Made by a program: the position numbers and the translations under genes. This document shows, piece by piece, positions 1-64,000 of a stretch of DNA of 64,000 nucleotides. Positions within the stretch are counted from its first letter, which is position 1. Each line of letters opens with the position of its first letter. The stretch covers positions 1,509,501 to 1,573,500 of the forward strand of contig NZ_OU342399.1 in assembly GCF_910589745.1 (NCBI RefSeq), in the 5' to 3' direction. The notes beneath the pieces are model-generated. The model saw only the letters and a list, made by a program, of their open reading frames with translations, did not search any database and had not been told where the DNA came from. Origin of the DNA: Candidatus Arcticimaribacter forsetii (lineage in GTDB: Bacteria > Bacteroidota > Bacteroidia > Flavobacteriales > Flavobacteriaceae).

Positions 1-89
1 TAACGAATATACGGCTTCCGTTAAATCAAAAGAAGTAAAAATTACAACAAAATACTTCTTAGTCTGTAGGTTTTAATAAAAAGGGATGT

Positions 90-97
90 TATATTTG
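90..97 (+). promoter_or_regulatory. -7 box of the tRNA-Arg promoter
   Basis: TATATTTG matches the Bacteroidota -7 consensus TAnnTTTG and lies 60 bp before the tRNA. No clear -33 TTG is seen at the usual 19-21 bp spacing, so only half of the promoter is supported. The preceding bases 1-89 hold no recognisable gene; AGAAGTA (31-37) and TACTTCT (53-59) could form a weak terminator hairpin of an upstream gene. Confidence 0.4.
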
Positions 98-156
98 CAC
101 CCAACAATAACAAAATCAATTGTGGTGTCGTTTAAATGCCCAATAAGATTTTAAAA

Positions 157-230
157 GGCCTCGTAGCATAACTGAATAGTGCACTTGATTACGGCTCAAG
201 AGGTTGCAGGTTTGAATCCTGCCGAGGTCA
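157..230 (+). tRNA. tRNA-Arg (anticodon ACG)
   Basis: A complete cloverleaf can be drawn. The acceptor stem GGCCTCG pairs with CGAGGTC with one G.T pair, and A230 is the discriminator base. The anticodon stem is CTTGA/TCAAG around loop TTACGGC, giving anticodon ACG. The T arm is GCAGG-TTTGAAT-CCTGC. CCA is not encoded. The 3' part from base 184 is duplicated at 1514-1564, so the gene has served as an integration target and remains intact at the left end of the insertion. Confidence 0.93.
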
Positions 231-234
231 CTAA
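184..234 (+). repeat. Left direct repeat (att-like), tRNA 3' half
   Basis: Bases 184-234 match 1514-1564 at 50 of 51 positions, with one difference at 187/1517 and 47 identical bases in a row from 188. The repeat runs from the anticodon stem to four bases past the tRNA. This is the usual geometry when a tyrosine recombinase inserts an element into a tRNA gene and restores its 3' end. Confidence 0.85.
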
Positions 235-235
235 G

Positions 236-265
236 GCTCAGCCAATTATAGGCTGGGCTTTTTTA
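236..265 (+). terminator. Terminator downstream of tRNA-Arg
   Basis: GCTCAGCC (236-243) pairs with GGCTGGGC (251-258) over 8 bp including one G.T, with loop AATTATA and a T-run after it. It lies just past the end of the direct repeat, so it belongs to the inserted DNA. A different hairpin with its own T-run follows the second repeat copy at 1565-1597. Confidence 0.75.
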
Positions 266-377
266 TTAGGTGACAGATACGGTTACTATTTGCTCAATTA
301 TGGGATAAGAATTACTATATAGAACTATCTCGGTTATCGGTACTATGTTATACCTACTACTAAAGTATTGACACTGT

Positions 378-385
378 TATATTTG
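378..385 (+). promoter_or_regulatory. Possible -7 box ahead of the hairpin array
   Basis: TATATTTG fits TAnnTTTG and would start a transcript near 392, upstream of the hairpin array and on the strand that the G.U pairs predict. TTG at 368-370 is too close to act as the -33 element, and none is seen at normal spacing, so this is tentative. Confidence 0.3.
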
Positions 386-474
386 TAACACTTTATTAAG
401 TATCTAACATCGGAATCTTATACTGGGGCTACAGCGGATGTCGTGAGCGACTTACTCGGTGACTCTGGAGTGAA

Positions 475-798
475 GACGTATTACTACACGTTATGGTCTT
501 TTAGTGTACTCAATCTCTTTCTAATTCTGTCGAGTAACGTTGGGAATCTCTATAGTAACTCCCTATGATGTTCGACACTTTTGCTAGTAATGTTGCAAGA
601 CGTAGGTAATCTCTATAGTACTCCCTATGTTCTGCATCACTTTTGTCGAGTAACGTATCCTTTCTCTATAGTAATAGGATATGTCCGTCGACACTTTTAC
701 TAATTCTGTCACACAACGTAGTCATTCTCTATATAAGTAACTATGTTCTGCATCACTTTTGTCACACAACGTATTTTTCTCTATAGTAATAAATATCT
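475..798 (+). ncRNA. Tandem hairpin array, candidate structured RNA
   Basis: Hairpins start at ACGT(A/T) boxes at 476, 537, 600, 653, 716 and 769, with further boxes lacking the partner arm at 821 and 854. Starts 537-653-769 and 600-716 are exactly 116 bp apart, so the unit is two hairpins separated by alternating 31-32 and 22 nt linkers. Stems: 653-661/676-684 (9 bp), 600-606/624-630 (7 bp), 716-722/740-746 (7 bp), 538-545/560-567 (7 bp, one mismatch), 771-776/791-796 (6 bp). The upper stem differs in each but stays paired. Loops are nearly constant with core TCTCTATAGTA (TCTCTATATAAG in the fifth). A conserved G.T third pair is stable only as + strand RNA. The hairpin at 475-498 is degenerate. 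A further hairpin, TACTTAA/TTAAGTA, lies at 862-889. No known RNA family is recognised. Confidence 0.55.
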
Positions 799-945
799 CT
801 TGTGACATTTTTGTCGAGTAACGTAGTCAATCACCTTCTAATAATAATGCACAACGTATCTTACTTAATAATATAAACTACTTTAAGTATAGAACAGTAG
901 CAATGCAGTTCCAGAATAAATAAAAAAATAACTTAATTTTACAAT

Positions 946-1362
946 ATGAAAAATACAATCACACTATTATTACTGGCTATAAGCTTCACTGCTTCAGCTC
1001 AGATTTCAACTTTAAAAATATCAAATGATGCTTACTACACTGTAGACCGATATAAGACTACATTCCACTACAGATACACTCCTACTGATGAGATGCCTAA
1101 GAGTATCAAGACCAATATAAATGGTTTATTAGGTGCTATACAAATTTTTGCAGACGTAGAGATAGATGGAGAGTGGGTTATCCTTAAGAGAATTAAAATG
1201 GAGCAGGAGAATAACGCGTTATCAAGCGTTAAGATAGCAATGGGTATAGAGACTTTATTCTACAAGAATTCTGGAAAACAGCATAAGGAAAAGAAGCTTA
1301 AAAAAAGTAAAGGGATAAAAAGATGGGCTGATAATCTAATCGGTATGATTAAACAGTATTAA
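946..1362 (+). CDS. Small secreted protein of unknown function
   Basis: 138 residues. Residues 1-18 form a clear Sec signal peptide (hydrophobic LLLLAISF then ASA before Q19), so the mature protein should be exported to the periplasm or beyond. The mature part is about 120 residues; its C-terminus is strongly basic with several lysine pairs (about 110-125). No family is recognised. The ATG follows an A-rich stretch typical of this group. No promoter is evident in the 80 bp upstream, so the gene may share a transcript with the hairpin array 150 bp before it. It is the only substantial gene between the two tRNA-derived repeats. Confidence 0.7.
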   Translation: MKNTITLLLLAISFTASAQISTLKISNDAYYTVDRYKTTFHYRYTPTDEMPKSIKTNINGLLGAIQIFADVEIDGEWVILKRIKMEQENNALSSVKIAMGIETLFYKNSGKQHKEKKLKKSKGIKRWADNLIGMIKQY

Positions 1363-1373
1363 TTATTATATTT

Positions 1374-1460
1374 ATGAAAGAGCTACTAGAGAAGGTTACT
1401 AAGGTTACAGGTACGGTTACAGCTTCTAAGCTAACTACAATACACTTAAGTAATGATTAG
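1374..1460 (+). CDS. Possible 28-residue peptide
   Basis: A short frame begins 11 bp after the preceding gene stops and ends at TAG 1458-1460. It encodes a threonine- and valine-rich peptide (about residues 7-17) with no recognisable motif. Three GGTTAC repeats (1394, 1403, 1415) generate the V-T pattern, so the frame could be a by-product of protein-binding sites rather than a gene. Confidence 0.2.
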   Translation: MKELLEKVTKVTGTVTASKLTTIHLSND

Positions 1461-1513
1461 GCTACTGTTTATAGGATATTGTCTTTCTACTAAAGGGATT
1501 AGCTATATTACCT

Positions 1514-1564
1514 CTTAATTACGGCTCAAGAGGTTGCAGGTTTGAATCCTGCCGAGGTCACTAA
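1514..1564 (+). repeat. Right direct repeat (att-like), tRNA-Arg 3' fragment
   Basis: This is the second copy of the tRNA-Arg 3' half, identical to 184-234 except A for G at 1517. The 5' half of a tRNA is absent: upstream bases do not complete a D arm or acceptor strand, so this is not a functional tRNA. It marks the right end of the inserted element. Confidence 0.85.
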
Positions 1565-1597
1565 AAACCAGCTCTTTATAGGGCTGGTTTCTTTTTT
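1565..1597 (+). terminator. Terminator after the tRNA fragment
   Basis: AAACCAGCTC (1565-1574) pairs with GGGCTGGTTT (1581-1590) around TTTATA, including one T.G pair, followed by CTTTTTT. It is probably the original terminator of the tRNA-Arg gene, separated from it by the insertion. Confidence 0.75.
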
Positions 1598-1844
1598 AGC
1601 AGATCTTTTTGTAAATCATTTTACCTCATTTACTCACTATCTAACTTCTTAACTTACTAAAGAGAATATACCTGTCATTTAAACAAACCTATATTGTGTT
1701 CAATACTCTATAATTTTAAAAAAATTGTTTAAAGGTCTAGGTTAAAAGTGAACAAACTAGATTGAAACTAAATCATAGGCGGTAATAGAACAACTTTATA
1801 AATTAGATTTAGTATATTTAGGTTGCGATTTAAAATTAATAAAA

Positions 1845-2072
1845 ATGGATAAAATTAAGAAGATAAAACAGAATGGGATAATATTTATCGGCTTAGGAGC
1901 TGGTGTGTTAAGTTTAAATGAATTAATTGATTTCACAGAACCTACTATATGGGCACTTAATATAGCAGGAAGTATTTTGGTAGCTTTACCTTTTCCATTT
2001 TACCTATATGATGGGATAAAAAAAATCTCAACTGACTTAACCAACTTATATCTAAAGAAATATAGTTTTTAA
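1845..2072 (+). CDS. Small two-helix membrane protein, unknown
   Basis: 75 residues. Two hydrophobic segments are visible at about 10-28 and 35-55, separated by an acidic turn, with lysines at both ends, so a small inner-membrane hairpin protein is likely. No family is recognised. TATATTTA about 30 bp upstream resembles a -7 box. The gene lies in AT-rich DNA between the tRNA-Arg insertion and the alginate lyase gene, with the next small gene 46 bp downstream on the same strand. Bases 1598-1844 upstream show no other gene. Confidence 0.5.
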   Translation: MDKIKKIKQNGIIFIGLGAGVLSLNELIDFTEPTIWALNIAGSILVALPFPFYLYDGIKKISTDLTNLYLKKYSF

Positions 2073-2118
2073 TTCTATTACTTCAAGAATTTAAACATAA
2101 TTTATAATCAATAAAAAA

Positions 2119-2340
2119 ATGGAAAAAGTAATCTGTTTACTCTTATTCACTTCAATTCTTGTTGGTTGTGAGAAAAAAGATGAATGCTTAATCATTCGTG
2201 AAAAAGCATCCCAAAATGGAGAATACTATTTCATTGATAGGAGTGGATTTGTTGATGAAAACACAGTTGCAGGTCAAGTTAATGTATCATTAGAAGTATT
2301 TAATCAATACGCTGTTGGAGATGAATATTGTATAGAATAA
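2119..2340 (+). CDS. Small lipoprotein, unknown
   Basis: 73 residues. A lipoprotein signal is visible: a hydrophobic stretch at 5-16 ending in LVG before Cys17. The mature part is only 56 residues with two further cysteines (23 and near the C-terminus, 71), which could form a disulfide in the periplasm. No family is recognised. An A-rich start region (AATAAAAAA before ATG) supports translation. It probably forms a transcription unit with the small membrane-protein gene 46 bp upstream. Confidence 0.55.
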   Translation: MEKVICLLLFTSILVGCEKKDECLIIREKASQNGEYYFIDRSGFVDENTVAGQVNVSLEVFNQYAVGDEYCIE

Positions 2341-2651
2341 CATCAAGGTTTTATTTTTATATATAGCTTTTAAGTTAATTACTTCAACTAATTCATTTGC
2401 TTTCTATACTTTGTGGACTTCTAGGTGTGCTTCATTTACTTCTTATTTCATCTTAGGAAAGGGGTATTCTAAGCCATCAAATCTTCCAACGGAGTACAGC
2501 TTGTGGAGTTTGCTTTTATATTAAATCTACTGATAGCTAAAATCATATTGACTCTCTAAAGATGTTTAGTCGATCGTTTTAAAAAATACGACACTCAGAT
2601 TAATCAGTTACGTATATAATTTAAAAGGATTTAATATTTCTTTTTAAGAAG
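2341..2651. other. Intergenic, no gene seen
   Basis: This 311-bp AT-rich stretch contains no frame with a credible start and family signal on either strand, and no strong hairpin followed by a T-run. It separates + strand orphan genes from the - strand alginate lyase gene, so convergent terminators would be expected but are not obvious. Confidence 0.4.
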
Positions 2652-3707
2652 CTATTCAGTATCCGGAGAGGTTCCTGGACCAAGCGAGCCTTCTTTGAAC
2701 CAAACCTCTGTATAGCATCCATTTGCATATTGCTTTGATATATCTCCATCAAAAGTTTCTGAATCGGTACTCCAAACAATATTATCTTCTGGTTTCTTAC
2801 CATTGGTTTGGTTGTAAGCACCTTGTTTAAAATATTGAACTTCCCCTGCATATGCAGTTTCTCTTTCGACACCATCTCGGTTTATTGGAGCATATAAAAC
2901 ACGAACTTGCTCCGGCATATCGGATTTATTAGAGAAATCCGACTTAAGCAAGTTTTTTGAAAATGTTTTTGTTTCATGGTTAGTGCTTTCGAAAGTTAAA
3001 TACATCATTCCCTGATAAACGTTTACTTCATAACTAAACTCCTCTCCTAGCTCTATACCCTCTTCCGGCTCTTCCGGATACACATTAGAGCTTGGCCCTA
3101 CTACAGACATATCATATCCCCAAACGGCTGTAGAAAAATCCCATCTTCCCGAATTAGATCCAGCAGTATTGATTTCGTAATTCCAAAAAATAGATCCTTT
3201 TTTATGACCTGGAAATTTTTTATAAAAAATCTTCAAGGGCTCATTCTCATGACCTTCATCACTGTGTATTTGCCCAACAACAACAGAATAAGAAGCGGCT
3301 ACTCGAGCATCCCCTGAGGTAGAAACATGTTGAACTTTTAAAGTTCCGGTCAGCTTCCCTCCTGTCTCGGGTATCCATTTTTTTAATTGCCCTAGTTCAG
3401 TCCTTGTGTTTTTTGAATTTCGTGACGTTATTCCTGAATTTGGTGTTTTATAAACTACCCAATCCACTCCGTTTTGATTTTCTACGTAGAAAAAATCTTT
3501 TTTGTCAAACTTTACAAGTGAATCTACATAAGTTCCGTCCCCTAAAAGAATTTTCCATTCATCCAAAAAAGGAAGGACATCACTTGGGAAAACTTTAGCA
3601 CTTTGATTGGTTTGATTCTTCGAATTAGAAACACAGGCAGTTGATAATATGGAAATTGTTATTCCAAAAATTAAAGAATATAATGGTTTATAAAAAATAG
3701 ATTTCAT
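2652..3707 (-). CDS. PL7 family alginate lyase, lipoprotein
   Basis: Probable endo- or exo-acting alginate lyase that cleaves 4-O-linked uronate polymers by beta-elimination. The three PL7 signature blocks are present in order: NTRTELGQL (catalytic Arg102), GQIHS (Gln146, His148) and YFKQGAYNQ (292-300, with the catalytic tyrosine). At 351 residues it is a PL7 domain plus an N-terminal lipoprotein signal (STA before Cys25) and a roughly 50-residue tail after the last motif. The lipid anchor suggests display at the cell surface or in the periplasm. No SusC/SusD pair lies beside it, so it is not part of a visible polysaccharide utilisation locus here. It suggests use of brown-algal alginate. 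Confidence 0.9.
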   Translation of the reverse strand: MKSIFYKPLYSLIFGITISILSTACVSNSKNQTNQSAKVFPSDVLPFLDEWKILLGDGTYVDSLVKFDKKDFFYVENQNGVDWVVYKTPNSGITSRNSKNTRTELGQLKKWIPETGGKLTGTLKVQHVSTSGDARVAASYSVVVGQIHSDEGHENEPLKIFYKKFPGHKKGSIFWNYEINTAGSNSGRWDFSTAVWGYDMSVVGPSSNVYPEEPEEGIELGEEFSYEVNVYQGMMYLTFESTNHETKTFSKNLLKSDFSNKSDMPEQVRVLYAPINRDGVERETAYAGEVQYFKQGAYNQTNGKKPEDNIVWSTDSETFDGDISKQYANGCYTEVWFKEGSLGPGTSPDTE

Positions 3708-3758
3708 TTTGAATTTTTAATAAAATAATTTAAAGTAAATATATAAATTGATTATCGA

Positions 3759-4712
3759 TTAGTCTTTTATTTTAATTGTAGATTGACGTTCTCGGTTGAG
3801 GTGTAATTGGGTAACATCGGGTCTAGAATAATGTCCCACGGGATCAAAATTTTGACGCTCTTCATAGATCCTATTCAATTGAATTGATCCAAAAAAAACA
3901 CCTTCTGTATTAATTTGTGGCTCAAGCAACCAAGTCCCATCTGGATTAGCGATACAAGATCCACCATTGGCTAGTTGCTCAGGAGCAGCGGTTAAAATTT
4001 CGTCTATATAGGGAGTGTCTAGAGGGAAATCATTTTTATTCATGGTTGAACTTACTGAAATTACATAAGACCTACTTTCTCTTGCAATAAATCGGGTGAT
4101 ATCTTTTGTGTTATGGTCGCTACCCGGCCAAACAGCACAATGAACATTTTCTCCCATTCCATATAATGCGGCACGAGGAAGTGGCATCCAATTCTCCCAG
4201 CAGTTTAATCCGCCAATTGTAAAACCTTCTAAAGGATGAACTTGCAATCCATTGCCATCGCCAGGTGCCCAGGTTAGACGCTCATCATAGGTTGGTTGTA
4301 GTTTACGGTGAACACTACAAATTACACCAAACTCGTTGATGTAAACTAGAGAACAATATAAACTATGGCCTCCCCTATTTGTAGCTCTTTCAATTACTCC
4401 AACATAAATTGCAATTTTATTTTCCTTTGCTAAAACACAAAGTTCCTGTAAATCACCCTCTTCAATATTTACTGCATTTTGAGCATAATGTGCATGCAAT
4501 ACCTTGTTTATTTTTAAATCCCACTGTGCCCCCTCTGTTAGGGCGAGCCAAAATGGGTATCCTGGCAACAGACCCTCACCGAAAACAACTAATTGCGCTT
4601 TAGATGCAGCAGCCTCGAGTATGGCATCTTTTATTTTTTCTAGGGTTTTTTGCTTATTCAACCAAACAGGAGAAATTTGTGCAAGAGCAACCTGTAATGT
4701 TTTCATATTCAT
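3759..4712 (-). CDS. Nitrilase / carbon-nitrogen hydrolase
   Basis: 317 residues, the usual length of branch-1 nitrilases that hydrolyse nitriles to carboxylic acids and ammonia. The catalytic triad is intact: Glu46 in VVFGEGLLPGYP, Lys137 in HRKLQPTYDERL and Cys171 in GLNCWENWMPL. The HRKLQPT and CWEN contexts favour a true nitrilase over an amidase. No signal peptide is present, so it is cytoplasmic. ATG at 4712 or 4706 (MNMK) could each be the start. It is transcribed away from the aldehyde dehydrogenase gene, 135 bp apart. The natural nitrile is not indicated. Confidence 0.9.
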   Translation of the reverse strand: MNMKTLQVALAQISPVWLNKQKTLEKIKDAILEAAASKAQLVVFGEGLLPGYPFWLALTEGAQWDLKINKVLHAHYAQNAVNIEEGDLQELCVLAKENKIAIYVGVIERATNRGGHSLYCSLVYINEFGVICSVHRKLQPTYDERLTWAPGDGNGLQVHPLEGFTIGGLNCWENWMPLPRAALYGMGENVHCAVWPGSDHNTKDITRFIARESRSYVISVSSTMNKNDFPLDTPYIDEILTAAPEQLANGGSCIANPDGTWLLEPQINTEGVFFGSIQLNRIYEERQNFDPVGHYSRPDVTQLHLNRERQSTIKIKD

Positions 4713-4847
4713 TTATTAATACTCGTAAATATAACAATATAATTTCCGATCCAATGGCTTTAATATTCCATTTGAATTATTGAAAATATAAACCCAATAT
4801 AGAAAACAAATAAATTATGGTATATTTAAAATCTATCAAAACATATA

Positions 4848-6221
4848 ATGAAACCAGACATACTCCATTCAAAGCAAAGAGCATTTTTTGAAACTAATAC
4901 AACCAAAGATGTTTCTTTTAGACGAGCAAGCTTAAAAAAATTACTTCAAGTAATTGAGTATAAAGAGAATGAAATTTATGAAGCTTTATTTCTAGATTTA
5001 AAAAAATCAGAGTATGAAGCTTTCATAACGGAAGTGTTTTTTGTGAAAAAAGAAATTAAAACAACACTTAGCAATCTAAATTCATGGACTAAAACAAAAC
5101 GAGTTTCTGGGTCAATTTTAAACTACCCTACTAAAGATTATTTAATTCCAGAACCTTTTGGATGTACGCTTCATATAAGTCCTTGGAATTATCCATTTCA
5201 ACTTGCGTTAAACACCGTAATCGGTGCAGTAGCAGCCGGAAATACAGTTGTTTTGAAACCTTCTGAATATGCACATTTCACAAGTGGTATTGTAAATGAT
5301 ATTATTCAGGAAGCCTTCAAGCCAGAACATGTATGTGTTATACAAGGTGATGCTCAAACCTCCGCTAATTTATTGAGCCTTCGATGGGATTATGTGTTTT
5401 TTACGGGAAGCACTAATGTTGGTAAAATCGTTGCAAAAGCAGCTGCAGAAAACTTAACGCCATACACTCTAGAATTGGGAGGTAAAAATCCGTGTGTTGT
5501 AGATGAAACAGCACCAATAGCATTAAGTGCAAGAAGAATTGTTTGGGGCAAATATGTAAACTGCGGTCAAACTTGTATTGCCCCCGATTATTTATTAGTA
5601 CATAAATCTAAAGTAAATGAACTGACCCAAGCCATGGCTAAAGAAATTAAAAAATCTTTTGGGGAGGATCCTCAAAAATCTTTTAGCTATGGTCGAATCA
5701 TAAATAAAAAACATTTTCTGTATTTAAAAGAAAAAATAGAAGACACTAAAGTAGTGCATGGTGGAACAACCAACGAAGAAGATCTATATATAGAACCTAC
5801 GTTAATCAAGCAGCCAGATTTAGATAGCGCTATTATGAAAGAAGAGAATTTTGGACCTATCCTCCCAATTCTTTCCTATGAAAATGAAGAAGAAATTAAA
5901 CCAATAATAAGCCGTTATGAAAAACCACTAGGTTTCTATGTTTTCAGCAAAAGAAAATCTTTTATTAAAAAAATGCAAACAGAATATTCTTTTGGAGGGG
6001 GAGTATCTAATGATACTATGATTCAGTTTTCAAATGATGAACTTCCTTTTGGAGGAGTTGGTCATAGTGGTGTAGGAGCATATCACGGGAAATATAGTTT
6101 TGACACTTTTACACATTATAAACCTTTTGTTAAGAAATCGTTGTTAATTGATCTTCCTACCCGTTATGCACCGTATCCAAAGTCTTTTAAGTTTTTAAAA
6201 AAACTGCTAAACAATTTCTAG
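4848..6221 (+). CDS. NAD(P)-dependent aldehyde dehydrogenase
   Basis: 457 residues, short like class-3 (fatty/aromatic) aldehyde dehydrogenases. It oxidises an aldehyde to an acid with NAD(P). Visible motifs are SPWNYP (111-116), the cofactor loop FTGSTNVG (185-192), TLELGGKNP with general base Glu209, and NCGQTCIAPDY with catalytic Cys243. The C-terminal PFGGVGHSG motif is also present. A basic, hydrophobic tail could give loose membrane contact as in fatty aldehyde dehydrogenases. The 3' end overlaps the convergent small HTH gene by 4 bp. A nitrilase is divergent from it, but a shared pathway is not shown. Confidence 0.92.
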   Translation: MKPDILHSKQRAFFETNTTKDVSFRRASLKKLLQVIEYKENEIYEALFLDLKKSEYEAFITEVFFVKKEIKTTLSNLNSWTKTKRVSGSILNYPTKDYLIPEPFGCTLHISPWNYPFQLALNTVIGAVAAGNTVVLKPSEYAHFTSGIVNDIIQEAFKPEHVCVIQGDAQTSANLLSLRWDYVFFTGSTNVGKIVAKAAAENLTPYTLELGGKNPCVVDETAPIALSARRIVWGKYVNCGQTCIAPDYLLVHKSKVNELTQAMAKEIKKSFGEDPQKSFSYGRIINKKHFLYLKEKIEDTKVVHGGTTNEEDLYIEPTLIKQPDLDSAIMKEENFGPILPILSYENEEEIKPIISRYEKPLGFYVFSKRKSFIKKMQTEYSFGGGVSNDTMIQFSNDELPFGGVGHSGVGAYHGKYSFDTFTHYKPFVKKSLLIDLPTRYAPYPKSFKFLKKLLNNF

Positions 6222-6430
6222 TTTTTTGCTTTATCCTCGAAAGGTTTCAAAACACTTGGATCTGGAGCATGTGTTAAGAAAGCATCATATGCTTTTTTAT
6301 TTTTATATAACATACGTTTGACTGCACTCGGACTACAATCATATTTTTTTGCTAATTGAGCAATGGAATGGTATTCTCTTTCACAAGGTTTTATTATGTG
6401 CCACTTTGTAAGTTTAGATGGTGTTTTCAT
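6218..6430 (-). CDS. Small helix-turn-helix protein
   Basis: 70 residues. The segment SIAQLAKKYDCSPSAVKRML (about 22-41) has the spacing of a helix-turn-helix like those that read DNA in small regulators and transposase N-termini. No other domain fits in the length. It is probably a cytoplasmic DNA-binding protein; its target is unknown. It converges with the aldehyde dehydrogenase gene (4-bp overlap of stop regions). Confidence 0.6.
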   Translation of the reverse strand: MKTPSKLTKWHIIKPCEREYHSIAQLAKKYDCSPSAVKRMLYKNKKAYDAFLTHAPDPSVLKPFEDKAKN

Positions 6431-6630
6431 AATGCAAAGGTACTTTTAAATGCTTAGTTTTTCAATTAAAAAAATTCAGAAAATAATCGGAATAGACTAA
6501 TTTAATTCCAAAAAAGAATCAGTGATTTAAATTAGAGGATTTAAAAATCTTGCTGTATCAATAAGTATAGATTAAAATCTTTATATTTATGGAATATTAT
6601 TTATTTATAACATACAATTAATACATTAAA

Positions 6631-6924
6631 ATGAGTAACGAAGTTTTTGAACAATTAAAAGAAAAAGCAGAAGGAGCTGATGCAATCGGTGGAACTTTAA
6701 AATTTGAAGTCGGAGACTTAATTGTTTTCGTGGATGGTTATGGGAATACAAATATTGTTTCACAAGAAGATAACGAAGCAGACTGTACTATTTCAACTAC
6801 CGCAGAAGTTTTGATTGATTTAAAAAATGGTGATCTAAACCCAATGATGGCTGTTATGGGAGGTAAAATAAAAATTTCAGGCGATATGGGATTAGCCATG
6901 AAAGTTCAGTCTCTTTTGGGATAG
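6631..6924 (+). CDS. SCP2 sterol-binding domain protein
   Basis: 97 residues forming a single SCP2 domain, the fold of sterol carrier protein 2, which binds lipids or fatty acyl groups in a hydrophobic tunnel. The diagnostic C-terminal part is DLNPMMAVMGGKIKISGDMGLAMKVQSLL-like: positions 67-96 contain the conserved G-K-I-K-I-x-G-D motif followed by an amphipathic helix. No signal peptide, so cytoplasmic. Such stand-alone proteins are common in Flavobacteriaceae but their ligand is not established. Confidence 0.85.
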   Translation: MSNEVFEQLKEKAEGADAIGGTLKFEVGDLIVFVDGYGNTNIVSQEDNEADCTISTTAEVLIDLKNGDLNPMMAVMGGKIKISGDMGLAMKVQSLLG

Positions 6925-7027
6925 ATTATTTTTTCTCTTACCGATTTTAACAAGGACTTTATTACTTTTTATAATTTGATTTATTTGAAAATATAAAGAT
7001 GTAATATTACTAACTATTTATATTAAT

Positions 7028-10000
7028 ATGAATTTCAGGCTGTCATTAAATTTATTGTTTACTGCATTAGTTTTTGGCTCATTTACTTTTTTTATACTAA
7101 AAAAAGATTCACCTGAACAATTACATAAACATTTTTTAGAAAATAGTCCGTACAAAGAAACTCATAAACTTTCTAAGAAGGAACGCTTTAAAGCGGGACT
7201 TCCTCCCAACAAGTATTATGAACAAATCTATGATTTAACAATAGATCCTCTTACGGGAAAACAAGATATTGCAACTAAAATAGAAACATCTAGACGTCTT
7301 GAATATCAAAAATCTATTCAAGTAAGGCGTCAGGCTGTTCCGGGGCAGAGTTCAGACACACCTTGGAGTTCTATAGGACCCAACAATCAAGCTGGAAGAA
7401 CACGAGCTGCAATTTTCGACCTCAACGACAATCCTACTTATGATCGTGTAATTGCGGGTGGGATTAGTGGAGGACTATGGGTTAACGAAGACATTGACAA
7501 CCCAACGGTTCCTAGTTGGACTCAGGTTACCGGTGTTCTTGGAAATTTATCGGTTTCAAATATAGTGCAAGATCCTGATGATAACGACTTTATTTTTGTT
7601 GGAACTGGAGAATCCTATACTTCAGGAGATGTCAACGGAAACGGAATTTATCGCTCTACAGATGGCGGTGCAAATTTTACTCAAGTCTTTGGAAGCAGTT
7701 CCGGTATAGTTTCTTCAACATGGAATAATAGTAATAATTGGTGGCAGGTTGAAGGTTATTTTTTCATAAATGATCTTGTAATTTATGATGCTGATTTAAC
7801 TGATCCAAACAACGATAAATGGATTTATGCAGCATTAGGCTATGCTGTAAATTCAAGAATGGATATTAACACCTTACAAGATCTATATGAAACTGGGGTT
7901 TATCGTTCTCAAGACAATGGTGTTACTTGGGCTAAGCTAACTGATTCGGACCTTACAGACGGTTTCCCATTACAAATAAATGATATAGAAATACAAGAGG
8001 GAACCAACAGGATTTGGTTATCAACGACTAATTCAGTTAATCAATATGGAGGAAGATTTTTTTATAGTGATAATGGAACAGATTTTACTAGAGTTTCTCC
8101 AACATACAATAGTACTCCCACAAATATAGGAAGGACGGAAATAGCTTCTAGTCATACAAATTCTGCCACTCATTATGTATTGATGAGTGCAGATAATGAA
8201 GCAGAAATATATAAAACAACTGATAACTTTGTAAACCTGACAAAACTTGCTGAACCAGACGATGCAGACACTGGAATTCCAGCAAATGATTTCACTAGAG
8301 GTCAATCCTTTTATGACTTAGAAGTTGAAGTTGATCCTAATGATGATTCAATTGTTTATGTTGGAGGAATTGACTGGTTTAGATCATCTGACGGAGGAAA
8401 CAACTGGTCTCAGTTAACAAAATGGTCTAACAATAACAATTTATTTGGTTTAACGGTATCTGAAGTTCACGCCGATCAGCACGGCTTATTTTTTAAGCCG
8501 GGTGATTCAAATAAGGCAATTGTTGTTAATGATGGGGGCGTTGCATTTTGCTCCGATTTAGCTAACGCTTCTACCAACCCACGGTTTGTAGAAGCCGAGA
8601 GCAACTACATTACTACACAATTTTATACTGTTGCTCAAAGCCCCCCTAGTTTTTCTAAAGATTGGGTACTTGGAGGAACTCAAGACAATGGTACTTATCG
8701 TATGGAAACTCCTGGAGCAACCCCTTCAGCTGGCGTTGATACCGATCCAGGAGGAGATGGTGCCGCTACATTTTTTGATCAGGTCGGTGGTGATTATGCA
8801 ATTTCTAATTATACTTATAACGATGCCATAACAAGGCTTAGTTTTAATGGGAGCGGGAATTATTCAAATAGTTATGACATTTCGAATGCTTTAAGTCTTC
8901 CATCTAATGAGGGAAGCTTTATAAATCCTGGTGCTTTAGATTCCAATCTAGATACCTATTATTCCGATGGAACATCTTTTAATGATACAAATTATAGAAT
9001 AAGAGTAATTACAAATTTAACAAACACACCTCCTGGAACTAGAGTTATAACTGGATTAAGTTCCAGACCAACTGCATTTGAAGTTTCACCACATACAACG
9101 GACAGTTCAACTTTACTAGTCGGAACAAAAGATGGAAATATAATTAAAATAACAGATGCTGAAACAGCTTCTTCTGCCTCTGTTATTCTTCAAAAACCAG
9201 GAGTTGGTAGTATTTCGGACATTCATTTCGGAGAAACTGAAGATGAAATATATGTAACGTATTACAACTACGGAAATACAATTTCTAATGTTTTTTATAC
9301 CTCTACAGGAGGTGTTAGTCCAGGAAGTTGGTTGGACAAAGAAGGAGATTTACCGGATATTCCTGTATACTCTATCCAGCACAATCCATTTGAAGAAGAA
9401 GAAGTTATCATTGGAACTGAATTAGGGATATGGAAAACATTAAATTTCACTGATTCAAACCCTACTTGGACTCTCGCCTATGAGGGAATGAGTGATGTAG
9501 CAGTTCTTGATATGGACTATCGCGGAACAAGCGCCTTAGACAACAGGGTCGTAGCGGCTACTTTTGGGCGTGGTATCTATGTAGGGAGTTTCAGAGCAAA
9601 TACAAATCCTCCAGTTTCTGCAACAGATTCTATAACACTTGCTGAAGGAGGTACTGCAACTACAACAACTTCAGGAGCAACTTCTGTTTTGTCTAATGAT
9701 TATGATCCAGATGGGGATGCTATTAGCACGTTTACTGTTACTACAACTATAAATGGTATTTTAACTTTAGCTCCAAGTGGAACAGGATCTTTTACTTATG
9801 TCCACGACGGCTCTGAAACTACAACCGACACTTTTTATTACAATGCAACTGATGGAAGCGTTCCTGGAAATACAGTCTCTGTCACCATAAACATTACTCC
9901 AGTTCCAGATTGTCCAACAGCTACTAATCCAATAAATGATGTGATTGCAACTGAAGATGATCCTGATTTGGTAATTGATTTCTCAAACGTATTTACTGAT

Positions 10001-13000
10001 CCAGACACTCTTAATTTAACGTATACCGTTACAAATACAAATCCTTCTTTACTGGACGCAAGTTTAAATACAACTTCACTTACGTTAGATTATTTCGACA
10101 ATATGAGTGGTACTGCAACTATTACCATTTTTGCTAACGACTCAAGCTGTGGATCCTTAGTTTCAGAAAGCTTCAATGTTACCGTTAACTCTTCAGATGA
10201 CCTGCCCGTTGGAGTTGCTGACCTCATTAATGTAACAGAAGGAGGAACGGTTACTTCTACCACTATTTCAACTACAGTACTTGCAAATGATTCCGATATA
10301 GAAACTGGTGTTGCTAGTTTAACTGTGGGTGTTGGATTTGGAGCAATAACTCCATCTCCAGCAAAATCAAGTGGATTTACATTTAATAATGACGGTACTT
10401 TCTCCTACACACATGATGGAACGCAAACCCCAGGAGATGCAAATACAACCGATGTATTTTATTATCGTCCACATGACGGATCAAATTTCGGTAATACCAC
10501 AACCGTTACTATTCAAATTACCCATACTAATGATTGTCCTGAAGCGACAAATCCAATTGCAGATGTTACTGCCATGGAGGACGATCCGGATCTTAATATG
10601 GACGTATCCTCTGTATTCACTGATGAAGAACTAGATACTATAACACTTACTGTAAGTAACACAAATACTAGTTTATTAACCGCTACACTTTCCTCAGCTA
10701 CTTCGCTCACAATTGACTATGTAGATAATATGACCGGTAGTAGCACAATAATTCTATACGCTACAGACAGTTCAATAGAATGTTCATCGCTTGCAAGTAC
10801 AAGCTTTATAATTAACGTGGTACCACAGAACGACACACCGGTAGGCGGACCTGACATTATAAATGTCGCTGAAGGAGGAACAGCTACTATGACTACTGTT
10901 TCATCTACAGTCTTGGCTAATGATTCTGACACAGAAGGTGACAGTTTATCTATTTCTAGTTTTACACAACCGTTATACAATTCGGGTACATTTCCTTTAC
11001 AATCAAACGGTACTTTTGTGTACACCCACGATGGGTCAGAAACTACTACAGACACATTCAATTACGAATTAACAGACGGCACTACTACGACTTCAGTGAG
11101 TGTTACCATAAACATTACTCCAGTAAACGACTGCCCACAAGTTTCATCACCAATTGCAGATATATCAGTTAATGAAGATGCATCGGATGATGTATTTAAT
11201 CTGCTTGATAATTTCACGGACGCAGAAAATAATACACTATCGTTTACAGTCTCCAATTCGAATACAGCTCTTGCTACCGTTACTTTAGACACAAATACGT
11301 TAACAATTAGTTATATACCTAATCAAAATGGGACCGCAACGGTTACAATTTATGTAGATGACTTAAATGGATGTTCAAGTGTTCAAGATGAATTTGCTTT
11401 AAATGTATCCGCTGTCAATGATGTTCCAGTAACCGTTACAGATTCAATATTTGTACTTGAAGGAGGAACAGTGACATTAACTACATCGTCTAACACATCA
11501 ATACTCGATAATGATAGCGATACTGAAAGTGATCCATTAGAAGCTCAGCTTGTTACTCAAGTATCTAACGGAACTCTTGTATTATCATCAACAGGTACGT
11601 TTACTTACACACATGATGGATCAGAAACAACTACAGATACATTTGAATACAGAGCTTCTGAAATCTCGGGACAAGACGGAAATACTGTTACAGTAAATAT
11701 TACCATTCAAGAAGTAAACGATTGTCCAATATATACGGATCCGGGTACTCGCTCTACTCAAGAAAATAGTGCTTTTTCAAAATTATTTTCTGAAGATATT
11801 ACAGACGATGATGGAAATGCATTGATGTATACAATTACTGGAACTAGCTCTAATTTATTAAATGCATCGATAACAAATCAAGCTACAGGTGAAGTTCAAT
11901 TTACTCCTGTAGCCTACATGCATGGAACTGCGGTAACTACGATTAATATAAATGATGGTCGAGGCTGCGATTATGACATTACCTATAACGTAATAATTAC
12001 TCCTGTGAATTACTGTCCTACATTAGATAACCCGCTTCCAGATGTAAATGCAACAGAAGATGATCCAGATTTATACATCCCGTTAACTAATATATTCTCA
12101 GATGTTGATCCAGAAGATACTTTAACCTACACAGCTGCTGTTGGTGACTCTAGCCTCATTGCGACAAGCATAACCTCTACAGCTTTAATAATAGATTATT
12201 TACCAAACCAAAATGGTTCTACTTACGTTAGTCTAATGTCATCGGACGGGAGTATTAATTGTACTGTAGATGATTTGTTCACTGTTAGTATATCCCAAAT
12301 TAATGATGCTCCTACAGGTGTTGAAGATTTTATAAGTGTAACAAACGGAGGAACAATTAACGTTTTAAATGATGGTATCACAAATTCAGTTTTATCAAAC
12401 GATGATGATCCTGAACGTGATTCAATAACTGCTATTGAAGTTTTAAGCCCAATAAACGGTACTTTAAACTTATCTACAGACGGAACTTTCACTTACACTC
12501 ATGATGGAAGCGCAACAACAACAGACGTGTTTACTTATACCCCTAGAGATAACTTCAGTATAGGAAACACTACTACGGTTACCATTTACATAAACAACCT
12601 CCCCATTGGGGTATCCGAAAGTATAGCATTGTTTGAAAGTGGGACCGCTACAATAACAACTGCAGCGTCAACTAGTGTTTTATCAAACGATACTGATGCA
12701 GATGTTGGAGATCAAGCTTTATTAACTGCTTCAATAGAAACAAGTCCAGTTAATGGGACTTTAACCTTAAATTCAAATGGAACTTTTACTTATATTCATA
12801 ACGGTTCCGAAAACTTTACTGATAGCTTTACTTATATACCTTTTGATGGAAAAGGATATGGAGCTGCTGTATTGGTTTCCATAACGGTAACCCCAACAAA
12901 CGACCCTCCTGTTGCTTATCCGGATAATATTACAATAGGACTAGGTGGAACGGCAACTCTTTTAACGAATGGTGGAAATAGTGTACTACTAAACGATATA

Positions 13001-13381
13001 GATCCAGATGGAGACGCACTTACTGTTACCGTAGTTTCTACCCCAACCTATGGAACATTAGTTCTAAATCCTGGGGGGACTTTTAGTTACGTTCAAAACG
13101 GAGTAATGAATGGTGGGGATAGTTTTACTTATAAAGCAAATGATGGGTTGCTAGATAGTAATACGGTTTCTGTAAACATAGATCTTACTTGTACCCCTTG
13201 TACACAATCAACAATTATAGGAGGAAGTGATGGAGCTTTATTTATGTATCAGGGCTGTGACTGTAGAAACTACTCCGTATATGTTCCTAAAGGGAAAAGT
13301 TACACATTTTGTCACCTTGATAATTCTATAAGCATAACACAAGGAGCTTATACCGTATTGAGCACAGAGGTTTGTCAGTAG
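7028..13381 (+). CDS. Giant surface protein: BNR-like propeller plus 12 Ig/cadherin-like modules
   Basis: 2117 residues. Residues 1-25 form a signal peptide or anchor. Residues about 100-855 contain repeated Asp-box-like motifs (RSTDGG near 210, RSQDNG near 294, RSSDGG near 457) of a sialidase/BNR-type beta-propeller. From about 860 to 2055 there are twelve 85-110 residue modules. Type A begins near EGGT...VLANDSD and ends THDGSETTTDTF...VTI. Type B begins CPxxxxPIxDVxATEDDPD. The order is A-B-A-B-A-B-A-B-B-A-A-A. A cysteine-rich tail (about 2055-2117) with CTPC, CDC and further cysteines ends the protein. No type IX secretion C-terminal domain is recognised. Probably an adhesin or matrix protein; the propeller could also have an enzymatic role. 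Confidence 0.82.
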   Translation: MNFRLSLNLLFTALVFGSFTFFILKKDSPEQLHKHFLENSPYKETHKLSKKERFKAGLPPNKYYEQIYDLTIDPLTGKQDIATKIETSRRLEYQKSIQVRRQAVPGQSSDTPWSSIGPNNQAGRTRAAIFDLNDNPTYDRVIAGGISGGLWVNEDIDNPTVPSWTQVTGVLGNLSVSNIVQDPDDNDFIFVGTGESYTSGDVNGNGIYRSTDGGANFTQVFGSSSGIVSSTWNNSNNWWQVEGYFFINDLVIYDADLTDPNNDKWIYAALGYAVNSRMDINTLQDLYETGVYRSQDNGVTWAKLTDSDLTDGFPLQINDIEIQEGTNRIWLSTTNSVNQYGGRFFYSDNGTDFTRVSPTYNSTPTNIGRTEIASSHTNSATHYVLMSADNEAEIYKTTDNFVNLTKLAEPDDADTGIPANDFTRGQSFYDLEVEVDPNDDSIVYVGGIDWFRSSDGGNNWSQLTKWSNNNNLFGLTVSEVHADQHGLFFKPGDSNKAIVVNDGGVAFCSDLANASTNPRFVEAESNYITTQFYTVAQSPPSFSKDWVLGGTQDNGTYRMETPGATPSAGVDTDPGGDGAATFFDQVGGDYAISNYTYNDAITRLSFNGSGNYSNSYDISNALSLPSNEGSFINPGALDSNLDTYYSDGTSFNDTNYRIRVITNLTNTPPGTRVITGLSSRPTAFEVSPHTTDSSTLLVGTKDGNIIKITDAETASSASVILQKPGVGSISDIHFGETEDEIYVTYYNYGNTISNVFYTSTGGVSPGSWLDKEGDLPDIPVYSIQHNPFEEEEVIIGTELGIWKTLNFTDSNPTWTLAYEGMSDVAVLDMDYRGTSALDNRVVAATFGRGIYVGSFRANTNPPVSATDSITLAEGGTATTTTSGATSVLSNDYDPDGDAISTFTVTTTINGILTLAPSGTGSFTYVHDGSETTTDTFYYNATDGSVPGNTVSVTINITPVPDCPTATNPINDVIATEDDPDLVIDFSNVFTDPDTLNLTYTVTNTNPSLLDASLNTTSLTLDYFDNMSGTATITIFANDSSCGSLVSESFNVTVNSSDDLPVGVADLINVTEGGTVTSTTISTTVLANDSDIETGVASLTVGVGFGAITPSPAKSSGFTFNNDGTFSYTHDGTQTPGDANTTDVFYYRPHDGSNFGNTTTVTIQITHTNDCPEATNPIADVTAMEDDPDLNMDVSSVFTDEELDTITLTVSNTNTSLLTATLSSATSLTIDYVDNMTGSSTIILYATDSSIECSSLASTSFIINVVPQNDTPVGGPDIINVAEGGTATMTTVSSTVLANDSDTEGDSLSISSFTQPLYNSGTFPLQSNGTFVYTHDGSETTTDTFNYELTDGTTTTSVSVTINITPVNDCPQVSSPIADISVNEDASDDVFNLLDNFTDAENNTLSFTVSNSNTALATVTLDTNTLTISYIPNQNGTATVTIYVDDLNGCSSVQDEFALNVSAVNDVPVTVTDSIFVLEGGTVTLTTSSNTSILDNDSDTESDPLEAQLVTQVSNGTLVLSSTGTFTYTHDGSETTTDTFEYRASEISGQDGNTVTVNITIQEVNDCPIYTDPGTRSTQENSAFSKLFSEDITDDDGNALMYTITGTSSNLLNASITNQATGEVQFTPVAYMHGTAVTTININDGRGCDYDITYNVIITPVNYCPTLDNPLPDVNATEDDPDLYIPLTNIFSDVDPEDTLTYTAAVGDSSLIATSITSTALIIDYLPNQNGSTYVSLMSSDGSINCTVDDLFTVSISQINDAPTGVEDFISVTNGGTINVLNDGITNSVLSNDDDPERDSITAIEVLSPINGTLNLSTDGTFTYTHDGSATTTDVFTYTPRDNFSIGNTTTVTIYINNLPIGVSESIALFESGTATITTAASTSVLSNDTDADVGDQALLTASIETSPVNGTLTLNSNGTFTYIHNGSENFTDSFTYIPFDGKGYGAAVLVSITVTPTNDPPVAYPDNITIGLGGTATLLTNGGNSVLLNDIDPDGDALTVTVVSTPTYGTLVLNPGGTFSYVQNGVMNGGDSFTYKANDGLLDSNTVSVNIDLTCTPCTQSTIIGGSDGALFMYQGCDCRNYSVYVPKGKSYTFCHLDNSISITQGAYTVLSTEVCQ

Positions 13382-13409
13382 CTTGGTATTACCTAATGAT
13401 GTTACCAAG
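13382..13409. terminator. Possible bidirectional terminator between convergent genes
   Basis: CTTGGTA (13382-13388) and TACCAAG (13403-13409) form a perfect 7-bp inverted repeat directly after the giant gene and across the last codons of the convergent MORN-type gene. No long T-run follows on either strand, so termination is plausible but not strong. Confidence 0.4.
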
Positions 13410-14021
13410 AAAATCATAGGTATCAGATTTTGAAACTATAGATCCGTTGGAATAAATGATTTGATTTTTTAATTGTCCATTGGGATGAAAATCTTCCCAA
13501 ATACCATTACGCTTTCCATTCTGATCAAAACGTAAACTTTTACGTAATTTACCATCGGAATAATAATATAAATTCTCTCCTCCCAAAATGCCATTTTTAA
13601 AAGTGTTAAGTTCTTTTAAAATACCATTAGACCAGTATACCATTCTTTTACCGTTAAAATTTCCTTGCGAGTAATTTACAGATTCTTTTAATTGTCCGTT
13701 TTGATAGTACTTTTGACTCAGACCATTTAGAATTCCTTTTTCATAACTGATAGAACTTTTAAGAACTCCATCAACATAATATTCATTGCATAATCCACTA
13801 AGAAATCCATCCAAAACATTAAACTCTTGTTTTAAAATTTCAGTATCTGGAAAATATTCATAAACACGCCCCGTATAGGGTGTATCCTCCAAATGATAAC
13901 TATTTTTTTGTGTTGTCTTGATTAAAAAAACCTCATCTATTGAAACCCCATTTATATTAGAGCAACTATGAAATAATACAAAAACAATACTTAACACAAA
14001 AACATTAAAACTATATTTCAT
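13389..14021 (-). CDS. MORN-variant repeat lipoprotein
   Basis: 210 residues. A lipoprotein signal ends at Cys20 (FHS before C). From about residue 50 onward the protein is built of 22-24 residue repeats of the pattern YY.NGxLK.S..Y..G..NG (about seven copies), the MORN-variant repeat seen in YwqK-like proteins. Such repeats form an extended beta-meander and probably mediate protein contacts on the outer membrane; the annotation as antitoxin often attached to this family is not supported by any adjacent toxin. It is convergent with the giant surface-protein gene, 7 bp apart. Confidence 0.8.
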   Translation of the reverse strand: MKYSFNVFVLSIVFVLFHSCSNINGVSIDEVFLIKTTQKNSYHLEDTPYTGRVYEYFPDTEILKQEFNVLDGFLSGLCNEYYVDGVLKSSISYEKGILNGLSQKYYQNGQLKESVNYSQGNFNGKRMVYWSNGILKELNTFKNGILGGENLYYYSDGKLRKSLRFDQNGKRNGIWEDFHPNGQLKNQIIYSNGSIVSKSDTYDFLGNIIR

Positions 14022-14064
14022 TGTATAATAATCTGTAAATTAAGTACTAAATAAATATTTAATT

Positions 14065-15129
14065 TTATTTATTGGATATATTTTGACAATCAGAACTTGA
14101 GTACGGTAAACTTGATAACTGGAAATTATAAGTTGTTGTTACGACTACATCCTCATTATTTTCATTTTGCTCTGTAGAAGTTTGTTGAACTGAAAATGTT
14201 GTTTCTGATAATTCATCAACAACAATCAAACTAGAATTATCCCATGATTCATCTTCAAATCTTACTTGAAAGTTGGTGTATGGAGCAGTAGTTCCTGAAA
14301 CCCAGCGCCACTCCCCTTCCTCACTCGAAAGGATCTGACCTGCTGCATCGTAATAAGTAAACAAATAAGTACCATAACTCGAAAACAATAAAGTAAGCGT
14401 GTCTGGTTGAGAACAATTAGAACTGAAAGAGTCAGTTTCCTCCTCGTAGCAACGATCATAGTACTCGTCTAAAAATATACTACAAACATCAAAAGTTGTT
14501 GCGTTATTTTCAACTGTTGAACTTACATTAATTACTCTCCATTCTTGTTGAATTTTAATATGATTACTGTCCTTCGGGGCATTTGGCTCTAACTGTTCTT
14601 CTTTATCCCCTTCTAAAGAAAGGGTAGAATCTATATTACAGATTGCAGAAGTTCCAGTCTCTAACTTAATATTAAAAGAGATATCATCCGCTTCTTCATC
14701 AAATACAATTTCTGTGATTGTCGCAATAGAGCCTTGACTAGGAACAGCTGAAGAAGAATTATAATTGGTTCCCATAAGAACAACACGTTCAATATCAACT
14801 TCACCATCAGACTCCGAAAATTTGATGTCGTATTTTCCTTTAAACAATTTATTTATTAATTCAGACGAGCTACTTTCCAGGTAACTGATATTTAAAAGAT
14901 AGGTTTGATTTTCTAAAAATTCAATTTGAACGATATTACAACTATTATTTGCTAGAATATTTTTCGAAGAACTTGATGGTCTTTTTATTTTCCATTTACC
15001 TACAAGATTTATTTCGAGAACTTCTTGAAGTTCTTGTTCATTAAGATGCGGATCTAGACCGCTTCCTCCTGACCCACAAGAAATAATAAAAAATGAAAGT
15101 AATACTAGAGTAAAGTTTAAATATCTCAT
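14065..15129 (-). CDS. Lipoprotein of unknown function
   Basis: 354 residues. A lipoprotein signal ends at Cys18 (IIS before C) followed by a glycine/serine linker (GSGGSG). Two similar halves may exist: each starts near a strand with a W residue (GKWKIKRPSS near 45 and QQEWRVINVSS near 195), followed by FLENQTYLLN- or FSSYGTYLFT-like strands, suggesting two lipocalin-like beta-barrels that each report 'expected stop of energy' type folds in this phylum. No enzymatic motif is seen. It is in the same orientation as the gene 43 bp downstream, so the two may be co-transcribed. Confidence 0.65.
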   Translation of the reverse strand: MRYLNFTLVLLSFFIISCGSGGSGLDPHLNEQELQEVLEINLVGKWKIKRPSSSSKNILANNSCNIVQIEFLENQTYLLNISYLESSSSELINKLFKGKYDIKFSESDGEVDIERVVLMGTNYNSSSAVPSQGSIATITEIVFDEEADDISFNIKLETGTSAICNIDSTLSLEGDKEEQLEPNAPKDSNHIKIQQEWRVINVSSTVENNATTFDVCSIFLDEYYDRCYEEETDSFSSNCSQPDTLTLLFSSYGTYLFTYYDAAGQILSSEEGEWRWVSGTTAPYTNFQVRFEDESWDNSSLIVVDELSETTFSVQQTSTEQNENNEDVVVTTTYNFQLSSLPYSSSDCQNISNK

Positions 15130-15198
15130 AATGTAAAAAATAGTTCTACAAATATAAGAACTAAAAAAAGTTTAATCTATAAAAAACAAACGAACTCG

Positions 15199-16086
15199 TT
15201 AAACATCACAAATTAGAATTGAATCTTTCAAAGACTCCAGGGGATTGTCAGCTGTAGGAATAAATTCTTGAGCAACTGCACCTGAATACCCGGTCTTTAA
15301 TATTGCTTTCATGATCGCTGGATAATTTAGCTCTTGGGTCGAATCAATTTCGTTTCTTCCAGGAACTCCCGCTGTATGGTAGTGTCCAAAATAGTGGTGA
15401 TTATCAGTTATCGTTCTGATGATATCCCCTTCAGATATTTGCATATGATAGATATCATAAAGCAATTTAAAATTAGGAGAATTTAATCGCTTACAGAGTT
15501 CAATTCCCCAGGATGTATTATCACACATATAATCGGGATGATCAACTTTAGAGTTAAACAGTTCCATTTGAATTATAACACCATGTTGCTCGGCGAGGGG
15601 AAGTATTTTCTTGAGACCATCCACACAGTTCTGAAGACCAGTTTCATCGTCAATTCCAGCTCTATTTCCACTGAAACAAATCAAATTAGTATATCCCGCT
15701 TCCGCTACTAGTTTAATGTGTTTTGTGTAATTTTCAACTAATATATCGTGATATTTTGGATTGTTAAATCCTTCCGTTAAACTAATTTCCGCTCCCTCAC
15801 ACATCGTCGAAATAAGGTTGTATTTTTTCAAAGTGCTCCATCCAGTAGGATCTACTAAATCAATCCCGACCAAACCAAATTCATTTGCCACTTGACATAA
15901 TTCCTCCAAACTTAAATCGGGATAACACCACTTACATACCGTGTGGTTGATGTTTCCTTTTAATTTTTCAGAAACTTGATTAGCTTCTAGTTTAGAAAAA
16001 GCTGTTGACCCAAGAAAAGCAGAGCCTGCACCAACAGCTAGTGTTTTTAATAAATCGCGACGTTGTATTTTGTTTTTGGTTCCCAT
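15199..16086 (-). CDS. Tat-exported TIM-barrel isomerase/epimerase (hydroxypyruvate isomerase-like)
   Basis: 295 residues. The N-terminus carries a twin-arginine signal (RRDLLK at 9-14, then a hydrophobic stretch), so the folded protein should be exported. The rest is a xylose isomerase-like TIM barrel with the metal-binding pattern of hydroxypyruvate isomerase/sugar epimerase families: MELFNSK, YDIYHMQI, HYFGHYHTAGVPGRNEID and AQEFIP (Glu and His ligands). It is the last of three - strand genes (oxidoreductase, SDR, this gene) 9 and 21 bp apart, probably an operon for modification of a sugar or keto-sugar in the periplasm. The substrate is not known. Confidence 0.85.
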   Translation of the reverse strand: MGTKNKIQRRDLLKTLAVGAGSAFLGSTAFSKLEANQVSEKLKGNINHTVCKWCYPDLSLEELCQVANEFGLVGIDLVDPTGWSTLKKYNLISTMCEGAEISLTEGFNNPKYHDILVENYTKHIKLVAEAGYTNLICFSGNRAGIDDETGLQNCVDGLKKILPLAEQHGVIIQMELFNSKVDHPDYMCDNTSWGIELCKRLNSPNFKLLYDIYHMQISEGDIIRTITDNHHYFGHYHTAGVPGRNEIDSTQELNYPAIMKAILKTGYSGAVAQEFIPTADNPLESLKDSILICDV

Positions 16087-16107
16087 TAGAATATCTTTAA
16101 ATTGTAA

Positions 16108-16893
16108 TTAACGAACATTAGACCTCAAAACAATTGAGTGAAGTAGTTTTTGGGAAAAACGTTTTACAAAAACACCTAACTTTTCTTTTTTTCCAAAAGA
16201 AACCTCCCATTTGTTTGCACTAATGGCACGTATCATTTTCTTACAGAAATAAGAAACCTCCAATCCATTTTTAGTTCCTGGATCATCGTGATTTAATTTC
16301 TCACCGTTTCCAGTCAATGCGTTTATGGTTACATTGGTTTGAACAAAACCCGGACAGATCATAGTTACCGCAATATTATCTTTTTGATGTTCCATTCGTA
16401 AAACATCAAAAAATCCGTGTAAAGCATGTTTAGCTCCACAGTAACCTGATCTATAAGGCGAACCAAATTTCCCCATAACACTGGTAACAACAGCAAAATG
16501 ACCACTGCCTTGTTTTATAAAAAAGGGTAATAAAGCTTTGGTTAGTGCAACAGTCCCCAGATAATTTACATCTATTAATTCTTTGTAAACTTCAAAATTA
16601 GTGTCAGCTATTAAAGAACGTTGACTTACACCTCCGTTGTTTATTAACAAATCAATAGAACCAAATAAAGCTATTGCTTTTTCTACCGAATCATCCATTG
16701 ATTTAAAATCCTTAAGATCTAGTGGAAGAATTTTTATATGCTCTTGATTCGAACATGTTTCCTTAACTGCTTCTAACTCTTTTAACCTTCGTGATGATAA
16801 AATTAATCTGTTTCCAGATTTAGCATATTGTCTCGAAAGTTCAGCACCTATACCAGAAGACGCTCCTGTAATCCAAATAGTTTTATTTTTCAT
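16108..16893 (-). CDS. Short-chain dehydrogenase/reductase
   Basis: 261 residues, classical SDR. The Rossmann motif TGASSGIGAEL (about 9-19), NNGG (about 87-90, equivalent to NNAG), the catalytic Ser in VVTSVMG and YCGAK (Tyr and Lys of the active site) are all present. It interconverts an alcohol and a ketone with NAD(P)H. The C-terminal basic stretch (KKEKLGVFVKRFSQKLLHS) may associate with membrane, as in DhbB/YqjQ-type SDRs. It is cytoplasmic, although both operon neighbours have Tat signals. Spacing is 9 bp from the upstream gene and 21 bp from the downstream one. Confidence 0.88.
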   Translation of the reverse strand: MKNKTIWITGASSGIGAELSRQYAKSGNRLILSSRRLKELEAVKETCSNQEHIKILPLDLKDFKSMDDSVEKAIALFGSIDLLINNGGVSQRSLIADTNFEVYKELIDVNYLGTVALTKALLPFFIKQGSGHFAVVTSVMGKFGSPYRSGYCGAKHALHGFFDVLRMEHQKDNIAVTMICPGFVQTNVTINALTGNGEKLNHDDPGTKNGLEVSYFCKKMIRAISANKWEVSFGKKEKLGVFVKRFSQKLLHSIVLRSNVR

Positions 16894-16902
16894 ACTTATA
16901 AA

Positions 16903-18354
16903 TTACAGTTCCCAACCCTTTCTATACGCACGACCTACGAATTGATTTGCATCTAATAAATTGGTGATTTTCATATTATCTCCGTCCCAAAGTAATTTTT
17001 TACGTCCATAATAATCAGCATTTCTGCCACTTTCATTTCTGAGTAAATAACTGCGAATTGCAATATTACCCATCAAAACCGTTTCCGTTAGTGGTCCGGA
17101 ATAGTCAAATGAAGATGTTAATGCTTTATGCTCCTTACTATTAAATCCTGCTTTTACTGCGTCGATCCAATCATATTGGTGCCCATGTTCTGGAACAGTT
17201 CCTTCAGGTCTTTGGTAGGTTATCGTTTCTTCCCCTTTTCTAAACAATTTAGGACGATTTCCATACACACCAGTAGTTATGATACCGTGTTCCCCGATCA
17301 TCATAACACCATTTGCTCCACCTGGCTCTCCAATATCCTCAGTTGAAGGAATTAAGTCTGGATGAGCAGGTCGTATTCCTCCATCTGTCCAAGTCATTAC
17401 TAATGGGGTGTTATTTTTTTCTGTAGAATCAAAATTTATAGTAACCGAAGAAGAAGGCGGACATCCCTCAGGAAGGTGTTCAGGAATCCACATCTGAGTA
17501 TAAACACTACCAACACTACATTCGACAGCAGTTGGATAATGTAGTCCAAGAGCACGAAAAGGAACATCTATTAAATGGCATCCCATATCGCCTAGTGCTC
17601 CAGTTCCATATTCCCACCAACCTCTCCAATTAAATGGATGAAGCGATGAAGTGTAAGGAGTTTCTGATGCAGGACCCAACCACAAATCCCATGCTAAGTC
17701 TTTAGGTTTGTCTAAAGGAGTTGGAATTGGTTTTGGGATTCCCTGGGGCCATACTGGTCTGTTGGTCCATACCTTAACTTCAGAAACTTTACCGATTAGA
17801 CCAGAATCAATCCATTCCTGAACTTTTAACTGATCTGGGTTCGATGCCCCTTGATTTCCCATTTGGGAAACTATTTTATTAGCACGAGCTGTTTCGGTTA
17901 ATAAACGAGCTTCTTTTATGTTGTGAGTTAATGGTTTCTGGACATATACATGAACACCTCTATTCATTGCTTCCATAGCAATTACAGCATGCGTATGATC
18001 GGGAGTAGAAACCGTAATTGCATCCAGATCCTTTTCAGAATCTAAAAGTCTTCTAAAATCAGTATAAAAATTTGCTTTTGGAAAATCATTGATGGTATCG
18101 ATTACTCCATGAGATCCACTTGGATCAATATCACATAGCCCCACAACGCGTTCTCTTCCATTCACAGAGGCATTCATAATATCACCTCTTCCTTTCCCTC
18201 CTACACCAATACCAGCGATATTAAGCTGATCACTAGGTGCTATAAAACCTTGTCCGCCAAGAACGTGTCTTGGGATGATCATGATTGAAGATGCAAGGAC
18301 ACTTTTTTTAAGAAAATCTCTTCTTGAACTTTTGTTATTGTTTTTTGATTTCAT
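16903..18354 (-). CDS. Tat-exported Gfo/Idh/MocA family oxidoreductase
   Basis: 483 residues. A Tat signal (SRRDFLKK at about 9-16 then a hydrophobic segment) precedes an NAD(P)-binding Rossmann fold (GIGVGGKGRG near 49-58) and the family's VQKPLTHN motif (EKP-like catalytic lysine). The C-terminal half is the alpha/beta substrate domain with the Bacteroidota-type YDWIDAVKAG motif. Such secreted members act on glycosides, e.g. by transient 3-keto oxidation, or as glycosidases with tightly bound NAD. It is first of the three-gene unit with an SDR and a TIM-barrel isomerase. Confidence 0.88.
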   Translation of the reverse strand: MKSKNNNKSSRRDFLKKSVLASSIMIIPRHVLGGQGFIAPSDQLNIAGIGVGGKGRGDIMNASVNGRERVVGLCDIDPSGSHGVIDTINDFPKANFYTDFRRLLDSEKDLDAITVSTPDHTHAVIAMEAMNRGVHVYVQKPLTHNIKEARLLTETARANKIVSQMGNQGASNPDQLKVQEWIDSGLIGKVSEVKVWTNRPVWPQGIPKPIPTPLDKPKDLAWDLWLGPASETPYTSSLHPFNWRGWWEYGTGALGDMGCHLIDVPFRALGLHYPTAVECSVGSVYTQMWIPEHLPEGCPPSSSVTINFDSTEKNNTPLVMTWTDGGIRPAHPDLIPSTEDIGEPGGANGVMMIGEHGIITTGVYGNRPKLFRKGEETITYQRPEGTVPEHGHQYDWIDAVKAGFNSKEHKALTSSFDYSGPLTETVLMGNIAIRSYLLRNESGRNADYYGRKKLLWDGDNMKITNLLDANQFVGRAYRKGWEL

Positions 18355-18402
18355 CTAGTAGTTTTAAAAACAAAAGTTACAAAAAAGATTTAATCAAACG
18401 CT

Positions 18403-18942
18403 TTATGGTGTAATATATTCTCCGCTCCAAACAGAATTAGTACCGTTAAAAACCGCCCTAATATGTTTCGTTCTTGTCAACTTAAGGTACTCTATTTTAG
18501 AAGCTTTAAATACTAATTTTAATAAGAAGTTATGTTCATCACGGTATGTAACAGCGTCTGGAGATTCTATTTTTGATCCTGGAGCTAATTGGGTCGTATA
18601 ATCATTTTTACCTCTAGGTGTTTGTTCTTCAAATAATGAATCATTTTTTTCATGCATTACAAGAGAACAAGAAACTCTGACTTGTGTTAGATTCTCTGGA
18701 TTGTAAAACAATAAAGATGCTTCTTCATTATCCTTTAATTCTTCAACCTTATTAGAACGTTCATCGGTGTATATTGAAAACTCCATAGTAGAAGGATTAA
18801 AATCTCGAAGAACCACCGTTCTAAGTTCAGGCTTTGAAGATTGTATGGTTCCAAGAACAAAAAAACGAAAAGGATGTTTTTTTTGAGTTAACGAGTTCAA
18901 CCATTCCGACTGGATTTCGCTAAGGATATGATTAACGCTCAT
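18403..18942 (-). CDS. Pyridoxamine 5'-phosphate oxidase family FMN-binding protein
   Basis: 179 residues with a split-barrel flavin-binding fold. RTVVLRDFNPSTMEFSIYTD (42-61) and KVEELKDNEEASLLFYNP correspond to the FMN-phosphate-contacting strands of the PNPOx family. It lacks the C-terminal dimerisation domain with the R-x-E...W signature expected in true PdxH, although the length is close, so a role in B6 synthesis is not certain. Cytoplasmic. The start codon overlaps the stop of the upstream DUF3089 gene by 4 bp (18939-18942), indicating translational coupling. Confidence 0.8.
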   Translation of the reverse strand: MSVNHILSEIQSEWLNSLTQKKHPFRFFVLGTIQSSKPELRTVVLRDFNPSTMEFSIYTDERSNKVEELKDNEEASLLFYNPENLTQVRVSCSLVMHEKNDSLFEEQTPRGKNDYTTQLAPGSKIESPDAVTYRDEHNFLLKLVFKASKIEYLKLTRTKHIRAVFNGTNSVWSGEYITP

Positions 18943-19952
18943 TTAGAAATGTATTTTTGTTTCCATTTTTCAGCTCTTAGAAGGGAATTCACCTCAATAT
19001 CTTTCCAGAACAAATTTACGTCAGCAAAGTGATAGCTTTTAATAAAAGAAAGTAAAAAACGTTTAGGAATACGAGGGACAGAAGACCATATTAAACCATC
19101 AATAATTCTAATATCTATTGCATTTTTATAAATTTTTTCATCAGAATTCAAAGTCCCTAAATGTTTAGTTCTAGAAGTAGTTATACTCTCATCCCAGGTT
19201 ATGGGGTTGGTTGTTATTCCACCTTTGTACCACTGATCGTATGTTTTAGGATAATTTTTTCTCTTATAACTATTCCAGCTAACAAAACCACCAATCTGAT
19301 CTGGTTTAGTCATGGCTTTAATCGTACCAAGTTCACCTACCTTCACTCGAACACCCGGTAAATAAGCTGCTACTAACAATTCTTGAATATCTTTCCCGTC
19401 AAAATAATCTTTAAGTAATTCCTTGGCCATGATACTCCCTTGACTATGACCAGCGATAATAATTCCTTTGCCTTTATTATAATGCTTTAAATAATATTCA
19501 AATGCATTTTTTATATCAGAATAGGCGATCTGCCAAGAAGGAGGTCCATCTATATCGTAGGGAGGCACGTAAGTTTTATAATGAGATTGCCTGTAGAAAG
19601 GCGCATATATATTCCCCGCTTTACCCCAGCTAGAAGCCTGGAATTTAATTGACTTACTAAGAACGTCTTTTCTAAGTTCGTCCCGACTTAAATCAGCATT
19701 CCAAGCAGGGTCTTTTCGATCTGTCAAGAGGGTTGGATAAATGAAAAAAACATCTACTTCTTTCGGTTCTGATTTACCTATTATTGAAATGAGTTCATTT
19801 GGATATTGACCGGGTAATACCGCCCAATTATTTGAATCTGTATAATCTGGAACTTCAGGGATTGGTGTTTCAGAAAAAGGGAGTGTTTTATACATAGTCT
19901 TACAACCAAGTAACGAAATCATTACAATAAACAATACTGTTTTACCGCTCAA
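18939..19952 (-). CDS. DUF3089 alpha/beta-hydrolase lipoprotein
   Basis: 337 residues. DUF3089 proteins are alpha/beta-hydrolase-like; the nucleophile elbow GHSQGS (about 168-173) is intact. A lipoprotein signal ends at Cys17 (LLG before C). The start is TTG at 19952: it gives the charged n-region needed for export, whereas the first ATG (11th codon) would cut into the signal. TATATTTA just upstream is a likely -7 box, implying a very short leader. It is coupled to the downstream FMN protein gene by a 4-bp overlap. Substrate unknown. Confidence 0.82.
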   Translation of the reverse strand: MSGKTVLFIVMISLLGCKTMYKTLPFSETPIPEVPDYTDSNNWAVLPGQYPNELISIIGKSEPKEVDVFFIYPTLLTDRKDPAWNADLSRDELRKDVLSKSIKFQASSWGKAGNIYAPFYRQSHYKTYVPPYDIDGPPSWQIAYSDIKNAFEYYLKHYNKGKGIIIAGHSQGSIMAKELLKDYFDGKDIQELLVAAYLPGVRVKVGELGTIKAMTKPDQIGGFVSWNSYKRKNYPKTYDQWYKGGITTNPITWDESITTSRTKHLGTLNSDEKIYKNAIDIRIIDGLIWSSVPRIPKRFLLSFIKSYHFADVNLFWKDIEVNSLLRAEKWKQKYISK

Positions 19953-20099
19953 TTTTTTATTGTAAATATAGTCTTTTGGTTTTAAAAAATTTTAAAACAA
20001 ATTGTTCTCACAAAACAGAACTAATACTCAAAATAGATTATTAAAATAATACCCCTTAATCTGCTTTTTTTTATAACTTTATGAAGTAAAAAAAACACT

Positions 20100-20843
20100 A
20101 TGAAAATTTCAAAATATATCCTTTTAAGCTTTTTAAGTATTTCACTTTTAGTTTCTTGTAAAGAAACTAAAAAGAAACAGGATACAAAGCAAGTAGAAAT
20201 ATCAGTTGAAACTAAAAAAATAAGCGACATTCTCCACGAAGCAACCATAACCACGATTGTAGAAGAAAATGGTGAAAAACTAGAAACTGTAGAAGTAATT
20301 GAAGGAACCCCAGGAGAGGTAAAATCAAAAGTAGAAGCTTACAGAAGTTATACACTTCATAACAACCCACACAAAACCCAAGAAATAGGAGAAGTAAAGA
20401 TGATGCTCTCTTTGGATTCTAAAAGTGGTAGCACTGCAACAGGAATGGTTACTCTAACCGAGAAAGATGGAGTTGTTTCGCTAGAAGCACACATCAACGG
20501 ATTGGATGAGGGAGTACATGCAATTCATATCCATGAAAAAGGAGATTGTAGTTCAGAAGATGGAAAATCTGCTGGAGGACATTGGAATCCTACCTTTCAA
20601 CCGCATGGAGCTTGGGGAGCTTCTGAAGGATATCATCGCGGTGATATCGGAAACTTTAACGCAGATAAAACAGGTCACGGGATGGTATTTTTTAGTACCG
20701 ATTTATGGTGTATTAGCTGCGATGACCCAAACAAAAATTTATTAGGAAAAGCGATCATTGTTCATCAAGGTGCTGATGATTTAACCTCACAACCTTCCGG
20801 AGCAGCAGGTGCTCGAATTAGTTGTGCAGGTATAATTAATTAA
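20100..20843 (+). CDS. sodC: Cu/Zn superoxide dismutase, lipoprotein
   Basis: 247 residues. Dismutates superoxide to O2 and H2O2 outside the cytoplasm. A lipoprotein signal ends at Cys20 (LVS before C), followed by a charged linker to about 95. The SOD domain (about 98-247) shows the copper/zinc ligands HAIHIHEKGDC, GGHWNP, PHGAWG, HRGDIGN and HQGADD, plus the GxxGxRxxC-like end GAAGARISCAG. The disulfide-forming cysteines are present. The linker is longer than in most bacterial SodC. The ECF sigma factor gene starts 61 bp downstream, but a common transcript is not shown. Confidence 0.93.
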   Translation: MKISKYILLSFLSISLLVSCKETKKKQDTKQVEISVETKKISDILHEATITTIVEENGEKLETVEVIEGTPGEVKSKVEAYRSYTLHNNPHKTQEIGEVKMMLSLDSKSGSTATGMVTLTEKDGVVSLEAHINGLDEGVHAIHIHEKGDCSSEDGKSAGGHWNPTFQPHGAWGASEGYHRGDIGNFNADKTGHGMVFFSTDLWCISCDDPNKNLLGKAIIVHQGADDLTSQPSGAAGARISCAGIIN

Positions 20844-20904
20844 AAAAAACATTTCGTTTTTTGTAACATTTTTTTTATTTGTCCCACAAATTATACGTAG
20901 TTGA

Positions 20905-21390
20905 ATGCCTATAAGCGAAAAAGATTTTTTGGAGTTGCTAGCTAAAGAGCAAAACATCATTCATAAAATTACACGTATTTATGCTCAGGATGAAGCCAGC
21001 CAAAAGGATCTTTTTCAAGAGATAAGCATTCAGCTATGGAAGTCTTACCCTAGTTTTAAAGGAAATTCCAAATTTACGACTTGGATGTACCGTGTTGGCC
21101 TAAATACAGCCATTACTTTATATCGCAAAGACAAAAAAGTAGTTAAAGGAGAGGAATTCACTAAGGTATCGGACTTAAAAGCAAATGAAGAATATGACGA
21201 CACTAGAGAACTCCAAATCAAGTGGCTCTATGAAAAAATAGATACTTTTTCTGAAATAGAAAAAGCACTAATCTTGTTATATTTAGAAGAAAAGAAATAC
21301 TCAGAAATTGCTGAAACATTAGGGATTTCTGAGGTAAATGCTCGAGTTAAGATTAGTAGGCTTAAAATAAAACTAAAAAAAATGCTCTAG
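20905..21390 (+). CDS. ECF-type RNA polymerase sigma factor
   Basis: 161 residues, sigma-70 family with only regions 2 and 4. Region 2 includes DLFQEISIQLWKSYPSF (about 32-48) and FTTWMYRVGLNTAI (about 57-70); region 4 includes SEIAETLGISEVNARVKISR (about 132-151), the -35 recognition helix-turn-helix. It directs transcription of a stress or envelope regulon. The gene after it (12 bp downstream) encodes a four-helix membrane protein and may act as its anti-sigma partner, although no anti-sigma domain is recognised. Confidence 0.9.
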   Translation: MPISEKDFLELLAKEQNIIHKITRIYAQDEASQKDLFQEISIQLWKSYPSFKGNSKFTTWMYRVGLNTAITLYRKDKKVVKGEEFTKVSDLKANEEYDDTRELQIKWLYEKIDTFSEIEKALILLYLEEKKYSEIAETLGISEVNARVKISRLKIKLKKML

Positions 21391-21402
21391 TAGTAGTTAT
21401 AT

Positions 21403-22053
21403 ATGAATAAACTAGATCTATTAAAACAACAGTGGAAGAACCAAAAGTTCGATCATAATTTTTCTAAAGAGGAGCTCTTTAAGCTGTCTCAGAAAAAATC
21501 AATTTCCTCAATTAAATGGATTTTCATATTCAGCTGTATTGAGTTTTTTGCCTATCTAATAATTCCTTTTCTAATACCAGATTACTTTGAAGCTTTTGAG
21601 TATTATAAGAGTATTCACTTGTATGGAGTTGCAATAGCTACAAATGTTTTAGGATACATCATCCTTTCTTATTTTATGATTCAATTTTATTTAAACTTTA
21701 GAAAAATAAAAACATCTGAGTCGATTGCATTACTAATTAATAGAATCATAAGGTCTAGACGATCTGTAAATAGATATATAATATACAATCTTACAGTGCT
21801 AGTAGGCTTTTTGTTAGTAGTGCTTTTCAACGCGTTTAAATATGATGAAAACTACATTTCGCTTCTAGAACCTAATGATTCTGGCGAAACCTCCATAATC
21901 AAAATATCCTTATTAATTTTCACTATAATTGCCCTAGCTATTCTGGTGCTGATTGGATTTTACTATCTAATTTATGGAAGATATTTTTTTAAGTTAAAAA
22001 CCAACATTAAAGAATTACAAGAGATGGAGGAGGAAGAACTACCACTCTCTTGA
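21403..22053 (+). CDS. Four-helix membrane protein, unknown (possible anti-sigma partner)
   Basis: 216 residues with predicted membrane segments at about 38-58, 74-97, 126-145 and 166-190. The first 35 residues are cytoplasmic and charged (KLDLLKQQWKNQKFDHNFS). The N-terminal LKQQWK pattern is common in proteins encoded directly after ECF sigma factors in this group. No known anti-sigma fold can be seen. It starts 12 bp after the sigma gene, so they are almost certainly co-transcribed. The 3' end overlaps the convergent acyltransferase gene by 15 bp. Confidence 0.75.
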   Translation: MNKLDLLKQQWKNQKFDHNFSKEELFKLSQKKSISSIKWIFIFSCIEFFAYLIIPFLIPDYFEAFEYYKSIHLYGVAIATNVLGYIILSYFMIQFYLNFRKIKTSESIALLINRIIRSRRSVNRYIIYNLTVLVGFLLVVLFNAFKYDENYISLLEPNDSGETSIIKISLLIFTIIALAILVLIGFYYLIYGRYFFKLKTNIKELQEMEEEELPLS

Positions 22054-22836
22054 TTTATTTAATTCTTCCTGCTCTTTGATTTCCTTAGCAGATAAAACCT
22101 TTAAAAAAGAAGGATGCTGCTCGATTGAGTATTCAATTTTCTCCAGAATAGAAGCAACAGACTCGTTTTCATAATCAATATCCAATGGTTTTTTGATAAC
22201 CATAGACTGAAGAATACCTTTCTTTTTAATCATCAAACCTTTTTTATCAAAAGACCTTCTAAAGCCGTCTATTACAATTGGAACAACTACTGGTTTATAT
22301 TTTTGAATAATAAAAGCAGTCCCTTTTCGCATAGGCTTAAATGGCTTTGTAGTACCCTGTGGAAAAGTAATTACCCATCCGTCATCAAGCGCTTTTGCAA
22401 TATTAGAAATATCGGAAAACTTAACTTTTCGGTTAACATCTTTCCCTGACTGTCGCCAAGTTCTTTCAATTGACACGGAACCTGCATAAGCTAATATTTT
22501 AGGCAACAAACCTGCATTCATAGTTTCTTTTGCTGCTATATAATAGATATTAAGTTTTGGGTTCCATAGATATCCTACGTTTTTGATGGAATCTATCCTT
22601 CCACTCAAACTCGCATTAAATACATGAAACATGGCAACCACATCAGCAAAATATGTTTGATGGTTAGAAACAAAAAGAACATTTTTGTCTGGAAGGTTTT
22701 TAATTATATCAGACCCTTCAATATGCAATTGGTTAAATCCTCTGTACCGTCGGTGAGACATAATACCCAGATAACGGATTAACATCTTCTTAAGAAAAAG
22801 TATATGTCCAAAAGGATTTCTTTTTAATATTCCCAT
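22039..22836 (-). CDS. 1-acyl-sn-glycerol-3-phosphate acyltransferase family protein
   Basis: 265 residues. PlsC-like acyltransferase that adds an acyl chain to lysophosphatidate or a related lipid acceptor at the inner membrane. The catalytic box is NHQTYFADV (HX4D, about 58-66) and the glycerolipid-binding motif is FPQGTT (about 159-164), followed by VPIVIDG. The N-terminus is basic and amphipathic and lacks a true signal peptide. The variant FPQGT in place of FPEGT is typical for this phylum. Other family roles, such as ornithine-lipid synthesis, cannot be excluded. Confidence 0.88.
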   Translation of the reverse strand: MGILKRNPFGHILFLKKMLIRYLGIMSHRRYRGFNQLHIEGSDIIKNLPDKNVLFVSNHQTYFADVVAMFHVFNASLSGRIDSIKNVGYLWNPKLNIYYIAAKETMNAGLLPKILAYAGSVSIERTWRQSGKDVNRKVKFSDISNIAKALDDGWVITFPQGTTKPFKPMRKGTAFIIQKYKPVVVPIVIDGFRRSFDKKGLMIKKKGILQSMVIKKPLDIDYENESVASILEKIEYSIEQHPSFLKVLSAKEIKEQEELNKSREW

Positions 22837-22862
22837 AATTCAAAAATCGAGTAAAGATAATA

Positions 22863-23510
22863 CTATTCTTTTAGCACCGAAGAAATGACATCTTTGATTT
22901 CCGAAAGAATAGTTGCTGTAGCGCCCCATACTTGAACTCCTTGTAACAAATACAGAGGAACATCAACCTGACCAACATATGAAGTAGTTACCAAACCATG
23001 GGTTTCATTTTTTGGTAGTAACAATTCGCTCAGAGGAACTTCAATGATCCGCTGAACTTCTTTCTCTTCCGGCATAAAATCTAGTTTACTTCTCGAAATA
23101 GCCATGAAAGGGTGCACAATAAAATTACTTGGTGGAATATAAAAAGTAGACAAAGCTTTAACTTCAGTTACAACTTCTTTAGGCACTCCTATCTCTTCAT
23201 TTGCCTCTCTTAGGGCGGTACCCCAAAAACTGAGATCTTCTTTCTCCTTACGACCACCCGGAAAACTTATCTGACCTGAATGAACTCCTTTATATATACC
23301 TCGTTCTATAAGAGCAAAATGAGTTAACCCCTTCTCATTGGGATAAAACAAACACAAAACAGCAGATTTTTTAACTAGGCTTTTATTTTGAGATTTATTT
23401 TTTAACTCCTCAATTCGGAAAACTGGAGCCATTTTTTTTTGAGCTTCAATGCCTGGTAAGGGTAAATCAATTACTTTTGAAAGAAGAGACTCGAATTTAG
23501 TAAACAACAT
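22863..23510 (-). CDS. Nudix hydrolase, CoA pyrophosphatase type
   Basis: 215 residues from ATG 23510. A longer frame to 23621 exists but would run through the divergent gene's start, and its extra residues do not resemble Nudix proteins. The Nudix box is complete (about residues 85-108): GGRKEKED...REANEEIGV with the REANEE metal-binding glutamates. SGQISFPGG just before it matches the NuCoA motif, so it probably cleaves coenzyme A or acyl-CoA at the pyrophosphate. Cytoplasmic. Only three bases separate its start from the divergent cyclophilin start. Confidence 0.88.
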   Translation of the reverse strand: MLFTKFESLLSKVIDLPLPGIEAQKKMAPVFRIEELKNKSQNKSLVKKSAVLCLFYPNEKGLTHFALIERGIYKGVHSGQISFPGGRKEKEDLSFWGTALREANEEIGVPKEVVTEVKALSTFYIPPSNFIVHPFMAISRSKLDFMPEEKEVQRIIEVPLSELLLPKNETHGLVTTSYVGQVDVPLYLLQGVQVWGATATILSEIKDVISSVLKE

Positions 23511-23513
23511 ATA

Positions 23514-24209
23514 ATGGCAAAAATTTTTAGTGTTTTTAGCGTCTTGCTTTTCTTGATTGTAAGCTGTACAGAGCCACCAAAGAAAACAAAAAGAAGTGAA
23601 AAAAAAGTTGAACAAAAGCAAAAATTTAAAAAAAAGAAACTGCTTTTAAAAGATCCTGAAGTTTATTTAGATGAAAATACTGCAATTCCCTTTTTATTTG
23701 ACTACCAAAAAAAAGATCATGATAATCAGGTTAGAATAACAACAGAGTACGGTGACATCGACATCCTTTTGTACGAGGACACCCCTTATCATAGAGCAAA
23801 TTTCATATACCTTACAAAATTAGGATACTTTAATAACACCTTTTTTCATAGGGTAGTTCCAGATTTTGTAATACAAGGTGGAAATTCAGATCACCCAAAT
23901 ACCTGGTCAAAAAGAAGAAAAATAGGAAGATACCTATTGCCACAGGACAATAGAAAAGGGCATAAACATGATCGAGGAGTAATTTCGATTCCTAGCAGTG
24001 AAGAAGAGAATCCCCATAAACTAGCTTCTCCTTACGAATTTTTCATAGTACAACAAAAAGGGGGTGCCTATCATTTAGATAAAAACTTTACTCCCTTCGG
24101 TAAGGTAATTAAAGGGATGGATGTTGTTGATAAAATATGTGCACAACCCATTGACAAAAGAGAAAGTCCCATAAAAAACATACTAATGAAAGTGAGTATT
24201 ATTTATTGA
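23514..24209 (+). CDS. Cyclophilin-type peptidyl-prolyl isomerase, lipoprotein
   Basis: 231 residues. A lipoprotein signal ends at Cys18 (IVS before C) followed by a lysine-rich linker (about 20-45). The cyclophilin domain (about 70-231) shows FFHRVVPDFVIQGG, the core active-site block, and FTPFGKVIKGMDVVDKI near the end. It lacks the usual tryptophan and glutamine block with MA-N-G-P-x-T-x-x-S-Q-F; instead GVISIPSSEEENPHK...EFFIVQQ is present, so drug binding and activity may be altered. Probably a periplasmic folding factor. Confidence 0.88.
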   Translation: MAKIFSVFSVLLFLIVSCTEPPKKTKRSEKKVEQKQKFKKKKLLLKDPEVYLDENTAIPFLFDYQKKDHDNQVRITTEYGDIDILLYEDTPYHRANFIYLTKLGYFNNTFFHRVVPDFVIQGGNSDHPNTWSKRRKIGRYLLPQDNRKGHKHDRGVISIPSSEEENPHKLASPYEFFIVQQKGGAYHLDKNFTPFGKVIKGMDVVDKICAQPIDKRESPIKNILMKVSIIY

Positions 24210-24255
24210 ATAAAATAAATTTATTATATTTAAATAATTATAAGGTAAATAAATA

Positions 24256-25185
24256 ATGACTCTTACTCAACTTAAATACATGATTGCGGTCGCAGAAGCT
24301 GGGAACTTCACGCTTGCTGCAGAAAAATCTTTTGTGACTCAGCCAACTCTCAGCATGCAAATTCAAAAACTTGAAGAAGAATTGGGAGTACAAATATTCA
24401 ACAGAGCGAAGAAACCTATACGTTTAACAAAAGTTGGATCAGAAATTCTTATACAAGCAAGAAAAATCATATCTGAATCCAAACGAATGGAAGACGTTGT
24501 TGCTCAGGAAAAAGGATTTATAGGCGGGGATTTTACACTCGGTATTATACCCACGGTTATGCCAACCTTATTACCTATGTTCTTAAATACTTTTTTAAAA
24601 TCGTATCCTAAGGTTAATTTAAAGATTGAAGAACTCACTACGGAAAACATTATAAAAAAATTAGAGGAAGGGAAAATAGATGCTGGTATTTGTGCGACCC
24701 CACTGAAACAAGAAAAAATAATCGAACGCCCTTTATATTACGAACCTTTTGTAGCCTATGTCCCAGGAAATCATAGATTAGCGAAAAGCTCTCAAATTAA
24801 TGTAGAAGACTTAGAAAACGAAGACATCCTTCTTCTACAGGACGGACATTGCTTTAAGAACCAAGTCCTTTCTATGTGTTCTTTAGCAAAAAGCGGAATG
24901 AATGGACGACTAAACCTTAAAAGTGGAAGCTTTGAAACACTGGTTAATCTAGCCAATGAAGGACTAGGAATGACCTTAGTGCCTTATTTGAATGCAAACA
25001 ACTTGTCAGAAAAAAATGCACAAAACATAATCCACTTCCCCGCTCCACCCCCTGCAAGGGAAATAAGCATTATATATCATAAAAGTCAATTGAAACTGCA
25101 GATAATTGAAGCGCTAAAAGAAAGCATAAGCAGTGTCGTAAGAGGAGCTATTGCATTCGATGATGTGAAAATTGTTTCTCCTTAA
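24256..25185 (+). CDS. oxyR: OxyR, peroxide-sensing LysR-type regulator
   Basis: 309 residues. A LysR helix-turn-helix occupies residues 1-60 (FTLAAEKSFVTQPTLSMQIQ). The effector domain has DGHCFKNQVLSMC with Cys199 and Cys208, at the same numbers as the redox pair of Escherichia coli OxyR. Peroxide oxidises Cys199 and the disulfide form activates catalase, peroxidase and dps-type genes. The gene starts 46 bp after the cyclophilin gene. It could also control sodC nearby. The last four bases overlap the stop of a small - strand gene. Confidence 0.92.
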   Translation: MTLTQLKYMIAVAEAGNFTLAAEKSFVTQPTLSMQIQKLEEELGVQIFNRAKKPIRLTKVGSEILIQARKIISESKRMEDVVAQEKGFIGGDFTLGIIPTVMPTLLPMFLNTFLKSYPKVNLKIEELTTENIIKKLEEGKIDAGICATPLKQEKIIERPLYYEPFVAYVPGNHRLAKSSQINVEDLENEDILLLQDGHCFKNQVLSMCSLAKSGMNGRLNLKSGSFETLVNLANEGLGMTLVPYLNANNLSEKNAQNIIHFPAPPPAREISIIYHKSQLKLQIIEALKESISSVVRGAIAFDDVKIVSP

Positions 25186-25361
25186 AACACCTCCAATTGT
25201 AAATGAGGGTTTTTATTTAAGAAAAGAGTTACCCACAATTTCAGCTTTCTTAAATCAGTTCCTCTTAAAACTGAACAAGCTTTATTATATTCTTTCTTAA
25301 ATAATATTTTACTAAAACTTACCTTTTTTAGAACAGTAACATAATATTTACACTTACTCAT
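25182..25361 (-). CDS. Small hypothetical protein
   Basis: 59 residues from ATG 25361 (an upstream in-frame start at 25382 would add seven). The sequence reads as a mixed-charge helical protein with VLKKVSFSKILFKKEYNKA then LRKLKLWVTLFL, a pattern I associate with a short conserved protein of Flavobacteriaceae of unknown role (recollection of family, not checked). It converges with oxyR and overlaps its end by 4 bp. It is possible that this is a spurious frame. Confidence 0.45.
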   Translation of the reverse strand: MSKCKYYVTVLKKVSFSKILFKKEYNKACSVLRGTDLRKLKLWVTLFLNKNPHLQLEVF

Positions 25362-25432
25362 AATTAGAATAATTTGATTCAAATATAAAAGAGTAAAATT
25401 TAAAAATATGTTGTAAAAAAGTTAAAATTAGT

Positions 25433-25478
25433 ACTATGTATTGCATAGTTCTATTTTAAAAACATATATTTGCATAGT
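25433..25478 (+). promoter_or_regulatory. Promoter and likely operator of the padR-pspC unit
   Basis: TTG (25441-25443) and TATATTTG (25465-25472) are spaced 21 bp, a good Bacteroidota promoter. A perfect inverted repeat ACTATG-tattg-CATAGT (25433-25449) covers the -33 element, and another CATAGT half-site (25473-25478) follows the -7 box; TTGCATAGT occurs twice, 29 bp apart. PadR proteins usually repress their own operon by binding palindromes of this type, so autoregulation is inferred. Confidence 0.65.
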
Positions 25479-25533
25479 AAACAACTAAAAAGCAACTTTA
25501 GGCAAGTCTGTTTATTCAATTAAAAAAACTTAA

Positions 25534-25863
25534 ATGAACATAGAAAACACAAAAGCACAAATGCGAAAAGGTATTTTGGAATTTTGCATTCTTAAAATAT
25601 TAAGCACGGATGACAAATATTCTTTCGAGATCATAGAGACCTTAAAGAAATCGAAAATGCTTGTTGTAGAAGGAACACTTTACCCATTACTAACTCGGCT
25701 TAAAAACGGTGGAATGCTAGAGTATCGTTGGGAAGAATCTACTTCTGGACCGCCAAGGAAATATTATTCCATAACAGACGAAGGGAAGAAATCTTTAAAA
25801 GAACTTCACAGTTCGTGGAACGAATTAAACAAAGCCGTAACCTCTTTAACCAAAAAATCTTAA
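25534..25863 (+). CDS. PadR family transcriptional regulator
   Basis: 109 residues, the size of the short PadR subfamily 2. The winged helix-turn-helix shows ILEFCILKILS (12-22), TLYPLLTRLKNGGML (about 49-63) and the wing SGPPRKYYSITDEGKK (about 72-87), all diagnostic. Such proteins are dimeric repressors. It starts 61 bp after the promoter's -7 box. The PspC-domain gene follows after two bases, so they form an operon in which PadR probably controls its own expression. Confidence 0.92.
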   Translation: MNIENTKAQMRKGILEFCILKILSTDDKYSFEIIETLKKSKMLVVEGTLYPLLTRLKNGGMLEYRWEESTSGPPRKYYSITDEGKKSLKELHSSWNELNKAVTSLTKKS

Positions 25864-25865
25864 TC

Positions 25866-27533
25866 ATGAATACAACAATAACAATTCATCTTGCTCATAC
25901 CCTGTTCCATATCGATAGCGACGCCTATGATCTTTTAAAAAACTACCTTAATAAACTTGAAAAAAGTTTTAAAAACACGGAAGGAAAACAAGAAATACTA
26001 GAGGATATCGAGGTTCGAATTGCAGAATTATTTTCACAATATGCAATCCGGGACGGCTATGTAATATCGGTACAAAACACCACCGACGTAATAAAGACAC
26101 TCGGATCACCAGAGGACATTAGCGAGGATAACAACAGCGACGATAGCTCGGAATCTGACATACAAAAAAAACTATACCGAGATGGAGAAGAAAACATTTT
26201 GGGAGGTGTTGCCAGCGGACTGGGGTACTATTTTGGAATTGAACGAATCTATGTGCGTCTCATCTTGCTCTTCCTTTTCTTATCTTCTGTGGGTGGGGTT
26301 TTATTCATATACATCTTACTGTGGGCATTACTTCCAGTAGCAAAGACAACCTCCGAAAAACTACGAATGCGAGGCAAACCTGTTAATATTTCAAATATTG
26401 AAAGTAAAATTAAAGAAGGTTTAGACGATGTTACACAAAAAGTAAAAGATGTTGACTACTCTAAAGTGGGAGATGATTTAAAAAAGAACACAAAGAGATT
26501 TTCCGAAATTTTAGAATCTACCCTTATTCTATTGATAAAATTAGCACGTAAAATAATTGGTTTCTTCATGATTGTAGTTTCATCTTTAACGCTAATATTC
26601 CTTCTTTTTGGTGTTGCAATATTAGGCTTTATTAGCTCCATTGAAATACCTCATGAAATCCTATTCTTATCTATGAATACTGACATTCCGGCTTGGACTA
26701 TTTCTATAATTGTATTCTTTGGTATTGGTATTCCTAATGTGTTTTTGTTTGTATTGGGACTCAGACTGCTTACCTCTAAGAGAAAAATTATGAGCAACTC
26801 AACCAAGTACACCCTTGGAGTACTTTGGATTACAACCATTCTCTTATCAGCCTTTATAATTGCACGAGAATTTAGAACTAATCTATTCACAGCAAAGAAT
26901 AATACTGAAATGCCTATTGATATTTCTAAAACAGACACCCTTCAAATTCGAATGAATCAACTACAATATGAGGATGAAATTCTAGTGTTCAACGACAAAC
27001 GAATCATCTATAGCGACGAAGAGAATTTAAAATTAATACAGGAAGACATTCGATTGAATATCGTAAATGGTCAGGACAATATTTCAGAATTAAAATTAGA
27101 AAAAAGAGCAAAAGGAGTGAACCAAAAAAATGCACATGAGAATGCGAATACCATTGAATATGATTACGAATACTATAACAAAAGCTTATTACTTGATAGT
27201 AATTGGCTCAGCTCAATCGGTCAAAGTAGAAATGATCAAGAAGTAAGATTAACCCTATCTATTCCAGAAGGACAATATGTATTTATTGATCGAGACCTGA
27301 GTCCGATTCTGAATAGAAAAATTAAAAATGACAAAAATTATTCTAGAAGAAAAGTAGCTGGCCATCTTTGGAAAATGGAAAATAAAATTTTGGTTTGCCA
27401 AGATTGCAACTCAACTTCAGGAAATCTGAGTATTGAGGAAGATAATTTAAGTCTTAAACTTTCAGATGAGGAGAATAATATTGAGATTAACATCAATGAA
27501 AACGGAGTTGAAATCAACACCCGAGAGCAGTAA
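25866..27533 (+). CDS. PspC-domain membrane protein
   Basis: 555 residues from ATG 25866, directly after the padR stop; an upstream frame to 25728 overlaps padR and is not credible. Residues 1-85 form a soluble N-terminal region, and 101-162 are a PspC domain (LYRDGEENILGGVASGLG then a membrane segment to LLWALLP). Three further membrane segments lie between about 215 and 335. The C-terminal 200 residues are a polar, probably extracytoplasmic region with DUF2154/LiaF-like repetitive beta strands. The PadR-PspC pairing suggests a membrane-stress response unit; no ligand is known. Confidence 0.85.
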   Translation: MNTTITIHLAHTLFHIDSDAYDLLKNYLNKLEKSFKNTEGKQEILEDIEVRIAELFSQYAIRDGYVISVQNTTDVIKTLGSPEDISEDNNSDDSSESDIQKKLYRDGEENILGGVASGLGYYFGIERIYVRLILLFLFLSSVGGVLFIYILLWALLPVAKTTSEKLRMRGKPVNISNIESKIKEGLDDVTQKVKDVDYSKVGDDLKKNTKRFSEILESTLILLIKLARKIIGFFMIVVSSLTLIFLLFGVAILGFISSIEIPHEILFLSMNTDIPAWTISIIVFFGIGIPNVFLFVLGLRLLTSKRKIMSNSTKYTLGVLWITTILLSAFIIAREFRTNLFTAKNNTEMPIDISKTDTLQIRMNQLQYEDEILVFNDKRIIYSDEENLKLIQEDIRLNIVNGQDNISELKLEKRAKGVNQKNAHENANTIEYDYEYYNKSLLLDSNWLSSIGQSRNDQEVRLTLSIPEGQYVFIDRDLSPILNRKIKNDKNYSRRKVAGHLWKMENKILVCQDCNSTSGNLSIEEDNLSLKLSDEENNIEININENGVEINTREQ

Positions 27534-27595
27534 AATGCTCAATTTCAGTCTTCTTAGAGACAAATAAAAAAGAAGATTAATGAAGCTTCAAAAAC

Positions 27596-27625
27596 TTGTC
27601 AGGAAGCGGATAAATATTATATTTG
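27596..27625 (+). promoter_or_regulatory. Promoter of the tRNA-Pro genes
   Basis: TTG (27596-27598) and TATATTTG (27618-27625) have a 19-bp spacer, the Bacteroidota consensus arrangement. The tRNA starts 14 bp after the -7 box, consistent with a short leader. Confidence 0.75.
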
Positions 27626-27639
27626 CATACCGAATTTTT

Positions 27640-27714
27640 CGGGGTGTAGCGTAGCCCGGTCATCGCGCCTGCTTTGGGAGCAGGAGGTCGCAGGTTCGAA
27701 TCCTGCCACCCCGA
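27640..27714 (+). tRNA. tRNA-Pro (anticodon UGG)
   Basis: Acceptor CGGGGTG pairs with CACCCCG, with discriminator A27714. The anticodon stem CCTGC/GCAGG encloses TTTGGGA, giving TGG. The T arm is GCAGG-TTCGAAT-CCTGC. CCA is not encoded. A terminator hairpin follows seven bases later, so it may be transcribed separately from the next tRNA-Pro. Confidence 0.95.
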
Positions 27715-27720
27715 CTAAAA

Positions 27721-27744
27721 AAGCTCATTCATTGAGCTTTTTTT
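27721..27744 (+). terminator. Terminator between the tRNA-Pro genes
   Basis: AAGCTCA (27721-27727) pairs with TGAGCTT (27733-27739) around a 5-base loop, followed by T-run to 27744. As it sits between the two tRNAs, read-through or a second promoter is needed for the downstream tRNA. Confidence 0.7.
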
Positions 27745-27758
27745 GTATCTAATTGTTT

Positions 27759-27832
27759 CGGGATGTAGCGCAGCCTGGTAGCGCACACGCCTGGGGGGCG
27801 TGGGGTCGCAGGTTCAAATCCTGTCATCCCGA
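27759..27832 (+). tRNA. tRNA-Pro (anticodon GGG)
   Basis: Acceptor CGGGATG pairs with CATCCCG, with discriminator A27832. The anticodon stem CACGC/GCGTG encloses CTGGGGG, giving anticodon GGG. The T arm is GCAGG-TTCAAAT-CCTGT. The island to its right begins right after this gene, which is the likely integration target. Confidence 0.94.
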
Positions 27833-27846
27833 CTAAAAAACAGTAT

Positions 27847-27869
27847 AAACCCTTGATTTACAAGGGTTT
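27847..27869 (+). terminator. Terminator after tRNA-Pro(GGG)
   Basis: AAACCCTTG (27847-27855) and CAAGGGTTT (27861-27869) form a perfect 9-bp stem with loop ATTTA, followed by only a weak T/A run. It also resembles the hairpin at 30968-30991. Confidence 0.65.
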
Positions 27870-27889
27870 ATATAATTTAAAATTGTATT

Positions 27890-27908
27890 GGTCACCATAT
27901 AGGTCACC
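27890..27908 (+). repeat. GGTCACC direct repeat near integrase fragment
   Basis: GGTCACC occurs at 27890-27896 and 27902-27908, separated by five bases, with flanking TTGGT/ACCAA symmetry. It lies between the tRNA-Pro terminator and the integrase remnant, a typical place for recombinase or excisionase binding sites. Function is inferred from position only. Confidence 0.35.
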
Positions 27909-27936
27909 AAATTTATATTTTCATATATTTGATATT

Positions 27937-28104
27937 ATGAAAATATCCCTTCTTCATAAATCATTTAAAGATAATAAAAAAGGATCTCCTCTGTTTGTTA
28001 GAGTTAGGGGTAAGACTTCAAATGGCGTATTTACAAGTTCATTAATATCAACAGGAGTAAATATTTTACCTAAGAATTTTTCATCAAGAGAAAGGATTTC
28101 TTAA
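27937..28104 (+). pseudogene. Tyrosine integrase, N-terminal fragment
   Basis: 55 codons from ATG 27937. The sequence MKISLLHKSFKDNKKGSPLF followed by VRVRGK and STGVNILPKNF matches the arm-DNA-binding N-terminal domain of Bacteroidota phage-type integrases (MKI.L..R..K..G..PIY.RI...G....FSTGI.....W). A stop follows at residue 55, where intact proteins continue with about 350 more residues including the R-H-R-Y catalytic core. A continuation in another frame may run to about 28175, but no catalytic motif is seen. Adjacent to a tRNA, the expected place for an integrase gene. Confidence 0.65.
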
Positions 28105-28302
28105 GAAATGGGCATCTCCTCTTCGAAAAGTTGTCAGAGTATCTTCAAAAGAATTATAGGTATCACTTTTTTATCTGTTAAATGAGAGACAATTAAAAAA
28201 AAACTTTCTTTATTGATACTTTTTCAAATCATAGTTCACAAAACTCCCCAACTTATCACAAACTCTTCATTCCACATTCAAATTTTATTGAATTATTATT
28301 TT

Positions 28303-29013
28303 TTATTTTTCAAACAACTTCTTAGCTATGTTTTCAGCCTCTTTACAATCTTTAAATTGATCTTTATTTTTCCAATTACTATTGTCATTTAAAAAATAAA
28401 AATTATGAAAAGCAAATAGAGATCTTTCTACTTTACTTGGATCCTTTTCATTAAATTCAATTTGTGATTTTTTCAAAAAACTTTTTACAATTTCATTATA
28501 CTTAAAGTCTTTTTCTAAATCATCAATTGTCCTATAACCTAGTACTCCTGATATTTTGGAATCAACAATAATTAATGGATTGCAACTGTTTAGACTCCAG
28601 AAATAAGAGTGTTTACTTGCATATGATGAACCAATACCTCTTATCCTATTAAATATTTCAATACTTACAGACTTTCCTTGTTTTGCAAACTCTATTCCTT
28701 CTAAATAGGTTTTATATGTGATTTCATTCGTTTCAAGTTCTTCCCGAGGGCTTATTTTTCCTTTTGTTTTTGAGTAAAACATCCTTCCGGATGGACCTCC
28801 CCAAGAGTAAATTAAATCAACAACTCTGAGTATGTTTTTTTTATTAATATCATCTTTACTAGTTAACTCAATTATTTCGGAGGTACAATAGTTTATATCT
28901 TTATCAAATTGAATATATTTTTCAATATTTTTATTTGTGTATACACCACCTTTACCAATACTTTCGTTCCAATAAGATAACCAGAATTTATAATCTATTT
29001 TAGGAAATACCAT
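28303..29013 (-). CDS. Possible HhH/OGG-fold DNA glycosylase-like protein
   Basis: 236 residues from ATG 29013; a TTG four codons earlier is less likely. The middle region shows RIRGIGSSYASKHSYFWS (about residues 122-139), which resembles a helix-hairpin-helix and following helix of the OGG-fold glycosylase-like proteins, with PLIIVDSKISGVLGY afterwards where a catalytic lysine/aspartate pair may lie. The remainder is AT-rich and charged. No signal peptide. Proteins of this fold occur as orphan genes in genomic islands. Assignment is by motif impression only; it could be an unrelated protein. Confidence 0.5.
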   Translation of the reverse strand: MVFPKIDYKFWLSYWNESIGKGGVYTNKNIEKYIQFDKDINYCTSEIIELTSKDDINKKNILRVVDLIYSWGGPSGRMFYSKTKGKISPREELETNEITYKTYLEGIEFAKQGKSVSIEIFNRIRGIGSSYASKHSYFWSLNSCNPLIIVDSKISGVLGYRTIDDLEKDFKYNEIVKSFLKKSQIEFNEKDPSKVERSLFAFHNFYFLNDNSNWKNKDQFKDCKEAENIAKKLFEK

Positions 29014-29051
29014 TGTTATTAACAATTTATTATTATAGTTAATTAAATAAA

Positions 29052-29357
29052 TTATTTTAGATTTTTATAATTCCAGTCTTCGGATTCATCATAATAAAAT
29101 TCCTTTCTGATTGAATCTGTATAAATATAACAGTAAAGTTCATATTCGTGACATATTTCTTCACATAAAAATATATCTACATCATCAACACCGTCAAACT
29201 CACCTTCACACAAGACGATATATTCTTCTTCTGGATCCTTAGTCAAATTCACTACCATGTCTGGATAATCCATTTTCACCCTTAATGAGATAGACTCAAA
29301 CGTTGAATCTCTTTTCTCATCTTCCCAAAGTGAAGTAAATTGAATACTTACTTTCAT
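29052..29357 (-). CDS. Hypothetical acidic protein
   Basis: 101 residues, strongly acidic, with clusters such as DPEEE and FDGVDDVD. No signal peptide or membrane segment. No family is recognised. It is in the same orientation as the downstream gene and 38 bp from it, so the two may be co-transcribed. ATG 29357 follows an AT-rich leader. Low GC and lack of known homologous motifs fit the surrounding island. Confidence 0.5.
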   Translation of the reverse strand: MKVSIQFTSLWEDEKRDSTFESISLRVKMDYPDMVVNLTKDPEEEYIVLCEGEFDGVDDVDIFLCEEICHEYELYCYIYTDSIRKEFYYDESEDWNYKNLK

Positions 29358-29393
29358 ATTAAAATTTAAGTAAATATATATTAAAATTTTAAT

Positions 29394-29646
29394 TTGGAAA
29401 AAAGATGGTCAGATTTAACTGATGAAAAGTATCTCAGAGGTTGGATTACTTCAACCCCTCACCATTGATATTCATAATCAAGTAATCAGTGGAAATAGAA
29501 GATTTGAATCCATAAAACGATTAGGATGGAACGAAGTTGAGGTTGAGGTTAAAGAGGTTAATAAAGGAGAAGAAGAATTACTCCTAATACACTACAATAA
29601 ACAGAGTAACAGTTTTTATAATATAAAAATAATGTTTTATATTTAA
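29394..29646 (+). pseudogene. ParB-like nuclease-domain protein, frameshifted fragment
   Basis: The frame from TTG 29394 reads WSDLTDEKYL, then the match continues in a different frame from about 29422 as KSISEVGLLQPLTID and ISGNRRFESIKRLGWNEVEV, which are the ParB/Srx N-terminal domain motifs (GNRR nucleotide-contact box). A few bases have apparently been lost near 29434. The frame ends shortly after LLLIHYNKQ, where intact relatives continue, often to DNA methyltransferase or regulator domains. So the gene is broken at both ends. It is not related to the intact chromosomal parB at 34496. Confidence 0.6.
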
Positions 29647-29660
29647 ACAAAATAAATAAT

Positions 29661-29990
29661 ATGGAATTGAAGATTAAGTTTTTAGAGAAAGTCTCAAAAA
29701 ATGAAGACACTAACCATGGTGATTATTTCAAGGTTGTATATACATCATCTATTTTAATAAATGATCAAAAAATTGATTTTAAATTCACTGAAGAAGATGG
29801 AATGGGAGTTACTCTTGAAATAAAAGATGGTAATGATTACAAGAAAGTTAGTAGAGAGGATAATTTTGAATTTCTATTAATTGAGGAATTATTTTCTCAA
29901 TCTCCTATTGATTTTCAAAGTATCACTGAAGGAGAGGAAATAGAATTAAATTTTGATTATTATGAAGATGATGGAATTATTGAGTTTTAG
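29661..29990 (+). CDS. Hypothetical acidic protein
   Basis: 109 residues with a strongly acidic C-terminus (EGEEIELNFDYYEDDG) and no signal peptide or membrane segment. No family is recognised. It begins 14 bp after the ParB-like remnant, with AAAATAAATAAT before the ATG. Could have been part of the same transcription unit before decay. AT content matches the surrounding island. Confidence 0.45.
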   Translation: MELKIKFLEKVSKNEDTNHGDYFKVVYTSSILINDQKIDFKFTEEDGMGVTLEIKDGNDYKKVSREDNFEFLLIEELFSQSPIDFQSITEGEEIELNFDYYEDDGIIEF

Positions 29991-30125
29991 TTATACTTCA
30001 TTAATCTTTATATAAAATATTTAAAAACGGGAGATGATATTATCTATCGAAATTCTTAAAAGATCCTCATATTTCTCCTCTACTATGCATTTCTTCTCTA
30101 AATTCGATTAGTTCCTCATTCACAA

Positions 30126-30608
30126 TTAACTATTTGCAATTTTAATGTAGTCATAATTTATTTGACAACTTGGTTTTAATCCATGATCAACCTCTTCATC
30201 TTTATTATCCCAAAGTGGAATCCCATTTAACCAATTGGAAAAAGAGTAACTTGAAAAATTAAAATACATTTTAGTTCCTTTTTTAAAGGTTTTTGGTGTG
30301 TGAGTGTGGTTTGATTTATTAACCTCACTAATTATTTCAAATTCTTTAGGAAAAGAATAGTAAATCTCAATAGAGTCTTCATTAATATCAATCCATAAAT
30401 TATAATACCACCTCAAGATAAATACAAGTGTTTCTTTATCTTTTTTATCATGACTAATAATTAGGTTTTCTCCCTCTTTTATCTGATTGAAATACTTTTT
30501 GGAAAGATTATTGAATTCCGCAACTGATATAGATATTTTTTCCCTTCTAGATGAGATTTTTCTTTTTATTCCTTCCTTTGAATCCTTTATTAATCTATTG
30601 AAATCCAT
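30126..30608 (-). CDS. Hypothetical protein
   Basis: 160 residues, basic N-terminus (DSKEGIKRKISSRREKISIS) and several aromatic-rich strands, no signal peptide or membrane segment. I recognise no family. The ATG at 30608 is preceded by AT-rich DNA. It stands alone in opposite orientation to the genes on its left. Part of the AT-rich island. Confidence 0.45.
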   Translation of the reverse strand: MDFNRLIKDSKEGIKRKISSRREKISISVAEFNNLSKKYFNQIKEGENLIISHDKKDKETLVFILRWYYNLWIDINEDSIEIYYSFPKEFEIISEVNKSNHTHTPKTFKKGTKMYFNFSSYSFSNWLNGIPLWDNKDEEVDHGLKPSCQINYDYIKIANS

Positions 30609-31116
30609 TTATTAAAGTTAAGAAAAAAAACTATCATTTTGCATAGGGAGAAAAAATTGACTCCTATATAAAAACCACTCCAATACCCATTTTGGAAAAA
30701 ATCATTTTCTCAGTTACAAGAAACCTCAACATTTACAAAACTTGCACATCAATAAAATCTTCGCTAACTTCATCTGAAGAAAATTAAAGTTTTCTCACTC
30801 AACTCGTTGGTTTTCATTCAACAGATACCACCCAAATTGGATAAGATTTGTCCACCTAAGGAGGATAACAGAAAAAAGTACATATAAGCAATTGATGTTA
30901 AGTCTAATACATGAAAATATTTAGTTGATTTAGTTCCCATCCAGACCACATGCACTTCGAAATTTATAATCCCTTGATTTTCATGGGGTTATTTCATTAG
31001 GTTGTTCAAGTCTCTCCCTGTTTTTAAAAAAATAATGTAATTAAATAACAATCCGTTGTTTATACTGATTTCCAAAAAGACAAAAATTTAAAGTGTGTTC
31101 TAAAATTTTAAGATAT
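30609..31116. other. Intergenic, no gene; holds a degenerate att-like copy
   Basis: This 508-bp stretch shows no credible frame on either strand. It contains the degenerate tRNA-Pro 3'-end match described at 30938-30993, with a hairpin CCCTTG/CATGGGG inside. The rest is featureless AT-rich DNA. Confidence 0.45.
30938..30993 (+). repeat. Degenerate copy of tRNA-Pro 3' end and terminator
   Basis: CATCCAGAC (30938-30946) aligns with CATCCCGAC of the tRNA-Pro(GGG) end (27825-27833), and TATAATCCCTTGATTTTCAT with TATAAACCCTTGATTTACAA of its terminator, both followed by GGG and TTAT. The spacing differs by about eight bases. This may be the right att site of the island, eroded by mutation. Alternative: chance similarity of two terminator hairpins. 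Confidence 0.4.
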
Positions 31117-31368
31117 TTAAACAATTCCCTTGACGAGTGAAATTTGTTTTTCTAATTGAATTCCAAGTTGTTGAATGAATCTAAATCGCCAAGTTTTTTC
31201 ACTACAATTATTATAAAATCTCATTACACTTTCATTATTCTTCATCCAACTAACCGATTTACTTCCTTTTGACACTAAGTCGTTTAAATCGGAAATTTCA
31301 TTAATATTATTTTTATCCCAGATTGTTTCAATTATGTCAAGAATAATTAAAATATTTTCAAGACACAT
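31117..31368 (-). CDS. Hypothetical protein
   Basis: 83 residues, mostly helical, with several tryptophans (about three) and a basic-acidic mix; no signal peptide. MCLENILIILDIIETIWDKN has the look of an amphipathic helix. No family is recognised. It may be a small immunity-type or remnant protein. It lies just outside the proposed right end of the island. Confidence 0.4.
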   Translation of the reverse strand: MCLENILIILDIIETIWDKNNINEISDLNDLVSKGSKSVSWMKNNESVMRFYNNCSEKTWRFRFIQQLGIQLEKQISLVKGIV

Positions 31369-31773
31369 TGAAATGTAAATAGATTATTTGGTTCGCATTT
31401 GGGATTACAACTTAGGGAGATATTACTTATAAAACAAACATATTTGTATTTATTTAAATATATGATTTATAAACACTCAAAAGTATGTAGTTTAGCCTTA
31501 AGTAATTATTAATAACCCGGATTAACAACAAATACCTTTTAATCTTCTTATTAATCAAAAGGACAATGAAAACTTAAATCAATGACAACCCATACCAACA
31601 ACACCCCACCAAAAGAAACCTTCAGCAGCTGCTTTTTCTTTGCTAAAACAAAACCCAGAATACCAATAAAATTTCTTATTTTTATAAAAGATTAATTGGG
31701 ATTACACCAGTGTATTTTCATACAATCCCGAGGTGAATTTTTATAACAATAGTGCTACCAAAATAAATCACAC
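31369..31773. other. Intergenic; possible hairpin upstream of sugar dehydrogenase
   Basis: 405 bp without a credible gene. GGGATT (31698-31703) and AATCCC (31724-31729) form a perfect 6-bp inverted repeat with a 20-base gap, 45 bp before the downstream start codon, a possible regulator site or leader hairpin. No -7/-33 pair is obvious. Confidence 0.35.
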
Positions 31774-32904
31774 ATGAATAAATTTTTTCTACTCAACATC
31801 TTTTTTGCCTTCTTTATAATCACAAGTTGCGCACAAGATCATGGGCCTAAAATTCAAAACGAGCTTGATCCTAAATACATATACGAAACCGTAATTGACG
31901 GGATCGACATTCCATGGGGGATGACTTTTATTTCTGAAAATGAAATGCTAGTAACAGAGAAATCTGGAATCTTGTATCATGTTGCGGAGGGTCAGAAAAC
32001 TGAAGTATCGGGACTTCCTGATATTTACGTTCGTGGTCAAGGTGGTTTATTAGATGTTATTGCAGCACCTGATTTTAAAACTTCAAACACCATATTTTTC
32101 ACTGCCAGTTCTGCAGATGGGGAACCTAAAGGAGGGCATACCGCGCTTTATTCTGCTCAACTAGAAGATAAATCTTTGGTTAACCTCAAGCAACTTTACA
32201 AAGGAGAAGAAAACTCTAAAAAAGGTCAACACTGGGGATCTAGAATAAGTTTCGATGCCGAAGGGAAGTTGTATTTCTCTATTGGAGATCGAGGAAACAG
32301 AACGGTTAACCCACAAGACCTTACCCGAGATGGTGGAAAAATTTATAGAATTAACCAAGACGGTTCTATCCCTACAGACAATCCGTTTTACGATCAAGAA
32401 GGGAGCAAAAAAGCCATATACTCGTTCGGACACAGAAACCCGCAAGGGATGCTTACGCATCCAGAAACAGGAGCTATTTGGGTACATGAGCATGGGCCTC
32501 GCGGAGGAGATGAAATAAATGTTATCGGAAGAGGAAACAATTATGGATGGCCCGAAATAACCTATGGTATAAATTACAGCGGAACCCCGATTACGAGCAA
32601 TAAAGAATTGCCCGGTATGGAACAACCTTTGTACTACTGGCTTCCTTCAATCGCTCCCTCTGGAATGACTTTTTCTACTTCGGATAATTATCCTAATTGG
32701 AAAGGAAATTTATTGGTTGGTTCTTTAGTATTTGAATATTTAGAACGTTTGGTTTTCAAAGACAATAAAGTAGTTGAACGGCACAAAATTTTAGAGGGTG
32801 TAGGTCGTGTTAGAAATGTTAAACAAGGTCCTGATGGATTAATTTATATTGGAGTAGAAGGGAAAGGAATTCTGAAAATAATTCCGCAACCTCCTATTAA
32901 ATAA
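31774..32904 (+). CDS. PQQ-dependent aldose sugar dehydrogenase, lipoprotein
   Basis: 376 residues. Soluble-type glucose/sorbosone dehydrogenase that oxidises aldoses using pyrroloquinoline quinone in the periplasm. A lipoprotein signal ends at Cys19 (ITS before C). The beta-propeller motifs are present: GQHWGSRI (catalytic His region), FSIGDRGNR, SFGHRNPQGM and HEHGPRGGDEIN, with PSIAPSGM later. The cytochrome c gene follows 6 bp downstream and could take the electrons to the respiratory chain. No pqq synthesis genes are visible, so PQQ may be taken up from outside. Confidence 0.9.
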   Translation: MNKFFLLNIFFAFFIITSCAQDHGPKIQNELDPKYIYETVIDGIDIPWGMTFISENEMLVTEKSGILYHVAEGQKTEVSGLPDIYVRGQGGLLDVIAAPDFKTSNTIFFTASSADGEPKGGHTALYSAQLEDKSLVNLKQLYKGEENSKKGQHWGSRISFDAEGKLYFSIGDRGNRTVNPQDLTRDGGKIYRINQDGSIPTDNPFYDQEGSKKAIYSFGHRNPQGMLTHPETGAIWVHEHGPRGGDEINVIGRGNNYGWPEITYGINYSGTPITSNKELPGMEQPLYYWLPSIAPSGMTFSTSDNYPNWKGNLLVGSLVFEYLERLVFKDNKVVERHKILEGVGRVRNVKQGPDGLIYIGVEGKGILKIIPQPPIK

Positions 32905-32910
32905 ATTACT

Positions 32911-33315
32911 ATGAGAAACGTATTGTACATATACTGCATCAGTGTTTTGGGATTCATGAGTTATATGCATCAAGAAAAACCATTAAAACAAAGCATAATC
33001 GATGGAGCAGAAATATATCAAGACTTTTGCCTACAGTGTCATTTGGACAACGGAAAAGGGGTAGCAAATGTTTTTCCTCCGCTTGCTCAATCGGACTACT
33101 TAGCTAACAATCTAGAAGAAAGCATTCGTGCAGTTAAACACAGTCTTCGAGGTCCAATTGTTGTGAACGGAATATCGTATGATGGAATTATGACCAAGCA
33201 AGGCTTAGATGATGAGGAAGTTGCTGATGTCATGAACTACATTCTGAATTCGTGGGGAAACCAGTATAAACAACAAATTACGGAAGCACAGGTTTCGGAA
33301 ATTGAAAAAAAATAA
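32911..33315 (+). CDS. Class I cytochrome c
   Basis: 134 residues with an N-terminal signal segment (about 1-18), the haem site CLQCH (Cys40, Cys43, His44) and a distal Met in GIMTKQGLDDEEVADVMNYI. It carries electrons in the periplasm. Spacing of 6 bp to the PQQ dehydrogenase gene indicates an operon, and the dehydrogenase is its likely electron donor. The end of this gene runs up to the ATG of the divIC-like gene one base later. Confidence 0.9.
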   Translation: MRNVLYIYCISVLGFMSYMHQEKPLKQSIIDGAEIYQDFCLQCHLDNGKGVANVFPPLAQSDYLANNLEESIRAVKHSLRGPIVVNGISYDGIMTKQGLDDEEVADVMNYILNSWGNQYKQQITEAQVSEIEKK

Positions 33316-33316
33316 A

Positions 33317-33643
33317 ATGGCTTTTAAAGAATTTCTAAAATATCTTAAAAAGAAAAATAAATCCTATGCGATTACTTATCTAGTTATTGTAATCCTGTTC
33401 ACAATTTGGATTCTGTTCTTAGATTCTAATTCATGGCTGACTCAAAGGGATTTGGATCTAGAAATTGAAAAATTAGAATATCAAAAAGAACGTTTAAAGA
33501 CCGTAATCGAAGAAGATCAACATTCAATAAATCAACTTGAAAATATTGACAGCCTCGAACGTTTTGCAAGAGAATATTATGGTCATAAAAAAGAAAATGA
33601 AACCCTTTTCATTATAGAAACCAAAGACGAGAGTGAAGATTGA
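33317..33643 (+). CDS. FtsB/DivIC-type septum formation initiator
   Basis: 108 residues from ATG 33317; a TTG at 33302 inside the previous gene would only add MKKNK and is less likely. A single membrane segment (about 18-37) is followed by a coiled coil (about 47-82) ending in SLERFAREYYGHKK, the conserved end of the DivIC/FtsB family. It forms part of the FtsQ-FtsL-FtsB division complex at the septum. One base separates it from the preceding stop. It is likely co-transcribed with the cytochrome gene, although unrelated. Confidence 0.85.
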   Translation: MAFKEFLKYLKKKNKSYAITYLVIVILFTIWILFLDSNSWLTQRDLDLEIEKLEYQKERLKTVIEEDQHSINQLENIDSLERFAREYYGHKKENETLFIIETKDESED

Positions 33644-33722
33644 TAAATGTTAATTTTTTCATTTATAATTTAACTTTATTTAGATAATAAATAATTGTAT
33701 TTTTAAAGCCTAAACTTAAAGC

Positions 33723-34493
33723 ATGGGTAAAATAATCGCAATAGCAAATCAAAAAGGTGGGGTTGGTAAAACAACTACCTCCGTAAACCTTGCTGCAGCG
33801 TTGGGAGTACTCGAAAAAAAAGTTCTCTTAATCGACGCTGACCCTCAAGCAAATGCTACCTCTGGTTTAGGAATAGATGTTGAAAAACAGCAAAAAGGAA
33901 CTTACGAATTACTAGAACATACTGCTAAAGTTGAAGATTTAATCGTCAAAACAGATTCTCCTAATTTAGACCTGATCCCATCGCATATTGATCTTGTAGC
34001 GATTGAGATAGAATTAGTTGATAAACACGAACGCGAATACATGCTTCGAAAAGCTCTGGAAAGCATAAAAGATCAGTACGATTATATATTTATTGACTGT
34101 GCTCCTTCTCTTGGTTTAATTACTCTAAATGCCCTTTCTGCATCCGACTCGGTATTAATTCCTATTCAGTGTGAATATTTTGCATTAGAAGGCTTAGGGA
34201 AATTATTAAATACCATAAAAAGTGTTCAGAAAATTCACAACAAAGATTTAGACATCGAAGGGCTTTTGCTTACCATGTATGATTCTAGGTTACGATTATC
34301 AAATCAAGTTGTAGAAGAGGTCAAAAAACACTTTGGGAAAATGGTTTTTAAATCAATCATTCAAAGAAACATAAGACTGGGAGAAGCACCCAGTTTTGGA
34401 GAAAATATTATACAATACGACGCAACCAGTAAGGGGGCGCAGAACTATCTCAGCTTAGCACAAGAAGTTCTTAAGAAGAATAAAGGAAAATAG
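33723..34493 (+). CDS. parA: Chromosome partitioning ATPase ParA (Soj)
   Basis: 256 residues. A deviant Walker A motif KGGVGKTT (about 11-18), the Walker A' IDADPQANAT and Walker B DCAPSL mark the ParA family, which moves ParB-parS complexes on the nucleoid in an ATP-driven way. GLLLTMYDSRLRLSNQVVEEV is typical of chromosomal Soj. Only two bases separate it from parB. No parS-like 16-mer is noticed within the two genes or their leader. Confidence 0.95.
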   Translation: MGKIIAIANQKGGVGKTTTSVNLAAALGVLEKKVLLIDADPQANATSGLGIDVEKQQKGTYELLEHTAKVEDLIVKTDSPNLDLIPSHIDLVAIEIELVDKHEREYMLRKALESIKDQYDYIFIDCAPSLGLITLNALSASDSVLIPIQCEYFALEGLGKLLNTIKSVQKIHNKDLDIEGLLLTMYDSRLRLSNQVVEEVKKHFGKMVFKSIIQRNIRLGEAPSFGENIIQYDATSKGAQNYLSLAQEVLKKNKGK

Positions 34494-34495
34494 AA

Positions 34496-35389
34496 ATGGC
34501 CAAATCAAACAAAAAACAGGCTTTAGGACGTGGACTTTCCGCGCTACTTCAGGACCCTTCAAATGACATTAACTCTGTAAACGACAAAAATGCAGACCAA
34601 GTAATTGGTAATGTAATCGACCTTGATTTGGATCGAATTGAAGTAAACCCATTTCAACCAAGAACACAATTCAATGACGAGGCTATTAAGCAATTGGCTT
34701 CCTCCATCAAAGAACTTGGGATTATTCAACCCATTACGGTTCGAAAAATGGAATTTAACCAATATCAATTAGTTTCTGGAGAACGTCGATATCGTGCAGC
34801 TAAATTAATTGGTCTTAGTTCCGTGCCCGCATTTGTTCGTTTGGCGAATGATCAAGAGTCTCTTGAAATGGCATTGGTAGAAAATATTCAACGTCAGGAT
34901 TTAGATCCAATTGAAGTTGCACTTTCCTATGAACGCTTGATTAACGAAATAAAACTAACTCAAGAAGCACTGAGCGAACGTGTTGGAAAAAAAAGATCGA
35001 CAATTACAAACTACCTGAGACTTCTTAAACTAGATCCTATCATCCAAACCGGAATGCGTGATGGCTTCTTATCCATGGGACATGGAAGAGCATTACTTCC
35101 GATTAATGATCGAACAAAGCAACTAGAGGTCTACGAGAAAATAATTAAAGGTGATATAAGTGTTCGCAAAACAGAGGCTCTTGTTAAAGCAATAAAAGAA
35201 GGTAAAACAGACAAAATTCCACCTCACAAACCTTTATTTATAGAAGAAGGTAGCAAAGAATTTAGCGCACACTTTGGAACTAAAGTAAGAATAAGCTACA
35301 AGGAAGATGGAAAAGGTGTTATTCAGATTCCGTTTGAATCTCAGCAAGATTTTAGTCGTATGAAAAAGTTATTGAAAGGTGAAAAATAA
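34496..35389 (+). CDS. parB: Chromosome partitioning protein ParB (Spo0J)
   Basis: 297 residues. Binds parS and hydrolyses CTP to clamp onto DNA. Visible blocks are PFQPRTQFND (about 52-61), GIIQPITVRK, SGERRYRAAKLIG (CTP-binding Arg box), LVENIQRQDLDPIEVA and the helix-turn-helix SERVGKKRSTITNYLRLL (about 161-178). The C-terminal dimerisation part is HFGTKVRISYKEDGKGVIQIPF. The DUF5683 gene start overlaps its end by 11 bp, suggesting translational coupling. Confidence 0.95.
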   Translation: MAKSNKKQALGRGLSALLQDPSNDINSVNDKNADQVIGNVIDLDLDRIEVNPFQPRTQFNDEAIKQLASSIKELGIIQPITVRKMEFNQYQLVSGERRYRAAKLIGLSSVPAFVRLANDQESLEMALVENIQRQDLDPIEVALSYERLINEIKLTQEALSERVGKKRSTITNYLRLLKLDPIIQTGMRDGFLSMGHGRALLPINDRTKQLEVYEKIIKGDISVRKTEALVKAIKEGKTDKIPPHKPLFIEEGSKEFSAHFGTKVRISYKEDGKGVIQIPFESQQDFSRMKKLLKGEK

Positions 35390-35933
35390 ACTCCCACTTT
35401 TATTAATTTTTATACTTTCTTATTCTGCTATTTCCGCCCAAAAAATTGAATTGGATAGTTTAACGCGAAAAGAAAGACTAATAAAAGACCCTCTGACACC
35501 TGCCAGAGCAGCTTTCTACTCGACTGTTGTTCCGGGACTCGGACAATTATACACTGGAAAAACCTGGAAAGTACCTATCATATATATAGCACTTGGATCT
35601 GCAGGATACTCTTATTTATATCAAAGAGATCAAATGAACGTATTTCGAAATATTTATAAAAGAAGAATTGCAGGATACACCGATGATATTTATCAAGGTA
35701 GGATTCTCAAAAACGATCAATTAATTGAAGGTATGAAATTCCATAAAAACTACAGAGACCAATCTTTGCTGTTTTTTATGGTTTTTTACTTACTTAACGT
35801 GATTGATGCAAATGTAGGGGCTCACCTGATGCAGTTTAATGTAAATGAGCAACTCAGTTTTAAACCCTATTTAAAACCTAACGATTATAGCACAGATATG
35901 AATTTTGGAATTACTTTAAACATAAACCTTTAA
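35379..35933 (+). CDS. DUF5683 membrane protein
   Basis: 184 residues. Starts at GTG 35379, inside the parB end, with an export-type hydrophobic N-terminus (LPLLLIFILSYSAISA). The DUF5683 core is TPARAAFYSTVVPGLGQLYTGK (about 32-53) followed by a membrane segment (WKVPIIYIALGSAGYSYLY) and another near 127-146. Conserved next to parAB and dapB in Flavobacteriaceae, but function is unknown. It may link chromosome segregation or cell-wall synthesis genes to the envelope, which is only positional inference. Confidence 0.82.
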   Translation: MKNKLPLLLIFILSYSAISAQKIELDSLTRKERLIKDPLTPARAAFYSTVVPGLGQLYTGKTWKVPIIYIALGSAGYSYLYQRDQMNVFRNIYKRRIAGYTDDIYQGRILKNDQLIEGMKFHKNYRDQSLLFFMVFYLLNVIDANVGAHLMQFNVNEQLSFKPYLKPNDYSTDMNFGITLNINL

Positions 35934-35936
35934 ACC

Positions 35937-36641
35937 ATGAAAATAGCATTATTAGGTTATGGAAGAATGGGAAAAGCTATTGAACAAATTGCCATCGATA
36001 GAGGGCATAATGTAGTAGCTAAAATCGATAAGTTGAACTCAGAAGGGGAGCTTTCGGATGCAGATGTTGCTATAAATTTTAGTATTCCAGATGCAGCGGT
36101 TGAAAACATTAAAGCAGCTTTAGATTTTAAAATACCCGTTGTTTGTGGAACTACAGGCTGGTTGGACAAGCTTAGTCAAGTTGAAAAATATTGCGAAGAG
36201 CAAGACAGTGCATTTTTGTATGCCTCCAATTTTAGTATTGGGGTTAACTTATTTTTTAAGTTAAATGAAGACCTAGCAAAACTTATGAAATCTCATAAAA
36301 GCTATGCTGCTGAAATGAAAGAAATTCATCACATTCATAAACTGGATGCACCTAGTGGGACGGCTATAACATTAGCAGAGGGTGTTTTTAAAGAAACTGA
36401 CTACAACGCTTGGACCATTGAAGAAGCTAAAAACCAAAAAACACTTCCTATTGTTGTAGAAAGAACAGGAGAAGTCCCTGGAACTCATGCCATAAAATAT
36501 AAATCCAAAATTGATAGTATTACAATTGAACACGAAGCTCACTCCAGAGAAGGTTTTGCACTTGGAGCTGTAGTATCCGCAGAATGGATTCAGAATAAAA
36601 AAGGAATTTTTTCGATGAAAGATGTTCTTAACATTGGCTAA
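35937..36641 (+). CDS. dapB: 4-hydroxy-tetrahydrodipicolinate reductase
   Basis: 234 residues. NAD(P)H-dependent reduction step in the diaminopimelate/lysine pathway, needed for peptidoglycan. The Rossmann motif GYGRMGKAI (7-15), VVCGTTGW and the catalytic/substrate motif EIHHIHKLDAPSGTA (about 124-138) are intact. Shorter than proteobacterial DapB (about 270) because the N-terminal loop region is compact, as usual in Bacteroidota. It starts three bases after the DUF5683 gene. TCTTAT/ATAAGA at 36668-36681 is a weak hairpin after it. Confidence 0.94.
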   Translation: MKIALLGYGRMGKAIEQIAIDRGHNVVAKIDKLNSEGELSDADVAINFSIPDAAVENIKAALDFKIPVVCGTTGWLDKLSQVEKYCEEQDSAFLYASNFSIGVNLFFKLNEDLAKLMKSHKSYAAEMKEIHHIHKLDAPSGTAITLAEGVFKETDYNAWTIEEAKNQKTLPIVVERTGEVPGTHAIKYKSKIDSITIEHEAHSREGFALGAVVSAEWIQNKKGIFSMKDVLNIG

Positions 36642-36700
36642 TTAGTAACAAAAAAATAAGGATAACGTCTTATTTATAAGATCGAATCAAATTTAAAATT

Positions 36701-38395
36701 ATGACTGCAACAGAATGGCTACTTTTTATAGTTGGAATTCAAATTATTCACTTCTTAGGAACTCATAGACTTTATGTGAAAGCAGGGCGTAAGTCTTGGG
36801 AGGCAATAGTTCCGATATATAATGCAATTGTTCTAATGCAAATTATTAGAAGACCTAAATGGTGGGTAATATTACTTTTTATTCCTATAATTAACCTAAT
36901 GATGTTCCCCGTAGTGTGGGTAGAAACATTAAGAAGTTTCGGGAAACATGAAAACAAGGATACACTTTTAGGGATTCTTACCTTAGGATTCTATTTGTTT
37001 ATTGTCAACTATGATTCTAATACTAGCTACGATAAAGACCGAGACCTTAATTCTAAAACTTGGTTTGGAGAATGGATTAGCGCCTTACTTTTCGCAATAA
37101 TAGCGGCAACAATAGTTCATAATTACTTTATTCAACCCTATATAATTCCAACAGGATCACTTGAAAAAACCCTCCTGATTGGTGACTTCTTATTTGTAAG
37201 TAAATTCCATTATGGAGCAAGAACTCCCACCTCTGCAGTTGCATTTCCTATGGTTCATGATACCATTCCTATCATAAAGAAAAGATCCTATTTAAAAAAA
37301 CCACAACTCCCCTACTTTAGGCTACCTGGGTTTCAGGATGTAAAAAGAAACGATATCGTAGTTTTTAGTTGGCCTGCAGATACGGTTCGTCAGTTCTTTG
37401 TTAAAGAAAAAGGAGTTCGTAAACCCATAGACAAGAAATCGAACTATGTTAAAAGATGTGTTGGAACTCCTGGAGATAGTTTAGAAATAATTGATGGATA
37501 TGTTTATATCAATGGAGCTAAAAATCCACTACCCGATCGTGCCAAAACACAATATACTTACACAGCCTATAACTCCAAAGGTATTTCATCTAGGAAACTA
37601 TTAGAAGCTAATCTTAAAGATTTCAGTAGACAGTATAGAATAAAGAATATAACTCAAGAAAGCTATGATCAGCTTACACCCTATATTTATGGTCCTGTAA
37701 ATAATGATATTGATAATTTTATAGTTTCTACTCCTTCGGCTGGTATTCCAAATGGACTTCCAAAAAAACTTGGAATAATAATAGAAGAACCTTTAAAAGC
37801 GGTAAAAGAAATTACTCTAACAGAGGCAGAGGCAAAAGGGCTTAGTGATGCTGGAATTTTGGATAGTATCGTTAGAAAAATTAACACCAATAAAACTGCT
37901 AATCCTTATTTCTTCCCAAACACAATTCCATATGATTGGAACGAAGACAATTTTGGTCCTATTCTAATTCCAAAGGCAGGAATGACGGTTCAAATTGATG
38001 AAAAAAGTTTTCCTCTTTACAAAAAAATCATTCGTGAATACGAAAAAAATACGGTTACTAAAAAAGGGAACACATTCTATATTAACGGAAAAGAAACGAG
38101 CTCGTATACCTTTAAACAAGATTATTATTGGATGATGGGTGACAACAGACACCGATCAGAGGACAGTAGATATTGGGGTTATGTACCGGAAGATCATATT
38201 GTAGGGAAACCTGTTTTAATCTGGTTCAGTATTGAAGGCATAAACGACGGAATTAGAAACTGGAAAATAAGAACCGACCGTCTGATGACCACAGTCGGAG
38301 GAACAGGAAAACCAATATCATTTTTTCCTTATGTAGCTGCAATTATAATAGGATGGCAACTTATAGTTTTTTACAGAAAACGAAAAAAAGCATAA
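36701..38395 (+). CDS. lepB: Signal peptidase I
   Basis: 564 residues, longer than usual (about 320) because of a flavobacterial-type insert. Cleaves Sec signal peptides at the outer face of the inner membrane. An N-terminal membrane region (about 1-100) is followed by a helix at about 126-142, the catalytic Ser153 in PTGSLEKTL and Lys251 in YVKRCVGTPGD; GDNRHRSEDSRYWGYV near the C-terminus is box E. A final membrane segment lies at about 543-559. A large insert separates boxes D and E. Starts 59 bp after dapB; the WbqC gene follows its stop codon directly. Confidence 0.93.
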   Translation: MTATEWLLFIVGIQIIHFLGTHRLYVKAGRKSWEAIVPIYNAIVLMQIIRRPKWWVILLFIPIINLMMFPVVWVETLRSFGKHENKDTLLGILTLGFYLFIVNYDSNTSYDKDRDLNSKTWFGEWISALLFAIIAATIVHNYFIQPYIIPTGSLEKTLLIGDFLFVSKFHYGARTPTSAVAFPMVHDTIPIIKKRSYLKKPQLPYFRLPGFQDVKRNDIVVFSWPADTVRQFFVKEKGVRKPIDKKSNYVKRCVGTPGDSLEIIDGYVYINGAKNPLPDRAKTQYTYTAYNSKGISSRKLLEANLKDFSRQYRIKNITQESYDQLTPYIYGPVNNDIDNFIVSTPSAGIPNGLPKKLGIIIEEPLKAVKEITLTEAEAKGLSDAGILDSIVRKINTNKTANPYFFPNTIPYDWNEDNFGPILIPKAGMTVQIDEKSFPLYKKIIREYEKNTVTKKGNTFYINGKETSSYTFKQDYYWMMGDNRHRSEDSRYWGYVPEDHIVGKPVLIWFSIEGINDGIRNWKIRTDRLMTTVGGTGKPISFFPYVAAIIIGWQLIVFYRKRKKA

Positions 38396-39025
38396 ATGTC
38401 AATTGAACTATTTAGCGCTTATATTCCCAATATAGCCACCATGGCATTCATTGCAAAAACGAAACATGTTAATATCCCTACCGGGGAGTTCTATCAGAAG
38501 CAAACTTATAGAAATAGAACTAAAATTGTTAGTGCAAATGGAGTATTAAACTTATCCATACCGATTATACACGCTTCAAAAGATGAACGTTTACTGGATG
38601 GCGAAGTATGTATTTCTTATGATGAAAAATGGCAGTTAAATCATTGGAAATCATTTGTAAGTGCTTATAACTCCTCCCCTTTCTTTGAGTATTATCAAGA
38701 TGAGCTTGAGGAGGTTTTTTTCGCTAAAAAGAAAACACTGGTTGAATTCAATTTGAGCTTAATAAAACTATTTATGGACTGGTTCGAAATTGACACTGAA
38801 ATTTCATTAAATCCATTAAAGAAAGAATTTAACACTTTGAACACTACCTTAATAAACTCTAAAAAAGAACTTCCTGTAGAGTTTCCCAGATACATTCAAG
38901 TGTTTGAATCAAAGTTTGGATTCATACCGAATTTAAACGCCTTAGATCTTATTAGTAACCTAGGCCCTGAAAGCTCGGTTTACTTAAACTCGATTGATCT
39001 TACTCCCATGCAAGAGTTGTCATGA
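38396..39025 (+). CDS. WbqC family protein
   Basis: 209 residues. WbqC-like proteins occur in O-antigen or polysaccharide loci and elsewhere in Bacteroidota; their biochemical role is not firmly known. The family core is seen as AYIPNIATMAFIAKT (8-22), VNIPTGEFYQKQTYRNRTKI and LSIPIIHASKDERL, then WQLNHWKSFVSAYNSSPFFEYY. ATG follows the lepB stop without a gap, so the two are co-transcribed. The last 26 bp overlap the convergent endonuclease/phosphatase gene. Confidence 0.85.
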   Translation: MSIELFSAYIPNIATMAFIAKTKHVNIPTGEFYQKQTYRNRTKIVSANGVLNLSIPIIHASKDERLLDGEVCISYDEKWQLNHWKSFVSAYNSSPFFEYYQDELEEVFFAKKKTLVEFNLSLIKLFMDWFEIDTEISLNPLKKEFNTLNTTLINSKKELPVEFPRYIQVFESKFGFIPNLNALDLISNLGPESSVYLNSIDLTPMQELS

Positions 39026-40007
39026 TCGGCAAATGGTCAGAGAGTTCAATATCATAGGATTTAAAACCATTTATTTTAAAAATAGGATCCGTTAAAATAA
39101 AATCAATTCTTAAAGGGAAAAATGAAAAGTTAAAAGTAGTTCCCAATCCAGTTCCTGCTTCTTTAAATACATCATTCTTGTCTTTTTTTAAAGCTCTATA
39201 AATAACAGAAAACTGTGAATTATTTAGATCCGTACAAACTATAGAAGGGAACGGATTTTGTTTATCAATTTCCTCAAACTGGCCAATTTGATCCAGCTGC
39301 TTCTTAAAAACCTGATTGAACTTAAGCTGAAGACCTTCTGAATTACGGTTGGTAATTAAAGTATCTTTAAAATTAATTCGTAAAGACTCGAGGTGTAAAT
39401 TGTAAACTCTAGCCTTCTTACCTCGATATTGAATGTCTGTAAAAATTCCACTATTGGTAGAATTTTCAAAGTTGATGTAGCCTGTGTTATTTATTGGAAA
39501 TTTTGAGAAAATAGCAATCTCAGACTTTCCATTCGATTGAATAGGTTGAACATAACTGTAAGGATACGAGGGTAATTTTGGTGCTTCACTTTTTGAATAT
39601 TCCTGAAAACAAATAATATCAGGCTGTTCATTATCTATAAAACGCTTTATTTCTGCCGGAATATCTTTTCCTTCAATCCAATCAAACTTATTAAACAATC
39701 TAACATTATAGGTCATTACCTTAAAGGTATCTGTACTCTTATGAATTAAATTTCTTGGAAATTGATACAATAAACCCCACTCTCCATAACCAATTAAAAA
39801 TGCAATCATGAATAACAAGAAAACCCATTTTGAACGTAATAACCAGTAAATAAAAAAAGCGATATTTATTATAACAACTAGGGGGACGAATAAATTTAAA
39901 ATTGAAAAATCAAATAAGGAAGGTATACTTCCCATAAGCATCAATTGAAAAAGTAACGTTAAAACATTAAATATTAATAACAGTTTTTGAAAAAAATTCA
40001 GTTTCAT
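39000..40007 (-). CDS. Endonuclease/exonuclease/phosphatase family membrane protein
   Basis: 335 residues. Three hydrophobic segments in the first 90 residues (about 8-27, 33-53, 58-75) anchor the protein; the rest is an EEP hydrolase domain. Motifs are MTYNVRLFNKFDW (about 95-107), QPDIICFQEYS (catalytic Glu), VYNLHLESL, CTDLNNSQ and DHLPIM at the C-terminus. Likely a phosphodiesterase acting at the membrane, on nucleic acid or phospholipid. First of a run of - strand genes to ribH. Its end overlaps the convergent WbqC gene by 26 bp. Confidence 0.88.
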   Translation of the reverse strand: MKLNFFQKLLLIFNVLTLLFQLMLMGSIPSLFDFSILNLFVPLVVIINIAFFIYWLLRSKWVFLLFMIAFLIGYGEWGLLYQFPRNLIHKSTDTFKVMTYNVRLFNKFDWIEGKDIPAEIKRFIDNEQPDIICFQEYSKSEAPKLPSYPYSYVQPIQSNGKSEIAIFSKFPINNTGYINFENSTNSGIFTDIQYRGKKARVYNLHLESLRINFKDTLITNRNSEGLQLKFNQVFKKQLDQIGQFEEIDKQNPFPSIVCTDLNNSQFSVIYRALKKDKNDVFKEAGTGLGTTFNFSFFPLRIDFILTDPIFKINGFKSYDIELSDHLPIMTTLAWE

Positions 40008-40018
40008 TGAATTGTAAG

Positions 40019-40888
40019 TTAATTGTCTTTTCCAGACTGAAACAAAAAATCTTTTTCTTCTTGCTTTAAACTCTCATACCCTGAAGTACTGATCTTATCA
40101 AGAATTGCATCAATCTTTTGCTGGTTTGTAGGACTTGGTTTTCTTTTTACTGTTTTTTGAGTTCGATGAACAGTTCGCATGTTTTTAACAGCTGAAGGTT
40201 TTGTAAGGGTATTAAAATAACTCCAAATACGGTCTAAAAAAGATCCAATGTCAGTACCTTGTTTTAATTGAGTTGCATAAAGGTATCCAATAAAAGCTCC
40301 ACCAAGATGAGCAAGCCTTCCACCAGCATTACTGTAAGGAATTTGAAGGATATCGATCAAAACTAAGGCTATCCCTATATATTGAAGTTTTACGTTTATA
40401 AACAACAAACGTATTTCTTGATTAGGAGTGTAGGTTGCTACAAATATAAGAACAGCCATTACTCCGGCTGAAGCCCCAACTAAAGGAGGATAGATACCCT
40501 CGAAAACTGGAAAGAGGTTATAGCCTATTAAAAAAAACAGCCCCCCAACCAAAACACCCAGAACGTAATTCTTTAAAAATTGATGTTCAGAAAATAAATT
40601 TAAATACATCTGTGATGCATAGTACAAAAGAAGCATATTCCAAAGAATATGGCTGAAGCTAGCGTGCAAAAAACTATAGGTAAATAAAGTCCATGGACGA
40701 AAAAGAACTTCGCTGAAACTGGGTAATAAATGAAACCAAGAAGAAAAAGTTGAACTTGGAAGTTTAAACAAATAAAGGAGGGTTTGAATAAAAAATGGAA
40801 TTATAAAAAAAACAATGTTCAAAACAATTATTTTTTCTGCAATCGAAAACTGCTCAAATCTATATTTTAAGTTTTTTAAATTCATCAT
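40019..40888 (-). CDS. Rhomboid family intramembrane serine protease
   Basis: 289 residues. At least six membrane segments with the rhomboid catalytic dyad: Ser in GASAGV (about 138-143) and His in RLAHLGGAFIG. A roughly 80-residue basic cytoplasmic tail follows (KRKPSPTNQQKIDAIL and on) as in many Bacteroidota rhomboids. It cleaves membrane proteins within the bilayer; substrate unknown. The start overlaps the upstream rhomboid gene by 4 bp (40885-40888), a tandem pair. Confidence 0.9.
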   Translation of the reverse strand: MMNLKNLKYRFEQFSIAEKIIVLNIVFFIIPFFIQTLLYLFKLPSSTFSSWFHLLPSFSEVLFRPWTLFTYSFLHASFSHILWNMLLLYYASQMYLNLFSEHQFLKNYVLGVLVGGLFFLIGYNLFPVFEGIYPPLVGASAGVMAVLIFVATYTPNQEIRLLFINVKLQYIGIALVLIDILQIPYSNAGGRLAHLGGAFIGYLYATQLKQGTDIGSFLDRIWSYFNTLTKPSAVKNMRTVHRTQKTVKRKPSPTNQQKIDAILDKISTSGYESLKQEEKDFLFQSGKDN

Positions 40889-41625
40889 CTATCCCAACGA
40901 TTATCATTAAACTGTTGACGTTTCCAATATCGCATGATTAGAAAACCTGATATTGCGCCTCCAAGATGTGCAAAATGTGCAATGGGGCCTATTGAAAAGG
41001 AACTGAACCCAAAAAACAAATCTCCAAGTATCATAAAGGGTATTAAATACTTGGCTTTTACAGGGAAAGGAATGAACATTAGGTATAACTCTGAATTAGG
41101 AAATAACATTGCAAAAGCTACTAATACTCCGTACAGAGCACCAGAGGCTCCTACCATAGAAGAATTAAACGCTTGATACATTCCGGATAATTGTTTCTCA
41201 GACAATGATTCCAAAATAGCACGATTATAGCTACCCTCTGTTACTAAAGTGTTAACTGCATCTTGACCATAACCCAATGCCAATAAATCGTTGTAGACAG
41301 TGGTGTACTGGAAATAATAAATTAAAAGTTGTAATGCTGCGGCACCCAAGCCTGCAGAAATGTAAAAAAATATAAACTTATTCTTTCCCCAAAGAGACTC
41401 TAATGGAGAGCCAAACATGTACAGTCCAAACATATTAAATAAAATATGATTAAGACTTCCATGCATAAACATATGTGTTAGAGGTTGCCATATTTCGAAA
41501 CGAGAATTCTCAAAATAATGTAACGCAAATAAATCGTATATCCCACGCCCAAATAGATTTGTGGCAAGGAAAAAAATACCGTTTATTATTAATAAATGCT
41601 TAATAGTCTCTGTAACTCTCCTCAT
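40885..41625 (-). CDS. Rhomboid family intramembrane serine protease
   Basis: 246 residues with six predicted membrane segments. The dyad is Ser in VGASGALYG (about 156-164) and His in HFAHLGGAISG (about 218-228), both intact; WQPLTHMFMHGSLNHILFNM gives the L1-loop block. It is paired with the second rhomboid gene (4-bp overlap). Its start codon shares one base with the mutL stop (TAATG arrangement), so mutL and both rhomboids are translationally linked. Confidence 0.9.
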   Translation of the reverse strand: MRRVTETIKHLLIINGIFFLATNLFGRGIYDLFALHYFENSRFEIWQPLTHMFMHGSLNHILFNMFGLYMFGSPLESLWGKNKFIFFYISAGLGAAALQLLIYYFQYTTVYNDLLALGYGQDAVNTLVTEGSYNRAILESLSEKQLSGMYQAFNSSMVGASGALYGVLVAFAMLFPNSELYLMFIPFPVKAKYLIPFMILGDLFFGFSSFSIGPIAHFAHLGGAISGFLIMRYWKRQQFNDNRWDR

Positions 41626-43418
41626 TAAACGAATTTTTTGTCAAGTTCTTCCTGAGTTAAAGTAATAAAAATTTGACGATTAAATGGAGACACTTGTGTT
41701 TCTTTACATGCAAACAAATCGTCTAAAAGTCTCTGTTGTTCTTCGGATTTCATTGGAACTCCTCTCTTAATTGATAATGTTTTTGATAATGACTTTGATA
41801 GTAAATCAGACTGACTAAAACTGTCCGATGGTAAATCACTTTCGAGTGAAGCAAATAAATTTTCGAATATGTTGGGTATTTCTTTTTCAGAACTTGAAGC
41901 TGGAATACCTTTAATACTTATGGAAGATGAGCCAACTTTTTCAAAAACAAATCCAGCTTCAATTAAAACCTCCTCAAGATCTGACAAAAGCACTTGTTGT
42001 GTGGATGTTAATTCAAGATCATAGGGAAACAAAAGTTGCTGACTTGCAGTTTGCTTCTGTGTAATTGTTTTCAGAAACTGTTCGTACAAGATACGTTCGT
42101 GCGCACGCTGTTGATCGATTACTAATAATGCAGATCCAATTGAACTGACAAGGTATCGGTTCATTAACTGAAATAATTTCACACTATCGTAATCTCCTAA
42201 TACATTGAGTTCATCCCCTAGAACAGTTGGAATAGGTTGAGACTCGACCTCAACATAAAGACTCTCCCAATTCGTTTCATTAGGTTTTGAAAAACGCGGA
42301 GTATCTGGATTTTTAAAAGGATTAAAATTAGAGTCAACCTCTAAATGCGGACTCGCTGCAATCTGATTGACCTGATTATATGGAGTATCTAGATTAGGGT
42401 CGCGATCAAAATCCAAAGTGGGTGCTACATTAAACATCCCTAAACTATGTTTAACACAGGAACGAAGGATCGCATATAAACTTTGTTCATCCTCAAATTT
42501 TACCTCGGTCTTAGTAGGATGAATATTTATATCTATGGTTTGAGGATCAAGATTAAAAAATATAAAATAACCAGGGACAGTACCCTCTGAAAGTAAACCA
42601 TCGTATGCATTCATTATTGCATGATGCATGAACGGACTTTTAATGAAACGATCATTTACAAAAAAGAATTGTTGTCCACGTGTTCTTTTTGCCGCACTAG
42701 GCTTTATTACAAAACCGGATACCGAGGATACAGAAGTCGATTCCTCTACAGGGACCAATTTAGCGTCCATCTTAGATCCAAAGATGTGCACAATTCGTTT
42801 TCTTAAATTTGCGACTGGCAAATCAAAAAGCTCATGCCCTCCTTGAAAAAATGTAAATGCAATTTGTGGATGTGCAAGTGCGACACGATGAAACTCATCT
42901 ATGATGTGTCTAAGTTCTACCGTATTCGATTTTAAAAAATTTCTTCGAGCAGGAATATTAAAAAATAAATTCTTGACTGAAATAGAAGTCCCTTGTGGTG
43001 CCACAACAGGTTCTTGTTCCTGAATTTCGCTTCCAGCAATTTTAATTTGTGTACCTATTTCATCTTCTGAAGTTTTACTGAGCATTTCAACATGAGCAAC
43101 AGCTGCGATGGATGCTAATGCTTCTCCCCGAAAACCTTTTGTGTTTAGTGCGAAAAGATCAGAAGCGGATTTTATTTTTGAAGTAGCATGTCGCTCAAAT
43201 GCCATTCGAGCGTCTGTAATACTCATTCCTTTTCCATTATCAACAACTTGAATGAGTTGTTTCCCTGCTTCTTTGATTATTAATTGAACATGATCCGAAC
43301 CTGCATCTATTGCATTTTCCAACAGCTCTTTCACAACAGAAGCTGGACGTTGAACTACTTCTCCTGCTGCAATTTGATTTGCGACATGATCAGGCAATAA
43401 GGTTATTATATCTCCCAT
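41625..43418 (-). CDS. mutL: DNA mismatch repair protein MutL
   Basis: 597 residues. GHKL ATPase domain with ELLENAIDAG (about 31-40), DNGKGM (60-65), HATSKI and GFRGEALASIAAV, all intact. The C-terminal dimer domain starts near 400. The endonuclease motif DQHAxxExxxxE appears as DQQRAHERILYE (about 432-443): the His is replaced by Gln, and the CPHGRP motif is not seen (the end is CKETQVSPFNRQ). MutL acts with MutS in mismatch correction; here nicking activity may be lost or altered. Confidence 0.94.
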   Translation of the reverse strand: MGDIITLLPDHVANQIAAGEVVQRPASVVKELLENAIDAGSDHVQLIIKEAGKQLIQVVDNGKGMSITDARMAFERHATSKIKSASDLFALNTKGFRGEALASIAAVAHVEMLSKTSEDEIGTQIKIAGSEIQEQEPVVAPQGTSISVKNLFFNIPARRNFLKSNTVELRHIIDEFHRVALAHPQIAFTFFQGGHELFDLPVANLRKRIVHIFGSKMDAKLVPVEESTSVSSVSGFVIKPSAAKRTRGQQFFFVNDRFIKSPFMHHAIMNAYDGLLSEGTVPGYFIFFNLDPQTIDINIHPTKTEVKFEDEQSLYAILRSCVKHSLGMFNVAPTLDFDRDPNLDTPYNQVNQIAASPHLEVDSNFNPFKNPDTPRFSKPNETNWESLYVEVESQPIPTVLGDELNVLGDYDSVKLFQLMNRYLVSSIGSALLVIDQQRAHERILYEQFLKTITQKQTASQQLLFPYDLELTSTQQVLLSDLEEVLIEAGFVFEKVGSSSISIKGIPASSSEKEIPNIFENLFASLESDLPSDSFSQSDLLSKSLSKTLSIKRGVPMKSEEQQRLLDDLFACKETQVSPFNRQIFITLTQEELDKKFV

Positions 43419-43421
43419 GGA

Positions 43422-43712
43422 TTATGTAGAAAAAATAGATAAATCGAAATCGATTATAAATAAAAAGGCAAGGGTCAAAACGGCTATTATAATTAACAAT
43501 AATGGAGTAACTGCTCGATTAGATCGATTACGGTTTTCTAAGCGTACATCATTCCATTTTTTACCCAAATCATTTTCATTATACGTTTCTCGATACTTAT
43601 TGAATTTGGAATCAAATTCATAAAGGTTATCGATTGTTTTACCCTGATAATAGCGTGGTGTATAATTGTATCGTTTGTTACGATTCAATTTAAATAAATT
43701 TGCTTTGAACAT
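43422..43712 (-). CDS. Conserved flavobacterial membrane protein between mutL and ribH
   Basis: 96 residues: a basic, tyrosine-rich soluble part (YNYTPRYYQGK, about 15-25) and one C-terminal membrane segment (about 70-88, LLLIIIAVLTLAFLFII). I recall a similar protein at this locus in other Flavobacteriaceae, sometimes misnamed a riboflavin synthase subunit because of the neighbouring ribH; nothing in its sequence resembles that enzyme. Only three bases separate its stop from the mutL start. Confidence 0.75.
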   Translation of the reverse strand: MFKANLFKLNRNKRYNYTPRYYQGKTIDNLYEFDSKFNKYRETYNENDLGKKWNDVRLENRNRSNRAVTPLLLIIIAVLTLAFLFIIDFDLSIFST

Positions 43713-43795
43713 AGGTTTCGCTTAAAACATAAAAATACATTGATTTTACTAGAATCACAAGAGCGAAATACTAGAACCGAAGTAATGTTGACAAC

Positions 43796-44278
43796 TTAAT
43801 GACTTGCGAGTGCAGCCATTTTTAAAGCAGCAACAGCAGCTTCTATTCCTTTGTTACCGTGCTTCCCTCCAGAACGGTCCAAAGCCTGTTGTAAGTTATT
43901 GTCTGTGAGTACACAAAAAATAACAGGAATCGGCGACTGAATATTCAAGTCTTTAATTCCTTGAGTAACACCCTGACATACAAAATCAAAATGTTTCGTT
44001 TCTCCTTGAATTACACTTCCAATCACAATTACTGCATCTACGCCATTTTTCTGGGCATGTTTCGCACCATAAATTAACTCAAAACTCCCTGGTACATTAA
44101 TCCTAGAAATATTTTCTGATTTAACCTGATGCTTAATGAGTGTGTCATAAGCTCCTTGAAAAAGAGGCTCGGTTACCTGATTGTTCCATTCTGAAACAAT
44201 CAATGCAATTGAAAAAGGCTTCCCTGATGGTACCTCATTCGAATCATAAACGGATAAATTAGTATTAGCCGTAGCCAT
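43796..44278 (-). CDS. ribH: 6,7-dimethyl-8-ribityllumazine synthase
   Basis: 160 residues. Condenses 5-amino-6-ribitylamino-uracil with 3,4-dihydroxy-2-butanone phosphate, the penultimate riboflavin step. Diagnostic blocks are VSEWNNQVTEPLFQGA, NVPGSFELIYGAK, VIGSVIQGETKHFDFV (with the catalytic His) and IPVIFCVLTDNNLQQALDRSGG. The protein forms 60-mer shells. It starts five bases after the TPR gene and probably shares its transcript. Confidence 0.95.
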   Translation of the reverse strand: MATANTNLSVYDSNEVPSGKPFSIALIVSEWNNQVTEPLFQGAYDTLIKHQVKSENISRINVPGSFELIYGAKHAQKNGVDAVIVIGSVIQGETKHFDFVCQGVTQGIKDLNIQSPIPVIFCVLTDNNLQQALDRSGGKHGNKGIEAAVAALKMAALASH

Positions 44279-44283
44279 ATGGA

Positions 44284-45048
44284 TTAGTTTATGTTTTCCA
44301 AACGACCTATTTGAATGTCTATCTGAGATGCTTCATCTGAATTTGGAAAATCAGACTTTATACGTTTAAAATAGGCTAGTGCTTTGTTGTTTTTACCCAA
44401 AGAACTGCTTAACAACCCTGCTTTAAATAAATATCTTGGTGTTGTATAAACGTTTTCACTAGCATCTACCGCTTGTATATAATAGGCTAGAGCTTCTTCA
44501 CTTTGGTTTAACTGAGCATAAGAATCTCCGATAGCTCCTTTAGCTAATGCACTAAGAAGAACGTCATCAGAACTAAAATCTTTTAGGTAATCTATAGCTG
44601 AATTGAAATCTTTAATATTTACATAAGCCATACCTGCACTGAAAGTTGCAAGGTCAGCTGCATCGGTACCGCTGTAGTTTTCAATGATATCATCAAAACC
44701 ATACTTACCTTCACCTCCACGGATAGAACGTGCATAAAGAGAGTCTGTATCTTGACCGTTTACTGCAAGGTTAAAATAGTATTGTGCTTGATTAAGCTCA
44801 CCAACTGCTTCTTTTGAAGTGGGTTCTAATACAAATGAATTATATCCTAAAGAACCTAAAACTCCGATGGTAATCAAACCAATAGAAACTAAAATTAAGT
44901 TTTGATATTTGGCAACAAATTCTTCTGCCTTTGATGCTGTTGTGTCAAGAGTTTCAAAAACTTCTGCAGTTGTACTATCAATTTGGTTTTCGCTTACTTC
45001 AGTTTTTGTAACTGATTTTTTTGCTCCGCGTTTTTTATATGTAGCCAT
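44284..45048 (-). CDS. Membrane-anchored TPR protein
   Basis: 254 residues. A cytoplasmic N-terminal segment rich in Lys (about 1-45) precedes one membrane helix (about 51-71, LILVSIGLITIGVLGSLGYN) and a periplasmic region with tetratricopeptide-like repeats (about 115-250, e.g. SALAKGAIGDSYAQLNQSEE). The layout matches YfgM/BamD-like helper proteins of secretion and outer-membrane assembly, but a specific assignment is not possible. Upstream of ribH by five bases. Confidence 0.8.
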   Translation of the reverse strand: MATYKKRGAKKSVTKTEVSENQIDSTTAEVFETLDTTASKAEEFVAKYQNLILVSIGLITIGVLGSLGYNSFVLEPTSKEAVGELNQAQYYFNLAVNGQDTDSLYARSIRGGEGKYGFDDIIENYSGTDAADLATFSAGMAYVNIKDFNSAIDYLKDFSSDDVLLSALAKGAIGDSYAQLNQSEEALAYYIQAVDASENVYTTPRYLFKAGLLSSSLGKNNKALAYFKRIKSDFPNSDEASQIDIQIGRLENIN

Positions 45049-45200
45049 TGTGGTTTTTTAAAGTTCCCAAAAATAACCTTTTTATTCTAATTCAGAAAGC
45101 TCAATTTTCATATTTTAACAGAAAGCTCCTTTTTTAAATTCAGGTTACCTGTTTTGAATAATAAATTGGCTTATTAACTTACTTTATTTTTAGAAATCAT

Positions 45201-47231
45201 CTATAATTTAACACGCACTCCCCCAAACACATATCTAGTTGGTGCAGGTTCGTAATACCGACCACCAAAAGCGTTCAGTCGGATGTTATCGTTATAAATA
45301 GAATTCCAAAGATTGTTCACTCCAAAGAAAGGAATCCAAGCAACTTTGCCCTTCCCGTTTTGAAAACTTACATTTAAGTTTGAAACAAAAAAACCTTGCT
45401 CTTTAACTTCGTTTGCGTCATCAGCAAATAAAGCACCTTGAAATCGAGAAGTTAAACTAGCATTCCAACCTCCTCGAACTAAAGTTGTTGTAATAGAGGC
45501 CATATGCTTCGGAATTCCAGGCAATGTTTTTCCAGATAAATCTACATCCCCTTTTTGAAAAGAACCATAACTAAAATTAGAATAGGTGTAGGTAATTTTT
45601 GTATTTAAATATTCTTTTGTTTGTCTAGAAAAACTCAACTCTAAACCGGTTCTATTAGTTTTACCAGCATTTCTGTAAAAGGTTCTCCCCGGAGATGATT
45701 CTATCTCGTAAGGAACTAAATCATTAGAAGTATTAATGTCAAATAAGACAATTTCAAACTCATTTTTTTGATCATAAAAACGATACCCTATTTCTTTATT
45801 ATGTGCCTTTTGCGGAATTAAAGAATTAAATCCACCTCCATTTGGATTCGCAGACAACTCGCTTAAAGCAGGAGTTTCAAAACTTGTACCCAACGAAGAG
45901 AACAGATAACTCTTTTCATTTATCTTATAGTTTAGACCTAAAGAATAATTCCAGGAGTTCATAGAAATAAAACCACTATCGTTTCCATTTGATATAAAAT
46001 AATCCAATACACTTAGTTCGTTTTTATCATATCGAAGACCCCCCAGAAGTTTATATTTTCCAAAGGATATTTCGTCTAAAAGATAAAAACCTAAAGCATT
46101 AAAAGACTCATCCTGTATCAAAGTCAAATCACCATTTGCTCCTCTGTTATTAACATATCTTTTCCTCAAGTCGGACTGCTCGGCATAACTATATCCCAAT
46201 TGTAAATTATGACCTTTTGTGCTCCCGGACTTATAACTTATCTGTGCTCCATTTCCCGAGTGTTTTCGATCCAAATAAACAGAACCGCCAAAACTGAACG
46301 GAAGCTTTGCATCAAAATCACGGGATGACTTAAAAGCATAAGTTGAAAACTTCAACCTGGAATTAAAATTATGAGTCAAGGATATACCTCCTTTAATTTG
46401 ATTAACTGATTCTTTAGTTTTATAAGTTAAATTAGCATCTCTCGCCTGTAAACGATTTACTTGAGTAGATTCAAAATCAAGACCTCCAGGATCTTCAGCT
46501 AAAGGACTATCGGTATAGTTAAACAATAAATTTAACTTTGTTTTACTTGATATCTCATGTTTAATTCTTGCATTCACACCGCTACTCTCATAGGCACTTT
46601 GAGATCTATAACCGTTTGTTTTTATTTTATTAGCAAGGATTATAAAAGAGGTGTTTTTATTTTTCAGACCAGCTTCAATTTGAACGTTCTGCATTCCAAA
46701 TCTCCCTAAGGTCAATGCTGGTTTAACATAATTTCTATCAAAATCACTTTTTGTTTTTATGCTAAGAACCCCCCCAGATGCATTTCCATATAAAACCGAA
46801 GAAGGTCCACGAATAACCTCAACAGATGAAATAATCCCCAAAGATAAGTTATCTATTTGCCCTTGACCATCGGGCGTAGTCTCAGGAATTCCATCAACCA
46901 GTATTTTAATACCGCGAATTCCAAAAGCAGATCGAGCTCCAAAACCTCGAATAGAAATACGTAAATCTTGAGAGAAATTATTAGAATTTAGAACAAACAA
47001 ACCAGGAACTCCATGAACATATTCACTAAATGAAAGTTGCTGCATTTGATCTTGAATCGGTTCAAAATCTAATTTAGATACGGACCAAGTTGACTCTGGT
47101 AATGAGTTTGAGATTTTAGTTGCAGTAACTTCTACCGCTTGTAATTTTACAATCTCGAGGGAATCGATTTGTGCTTTCACAAAAGTTGTGAGTAGTAAAA
47201 ACGCAGATTGAAAGAGTAATCTTAAATTCAA
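45201..47231 (-). CDS. TonB-dependent outer-membrane receptor
   Basis: 676 residues. Signal peptide (about 1-20, ending VKA before Q) and a plug domain with VEVTATKISNSLPES (about 33-47), ISIRGFGARSAFGIRGIKI (about 106-124) and VEVIRGPSSVLYGNASGGV, the TonB box region and plug core. The rest is a 22-strand beta-barrel ending ...FGGVRVKL. No N-terminal carboxypeptidase-like domain, so it is of siderophore/vitamin type rather than SusC type; the cargo is not indicated. The start is TTG 47231; no ATG gives a signal peptide. Divergent from recF. Confidence 0.9.
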   Translation of the reverse strand: MNLRLLFQSAFLLLTTFVKAQIDSLEIVKLQAVEVTATKISNSLPESTWSVSKLDFEPIQDQMQQLSFSEYVHGVPGLFVLNSNNFSQDLRISIRGFGARSAFGIRGIKILVDGIPETTPDGQGQIDNLSLGIISSVEVIRGPSSVLYGNASGGVLSIKTKSDFDRNYVKPALTLGRFGMQNVQIEAGLKNKNTSFIILANKIKTNGYRSQSAYESSGVNARIKHEISSKTKLNLLFNYTDSPLAEDPGGLDFESTQVNRLQARDANLTYKTKESVNQIKGGISLTHNFNSRLKFSTYAFKSSRDFDAKLPFSFGGSVYLDRKHSGNGAQISYKSGSTKGHNLQLGYSYAEQSDLRKRYVNNRGANGDLTLIQDESFNALGFYLLDEISFGKYKLLGGLRYDKNELSVLDYFISNGNDSGFISMNSWNYSLGLNYKINEKSYLFSSLGTSFETPALSELSANPNGGGFNSLIPQKAHNKEIGYRFYDQKNEFEIVLFDINTSNDLVPYEIESSPGRTFYRNAGKTNRTGLELSFSRQTKEYLNTKITYTYSNFSYGSFQKGDVDLSGKTLPGIPKHMASITTTLVRGGWNASLTSRFQGALFADDANEVKEQGFFVSNLNVSFQNGKGKVAWIPFFGVNNLWNSIYNDNIRLNAFGGRYYEPAPTRYVFGGVRVKL

Positions 47232-47340
47232 TATTTTTTTTTCAAAACTAATAAGAATAAATCAAATTATTAGGATGAAATGAAATGAATATGCAGGTAA
47301 TTGAATGGGTATAAAATAGGGTATGCTGTTAGCTTATTAT

Positions 47341-47348
47341 TATATTTG
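47341..47348 (+). promoter_or_regulatory. -7 box of recF promoter
   Basis: TATATTTG matches the -7 consensus. The recF ATG lies only five bases after it (47354). Transcription normally begins about 5-8 bases past this box, so the recF mRNA would be leaderless or nearly so. A matching -33 TTG at 19-21 bp is not seen, hence moderate confidence. Confidence 0.5.
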
Positions 47349-47353
47349 TGAAC

Positions 47354-48436
47354 ATGAAACTTAAAAGTCTTTCTTTAACACAATATAAAAACATAAGTTC
47401 AGATAGTTTTGAATTTGATGATAGAATTAATTGCTTCATCGGCAACAATGGTGTGGGAAAGTCAAATATTCTTGATGCTATATATCATTTATGCTTTGCA
47501 AAAGGATATTTTAACCCTACTGCGGTTCAAAACATTCAATTCAACACTGATTTTTTTCTCTTGGATGGAATTTTTGAGAAAAATAATCAGGAAGAAAAAG
47601 TAGTTTGTAGTCTCAAAAAAGGACAAAAAAAAACACTTAAAAGAAACGGGAAAGTATACGACAAAATTTCAGATCACATTGGTCTGCTACCCTTAGTTAT
47701 TATTTCTCCTTCAGATCGAGATTTGATAACTGAAGGAAGCAGTATCCGAAGAAAATTCATGGATGGAGTTATTGGTCAGACCGACAGTTCTTATCTAAAC
47801 AATCTGTTGGATTACACCAAAATCGTTAGTCAAAGAAATGCATTACTTAAATATTTTGCAGCAAATCAAACGTTTGATTCAGATACATTAGAAATCTATG
47901 ATCAAAAAATGATTGCACTTGGAAATCCGATTCATGAAAAAAGAAAGCAATTTCTTGCTTCCTTTACTCCTGTGTTCGAAAAACACTATCAAAGCATAAG
48001 TAAATCGGAGGAAAAAGTTACGCTAACCTACGAAAGCAAATTACTTGACAGTTCTTTCGAATCCTTACTTAAAGATAATTTACATAAAGATCGTCTTTCT
48101 CAATTCAGTACCGTAGGAATACATAAAGAAGATTTATTTTTTTCGATAAGTGATCAACCTATTAAAAGATTCGGGAGTCAAGGCCAACAAAAATCATTTC
48201 TTATAGCGCTAAAATTAGCTCAATTTGATTTCATTAAAAAGTTAGCTGGTGTTCCACCAATAGTTTTATTAGATGATGTGTTTGATAAATTAGATCAAAA
48301 CAGAGTTGGACTAATTATGCAACTAGTTGAAGAAAATCACTTCGGTCAATTATTCCTTTCTGACACACACGAACAAAGAACTTTAGATGCTTTACAAACA
48401 ACTCAATTATCTTATAAGATTTTTAATCTCACCTAA
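47354..48436 (+). CDS. recF: DNA replication and repair protein RecF
   Basis: 360 residues from ATG 47354 (a GTG at 47348 adds two codons and lies in the promoter box). SMC-type ATPase that loads RecA at gaps with RecO and RecR. Walker A is GNNGVGKSN (about 29-37), the signature motif is GSQGQQKSF (about 276-284) and Walker B with the D-loop is [10 protein letters not shown] (about 308-317), all intact. A -7 box five bases before the ATG suggests a leaderless mRNA. It leads a + strand run through a lipoprotein and DUF721 gene. Confidence 0.94.
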
Positions 48437-48465
48437 GATCCTTATCTTTATTATATTATAAACGT

Positions 48466-48879
48466 ATGAAAATATTCAAATTCAATCTTTTGTTAACCCT
48501 CTTATCTATATATAGTTGTACAACTATTTCTGATCAAGATCTTGTATACTTAAATGGTTACTGGGAAATTGAACAGGTTGAATCCCATGGGGAAATTTTC
48601 AACCCTAGAGGTGGAAATGTTTTAGTTGATTTATATATTTTGGATTCAATGAAAGGAATTCGAAAAAAACTAGCCCCAAGCTTTGGAGCAAATTATAGCA
48701 GTTCAGAAGATCAGTTTAATTTCGTGATCGAACGCATAGATAAAGCTTACTATATAGTTTATGAAGATGCTCTTAAACCTTGGAAGGAAAAAATTAAATC
48801 TATAAATGAAGAAAGTCTAGAACTAGAACACAGTGACAAGGTGTATTATTATAAGCGTCACAAAAAAATAAGTCTTTAA
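48466..48879 (+). CDS. Lipoprotein of unknown function (lipocalin-like size)
   Basis: 137 residues with a lipoprotein signal ending at Cys18 (IYS before C). YLNGYWEIEQVESHG (about 28-42) is a lipocalin-like opening strand with the conserved Gly-x-Trp, followed by alternating strands. No enzymatic motif. It lies between recF (29 bp) and DUF721 (3 bp), an arrangement seen in Flavobacteriaceae by recollection. Possibly binds a small hydrophobic ligand in the periplasm. Confidence 0.7.
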   Translation: MKIFKFNLLLTLLSIYSCTTISDQDLVYLNGYWEIEQVESHGEIFNPRGGNVLVDLYILDSMKGIRKKLAPSFGANYSSSEDQFNFVIERIDKAYYIVYEDALKPWKEKIKSINEESLELEHSDKVYYYKRHKKISL

Positions 48880-48882
48880 GTA

Positions 48883-49185
48883 ATGTCTAACAAAAAAAGA
48901 TCTTTTGAACCCCAATCAATTTCCGAAGTTTTAGGAGAATTGATCGATCAAAAGAATATAAAACAAGGAATTACGAAGGTCCGTGTAGAACAGGCATGGA
49001 AAACTACGATGGGTGCTAGTGTTTCACAATATACACAAGAGGTAAACTTTAGAGGCTCAACTCTTTTTGTGAATCTAAATTCTGCCCCTCTTAGAGAGGA
49101 ATTATCCTACGGAAAGGAAAAAATTCTGCGCCATTTAAACGAAACTCTTGGCGCAGAAATTATTAGTAAACTGGTACTGCGTTAA
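48883..49185 (+). CDS. DUF721 (DciA-like) protein
   Basis: 100 residues. DUF721 proteins include DciA, the ancestral loader of the replicative helicase DnaB. The fold is visible in [22 protein letters not shown] (about 30-51) and [25 protein letters not shown] (about 62-86). The lone domain without an extra N-terminal extension is usual here. It begins three bases after the lipoprotein gene; its last four bases overlap the convergent ndk gene. Proximity to recF fits a replication role. Confidence 0.85.
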
Positions 49186-49598
49186 AATATCTCTCTTCCA
49201 GAAAAATGAAATGCACTTTCAATAGCAGCATTCTCATCACTATCTGAACCGTGAACTGCATTTTCTCCCATTGAAGTAGCATAAAGACTTCTAATAGTAC
49301 CTTCTGCAGCCTCAGCAGGATTAGTCGCTCCGATTAAAACACGAAAATCGTTAACAGCATTTTCTTTTTCAAGAACTGCAGCTACAATAGGACCTCTAGT
49401 CATAAACTCAACTAATTCTCCAAAAAATGGACGCTCACTATGAACACTGTAGAAAGCTTCAGCGTCTGCAACTGTTAATTGCGTCTTCTTGAGAGCAAGA
49501 ATTTTGAAACCTGCGGAAGTAATTTTTTCTAAAATAGAACCGATGTGTCCGTTCTCTACAGCATCAGGCTTAATCATCGTGAAAGTACGATTTGTCAT
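49182..49598 (-). CDS. ndk: Nucleoside diphosphate kinase
   Basis: 138 residues from ATG 49598; the frame continues upstream to 49643 but residues before [14 protein letters not shown] do not resemble Ndk. It transfers the gamma-phosphate between NTPs and NDPs. The catalytic His116 in NAVHGSDS is intact, as are [15 protein letters not shown] and the KPDAV start. Cytoplasmic. Its 3' end overlaps DUF721 by 4 bp, convergent. Confidence 0.95.
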
Positions 49599-49749
49599 AA
49601 TAGTATTTTTTTGTGTGGCAAATCTATTAAAAGGAAGTGACAATTCGAGAATAATGACTGAATTTTAACGTTCAATAGTTATCTAAACAAAGTAAAAAGA
49701 AATCTTTATTCTATTTAGAATATTATAAACAAACAGGATATTTTTTTAA

Positions 49750-49774
49750 AGAGGTTTGGTATATTAGCACCTCT
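49750..49774 (+). promoter_or_regulatory. Promoter with flanking inverted repeat, upstream of nrnA-like gene
   Basis: TATATTAG (49759-49766) is a near-match to the -7 box. AGAGGT (49750-49755) and ACCTCT (49769-49774) form a perfect 6-bp inverted repeat around it, and ATG follows immediately at 49775. A regulator binding this palindrome would block the promoter. With so short a leader the mRNA may start at or near the ATG. Confidence 0.4.
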
Positions 49775-50785
49775 ATGACAGAATTTTTTATACAAACTTT
49801 AAAATCAGAATTAGCAACTCCCAAAAAGGTAGTTATTATTCCACATAAAAACCCAGATGGCGATGCCTTAGGAAGTTGTTTAGGATGGAAATGTTTTTTA
49901 GATCAAATGGGACATTCTTGTGCTGTTGTTTCTCCAAATGAATATCCTCAATTTCTAAATTGGTTACCTGGACAGGAAGATATTATAAAGTACAGTGAAT
50001 CTGAAACTTTGGGTAAAAAACTCCTTAAAGAAGCAGATTTAATTTTCACATTAGATTTTAATAGTTTGGGAAGAATAAAACCAATGAATGAAATTATTAA
50101 ATCCTGTGACGCAGTTAAAGTAATGATTGATCATCATGAACAACCGGAGGATTATGCAGATCTAATGTATTCTGCACCAGAACTTGGATCTACCTGTGAG
50201 ATGGTCTACAACATAATGGAGGCATTGGATATTAATAAAATTAATAAAACCATTGCTAGCTGTATTTATACTGGAATAATGACCGATACTGGTTCATTCC
50301 GATTTAACTCAACAACTTCAACAACACACAGTATTGTTTCAAACTTGCTTGATCTTGAAATTGATCATGCTCAGATTCATAGAAACATATATGACACCTA
50401 TAGTTTTGGGCGTTTACAGCTCCTTGGTAAAGCATTATCAAATCTTGTAAAAGTTGAACCTCTAAATGCCGTATACATTACAATTAGCCAAGAGGAGCTG
50501 GATCAATGTAACTTTAAAAAAGGAGATACCGAAGGCTTTGTAAATTATGGACTGAGCTTGGACGGGATTGAATTAGCAATTATTATGATTGAAAATTCAC
50601 AGGAAAATATCGTTAAAATGTCGTTCCGTTCTAAAAGTACTTTTAATGTAAATGAGTTTGCAAGAAAACACTTTAACGGAGGTGGTCACAATAATGCAGC
50701 CGGTGGAGCATCATTCCAAAGCCTTGAGGCGACCAAAGAAAAAGTGCATCAAACCATACTAGAATACAAAGATCAACTACAATAA
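49775..50785 (+). CDS. DHH/DHHA1 phosphoesterase (NrnA-like)
   Basis: 336 residues. Bifunctional oligoribonuclease/pAp-phosphatase type, degrading short RNA or cyclic-dinucleotide products. DHH motifs: KNPDGDALGS (about 24-33), LDFNSLGRI (DxD-like), IDHHEQPEDYAD and TGIMTDTGSFRF; the DHHA1 part ends FNGGGHNNAAGG. Metal ligands appear intact. Starts at the ATG right after an inverted repeat; gldI follows one base later and is likely co-transcribed. Confidence 0.9.
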   Translation: MTEFFIQTLKSELATPKKVVIIPHKNPDGDALGSCLGWKCFLDQMGHSCAVVSPNEYPQFLNWLPGQEDIIKYSESETLGKKLLKEADLIFTLDFNSLGRIKPMNEIIKSCDAVKVMIDHHEQPEDYADLMYSAPELGSTCEMVYNIMEALDINKINKTIASCIYTGIMTDTGSFRFNSTTSTTHSIVSNLLDLEIDHAQIHRNIYDTYSFGRLQLLGKALSNLVKVEPLNAVYITISQEELDQCNFKKGDTEGFVNYGLSLDGIELAIIMIENSQENIVKMSFRSKSTFNVNEFARKHFNGGGHNNAAGGASFQSLEATKEKVHQTILEYKDQLQ

Positions 50786-50786
50786 A

Positions 50787-51323
50787 ATGAAGAACCTTTT
50801 GTTTTTATTTATTGCGCTAACCTCTTTAATAAGCTGTTCTGAATTAGAACCACGAAAACCCGTTAATATTCCTGAAAGTTCTTTTCTCGAAAGCTCGGTA
50901 GCACGAAATAGGAACATCATGAAAAAAGAGCAAAAACTTTTTAAAGAAATAATTGCACGAGATTCAACCTTGGAATACCAATTGAATAAATCTGGCTTCT
51001 GGTACGCATATAAATTAAAAACAAAGGATAGAGTATTCCCTAAAAGAGGTGATTTTGTTCGTTTCAATTATAAAATAGAAGACTTAAAAGGGACGCTTTT
51101 ATATGACGAAATGGAACTGGGAACTGTAGATTATTTGGTTGATAAAGAAGAATTGCTTCCCGCATTAAGAGAGGCTATAAAACTTTTGAGCATAAATGAA
51201 GTTGCTACATTTTTATTCCCTTCCTATCTTTGTTATGGTTACCAAGGAGATGGTGAGAAAGTCGATATTAATCAAGCACTTCGTTTTACAATAAAACTTA
51301 CCTCACATTCCGTTAAAAATTAA
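50787..51323 (+). CDS. gldI: Gliding motility FKBP-type lipoprotein GldI
   Basis: 178 residues. Lipoprotein signal with Cys17 (LIS before C). The C-terminal FKBP-like domain (about 88-178) shows GDFVRFNYKIEDLKGTLLYD and FLFPSYLCYGYQGDG. GldI is a folding factor for type IX secretion/gliding proteins in Flavobacteriaceae. One base after the DHH gene, and 35 bp before the cyclophilin-FKBP gene. Assignment rests on the typical length and FKBP domain; a close paralogue without a motility role is possible. Confidence 0.85.
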   Translation: MKNLLFLFIALTSLISCSELEPRKPVNIPESSFLESSVARNRNIMKKEQKLFKEIIARDSTLEYQLNKSGFWYAYKLKTKDRVFPKRGDFVRFNYKIEDLKGTLLYDEMELGTVDYLVDKEELLPALREAIKLLSINEVATFLFPSYLCYGYQGDGEKVDINQALRFTIKLTSHSVKN

Positions 51324-51358
51324 AAATGCATATTTGTAACTTAACTTAAATATACCAA

Positions 51359-52438
51359 ATGAAAAAAAACATAACGTATTTAATCTTAGCCTTAATTGCA
51401 ATAGGATGTAAAACAAAATATCCTGAACTAGAAGCAGGTATTTATGCTGACATTGAAACCAACAAAGGGTCAATCGTTGTATCATTAGAACATGAAAAAA
51501 CACCCGTTACGGTTGCTAACTTCGTTTCTCTTAGTGAGGGGACTAATGAAATGGTAAGTGAAGAATATAAAGGGAAGAATTTTTATGATGGCCTTATTTT
51601 TCATAGAGTAATTCAAGACTTCATGATTCAAGGAGGTGATCCTTTAGGGAATGGATCAGGTAATCCAGGATATAAGTTTGGAGATGAATTTAGAGAGGAC
51701 TTATTCCATAAAGGAAAAGGGATTTTATCCATGGCTAATTCGGGGCCTGAAACTAATGGAAGTCAGTTTTTCATTACGCACAGATCAACTCCTTGGCTTA
51801 ACGGGAAACATACTGTATTTGGGAAAGTTGTAATTGGAGAAAATATCATTGATAGCATCGCCCAAAATGATACCATTAAAAAAGTAACCATCATCCGAAA
51901 AGGATTTGATGCAAAACGTTTTGATGCTCCATCTATTTTTGAAAAGCACTTAAATGGTTTAGAAGCTGAAAAAGCTGAAAAAGAAGAGAGAAAGCAACTC
52001 ATTAAACTTGAAACTCAAGATAAATTTGAAGCTCAAAAAGCTCAAGCTGAAACTACAGAATCTGGTTTAAAATACTTTTTTACTCAAAAAGGGGATGGAC
52101 CAGAAGTAATAACAACTTATAAAGCTAGAACTCATTATGCAGTTTACCTAGAAGATGGTACTTTTTTACAAACAAGTAACCAAGAAATAGCTAAAGCACT
52201 TGATCAAATAGATGAATTAACTGCAAATGCTCAAGCATATAGACCCATTGCTGCAGATTGCAGTCCAGAAGCTGGTATGATTGAGGGCTTTAAAGAAGGT
52301 TTACGATTGATGAGAGCTGGAGACAAACTAACTATTTTTGTTCCTTACACACTTGCTTATGGTGAGCAAGGTGGTCAAGGTATTGGCCCACGTTCAAATT
52401 TAATATTTGAATTAGAAGTGCTAGAAGTAATCGAATAA
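51359..52438 (+). CDS. Cyclophilin-FKBP fusion, lipoprotein peptidyl-prolyl isomerase
   Basis: 359 residues. Lipoprotein signal with Cys17 (AIG before C). Cyclophilin domain (about 28-180) with FHRVIQDFMIQGGDP, LSMANSGPETNGSQFFITH and LNGKHTVFGKVV; a coiled-coil linker (about 195-230) rich in Glu and Lys; FKBP domain (about 232-358) with TTYKARTHYAVYLEDG and FVPYTLAYGEQGG...LIFELEVLEV. Both catalytic cores are complete. Fusions of the two immunophilin families occur in a few bacteria and protists. Probably a periplasmic or outer-membrane folding factor. Followed by a terminator at 52461. Confidence 0.92.
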   Translation: MKKNITYLILALIAIGCKTKYPELEAGIYADIETNKGSIVVSLEHEKTPVTVANFVSLSEGTNEMVSEEYKGKNFYDGLIFHRVIQDFMIQGGDPLGNGSGNPGYKFGDEFREDLFHKGKGILSMANSGPETNGSQFFITHRSTPWLNGKHTVFGKVVIGENIIDSIAQNDTIKKVTIIRKGFDAKRFDAPSIFEKHLNGLEAEKAEKEERKQLIKLETQDKFEAQKAQAETTESGLKYFFTQKGDGPEVITTYKARTHYAVYLEDGTFLQTSNQEIAKALDQIDELTANAQAYRPIAADCSPEAGMIEGFKEGLRLMRAGDKLTIFVPYTLAYGEQGGQGIGPRSNLIFELEVLEVIE

Positions 52439-52460
52439 GTTTACACTGAAAACATTTAAA

Positions 52461-52486
52461 AACCCTGTCAGTAGACGGGGTTTTTT
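52461..52486 (+). terminator. Terminator after the cyclophilin-FKBP gene
   Basis: AACCCTGTC (52461-52469) and GACGGGGTT (52474-52482) form a 9-bp stem including one T.G pair with loop AGTA, followed by a T-run to 52486. This is the strongest terminator in the window and ends the nrnA-gldI-immunophilin run. Confidence 0.9.
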
Positions 52487-52514
52487 GCTTTATACATATT
52501 AATTTAAATCTAAT

Positions 52515-52628
52515 TTACTCCCAAAAAATAAATAAAACCAAAAGTATTGTTCCTACTAAAAAAGAGGCGCAACCTGTAAAAAAACAACCCCATAAAACAT
52601 CTTTGCCTCGTATCATTTCTTCTCTCAT
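52515..52628 (-). CDS. 37-residue single-pass membrane peptide
   Basis: ATG 52628 to TAA 52515-52517. The peptide starts MREEMIRGKDVLWGC, then has a hydrophobic segment (about 15-35) with GCASFLVGTILLVLFIFW, ending in Glu. The charged N-terminus with a hydrophobic C-terminal helix fits a small inner-membrane protein. The upstream TTAATTTG resembles a -7 box at the expected place. It is divergent from the DUF3810 gene. No family is known to me; conserved frame use has not been checked. Confidence 0.5.
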   Translation of the reverse strand: MREEMIRGKDVLWGCFFTGCASFLVGTILLVLFIFWE

Positions 52629-52691
52629 GAGTGCAAATTAACGATTAAATTTCGTAAAAAAACATTTCTACTTTATGTCTATATTAGATCT

Positions 52692-53738
52692 ATGAAAAGA
52701 AAGGAAATTAAGTTAATACTAGGATTGAGCATAATTCCTTTAGTAGCCCTAGTGAAAATAATCAGCTCCTACCCCAATCAGATTGAACACTACTTTTCAC
52801 AAAACTTCTACCCTCTTTTATTTAACTTTCAAAAGTATTTATTCCAATATTTTTTATTTTCAATAGGAGACTTGATTTACCTATTAATTATAATTTACAG
52901 TACCTTCTTACTGTCTCGGTTTGTTGTCAAATTTAAAGTCCCAACGAAGCATGCACTTACAAGTTTTGGGATGTTTATCAGTATTGTATTCATAACTTTC
53001 CAACTCAATTGGGGATTAAATTACCATCGAATCCCTTTGTCAGAGCGGTTAAATATTGAAAAACAATATTCAGACACTCTTCTTTATGATTTGACCTATA
53101 AGCTTGCAGCAAAAAGCAACTTACTGCACAACCAACTGAGTTCCTCTGATACTTCAAAAGTTATAATCCCTCATTCAAAAAATAAATTAATTGATCTCAT
53201 TCAAGAAGAGTACTCAGATCTTTTCCCTTCAAACATTAAGGTTCCAAAAGTAAAACCTTCTCTATATAGCTTACCTCTAAGTTATATGGGTTACGGGGGA
53301 TATTTAAATCCATTCACTTTAGAGGCTCAAGTAAACATTCGAATCCCTAAAATAAATTTACCCGTAACAATAGCTCATGAAATGGCACACCAACTGGGTT
53401 ACGCTGCAGAAAATGAAGCCAATTTCATCGGTTTTGTAAACACCTATCAGCATAAAGACCTTTACATTAAATATTGTGCTACGCTTTTTGCTTTGAGACA
53501 TTCTTATGGAGACCTAAAAAAAAGAGACCCTCAGTCAGCTCAATTAATACTAAACAAACTAAACAAAGGAATCTTCAAAAACTTTGCAGAAACCAGTACA
53601 TTTTGGGAGGAATACGAAAATCCCTTTGAACCTTATTTTAAGAGCTCATACGACGTATATCTAAAAGCAAATGGTCAGAAAGAAGGTGTTAAAACATACA
53701 ATCAAATGGTAGCGTTTTTAATCAGTTATAATCTTTAA
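52692..53738 (+). CDS. DUF3810 membrane metalloprotease-like protein
   Basis: 348 residues. Three N-terminal membrane segments (about 9-27, 52-75, 90-108) and a soluble C-terminal half. The zinc motif HEMAH (about 226-230) in AHEMAHQLGY matches HEXXH, with a downstream ENEANFIGF Glu as third ligand, typical of DUF3810. LPLSYMGYGGYLNPFTLEAQVN precedes the motif. Likely an extracytoplasmic or membrane protease of unknown substrate. It stands alone, starting 63 bp after the divergent small gene. Confidence 0.85.
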   Translation: MKRKEIKLILGLSIIPLVALVKIISSYPNQIEHYFSQNFYPLLFNFQKYLFQYFLFSIGDLIYLLIIIYSTFLLSRFVVKFKVPTKHALTSFGMFISIVFITFQLNWGLNYHRIPLSERLNIEKQYSDTLLYDLTYKLAAKSNLLHNQLSSSDTSKVIIPHSKNKLIDLIQEEYSDLFPSNIKVPKVKPSLYSLPLSYMGYGGYLNPFTLEAQVNIRIPKINLPVTIAHEMAHQLGYAAENEANFIGFVNTYQHKDLYIKYCATLFALRHSYGDLKKRDPQSAQLILNKLNKGIFKNFAETSTFWEEYENPFEPYFKSSYDVYLKANGQKEGVKTYNQMVAFLISYNL

Positions 53739-53796
53739 ATTTAAGATTGAAAAATAACATTAAAAACCGTAACTTGATTTCCTAAAATTTCGTTAA

Positions 53797-56778
53797 ATGA
53801 AACCACTATACTTTACACTTATGTTTCTGGTAGGTCTTGTAGGACATGCTCAAGATTATTTTCCCGAAAACAAAGGAGTTAAAACTCAAAACTCAAAACA
53901 ATTCTTATTGACTGGAGCTACCATCCACCTCAATCCATTACAAAAGATTGAAAATGGAATGTTACTCATAGAAAATGGAAAAATAACTGCAGTAGGAACG
54001 ACTTTACAAAGTCCTAAAAACGCAGTAGTTATAGATTATAAAGGAAAACACATTTATCCATCATTTATAGAATTACATTCTGATTTTGGAATTCCAACAG
54101 TTAAGGGAGTTTCTGGAGGAAGAAGAAGTGCTCAATATGACGGAAACAGAAAAGGGTTTTATTGGAACGATCACATCCTACCAGATTATGATAGTAGGTC
54201 CGATTTTAAGTATGACACAAAAAAAGCTAAAGAATTAAGAGCTGCAGGTTTTGGAACTATCAATACACACCGTAAAGAAGGTATTCATCGAGGGTCTAGT
54301 GTTTTAGTCGCATTGAATGACAACCAAAATAATGGGTACCGAATGATCGAAGACCGTGCTGCTCAGCACCTATCATTCAAAAAAAGTAAAACTTCTGGAC
54401 AATATTACCCAGGATCAATCATGGGTGCTATGGCTTTAATAAGACAAGTATATCATGACGCTGAATGGTATGCCAATGGGGGTGCTAAAAATAAAGATCT
54501 TGCTCTTGAAGCTTTGAATAATAATAAAGGGATGCCCGCTATTTTTGAAACATCAAATAAATTAGATGTTGCTCGAGCAGCTAAACTTTCTAAAGAATTT
54601 GGACAGAACTATATTGTAAAAGCAAATGGTACTGAATACGAGCAACTAAATGCATTAAAAAAATTAAACCCTACCCTTTTATTACCGGTTAATTTTCCGG
54701 ATGCTTTTGATGTTGAAGATCAATTTTTAGCCCAAAAAATTTCATTGAGTCAAATGAGATACTGGAACCAAGCACCTGCGAACCCTAAGGCAGTTGCCGA
54801 TGCTGGAATCAGATTTGCCTTTACTTCTAGTGATTTAAAAAGCGTAAAAAACTTTTTACCCAATATCCGAAAAGCAGTTGATCATGGTCTTTCTCAAGAA
54901 AGAGCACTCGCAGCTTTAACTACAATTCCAGCTCAGCTTATTGGACAGAAAGGGAAAATAGGAGAATTAAAAAAAGGAGCCTATGCTAACTTCTTAATTA
55001 CAGACGGACCCGTTTTTGAAAAACAAACCAAAATTCATGAAAACTGGGTTCAGGGTCATCAGCACATTATTAAAGTAACTCCAAAAAATATAATCGATGG
55101 AGTTTATACGTTAAACTTAAATGACTCTTCCTACAAATTAACACTTTCAAAGAGTGATTCTAAAATCAGTGCTAAGGTTGTTCAAGATTCAACAACATTT
55201 AAAACAACAGCTAAATATGAAAATGGTTGGTTATCTCTTAAAATAACTGATCGTTCAGGAAACAAATTCGCACAGCTTAAATCTAAAGTGAGTATTTCAG
55301 AATCTTTTAATGGAGATGGAACTTCCTTTAATGGAAATCCGATTACGTGGTCAGCGAATAAAACAGAAGATTTAAAATCTAAGAAGGAAAAAAATAATAA
55401 GAAAGCAGCTTCAAAGGTTCTGCCAATAACCTATCCAAATAATGGTTTTGGATTTAAGAAACTGCCTACCGCAGAAAACATCTTATTTACAAATGTTACT
55501 GTTTGGACAAATGAAAAAGAAGGGATTCTTAAAAATGCTAGTGTTTGGGTTGTAGATGGCAAAATAAAAGCTGTTGGCGCAATTGAAAGTGCTCCAGGAG
55601 CACGAGTAATAGACGGAACAGGGAAGCATTTAACAAGTGGTGTTATAGACGAACATTCACATATTGGAGCCTCTAGTATCAATGAAGGAGGTCAAAATTC
55701 CTCTGCAGAAGTAACAATAGAAGACGTTATCGATCCAGACGATATAAATCTTTACAGAAACCTTTCTGGGGGTGTAACTACACTTCAAATTCTTCATGGC
55801 TCTGCAAACCCAATTGGCGGTCGCTCTGCGATTATAAAACCAAAATGGGGAGCAAGTGCAGATGAATTACTCTACCCGGGCGCCGATCCCTTCATAAAAT
55901 TTGCTTTAGGGGAAAATGTTAAGCAATCTAACTGGCAAAGTTATGAGCGATTTCCTCAAACTAGAATGGGAGTTGAACAAGTTTTTACAGATTATTTCCA
56001 ACGTGCAAAAGAATATAAAACTGCATGGAGTAAATATAATTCGCTCTCAAGAAAAGCAAAAGCAAAAACAAAAGCACCGAGATTCGACCTAGAAATGGAA
56101 ACCCTTGTTGAAATTTTAAATGGGGAGCGTTTTATCTCTTGTCACTCTTATGTACAAAGTGAAATTAATATGTTACTCAAAGTAGCAGATCGTTTTGGAG
56201 TAAGAATTAATACGTTCACTCACATATTGGAAGGATACAAAGTCGCTGATAAAATGAAAGAACACGGAGTGGGAGGATCAACATTCTCTGACTGGTGGGC
56301 TTATAAATTTGAAGTGAATGACGCAATCCCATACAATGGGGCTATAATGCATAGTCAGGGAGTAACGGTAGCATTTAATTCAGATGACTCAGAAATGTCT
56401 AGAAGACTAAATCAAGAAGCTGCAAAAGCTGTAAAATATGGAGGTGTTTCGGAAGAAGACGCTTGGAAATTTGTGACGCTTAATCCAGCTAAATTGCTAC
56501 ATATAGACGATAAAGTAGGTAGTGTTAAGGTTGGGAAGTCGGCAGATTTAGTTCTCTGGAGCGATCACCCAATGTCAATATATGCAGTTGCAGAAAAAAC
56601 TATGATTGAAGGAGTTATCTATTATGATCTAGAGCGTGCAACCGCACAGGTTGAACAAATAGAAAAAGAAAAGAATCAATTGATTCAAGATATGCTTTTA
56701 GCTAAAAATGGTGGTGCAAAAACCCAAAAGCCAAAACAAAAAAAGAAAGTAGAATTCCATTGTGAAACACTTGACTAA
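53797..56778 (+). CDS. Two-domain amidohydrolase fusion
   Basis: 993 residues. Signal peptide (about 1-19). N-terminal amidohydrolase-like domain (about 35-430) and C-terminal amidohydrolase domain (about 560-960), separated by a beta-rich linker. The C-terminal domain has HSH (His620, His622), a His in SCHSYV and another in THILEGY, and the aspartate in FNSDDSE: an intact imidazolonepropionase-like metal site. The N-terminal half has HSD (94-96) at the HxH position and lacks the other histidines, so it is probably inactive. A second amidohydrolase gene starts 10 bp downstream. The linked pair is likely to hydrolyse a peptide- or ring-amide in the periplasm; the substrate is not known. Confidence 0.87.
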   Translation: MKPLYFTLMFLVGLVGHAQDYFPENKGVKTQNSKQFLLTGATIHLNPLQKIENGMLLIENGKITAVGTTLQSPKNAVVIDYKGKHIYPSFIELHSDFGIPTVKGVSGGRRSAQYDGNRKGFYWNDHILPDYDSRSDFKYDTKKAKELRAAGFGTINTHRKEGIHRGSSVLVALNDNQNNGYRMIEDRAAQHLSFKKSKTSGQYYPGSIMGAMALIRQVYHDAEWYANGGAKNKDLALEALNNNKGMPAIFETSNKLDVARAAKLSKEFGQNYIVKANGTEYEQLNALKKLNPTLLLPVNFPDAFDVEDQFLAQKISLSQMRYWNQAPANPKAVADAGIRFAFTSSDLKSVKNFLPNIRKAVDHGLSQERALAALTTIPAQLIGQKGKIGELKKGAYANFLITDGPVFEKQTKIHENWVQGHQHIIKVTPKNIIDGVYTLNLNDSSYKLTLSKSDSKISAKVVQDSTTFKTTAKYENGWLSLKITDRSGNKFAQLKSKVSISESFNGDGTSFNGNPITWSANKTEDLKSKKEKNNKKAASKVLPITYPNNGFGFKKLPTAENILFTNVTVWTNEKEGILKNASVWVVDGKIKAVGAIESAPGARVIDGTGKHLTSGVIDEHSHIGASSINEGGQNSSAEVTIEDVIDPDDINLYRNLSGGVTTLQILHGSANPIGGRSAIIKPKWGASADELLYPGADPFIKFALGENVKQSNWQSYERFPQTRMGVEQVFTDYFQRAKEYKTAWSKYNSLSRKAKAKTKAPRFDLEMETLVEILNGERFISCHSYVQSEINMLLKVADRFGVRINTFTHILEGYKVADKMKEHGVGGSTFSDWWAYKFEVNDAIPYNGAIMHSQGVTVAFNSDDSEMSRRLNQEAAKAVKYGGVSEEDAWKFVTLNPAKLLHIDDKVGSVKVGKSADLVLWSDHPMSIYAVAEKTMIEGVIYYDLERATAQVEQIEKEKNQLIQDMLLAKNGGAKTQKPKQKKKVEFHCETLD

Positions 56779-56788
56779 ACTCATTATT

Positions 56789-58081
56789 ATGAAAAATTAT
56801 ATACTTACAATCGCATTCCTTTTCATTGGTATTATTGGAATAGCTCAACAAACCCCAGCAGCAGATCAACAAGAATCTATTTTAATTCTTGGTGCAACAG
56901 CACATATTGGAGATGGTACTATTTTGGAAAATAGTGCAATCGGAATGTTGAACGGTAAAATAGTAGAAGTCACTACTGCAGAAGCTGTTAAAGAACAGTA
57001 CAACAAGACTATTGATGCAAGTGGACAACATGTTTACCCTGGTTTTATTGCAACTAATAGCACGGTAGGGATGGTAGAAATTGACGCCATTAGACCTACA
57101 AATGACTTAAATGAAATTGGTGAATATCTACCCCACATTAGAACTATTATAGCTTATAATGCTGAATCTAAAGTAGTAGAAAGTTTACGCCCTAACGGAA
57201 TATTAACAGCACAAGTAGTTCCTAATCGAGGTGTTATTGCCGGTAGTTCGTCTGTCGTAAAATTAGACGCATGGAACTGGGAAGATGCTGCTCTTCTAAC
57301 AGATGAAGGCTTGCACATTAATTGGCCAAGGGCATATACATATAGTTGGAGAATTGGTCCAAGTAGTTTAAAGTATAATAAAAAAAGCTATGAGGAAAAG
57401 ATAAAATCATTAGGACAATTCTTAACAGAATCTGCAGCTTACAACAAAAAAGCAAATGAAGTTAAACATCTACCATTTGCAGCAATGAAAAATGCTTTTA
57501 ATGGAAATCAAACGGTTTATTTACATGCAAACGGTCAACGAGAAATTGTAGATGGCATCGAGTTCTTAAAAGAACATGCGATTAAAAAAATTGTTTTAGT
57601 AGGTGGAAACGAAGCTCATAAAGTGAGTGATTTATTAAAAAAGCATGAGATACCCGTAGTTTTATCAAGGCCACATCGACTTCCAACCGAAGAAGATCAA
57701 GATGTTAAACTACCATTCAAAATGGCAAAAATTCTTATGGATGCTGGCTTATTAATTACAATTGATGTTAGCGGTAGAATGGAACGTATGAATACTCGTA
57801 ATCTTCCTTTTTACGCAGGTAGTTTTGCTGCATACGGAGTTCCAAAAGAAAAAGCAGTTGAAATGATCACGCTAAATGCAGCCAAAATAATCGGAGTTGA
57901 TGATCGTTTAGGAAGCTTAACGGTCGGAAAAGATGCTACATTATTCATTTCGATTGGAGATGCTCTTGACATGAGAACAAACCAACTAAGCCACGCATTT
58001 ATTGGAGGTAGAGATTTGTCTCTCGAAACTCATCAAACAGAACTTTGGAAAAGATACATGGAGAAATATTCCAGAAAGTAA
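56789..58081 (+). CDS. Amidohydrolase-like protein, metal motif lost
   Basis: 430 residues from ATG 56789 (a GTG at 56762 inside the upstream gene is less likely). Signal peptide (about 1-19) and an amidohydrolase-fold domain. The HxH motif is replaced by NST (90-92) in YPGFIATNSTVGM. Later ligands partly remain (His in YLHANGQ and EAHKV, Asp in ITIDVSG). It may therefore be a non-catalytic partner of the 993-residue protein encoded just upstream, with which it is surely co-transcribed (10-bp gap). The methyltransferase gene follows its stop with no gap. Confidence 0.83.
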   Translation: MKNYILTIAFLFIGIIGIAQQTPAADQQESILILGATAHIGDGTILENSAIGMLNGKIVEVTTAEAVKEQYNKTIDASGQHVYPGFIATNSTVGMVEIDAIRPTNDLNEIGEYLPHIRTIIAYNAESKVVESLRPNGILTAQVVPNRGVIAGSSSVVKLDAWNWEDAALLTDEGLHINWPRAYTYSWRIGPSSLKYNKKSYEEKIKSLGQFLTESAAYNKKANEVKHLPFAAMKNAFNGNQTVYLHANGQREIVDGIEFLKEHAIKKIVLVGGNEAHKVSDLLKKHEIPVVLSRPHRLPTEEDQDVKLPFKMAKILMDAGLLITIDVSGRMERMNTRNLPFYAGSFAAYGVPKEKAVEMITLNAAKIIGVDDRLGSLTVGKDATLFISIGDALDMRTNQLSHAFIGGRDLSLETHQTELWKRYMEKYSRK

Positions 58082-58879
58082 ATGAAATACATTTCTAGTT
58101 CTCAAAATCCACAAATTAAAAGACTAAAAGGTCTACAAGAAAAAGCTAGAAAAAGAGCAGAGCATAACCAATTTGTAATTGAAGGGACTAAAGAACTTAA
58201 TTATGCAATTAAAGCAGGTTATCACTTCGATGAAATTTTTATAACGGATCATACTCGTTCTGATCAAACAGAACGAGTTATTGATTCAATGGGTTCTAAT
58301 GAACTAATTATTTCTGAAGTTGCAGCTCCTATTTTCAAAACACTTTGCTATCGATCAACATCAGAAATAATAGCAATAGCTCAAAAAAAAGAACATAAAC
58401 TGTCTGATTTACTTTTAAACGAAAATCCCTTAATCTTAATTGCAGAAGCTCCAGAAAAACCCGGTAATATAGGTGCATTAGCAAGAACTGTAGACGCTGG
58501 AAACATAGATGCTCTAATCATTACAGACCCAAAAACAGAGCTCTACAATCCTAATGTTATCCGATCTAGCGTAGGTTGTTTATTTTCAATACCCATCGCA
58601 ATTACATCAAATGAAGAACTAATTCAGTTCTTAAAGGACAAGGACATTAAACTATTGAGCGCTGCACTTTCAGAAAATGCAACTTCTTATGTCAATCATG
58701 ATTATACCATTCCAACCGCTATAGCAGTAGGAACAGAAGATCAAGGATTAACAGACGCTTGGTTAAGTCAAAGTGAGCACCACATCATCATCCCAATGCA
58801 AGGAGTAAACGATTCTTTAAATGTTTCTGTTGCAGCTGGAATTATACTTTTTGAAGCAGTTCGTCAAAGAAACTTATGA
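58082..58879 (+). CDS. SpoU (TrmH) family RNA 2'-O-methyltransferase
   Basis: 265 residues. An N-terminal RNA-binding domain (about 1-95) with SSQNPQIKRLKGLQEKARKR and FVIEGTKEL, followed by the SPOUT knot with NIGALARTVDAGNIDALI, AVGTEDQGL and NDSLNVSVAAGIILFEAVRQ, the three family motifs. It methylates a ribose 2'-OH in rRNA or tRNA. Start codon follows directly on the stop of the amidohydrolase gene. Exact target nucleotide cannot be told. Confidence 0.92.
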   Translation: MKYISSSQNPQIKRLKGLQEKARKRAEHNQFVIEGTKELNYAIKAGYHFDEIFITDHTRSDQTERVIDSMGSNELIISEVAAPIFKTLCYRSTSEIIAIAQKKEHKLSDLLLNENPLILIAEAPEKPGNIGALARTVDAGNIDALIITDPKTELYNPNVIRSSVGCLFSIPIAITSNEELIQFLKDKDIKLLSAALSENATSYVNHDYTIPTAIAVGTEDQGLTDAWLSQSEHHIIIPMQGVNDSLNVSVAAGIILFEAVRQRNL

Positions 58880-58924
58880 GAAAAATTTCAAAAGCTAAAT
58901 TAGTTTATGTAATTTAACATTATA

Positions 58925-61126
58925 ATGATTATAGACGAACAGTTAGAAAATAAGGAAATTGCTAAGCAGTACAAGGAACTGTTAAGGATTAGCTACTTAC
59001 AACTAAATGAAGAAGATAAAAAGTTGATTCGTTTAGCTTTTGATACCGCTGTTGACGCACATAAAGAACAGCGAAGAAAATCTGGAGAAGCTTATATCTT
59101 TCATCCCATTGCCGTTGCTAAAATTGTAGCCTCAGAAATAGGATTGGACGCAACCTCAATTGCAGCAGCGCTTCTTCATGACACTGTTGAAGACACAGAA
59201 TACACCCTAAACGATATAGAACGTCTTTTTGGAAATACAGTAGCCAAAATTGTTCACGGACTTACCAAAATTTCGCACTTAAAAAAAGATACGGACATCT
59301 CACTGCAAGCTGAGAATTTCAGAAAAATGTTACTTACATTAAATGATGATATCCGGGTAATTATTATAAAAATTGCAGATCGTTTACACAATATGCAAAC
59401 CATGGACGCAATGCCTGAATACAAACAGGTCAAGATTGCTTCCGAAACACTCTACATATACGCTCCTATTGCGCACCGAATAGGAATGTATAATATTAAA
59501 ACAGAACTAGAGGATCTGAGTCTAAAGTATACCGAGCCCCTTCGATTTGATGCAATTAAAAATAAAATTGAGGAAAGTCAAGAGGAGCAACAAAAATACA
59601 TTAAAGATTTCTCCACCTTTATCGAGAAGTCACTCAATGGGGAACGTTTAAAGTATTTCATCAAAGGGAGGAACAAATCTATTTTTTCTATCCATAAAAA
59701 AATGCAAAAACAAAACATTCCTTATGAAGGAGTTTTTGACAAATTTGCAATTCGTGTTGTTTATAAATCAACCCCTAAGAACGAAAAATTCTTAGCATGG
59801 AAGATTTATTCTATCATAACCGACCACTTTACACCCAACCCAACGAGACTAAGAGATTGGATTTCATCGCCTAAGTCAAATGGTTATGAATCGTTACACA
59901 TAACCGTAATGGGACCAAATAACAAATGGGTAGAAGTACAAATCCGATCCGAACGAATGCATGAAATTGCAGAAAAAGGATATGCAGCCCATTTCAGATA
60001 CAAACAAGGAGAACAAAAAGAAAGTGGAATCGATGTTTGGCTGAACCGCATACAAGAAGTATTAGAGAATAAAGAAGGAAACGCAGTAGACTTTGTCGAA
60101 GACTTTAAACTAAACTTATATTCCGAGGAGATTTTTGTTTTTACACCTCAAGGGGAGCTAAAATCCTTACCCAATGGTTCTTCGGTTCTAGATTTTGCAT
60201 TCAGTATTCACACAGAAGTGGGAGCTAAGGCAAGAGGAGCGAGAATTAATGGAAAATTAGTACCCTTAAGTAGAACACTTAAAAGTGGAGAAAATGTTGA
60301 AATAATAACTTCAGAAAACTCAAAACCAACTGCAAACTGGTTGGATCACGTAATAACATCCCGTGCTAGAGCAAGTATTAAAACAGCTCTAAACGAAGAA
60401 AAAAGGAGAATATCTGAGGACGGAAAAGAGTTGCTTAGAAGGAAACTAAAACAACTAAAAATTACTCTTAATGATAAAACAATTAGGAGACTGGTATTGT
60501 ACTTCAAGGTTAATACAAGTTTAGATTTATTTTACAGAGTAGGTATTGGAACTTTAGACAACAAAAAACTTAAGGAGTTTGCAGCGAGTTACAACAACAC
60601 CTTTTTTAATTTCATTAAAAAGAGGATGACCGCTACAGCTCGAAAGAATATACGGGATCGAGATGAGTTTACTTCAAAATACGATAAGTTATTTTTTGGT
60701 AAAGACAAGGAAGAACTCCCCTATTCTCTTTCAAAATGTTGTAACCCTATTGCTGGAGACAAAGTTTTTGGCTTTTTAACAATAAATGAAGGTATTAAAG
60801 TTCATAGAAACGACTGCCCAAATTCATTATCACTTCAATCAAATTTTGCATACCGAGTTCTTCCGGCTTGGTGGGTAGATTCTTCGGAGCAACAGTTCAG
60901 CGCAAAGCTAAAATTAAGTGGTATTGACCAAATAGGTCTTGTAAATCAAGTAACACGTGTTATATCGAATAATATGAATGTTGATATCTTCAAAATTAAT
61001 TTTGATACGGACGATGGATTATTTAGCGGAGGGATAAGTGTACGCGTTAAAAACAAAGCTACACTTGAAAAACTTGTAAATAATCTATTAAAAATAAATG
61101 GAATTGAAAAAGTTACCCGAGATTAG
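58925..61126 (+). CDS. Bifunctional (p)ppGpp synthetase/hydrolase RelA/SpoT
   Basis: 733 residues, full length for Rel. HD hydrolase domain (FHPIA at 59-63, ALLHDTVEDT with His85-Asp86 intact), synthetase domain (KFAIRVVYKS and SNGYESLHITVMGP), TGS domain (VFTPQGELKSLPNGSSVLDFAFSIHTEVG, about 400-430), zinc-finger region (SKCCNPIAGDKVFGF) and C-terminal ACT domain. Both activities appear intact, so this is a Rel-type enzyme making and degrading the stringent-response alarmone. It starts 45 bp after the methyltransferase gene. Confidence 0.95.
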   Translation: MIIDEQLENKEIAKQYKELLRISYLQLNEEDKKLIRLAFDTAVDAHKEQRRKSGEAYIFHPIAVAKIVASEIGLDATSIAAALLHDTVEDTEYTLNDIERLFGNTVAKIVHGLTKISHLKKDTDISLQAENFRKMLLTLNDDIRVIIIKIADRLHNMQTMDAMPEYKQVKIASETLYIYAPIAHRIGMYNIKTELEDLSLKYTEPLRFDAIKNKIEESQEEQQKYIKDFSTFIEKSLNGERLKYFIKGRNKSIFSIHKKMQKQNIPYEGVFDKFAIRVVYKSTPKNEKFLAWKIYSIITDHFTPNPTRLRDWISSPKSNGYESLHITVMGPNNKWVEVQIRSERMHEIAEKGYAAHFRYKQGEQKESGIDVWLNRIQEVLENKEGNAVDFVEDFKLNLYSEEIFVFTPQGELKSLPNGSSVLDFAFSIHTEVGAKARGARINGKLVPLSRTLKSGENVEIITSENSKPTANWLDHVITSRARASIKTALNEEKRRISEDGKELLRRKLKQLKITLNDKTIRRLVLYFKVNTSLDLFYRVGIGTLDNKKLKEFAASYNNTFFNFIKKRMTATARKNIRDRDEFTSKYDKLFFGKDKEELPYSLSKCCNPIAGDKVFGFLTINEGIKVHRNDCPNSLSLQSNFAYRVLPAWWVDSSEQQFSAKLKLSGIDQIGLVNQVTRVISNNMNVDIFKINFDTDDGLFSGGISVRVKNKATLEKLVNNLLKINGIEKVTRD

Positions 61127-61157
61127 TTAAAGAAACAATACATTTGTAACCTAAATC

Positions 61158-61607
61158 ATGATTATGACTGAAACACAAAATCCTCAAGATGTAGTTAAGG
61201 GTGTGTTTATCAAATTTTTGGATAAAAACAAGCATCGTAAAACACCTGAACGTTTTGCAATTCTTCATGAAATTTATGACCACGATGATCATTTTGATAT
61301 TGAATCATTGTACATCATGATGAAAAATAAAAATTACAGAGTAAGTAGAGCTACTCTTTACAACACAATCGAATTGTTACTTGATTCTGGACTTGTAAGA
61401 AAGCATCAGTTCGGAAATAACCAAGCACAATACGAAAAGTCATTTTTCGACAAACAACACGATCATATTATCTTAACAGATACTGGTGAAGTAAAAGAAT
61501 TTTGTGACCCAAGAATTCAAAGTATAAAAAAAACAATTGAAGAGGTCTTTAATGTTGATATTCATCATCATTCTTTATACTTTTACGGCACAAAAAAAGA
61601 ATCATAA
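61158..61607 (+). CDS. Fur family transcriptional regulator
   Basis: 149 residues. The helix-turn-helix domain spans about 15-85 ([27 protein letters not shown] and [17 protein letters not shown]), and the dimerisation domain has the metal-binding [18 protein letters not shown] and HHHSLYFYG. It could be an iron (Fur) or peroxide (PerR) sensor; only one cysteine near the second zinc site is visible, so the structural Cys4 site is absent or partial. TACATTTG (61139-61146) is a good -7 box before the ATG at 61158. purA follows 18 bp downstream. Confidence 0.88.
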
Positions 61608-61625
61608 ATATAACTAGAACAGACT

Positions 61626-62897
61626 ATGTCTATTGACTTATTATTAGGTCTCCAATGGGGAGATGAAGGGAAAGGAAAAATTGTAGACGTCCTTACCAAA
61701 AATTACGATATTATAGCACGTTTTCAAGGAGGTCCAAATGCTGGGCACACGCTAAAATTCGATGGATTTTCTCACGTTTTACATACAATCCCTTCTGGTA
61801 TATTTCACCCAACGGCTCTTAACCTTATTGGTAATGGAGTCGTAATTGATCCGGTAATTTTTCAAACAGAAATAGATAAGCTTGAACCATTCAATATAGA
61901 TTTTCCAAACAAATTGTTCATATCAAAAAAAGCACACCTTATTCTCCCGACGCATCGTTTATTAGACGCGGCATCGGAGGCTTCAAAAGGGAAGGCTAAA
62001 ATTGGATCAACTCTTAAAGGAATTGGACCTACTTACATGGATAAAACCGGGAGAAACGGTATTCGTGTAGGAGATATTGTTTTACCCGATTGGAAAGACC
62101 GTTATGAAAATTTAAAGCAAAAGCATTTAAAAATGTTGAGCTCTTTCGAAGGTTTAATTGAATTCGACTTGGCTGCTCTTGAGGAAGTGTTTTTTAAGGC
62201 AATTGAAGAACTAAAAAAACTACCTTTTGTTGATAGTGAAAATTTACTACACACGGCAATAAAAGAAGGGAAGAAAGTTTTAGCAGAAGGAGCACAAGGT
62301 TCTCTATTAGATATTGACTTTGGAACTTACCCATTTGTCACTTCATCTACCACCACAGCTGCGGGTGCATGTACAGGTTTAGGAGTTGCTCCTAACGCCA
62401 TCGGAGATGTATTTGGAATATTCAAAGCCTATACAACACGAGTTGGAAGTGGACCATTCCCTACTGAACTTTTTGATGAAGACGGAGAAACAATGGGTCG
62501 CGTGGGTATGGAATTTGGAGCAACTACAGGACGAGCGAGACGTTGTGGTTGGATCGATCTAGTTGCCCTTAAATACGCAATTCGCGTAAATGGAGTTACC
62601 CAATTAATGATGATGAAAGGAGATGTTCTCTCTGGATTTGAAAAAATTAAAGTGTGTACTTCTTACAAAACAAAAGACGGTTCTATAAAACACTTCCCTT
62701 TCAGTATTGATCCTGAGCATGTTACTCCAGAATACATTGAAATGGAAGGATGGAAAGAAGACTTAACGGAACTAACTGCTGAAGATCAATTCCCAAAGGC
62801 TTTTAACGATTATATTGCTTATTTAGAGAAGGAATTAGAAACCCCTATTAAAATTGTATCAGTAGGTCCAGATCGTAAACAAACTATTTTCCGCTAA
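61626..62897 (+). CDS. purA: Adenylosuccinate synthetase
   Basis: 423 residues. GTP-dependent step from IMP towards AMP. Motifs: GLQWGDEGKGKIVDVL (8-23, with the catalytic Asp and P-loop), NAGHT (about 39-43), KGIGPTYMDK and GATTGRARRCGWIDL near the C-terminus, all intact. Cytoplasmic dimer. Starts 18 bp after the Fur gene and 21 bp before the OstA-like gene. Confidence 0.96.
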   Translation: MSIDLLLGLQWGDEGKGKIVDVLTKNYDIIARFQGGPNAGHTLKFDGFSHVLHTIPSGIFHPTALNLIGNGVVIDPVIFQTEIDKLEPFNIDFPNKLFISKKAHLILPTHRLLDAASEASKGKAKIGSTLKGIGPTYMDKTGRNGIRVGDIVLPDWKDRYENLKQKHLKMLSSFEGLIEFDLAALEEVFFKAIEELKKLPFVDSENLLHTAIKEGKKVLAEGAQGSLLDIDFGTYPFVTSSTTTAAGACTGLGVAPNAIGDVFGIFKAYTTRVGSGPFPTELFDEDGETMGRVGMEFGATTGRARRCGWIDLVALKYAIRVNGVTQLMMMKGDVLSGFEKIKVCTSYKTKDGSIKHFPFSIDPEHVTPEYIEMEGWKEDLTELTAEDQFPKAFNDYIAYLEKELETPIKIVSVGPDRKQTIFR

Positions 62898-62918
62898 GAG
62901 GAAATTTAAATAAATATC

Positions 62919-64000
62919 TTGAAAAATCCGAAAACACTTGTTTTAATTCTAATGATTGGTTTTTGGGTAGGACTCTTATCTGCTCAAGAATCTAGAATTG
63001 TTGAAATAAGGCAAGCGGGATCTTTCGAAAAAGATGAAGCTCAATATCCTGGAGCAAACATACTTTTAAAAAAAGGAGATACAAGAGTTCATTTATTCCA
63101 TAAAGGGGCCTTGATTAAATCCAATACCTCTTTTTTTTATTCAAAGAGAAATTTTTTTGAAGCAAGTGGTGCTGTTGTTTTTACTCAAGGCGACACCTTA
63201 AGGATGACCAGTGATTATTTAGAATATGATGGGAAAAAAGGATTTGCAAAAGCTTGGGGAAATGTTTTTCTAAAACAACCCGATATGACGCTAGAAACAG
63301 ATACACTTTATCTGGATCGCGTCGAGAACATTGCTTATTATGAAACCCCAGGAACTATAGTCGACAGCAGTAGTGTTTTAAAAAGTAATCGCGGAAAATA
63401 TTTTATGAATGAAAAGAAATATCGTTTCATTTCTAATGTTCGCATAGACAATCCAGAATATAAGGTTACTTCAGCACAACTTGATTATTTTACAGAAAGT
63501 AACAAAGCTTTCCTCTACGGTCCTACCAAGATAATTGGTGCTGACTATGATATTTATTGCGAACGAGGATTCTATAACATGGAAACTCAGCAAGGGAATT
63601 TCAGACAAAATGCATTGATTAACTATAACGAAAAAATTATTGAAGGAGACAGTCTATATTTTGAAAATGAAAGGGAATATGCAGCTGCAACAGACTTTGT
63701 CTCTATAACGGATACCATTAATAATTCGATAATTCGCGGGAATTATGCCGAAATTTTTAAAGCAAAAGATTCCGCAATTATTACAAGAAAAGCATATGCA
63801 ATAAATATTCTTGAAAAAGATTCTTTGTTCATTAAAGCAGACACACTCGTTGGAACAGGACCAGCAGAACATCGCGTTTTAAGAGGGTATTATAATGTAA
63901 AAATATTGAAGTCAGACATTAGAGGGAAATCGGACTCTTTATATCTTGATGATAAAATTGGAAAGATTGAATTACACAAAAGACCTTTATCTAAAAAAGA
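62919..64000 (+). CDS. OstA/LptA-like organic solvent tolerance protein (partial)
   Basis: About 360 residues visible, running off the right edge of the window without a stop. The start is TTG 62919; an in-frame TAA lies at 62907 and the next ATG (62952) would cut the signal peptide. Residues about 1-22 form a signal peptide (TLVLILMIGFWVGLLSA then Q). The body shows repeated beta-jellyroll strands of the OstA type (SDYLEYDGKKGFAKAWGNV, TDTLYLDRVENIAYYETPG). It probably participates in transport of lipopolysaccharide across the periplasm. Follows purA on the same strand. Confidence 0.8.
   Translation, partial: MKNPKTLVLILMIGFWVGLLSAQESRIVEIRQAGSFEKDEAQYPGANILLKKGDTRVHLFHKGALIKSNTSFFYSKRNFFEASGAVVFTQGDTLRMTSDYLEYDGKKGFAKAWGNVFLKQPDMTLETDTLYLDRVENIAYYETPGTIVDSSSVLKSNRGKYFMNEKKYRFISNVRIDNPEYKVTSAQLDYFTESNKAFLYGPTKIIGADYDIYCERGFYNMETQQGNFRQNALINYNEKIIEGDSLYFENEREYAAATDFVSITDTINNSIIRGNYAEIFKAKDSAIITRKAYAINILEKDSLFIKADTLVGTGPAEHRVLRGYYNVKILKSDIRGKSDSLYLDDKIGKIELHKRPLSKK

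What the first reader, a model, noticed from the sequence alone, without database searches (positions are those of the whole stretch)
475..798. Hairpin array with exact 116-bp period and covarying stems
Seen: boxes ACGT(A/T) at 537, 653, 769 and at 600, 716 are each 116 bp apart, two hairpins per period. The upper stems differ (GGGA/TCCC, GG/CC, ATCCT/AGGAT, GT/AC, TTT/AAA) yet stay paired, while loops stay nearly constant. Inference: stem pairing is selected, loop sequence is conserved, so the array is a structured RNA. The G.T third pair occurs in the same orientation in all five, which is stable as + strand RNA but would be A-C mismatched on the other strand. Only about five units in one sequence are available, so coincidence of duplication and mutation remains possible. 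No known RNA family is recognised by me.
Basis: partly seen in the sequence, partly recalled or inferred. Interest (0 to 1): 0.85.

Follow-up and report, generated by a model that had tools for sequence, protein, structure and literature searches.

The report
Hairpin array in tiny tRNA-integrated element
A small piece of DNA inserted at a tRNA gene of a bacterium carries five tandem hairpins whose stems changed letters but mostly stayed paired, which suggests that the folded shape matters, although no relative was found to prove it and what it does is not known.

Summary
Five hairpin units (528-577, 591-639, 644-693, 707-755, 760-807) alternate at 63 and 53 bp (period 116); a decayed sixth copy lies near 811-872. 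Across them 57 of 64 stem cells pair, and 9 cells in 6 of 14 pairs changed on both sides and still pair. Unconstrained divergence never gave both values in 4,000 simulations at any of five rates. Loop TCTCTATAGTA and the lower stem are conserved. The element carries no integrase gene, only one secreted-looking 138-aa orphan. "RNA on the + strand" is not established: both strands fold equally well, two u4 mismatches would pair only on the - strand, and no promoter stands out. Short T-runs after every hairpin favour +. No homologue was found in three overlapping samples of about 300-400 genomes, nor by exact patterns in 84,980 species genomes and IMG/VR, so covariation across relatives is untestable. 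Template switching could also make such changes. Best reading: a selected, structure-recognised hairpin array in a cis-mobilizable-type element, more likely RNA than DNA. Confidence is modest.

The parts
157..231 (+). tRNA-Arg (anticodon acg), the integration target; its 3' part forms the left att copy
   Evidence: ARAGORN; Rfam tRNA 58.9 bits
188..234 (+). left copy of the 47-bp exact direct repeat (attL-like)
   Evidence: identical to 1518-1564, period 1330
233..261 (+). terminator-like hairpin with T tail at the element's left end, just after the tRNA
   Evidence: window 235-299 is 80% identical to the sequence after tRNA-Arg in congener G008
311..324 (+). 14-nt stretch matching 13 of 14 bases of the reverse complement of the array loop TTCTCTATAGTAAT; may be an inverted loop copy or a pairing partner
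   Evidence: 1 of 1000 shuffles of 232-475 as good; part of the match is due to the palindromic CTATAG centre
378..385 (+). TATATTTG, the only exact TAnnTTTG (Bacteroidetes-type -7 box) on either strand of 232-1600; no matching -33 box
   Evidence: motif recalled; full promoter pattern not above shuffles
528..577 (+). hairpin unit u1
   Evidence: (63.9 bits; the model was built from it)
591..639 (+). hairpin unit u2
644..693 (+). hairpin unit u3, the most stable (-17.8 kcal/mol)
707..755 (+). hairpin unit u4; outer stem broken on the + strand, loop altered
760..807 (+). hairpin unit u5
811..872 (+). decayed sixth unit
   Evidence: model R1 15.1 bits at 812-872, weak; ACGTA boxes at 821 and 854
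946..1362 (+). ORF of 138 aa with a signal-peptide-like N-terminus (read by eye), no convincing relatives found
1518..1564 (+). right copy of the 47-bp direct repeat (attR-like)

Best explanation
A 1,330-bp element without an integrase gene, integrated at the 3' end of tRNA-Arg, carries a five-unit hairpin array formed by duplication of a two-hairpin block. Selection kept the pairing of the outer and upper stems while their letters changed, and kept the loop (TCTCTATAGTA) and lower stem (ACGTA/TATGT) nearly fixed. The array therefore most likely acts as a folded single strand. My best guess is a + strand RNA, either an untranslated leader of the secreted-looking orphan ORF or a separate short RNA, in which each hairpin shows the same loop to one partner, so that the array offers several binding sites. 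Shown: the units, the pairing statistics, the conserved blocks, the att-like repeats and the empty site in congeners. Inferred: selection, single-strand action, RNA rather than DNA, the strand, the partner.
For: 57 of 64 cells paired, 9 double-changed cells paired and, by the same rule, 0 double-changed cells unpaired. Neutral divergence of a paired ancestor on the 10 variable pairs: 0 of 4000 simulations at each of five rate settings reached both observed values. Whole-arm swaps: 2 of 120 arrangements of the upper stem and 8 of 120 of the outer stem are as good as the real one (u1 and u3 have nearly the same outer arms and u2 and u4 the same 3' outer arm, which limits the outer test). Invariant columns cluster in loop and lower stem (20 of 47 gap-free columns, longest run 8; P 0.003 by run squares, 0.012 by longest run). 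RNAalifold, unaided, predicts nearly the same double stem, 5 of its 14 pairs with a kept double change. All five hairpins are followed within 2 nt by a run of 4-5 T on + (starting 579, 641, 695, 757, 808) and the downstream ORF is on +. 116 is not a multiple of 3, so this is not a coding repeat.
Against: One sequence, five related units. The alignment and structure were chosen on these data, and the simulation does not model template switching; the count of double changes alone was reached in up to 3.2% of simulations at the highest rate. RNAalifold gives no covariation bonus (+0.16 kcal/mol). Strand not resolved: equal fold energy on both strands; two u4 cells pair only on -; the array is T-rich on + (T 38%, A 26%) whereas the neighbouring ORF is A-rich on its coding strand (A 40%). 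No promoter signal above shuffles and no terminator-like site for an array transcript. The 541-nt stretch as a whole is not unusually stable. The u4 outer stem is broken. Spacings of 63 and 53 bp are close to 6 and 5 turns of B-DNA, which would suit a double-stranded DNA site. No relative found in which to test conservation.
Confidence: 0.42

Rival explanations
1. DNA-level site: the units are repeated sites in the element's DNA (regulation, replication, or recombination by a lost or helper-encoded recombinase), recognised as duplex or as hairpins extruded from single-stranded DNA.
For: Lies in an att-flanked element. Spacings 63/53 are 6.0 and 5.05 helical turns at 10.5 bp. Both strands fold equally. 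The loop centre CTATAG is itself a palindrome.
Against: Duplex recognition would conserve the arms, yet these are the parts that vary while paired. Only two independent spacings exist, because the 116-bp block was duplicated, so the phasing may be chance. The loop outside CTATAG is asymmetric. No recombinase gene in the element, and none like that of G005 in the genome; other recombinase types were not searched for.
Confidence: 0.25
2. Mutational by-product: imperfect palindromes repaired arm-from-arm by template switching during replication, in a decaying element, with no present function.
For: Template switching can create perfect stems and multi-base compensatory changes in one event (PMC8794818, abstract with part of the introduction, and one Results section read). 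Double changes here are clustered in adjacent pairs (u1 versus u3, u5 versus the rest). The element lacks an integrase gene, has no relatives found and carries a decayed unit.
Against: Does not explain the nearly fixed loop and lower stem. Arm-from-arm copying across the region would also have removed the G.T pair and the internal loops, which persist. The loop was not inverted in any of the five units, and at 14-17 nt it is longer than the 4-nt loops most enriched in that paper's Table 2 (lengths 3-8 listed).
Confidence: 0.25
3. Type III toxin-antitoxin-like module: repeat RNA upstream of a protein gene that it inhibits.
For: Tandem structured repeats directly upstream of an ORF on the same strand.
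Against: The ORF looks secreted and matches no toxin family in Pfam or PADLOC at E up to 1. No terminator-like site between repeats and ORF. Units are plain hairpins by prediction and longer than the ToxI repeat described in the passages of PMC8860590; pseudoknots were not tested.
Confidence: 0.03

Closest known systems
STAXI motif (tandem structured motif near DNA-handling genes; PMC2864571, STAXI section read)
   Same: Short structured unit repeated in tandem, possibly RNA, possibly single-stranded DNA
   Different: STAXI is mainly a pseudoknot repeated usually three times, frequently near ssDNA-binding, topoisomerase, antirestriction or integrase genes; here plain two-stem hairpins, five copies, no such gene in the element, one genome
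Type III toxin-antitoxin antitoxin arrays (ToxI; PMC8860590, passages read)
   Same: Array of structured repeats upstream of an ORF on the same strand
   Different: Secreted-looking orphan instead of an endoribonuclease; no terminator-like site before the ORF; longer unit; hairpin rather than pseudoknot by prediction
Integron attC arrays (recalled)
   Same: Imperfect palindromes in series whose pairing matters more than their sequence
   Different: No RYYYAAC or GTTRRRY box in 475-880 on either strand (motifs recalled); no cassettes between units; here the loop is the conserved part
Cis-mobilizable element (CIME; PMC5704250, passages read)
   Same: att-like repeats kept, no integration or transfer genes; tRNA target
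   Different: Only 1,330 bp; the hairpin array and one orphan ORF are its main content

Membership tests
Any Rfam 15 family | Match at the curated gathering score | tested here: not met
   only 3 tRNAs in the window. (232-1517, E up to 10): best sub-threshold match over the array is mir-2024, 27.5 against a gathering score of 69 bits, E 0.0045, taken as chance
Type III toxin-antitoxin (ToxIN/CptIN/TenpIN) | Downstream endoribonuclease toxin gene | tested here: not met
   no toxin family for the 138-aa ORF at E up to 1; only DUF3157 at 0.0063, below its cut-off
Type III toxin-antitoxin (ToxIN/CptIN/TenpIN) | Terminator between repeats and toxin ORF | tested here: not met
   terminator-like sites in 100-1700 only at 233-261 and 1565-1590
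Type III toxin-antitoxin (ToxIN/CptIN/TenpIN) | Repeats form pseudoknots | not tested
   Only nested folds were computed
Integron attC array | R boxes RYYYAAC / GTTRRRY (recalled) | tested here: not met
   none on either strand of 475-880
Cis-mobilizable element (CIME) | attL and attR retained | tested here: met
   47-bp exact repeats, period 1330; empty site in G012 and G013
Cis-mobilizable element (CIME) | No integration or transfer genes inside | tested here: met
   the only ORF over 47 aa within 235-1517 is the 138-aa orphan; no integrase or transfer family for it. The G005 integrase has no match in the own genome at E 1e-5
Cis-mobilizable element (CIME) | Still mobilisable by a helper | not testable with these tools
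   Needs an excision assay
Structured RNA (general) | Covariation across independent homologues | not testable with these tools
   No homologue found; within-array test positive
Structured RNA (general) | Transcribed | not testable with these tools
   No RNA-seq at hand; promoter scans not above shuffles

The most novel reading that the evidence does not exclude
A previously undescribed kind of multivalent hairpin array carried by a minimal, integrase-free tRNA element. Its near-identical loops, with the self-complementary centre CUAUAG in four of five units and an antisense copy at 311-324, would hold several copies of a protein or of each other (loop-loop contacts), and the array, not a protein, would be the element's main working part.
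Probability: 0.2. Interest if true: 0.7.

Novelty: new variant of a known kind. Interest (0 to 1): 0.42.

Why it matters
If the array works as a folded strand, it is an unknown structured-repeat class whose unit history can be read inside one locus, and a 1.3-kb element whose content is largely a nucleic-acid structure rather than genes. It also offers a compact natural test of whether paired changes in hairpin arms come from selection or from template switching.

Tried and rejected
Homologue searches that led nowhere. BLAST of the array in its own genome: itself plus 3 matches of 22-31 bases at E 0.40-0.75. BLAST of the whole element in 100 genomes including the own one: 78 have a match at E 0.001, nearly all to the 47-bp tRNA part; besides these the G008 left end and three short matches outside the array (G044, G082, G072; 33-50 bases over window 922-990 and 1099-1131, that is around the ORF start and inside the ORF), which I did not follow up. 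Array DNA in plasmids and element DNA in phages: none. Hairpin model R1 in 296, 397 and 395 genomes (overlapping samples that include the own genome; E cut-offs 0.01, 0.003, 0.002; strict filters, 14-20 candidates scored per genome): besides the array, three single weak matches (27.1, 26.4, 30.3 bits). I rejected these as chance: no second unit within the fetched loci, and the 30.3-bit one lies inside an ORF of 555 aa on the other strand.

Pattern scans. ACGTA N2-5 TCTCTATAGTA in IMG/VR: 16 stretches, none with the hairpin by fold and eye. Two loops 38-68 bases apart: 76 stretches, all 76 searched with R1, no match at E 0.1; 4 of them show stems of 6 or more at both loops but are other repeats by eye. 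The strict two-arm pattern in 84,980 species genomes gave 0; as written it fits only u2 and u3 of the five own units, and the own genome may be left out of that collection, so it is a narrow test without a positive control. The left-end pattern in IMG/VR gave 0. No similar array was seen in six downstream stretches of tRNA-Arg in congeners.

The 138-aa protein: no relative in IMG/VR, in 84,980 species genomes, in phage records, or in 148 other related genomes. PHROG 5474 at 4e-4 covers residues 1-40 only, i.e. mostly the signal peptide. NCBIfam has one match at 0.23 and the PDB two at 0.035 and 0.17 over 27-28 residues, taken as chance. The AlphaFold model without an alignment is poor (pLDDT 55), so I did not search folds with it.

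Loop as antisense to a chromosomal target: 15 sites within one mismatch in the genome, of which 4 are array loops and 1 is 311-324; the reversed-pattern control gives 11, so nothing beyond chance outside the element.

Papers: searches with general terms; no listing that I saw described this array. The host may be a strain like Formosa Hel3_A1_48 (recalled from genome size, not tested).

Full report
What is there. The window comes from a 2,034,069-base single-contig genome (G000, 91% complete). Five hairpin units lie at 528-577, 591-639, 644-693, 707-755 and 760-807. Their starts are 63, 53, 63 and 53 bases apart. 525-640 and 641-756 form a 116-bp direct repeat, 72% identical without gaps (75% over 152 bases by BLAST). 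So the exact period comes from duplication of a two-hairpin block, followed by one more unit and a decayed one (812-872, 15.1 bits, weak).

Is the pairing more than chance? On alignment A2 with the double-stem structure, 57 of 64 cells form standard pairs and 9 cells in 6 of 14 pairs changed on both sides while still pairing; sliding the partners by 1-3 columns gives 21-45% paired. Swapping whole arms among units: 2 of 120 arrangements of the upper stem and 8 of 120 of the outer stem reach the observed value. Neutral divergence of a paired ancestor, simulated on the 10 variable pairs with a ((u1,u3),(u2,u4),u5) history at five rates, never reached both observed values in 4,000 runs each; taken alone, the paired fraction was reached in at most 0.075% and the number of double changes in 0.025 to 3.2% of runs, rising with the rate. 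Invariant columns are clustered in loop and lower stem. RNAalifold finds nearly the same shape unaided, with 5 of 14 pairs showing a kept double change but no covariation bonus (+0.16) because some pairs break. Limits: five related units, structure chosen on the same data, and template switching not modelled.

Results against a simple story. The outer stem of u4 is broken on the + strand; u1 and u5 have mismatches in the lower stem. The 541-nt stretch as a whole is not unusually stable on either strand (z -1.2 and -1.5), and 60-nt windows not fitted to unit ends give modest values. The u4 hairpin is absent from the centroid of the + strand fold.

Which strand, and RNA or DNA? It is present in 5 of 5 units, but that may be one inherited state, and two u4 cells are A-C type, which pair only on the - strand. 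Summed fold energies are equal (-60.9 on +, -60.4 on -). For + speak the T-runs directly after all five hairpins and the direction of the next ORF; no A-run of four occurs within the array. For - speaks, weakly, base composition: T-rich on + whereas the neighbouring ORF is A-rich on its coding strand. The only exact Bacteroidetes-type -7 box (378-385; motif recalled) lacks a -33 partner, and promoter counts do not exceed shuffles. The spacings are near whole turns of B-DNA, a lead for a duplex site, although only two of them are independent. I therefore prefer RNA on + only mildly.

Where it lies. In congener G012, sequence matching window 28-110, then the tRNA, then sequence 73% like window 1566-1655 run on without the insert; in G013 the tRNA is followed directly by sequence 83% like window 1565-1654. 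The G004 contig ends 38 bases after its tRNA but agrees. The insert is therefore an integrated element of att-to-att type. In congener G005 the same tRNA holds two att-like copies 27.5 kb apart, with a 453-aa protein next to the right copy that matches the Pfam integrase domains Arm-DNA-bind_5 and Phage_int_SAM_5 above their cut-offs (no catalytic-domain model at E 0.001). That protein has no match in G000 at E 1e-5. In G008 the tRNA is followed by 65 bases 80% like the left end of our element, without array in 6 kb and without a second exact att core; its two 2-mismatch matches also occur in G000 and G005, where one lies in a tRNA-Pro of the window. The G000 element fits the description of a cis-mobilizable element (PMC5704250, passages). 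Its only ORF over 47 aa, 946-1362, has a signal-peptide-like start and no convincing relatives.

An antisense copy of the loop. Window 311-324 matches 13 of 14 bases of the reverse complement of the loop (1 of 1,000 shuffles of 232-475 as good). Six of these bases come free, since CTATAG is its own complement. It could be an inverted fragment of a unit or a pairing partner of the loops; I could not decide.

Novelty. No Rfam family at threshold and no homologue found (calls listed in Tried and rejected). The nearest published idea that I read is STAXI, a tandem structured motif that may act as RNA or single-stranded DNA (PMC2864571, one section). Type III antitoxin arrays and attC arrays fail tested features. 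The main threat to the reading is template switching, which can give multi-base compensatory changes in one event (PMC8794818, abstract with part of the introduction and one section).

Verdict. The feature is real, with unusual internal covariation, in a setting of known type. Function and even molecule are open. A single genome limits what can be claimed, hence moderate interest.

Noticed in passing
window 188-234 and 1518-1564: tRNA-Arg (acg) is an integration site: 1,330-bp element here, a 27.5-kb interval between two att-like copies with an integrase in congener G005 (L021, L022), empty in G012 and G013 (L023, L024).
   Followed up: yes
L020 1232-1288, 1736-1840, 2041-2086: In congener G008 the small secreted-type ORFs after the same tRNA are separated by repeated junctions (53 nt 87% and 39 nt 82% alike), like gene cassettes.
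   Followed up: partly
window 1845-2340: Two short ORFs (75 aa, membrane-like by eye; 73 aa, lipoprotein-like by eye, PHROG 6716 at 0.0012) beyond the right att copy; 27-bp similar stretches at 2060-2086 and 2361-2387.
   Followed up: partly
window 311-324: Near-perfect antisense copy of the array's loop inside the same element.
   Followed up: partly
window 3208-3238: A 31-bp inverted self-match (87.5%) inside the Alginate_lyase2 gene 2652-3707.
   Followed up: no
window 45079-45136: Short tandem repeat, period 26, 2.2 copies.
   Followed up: no
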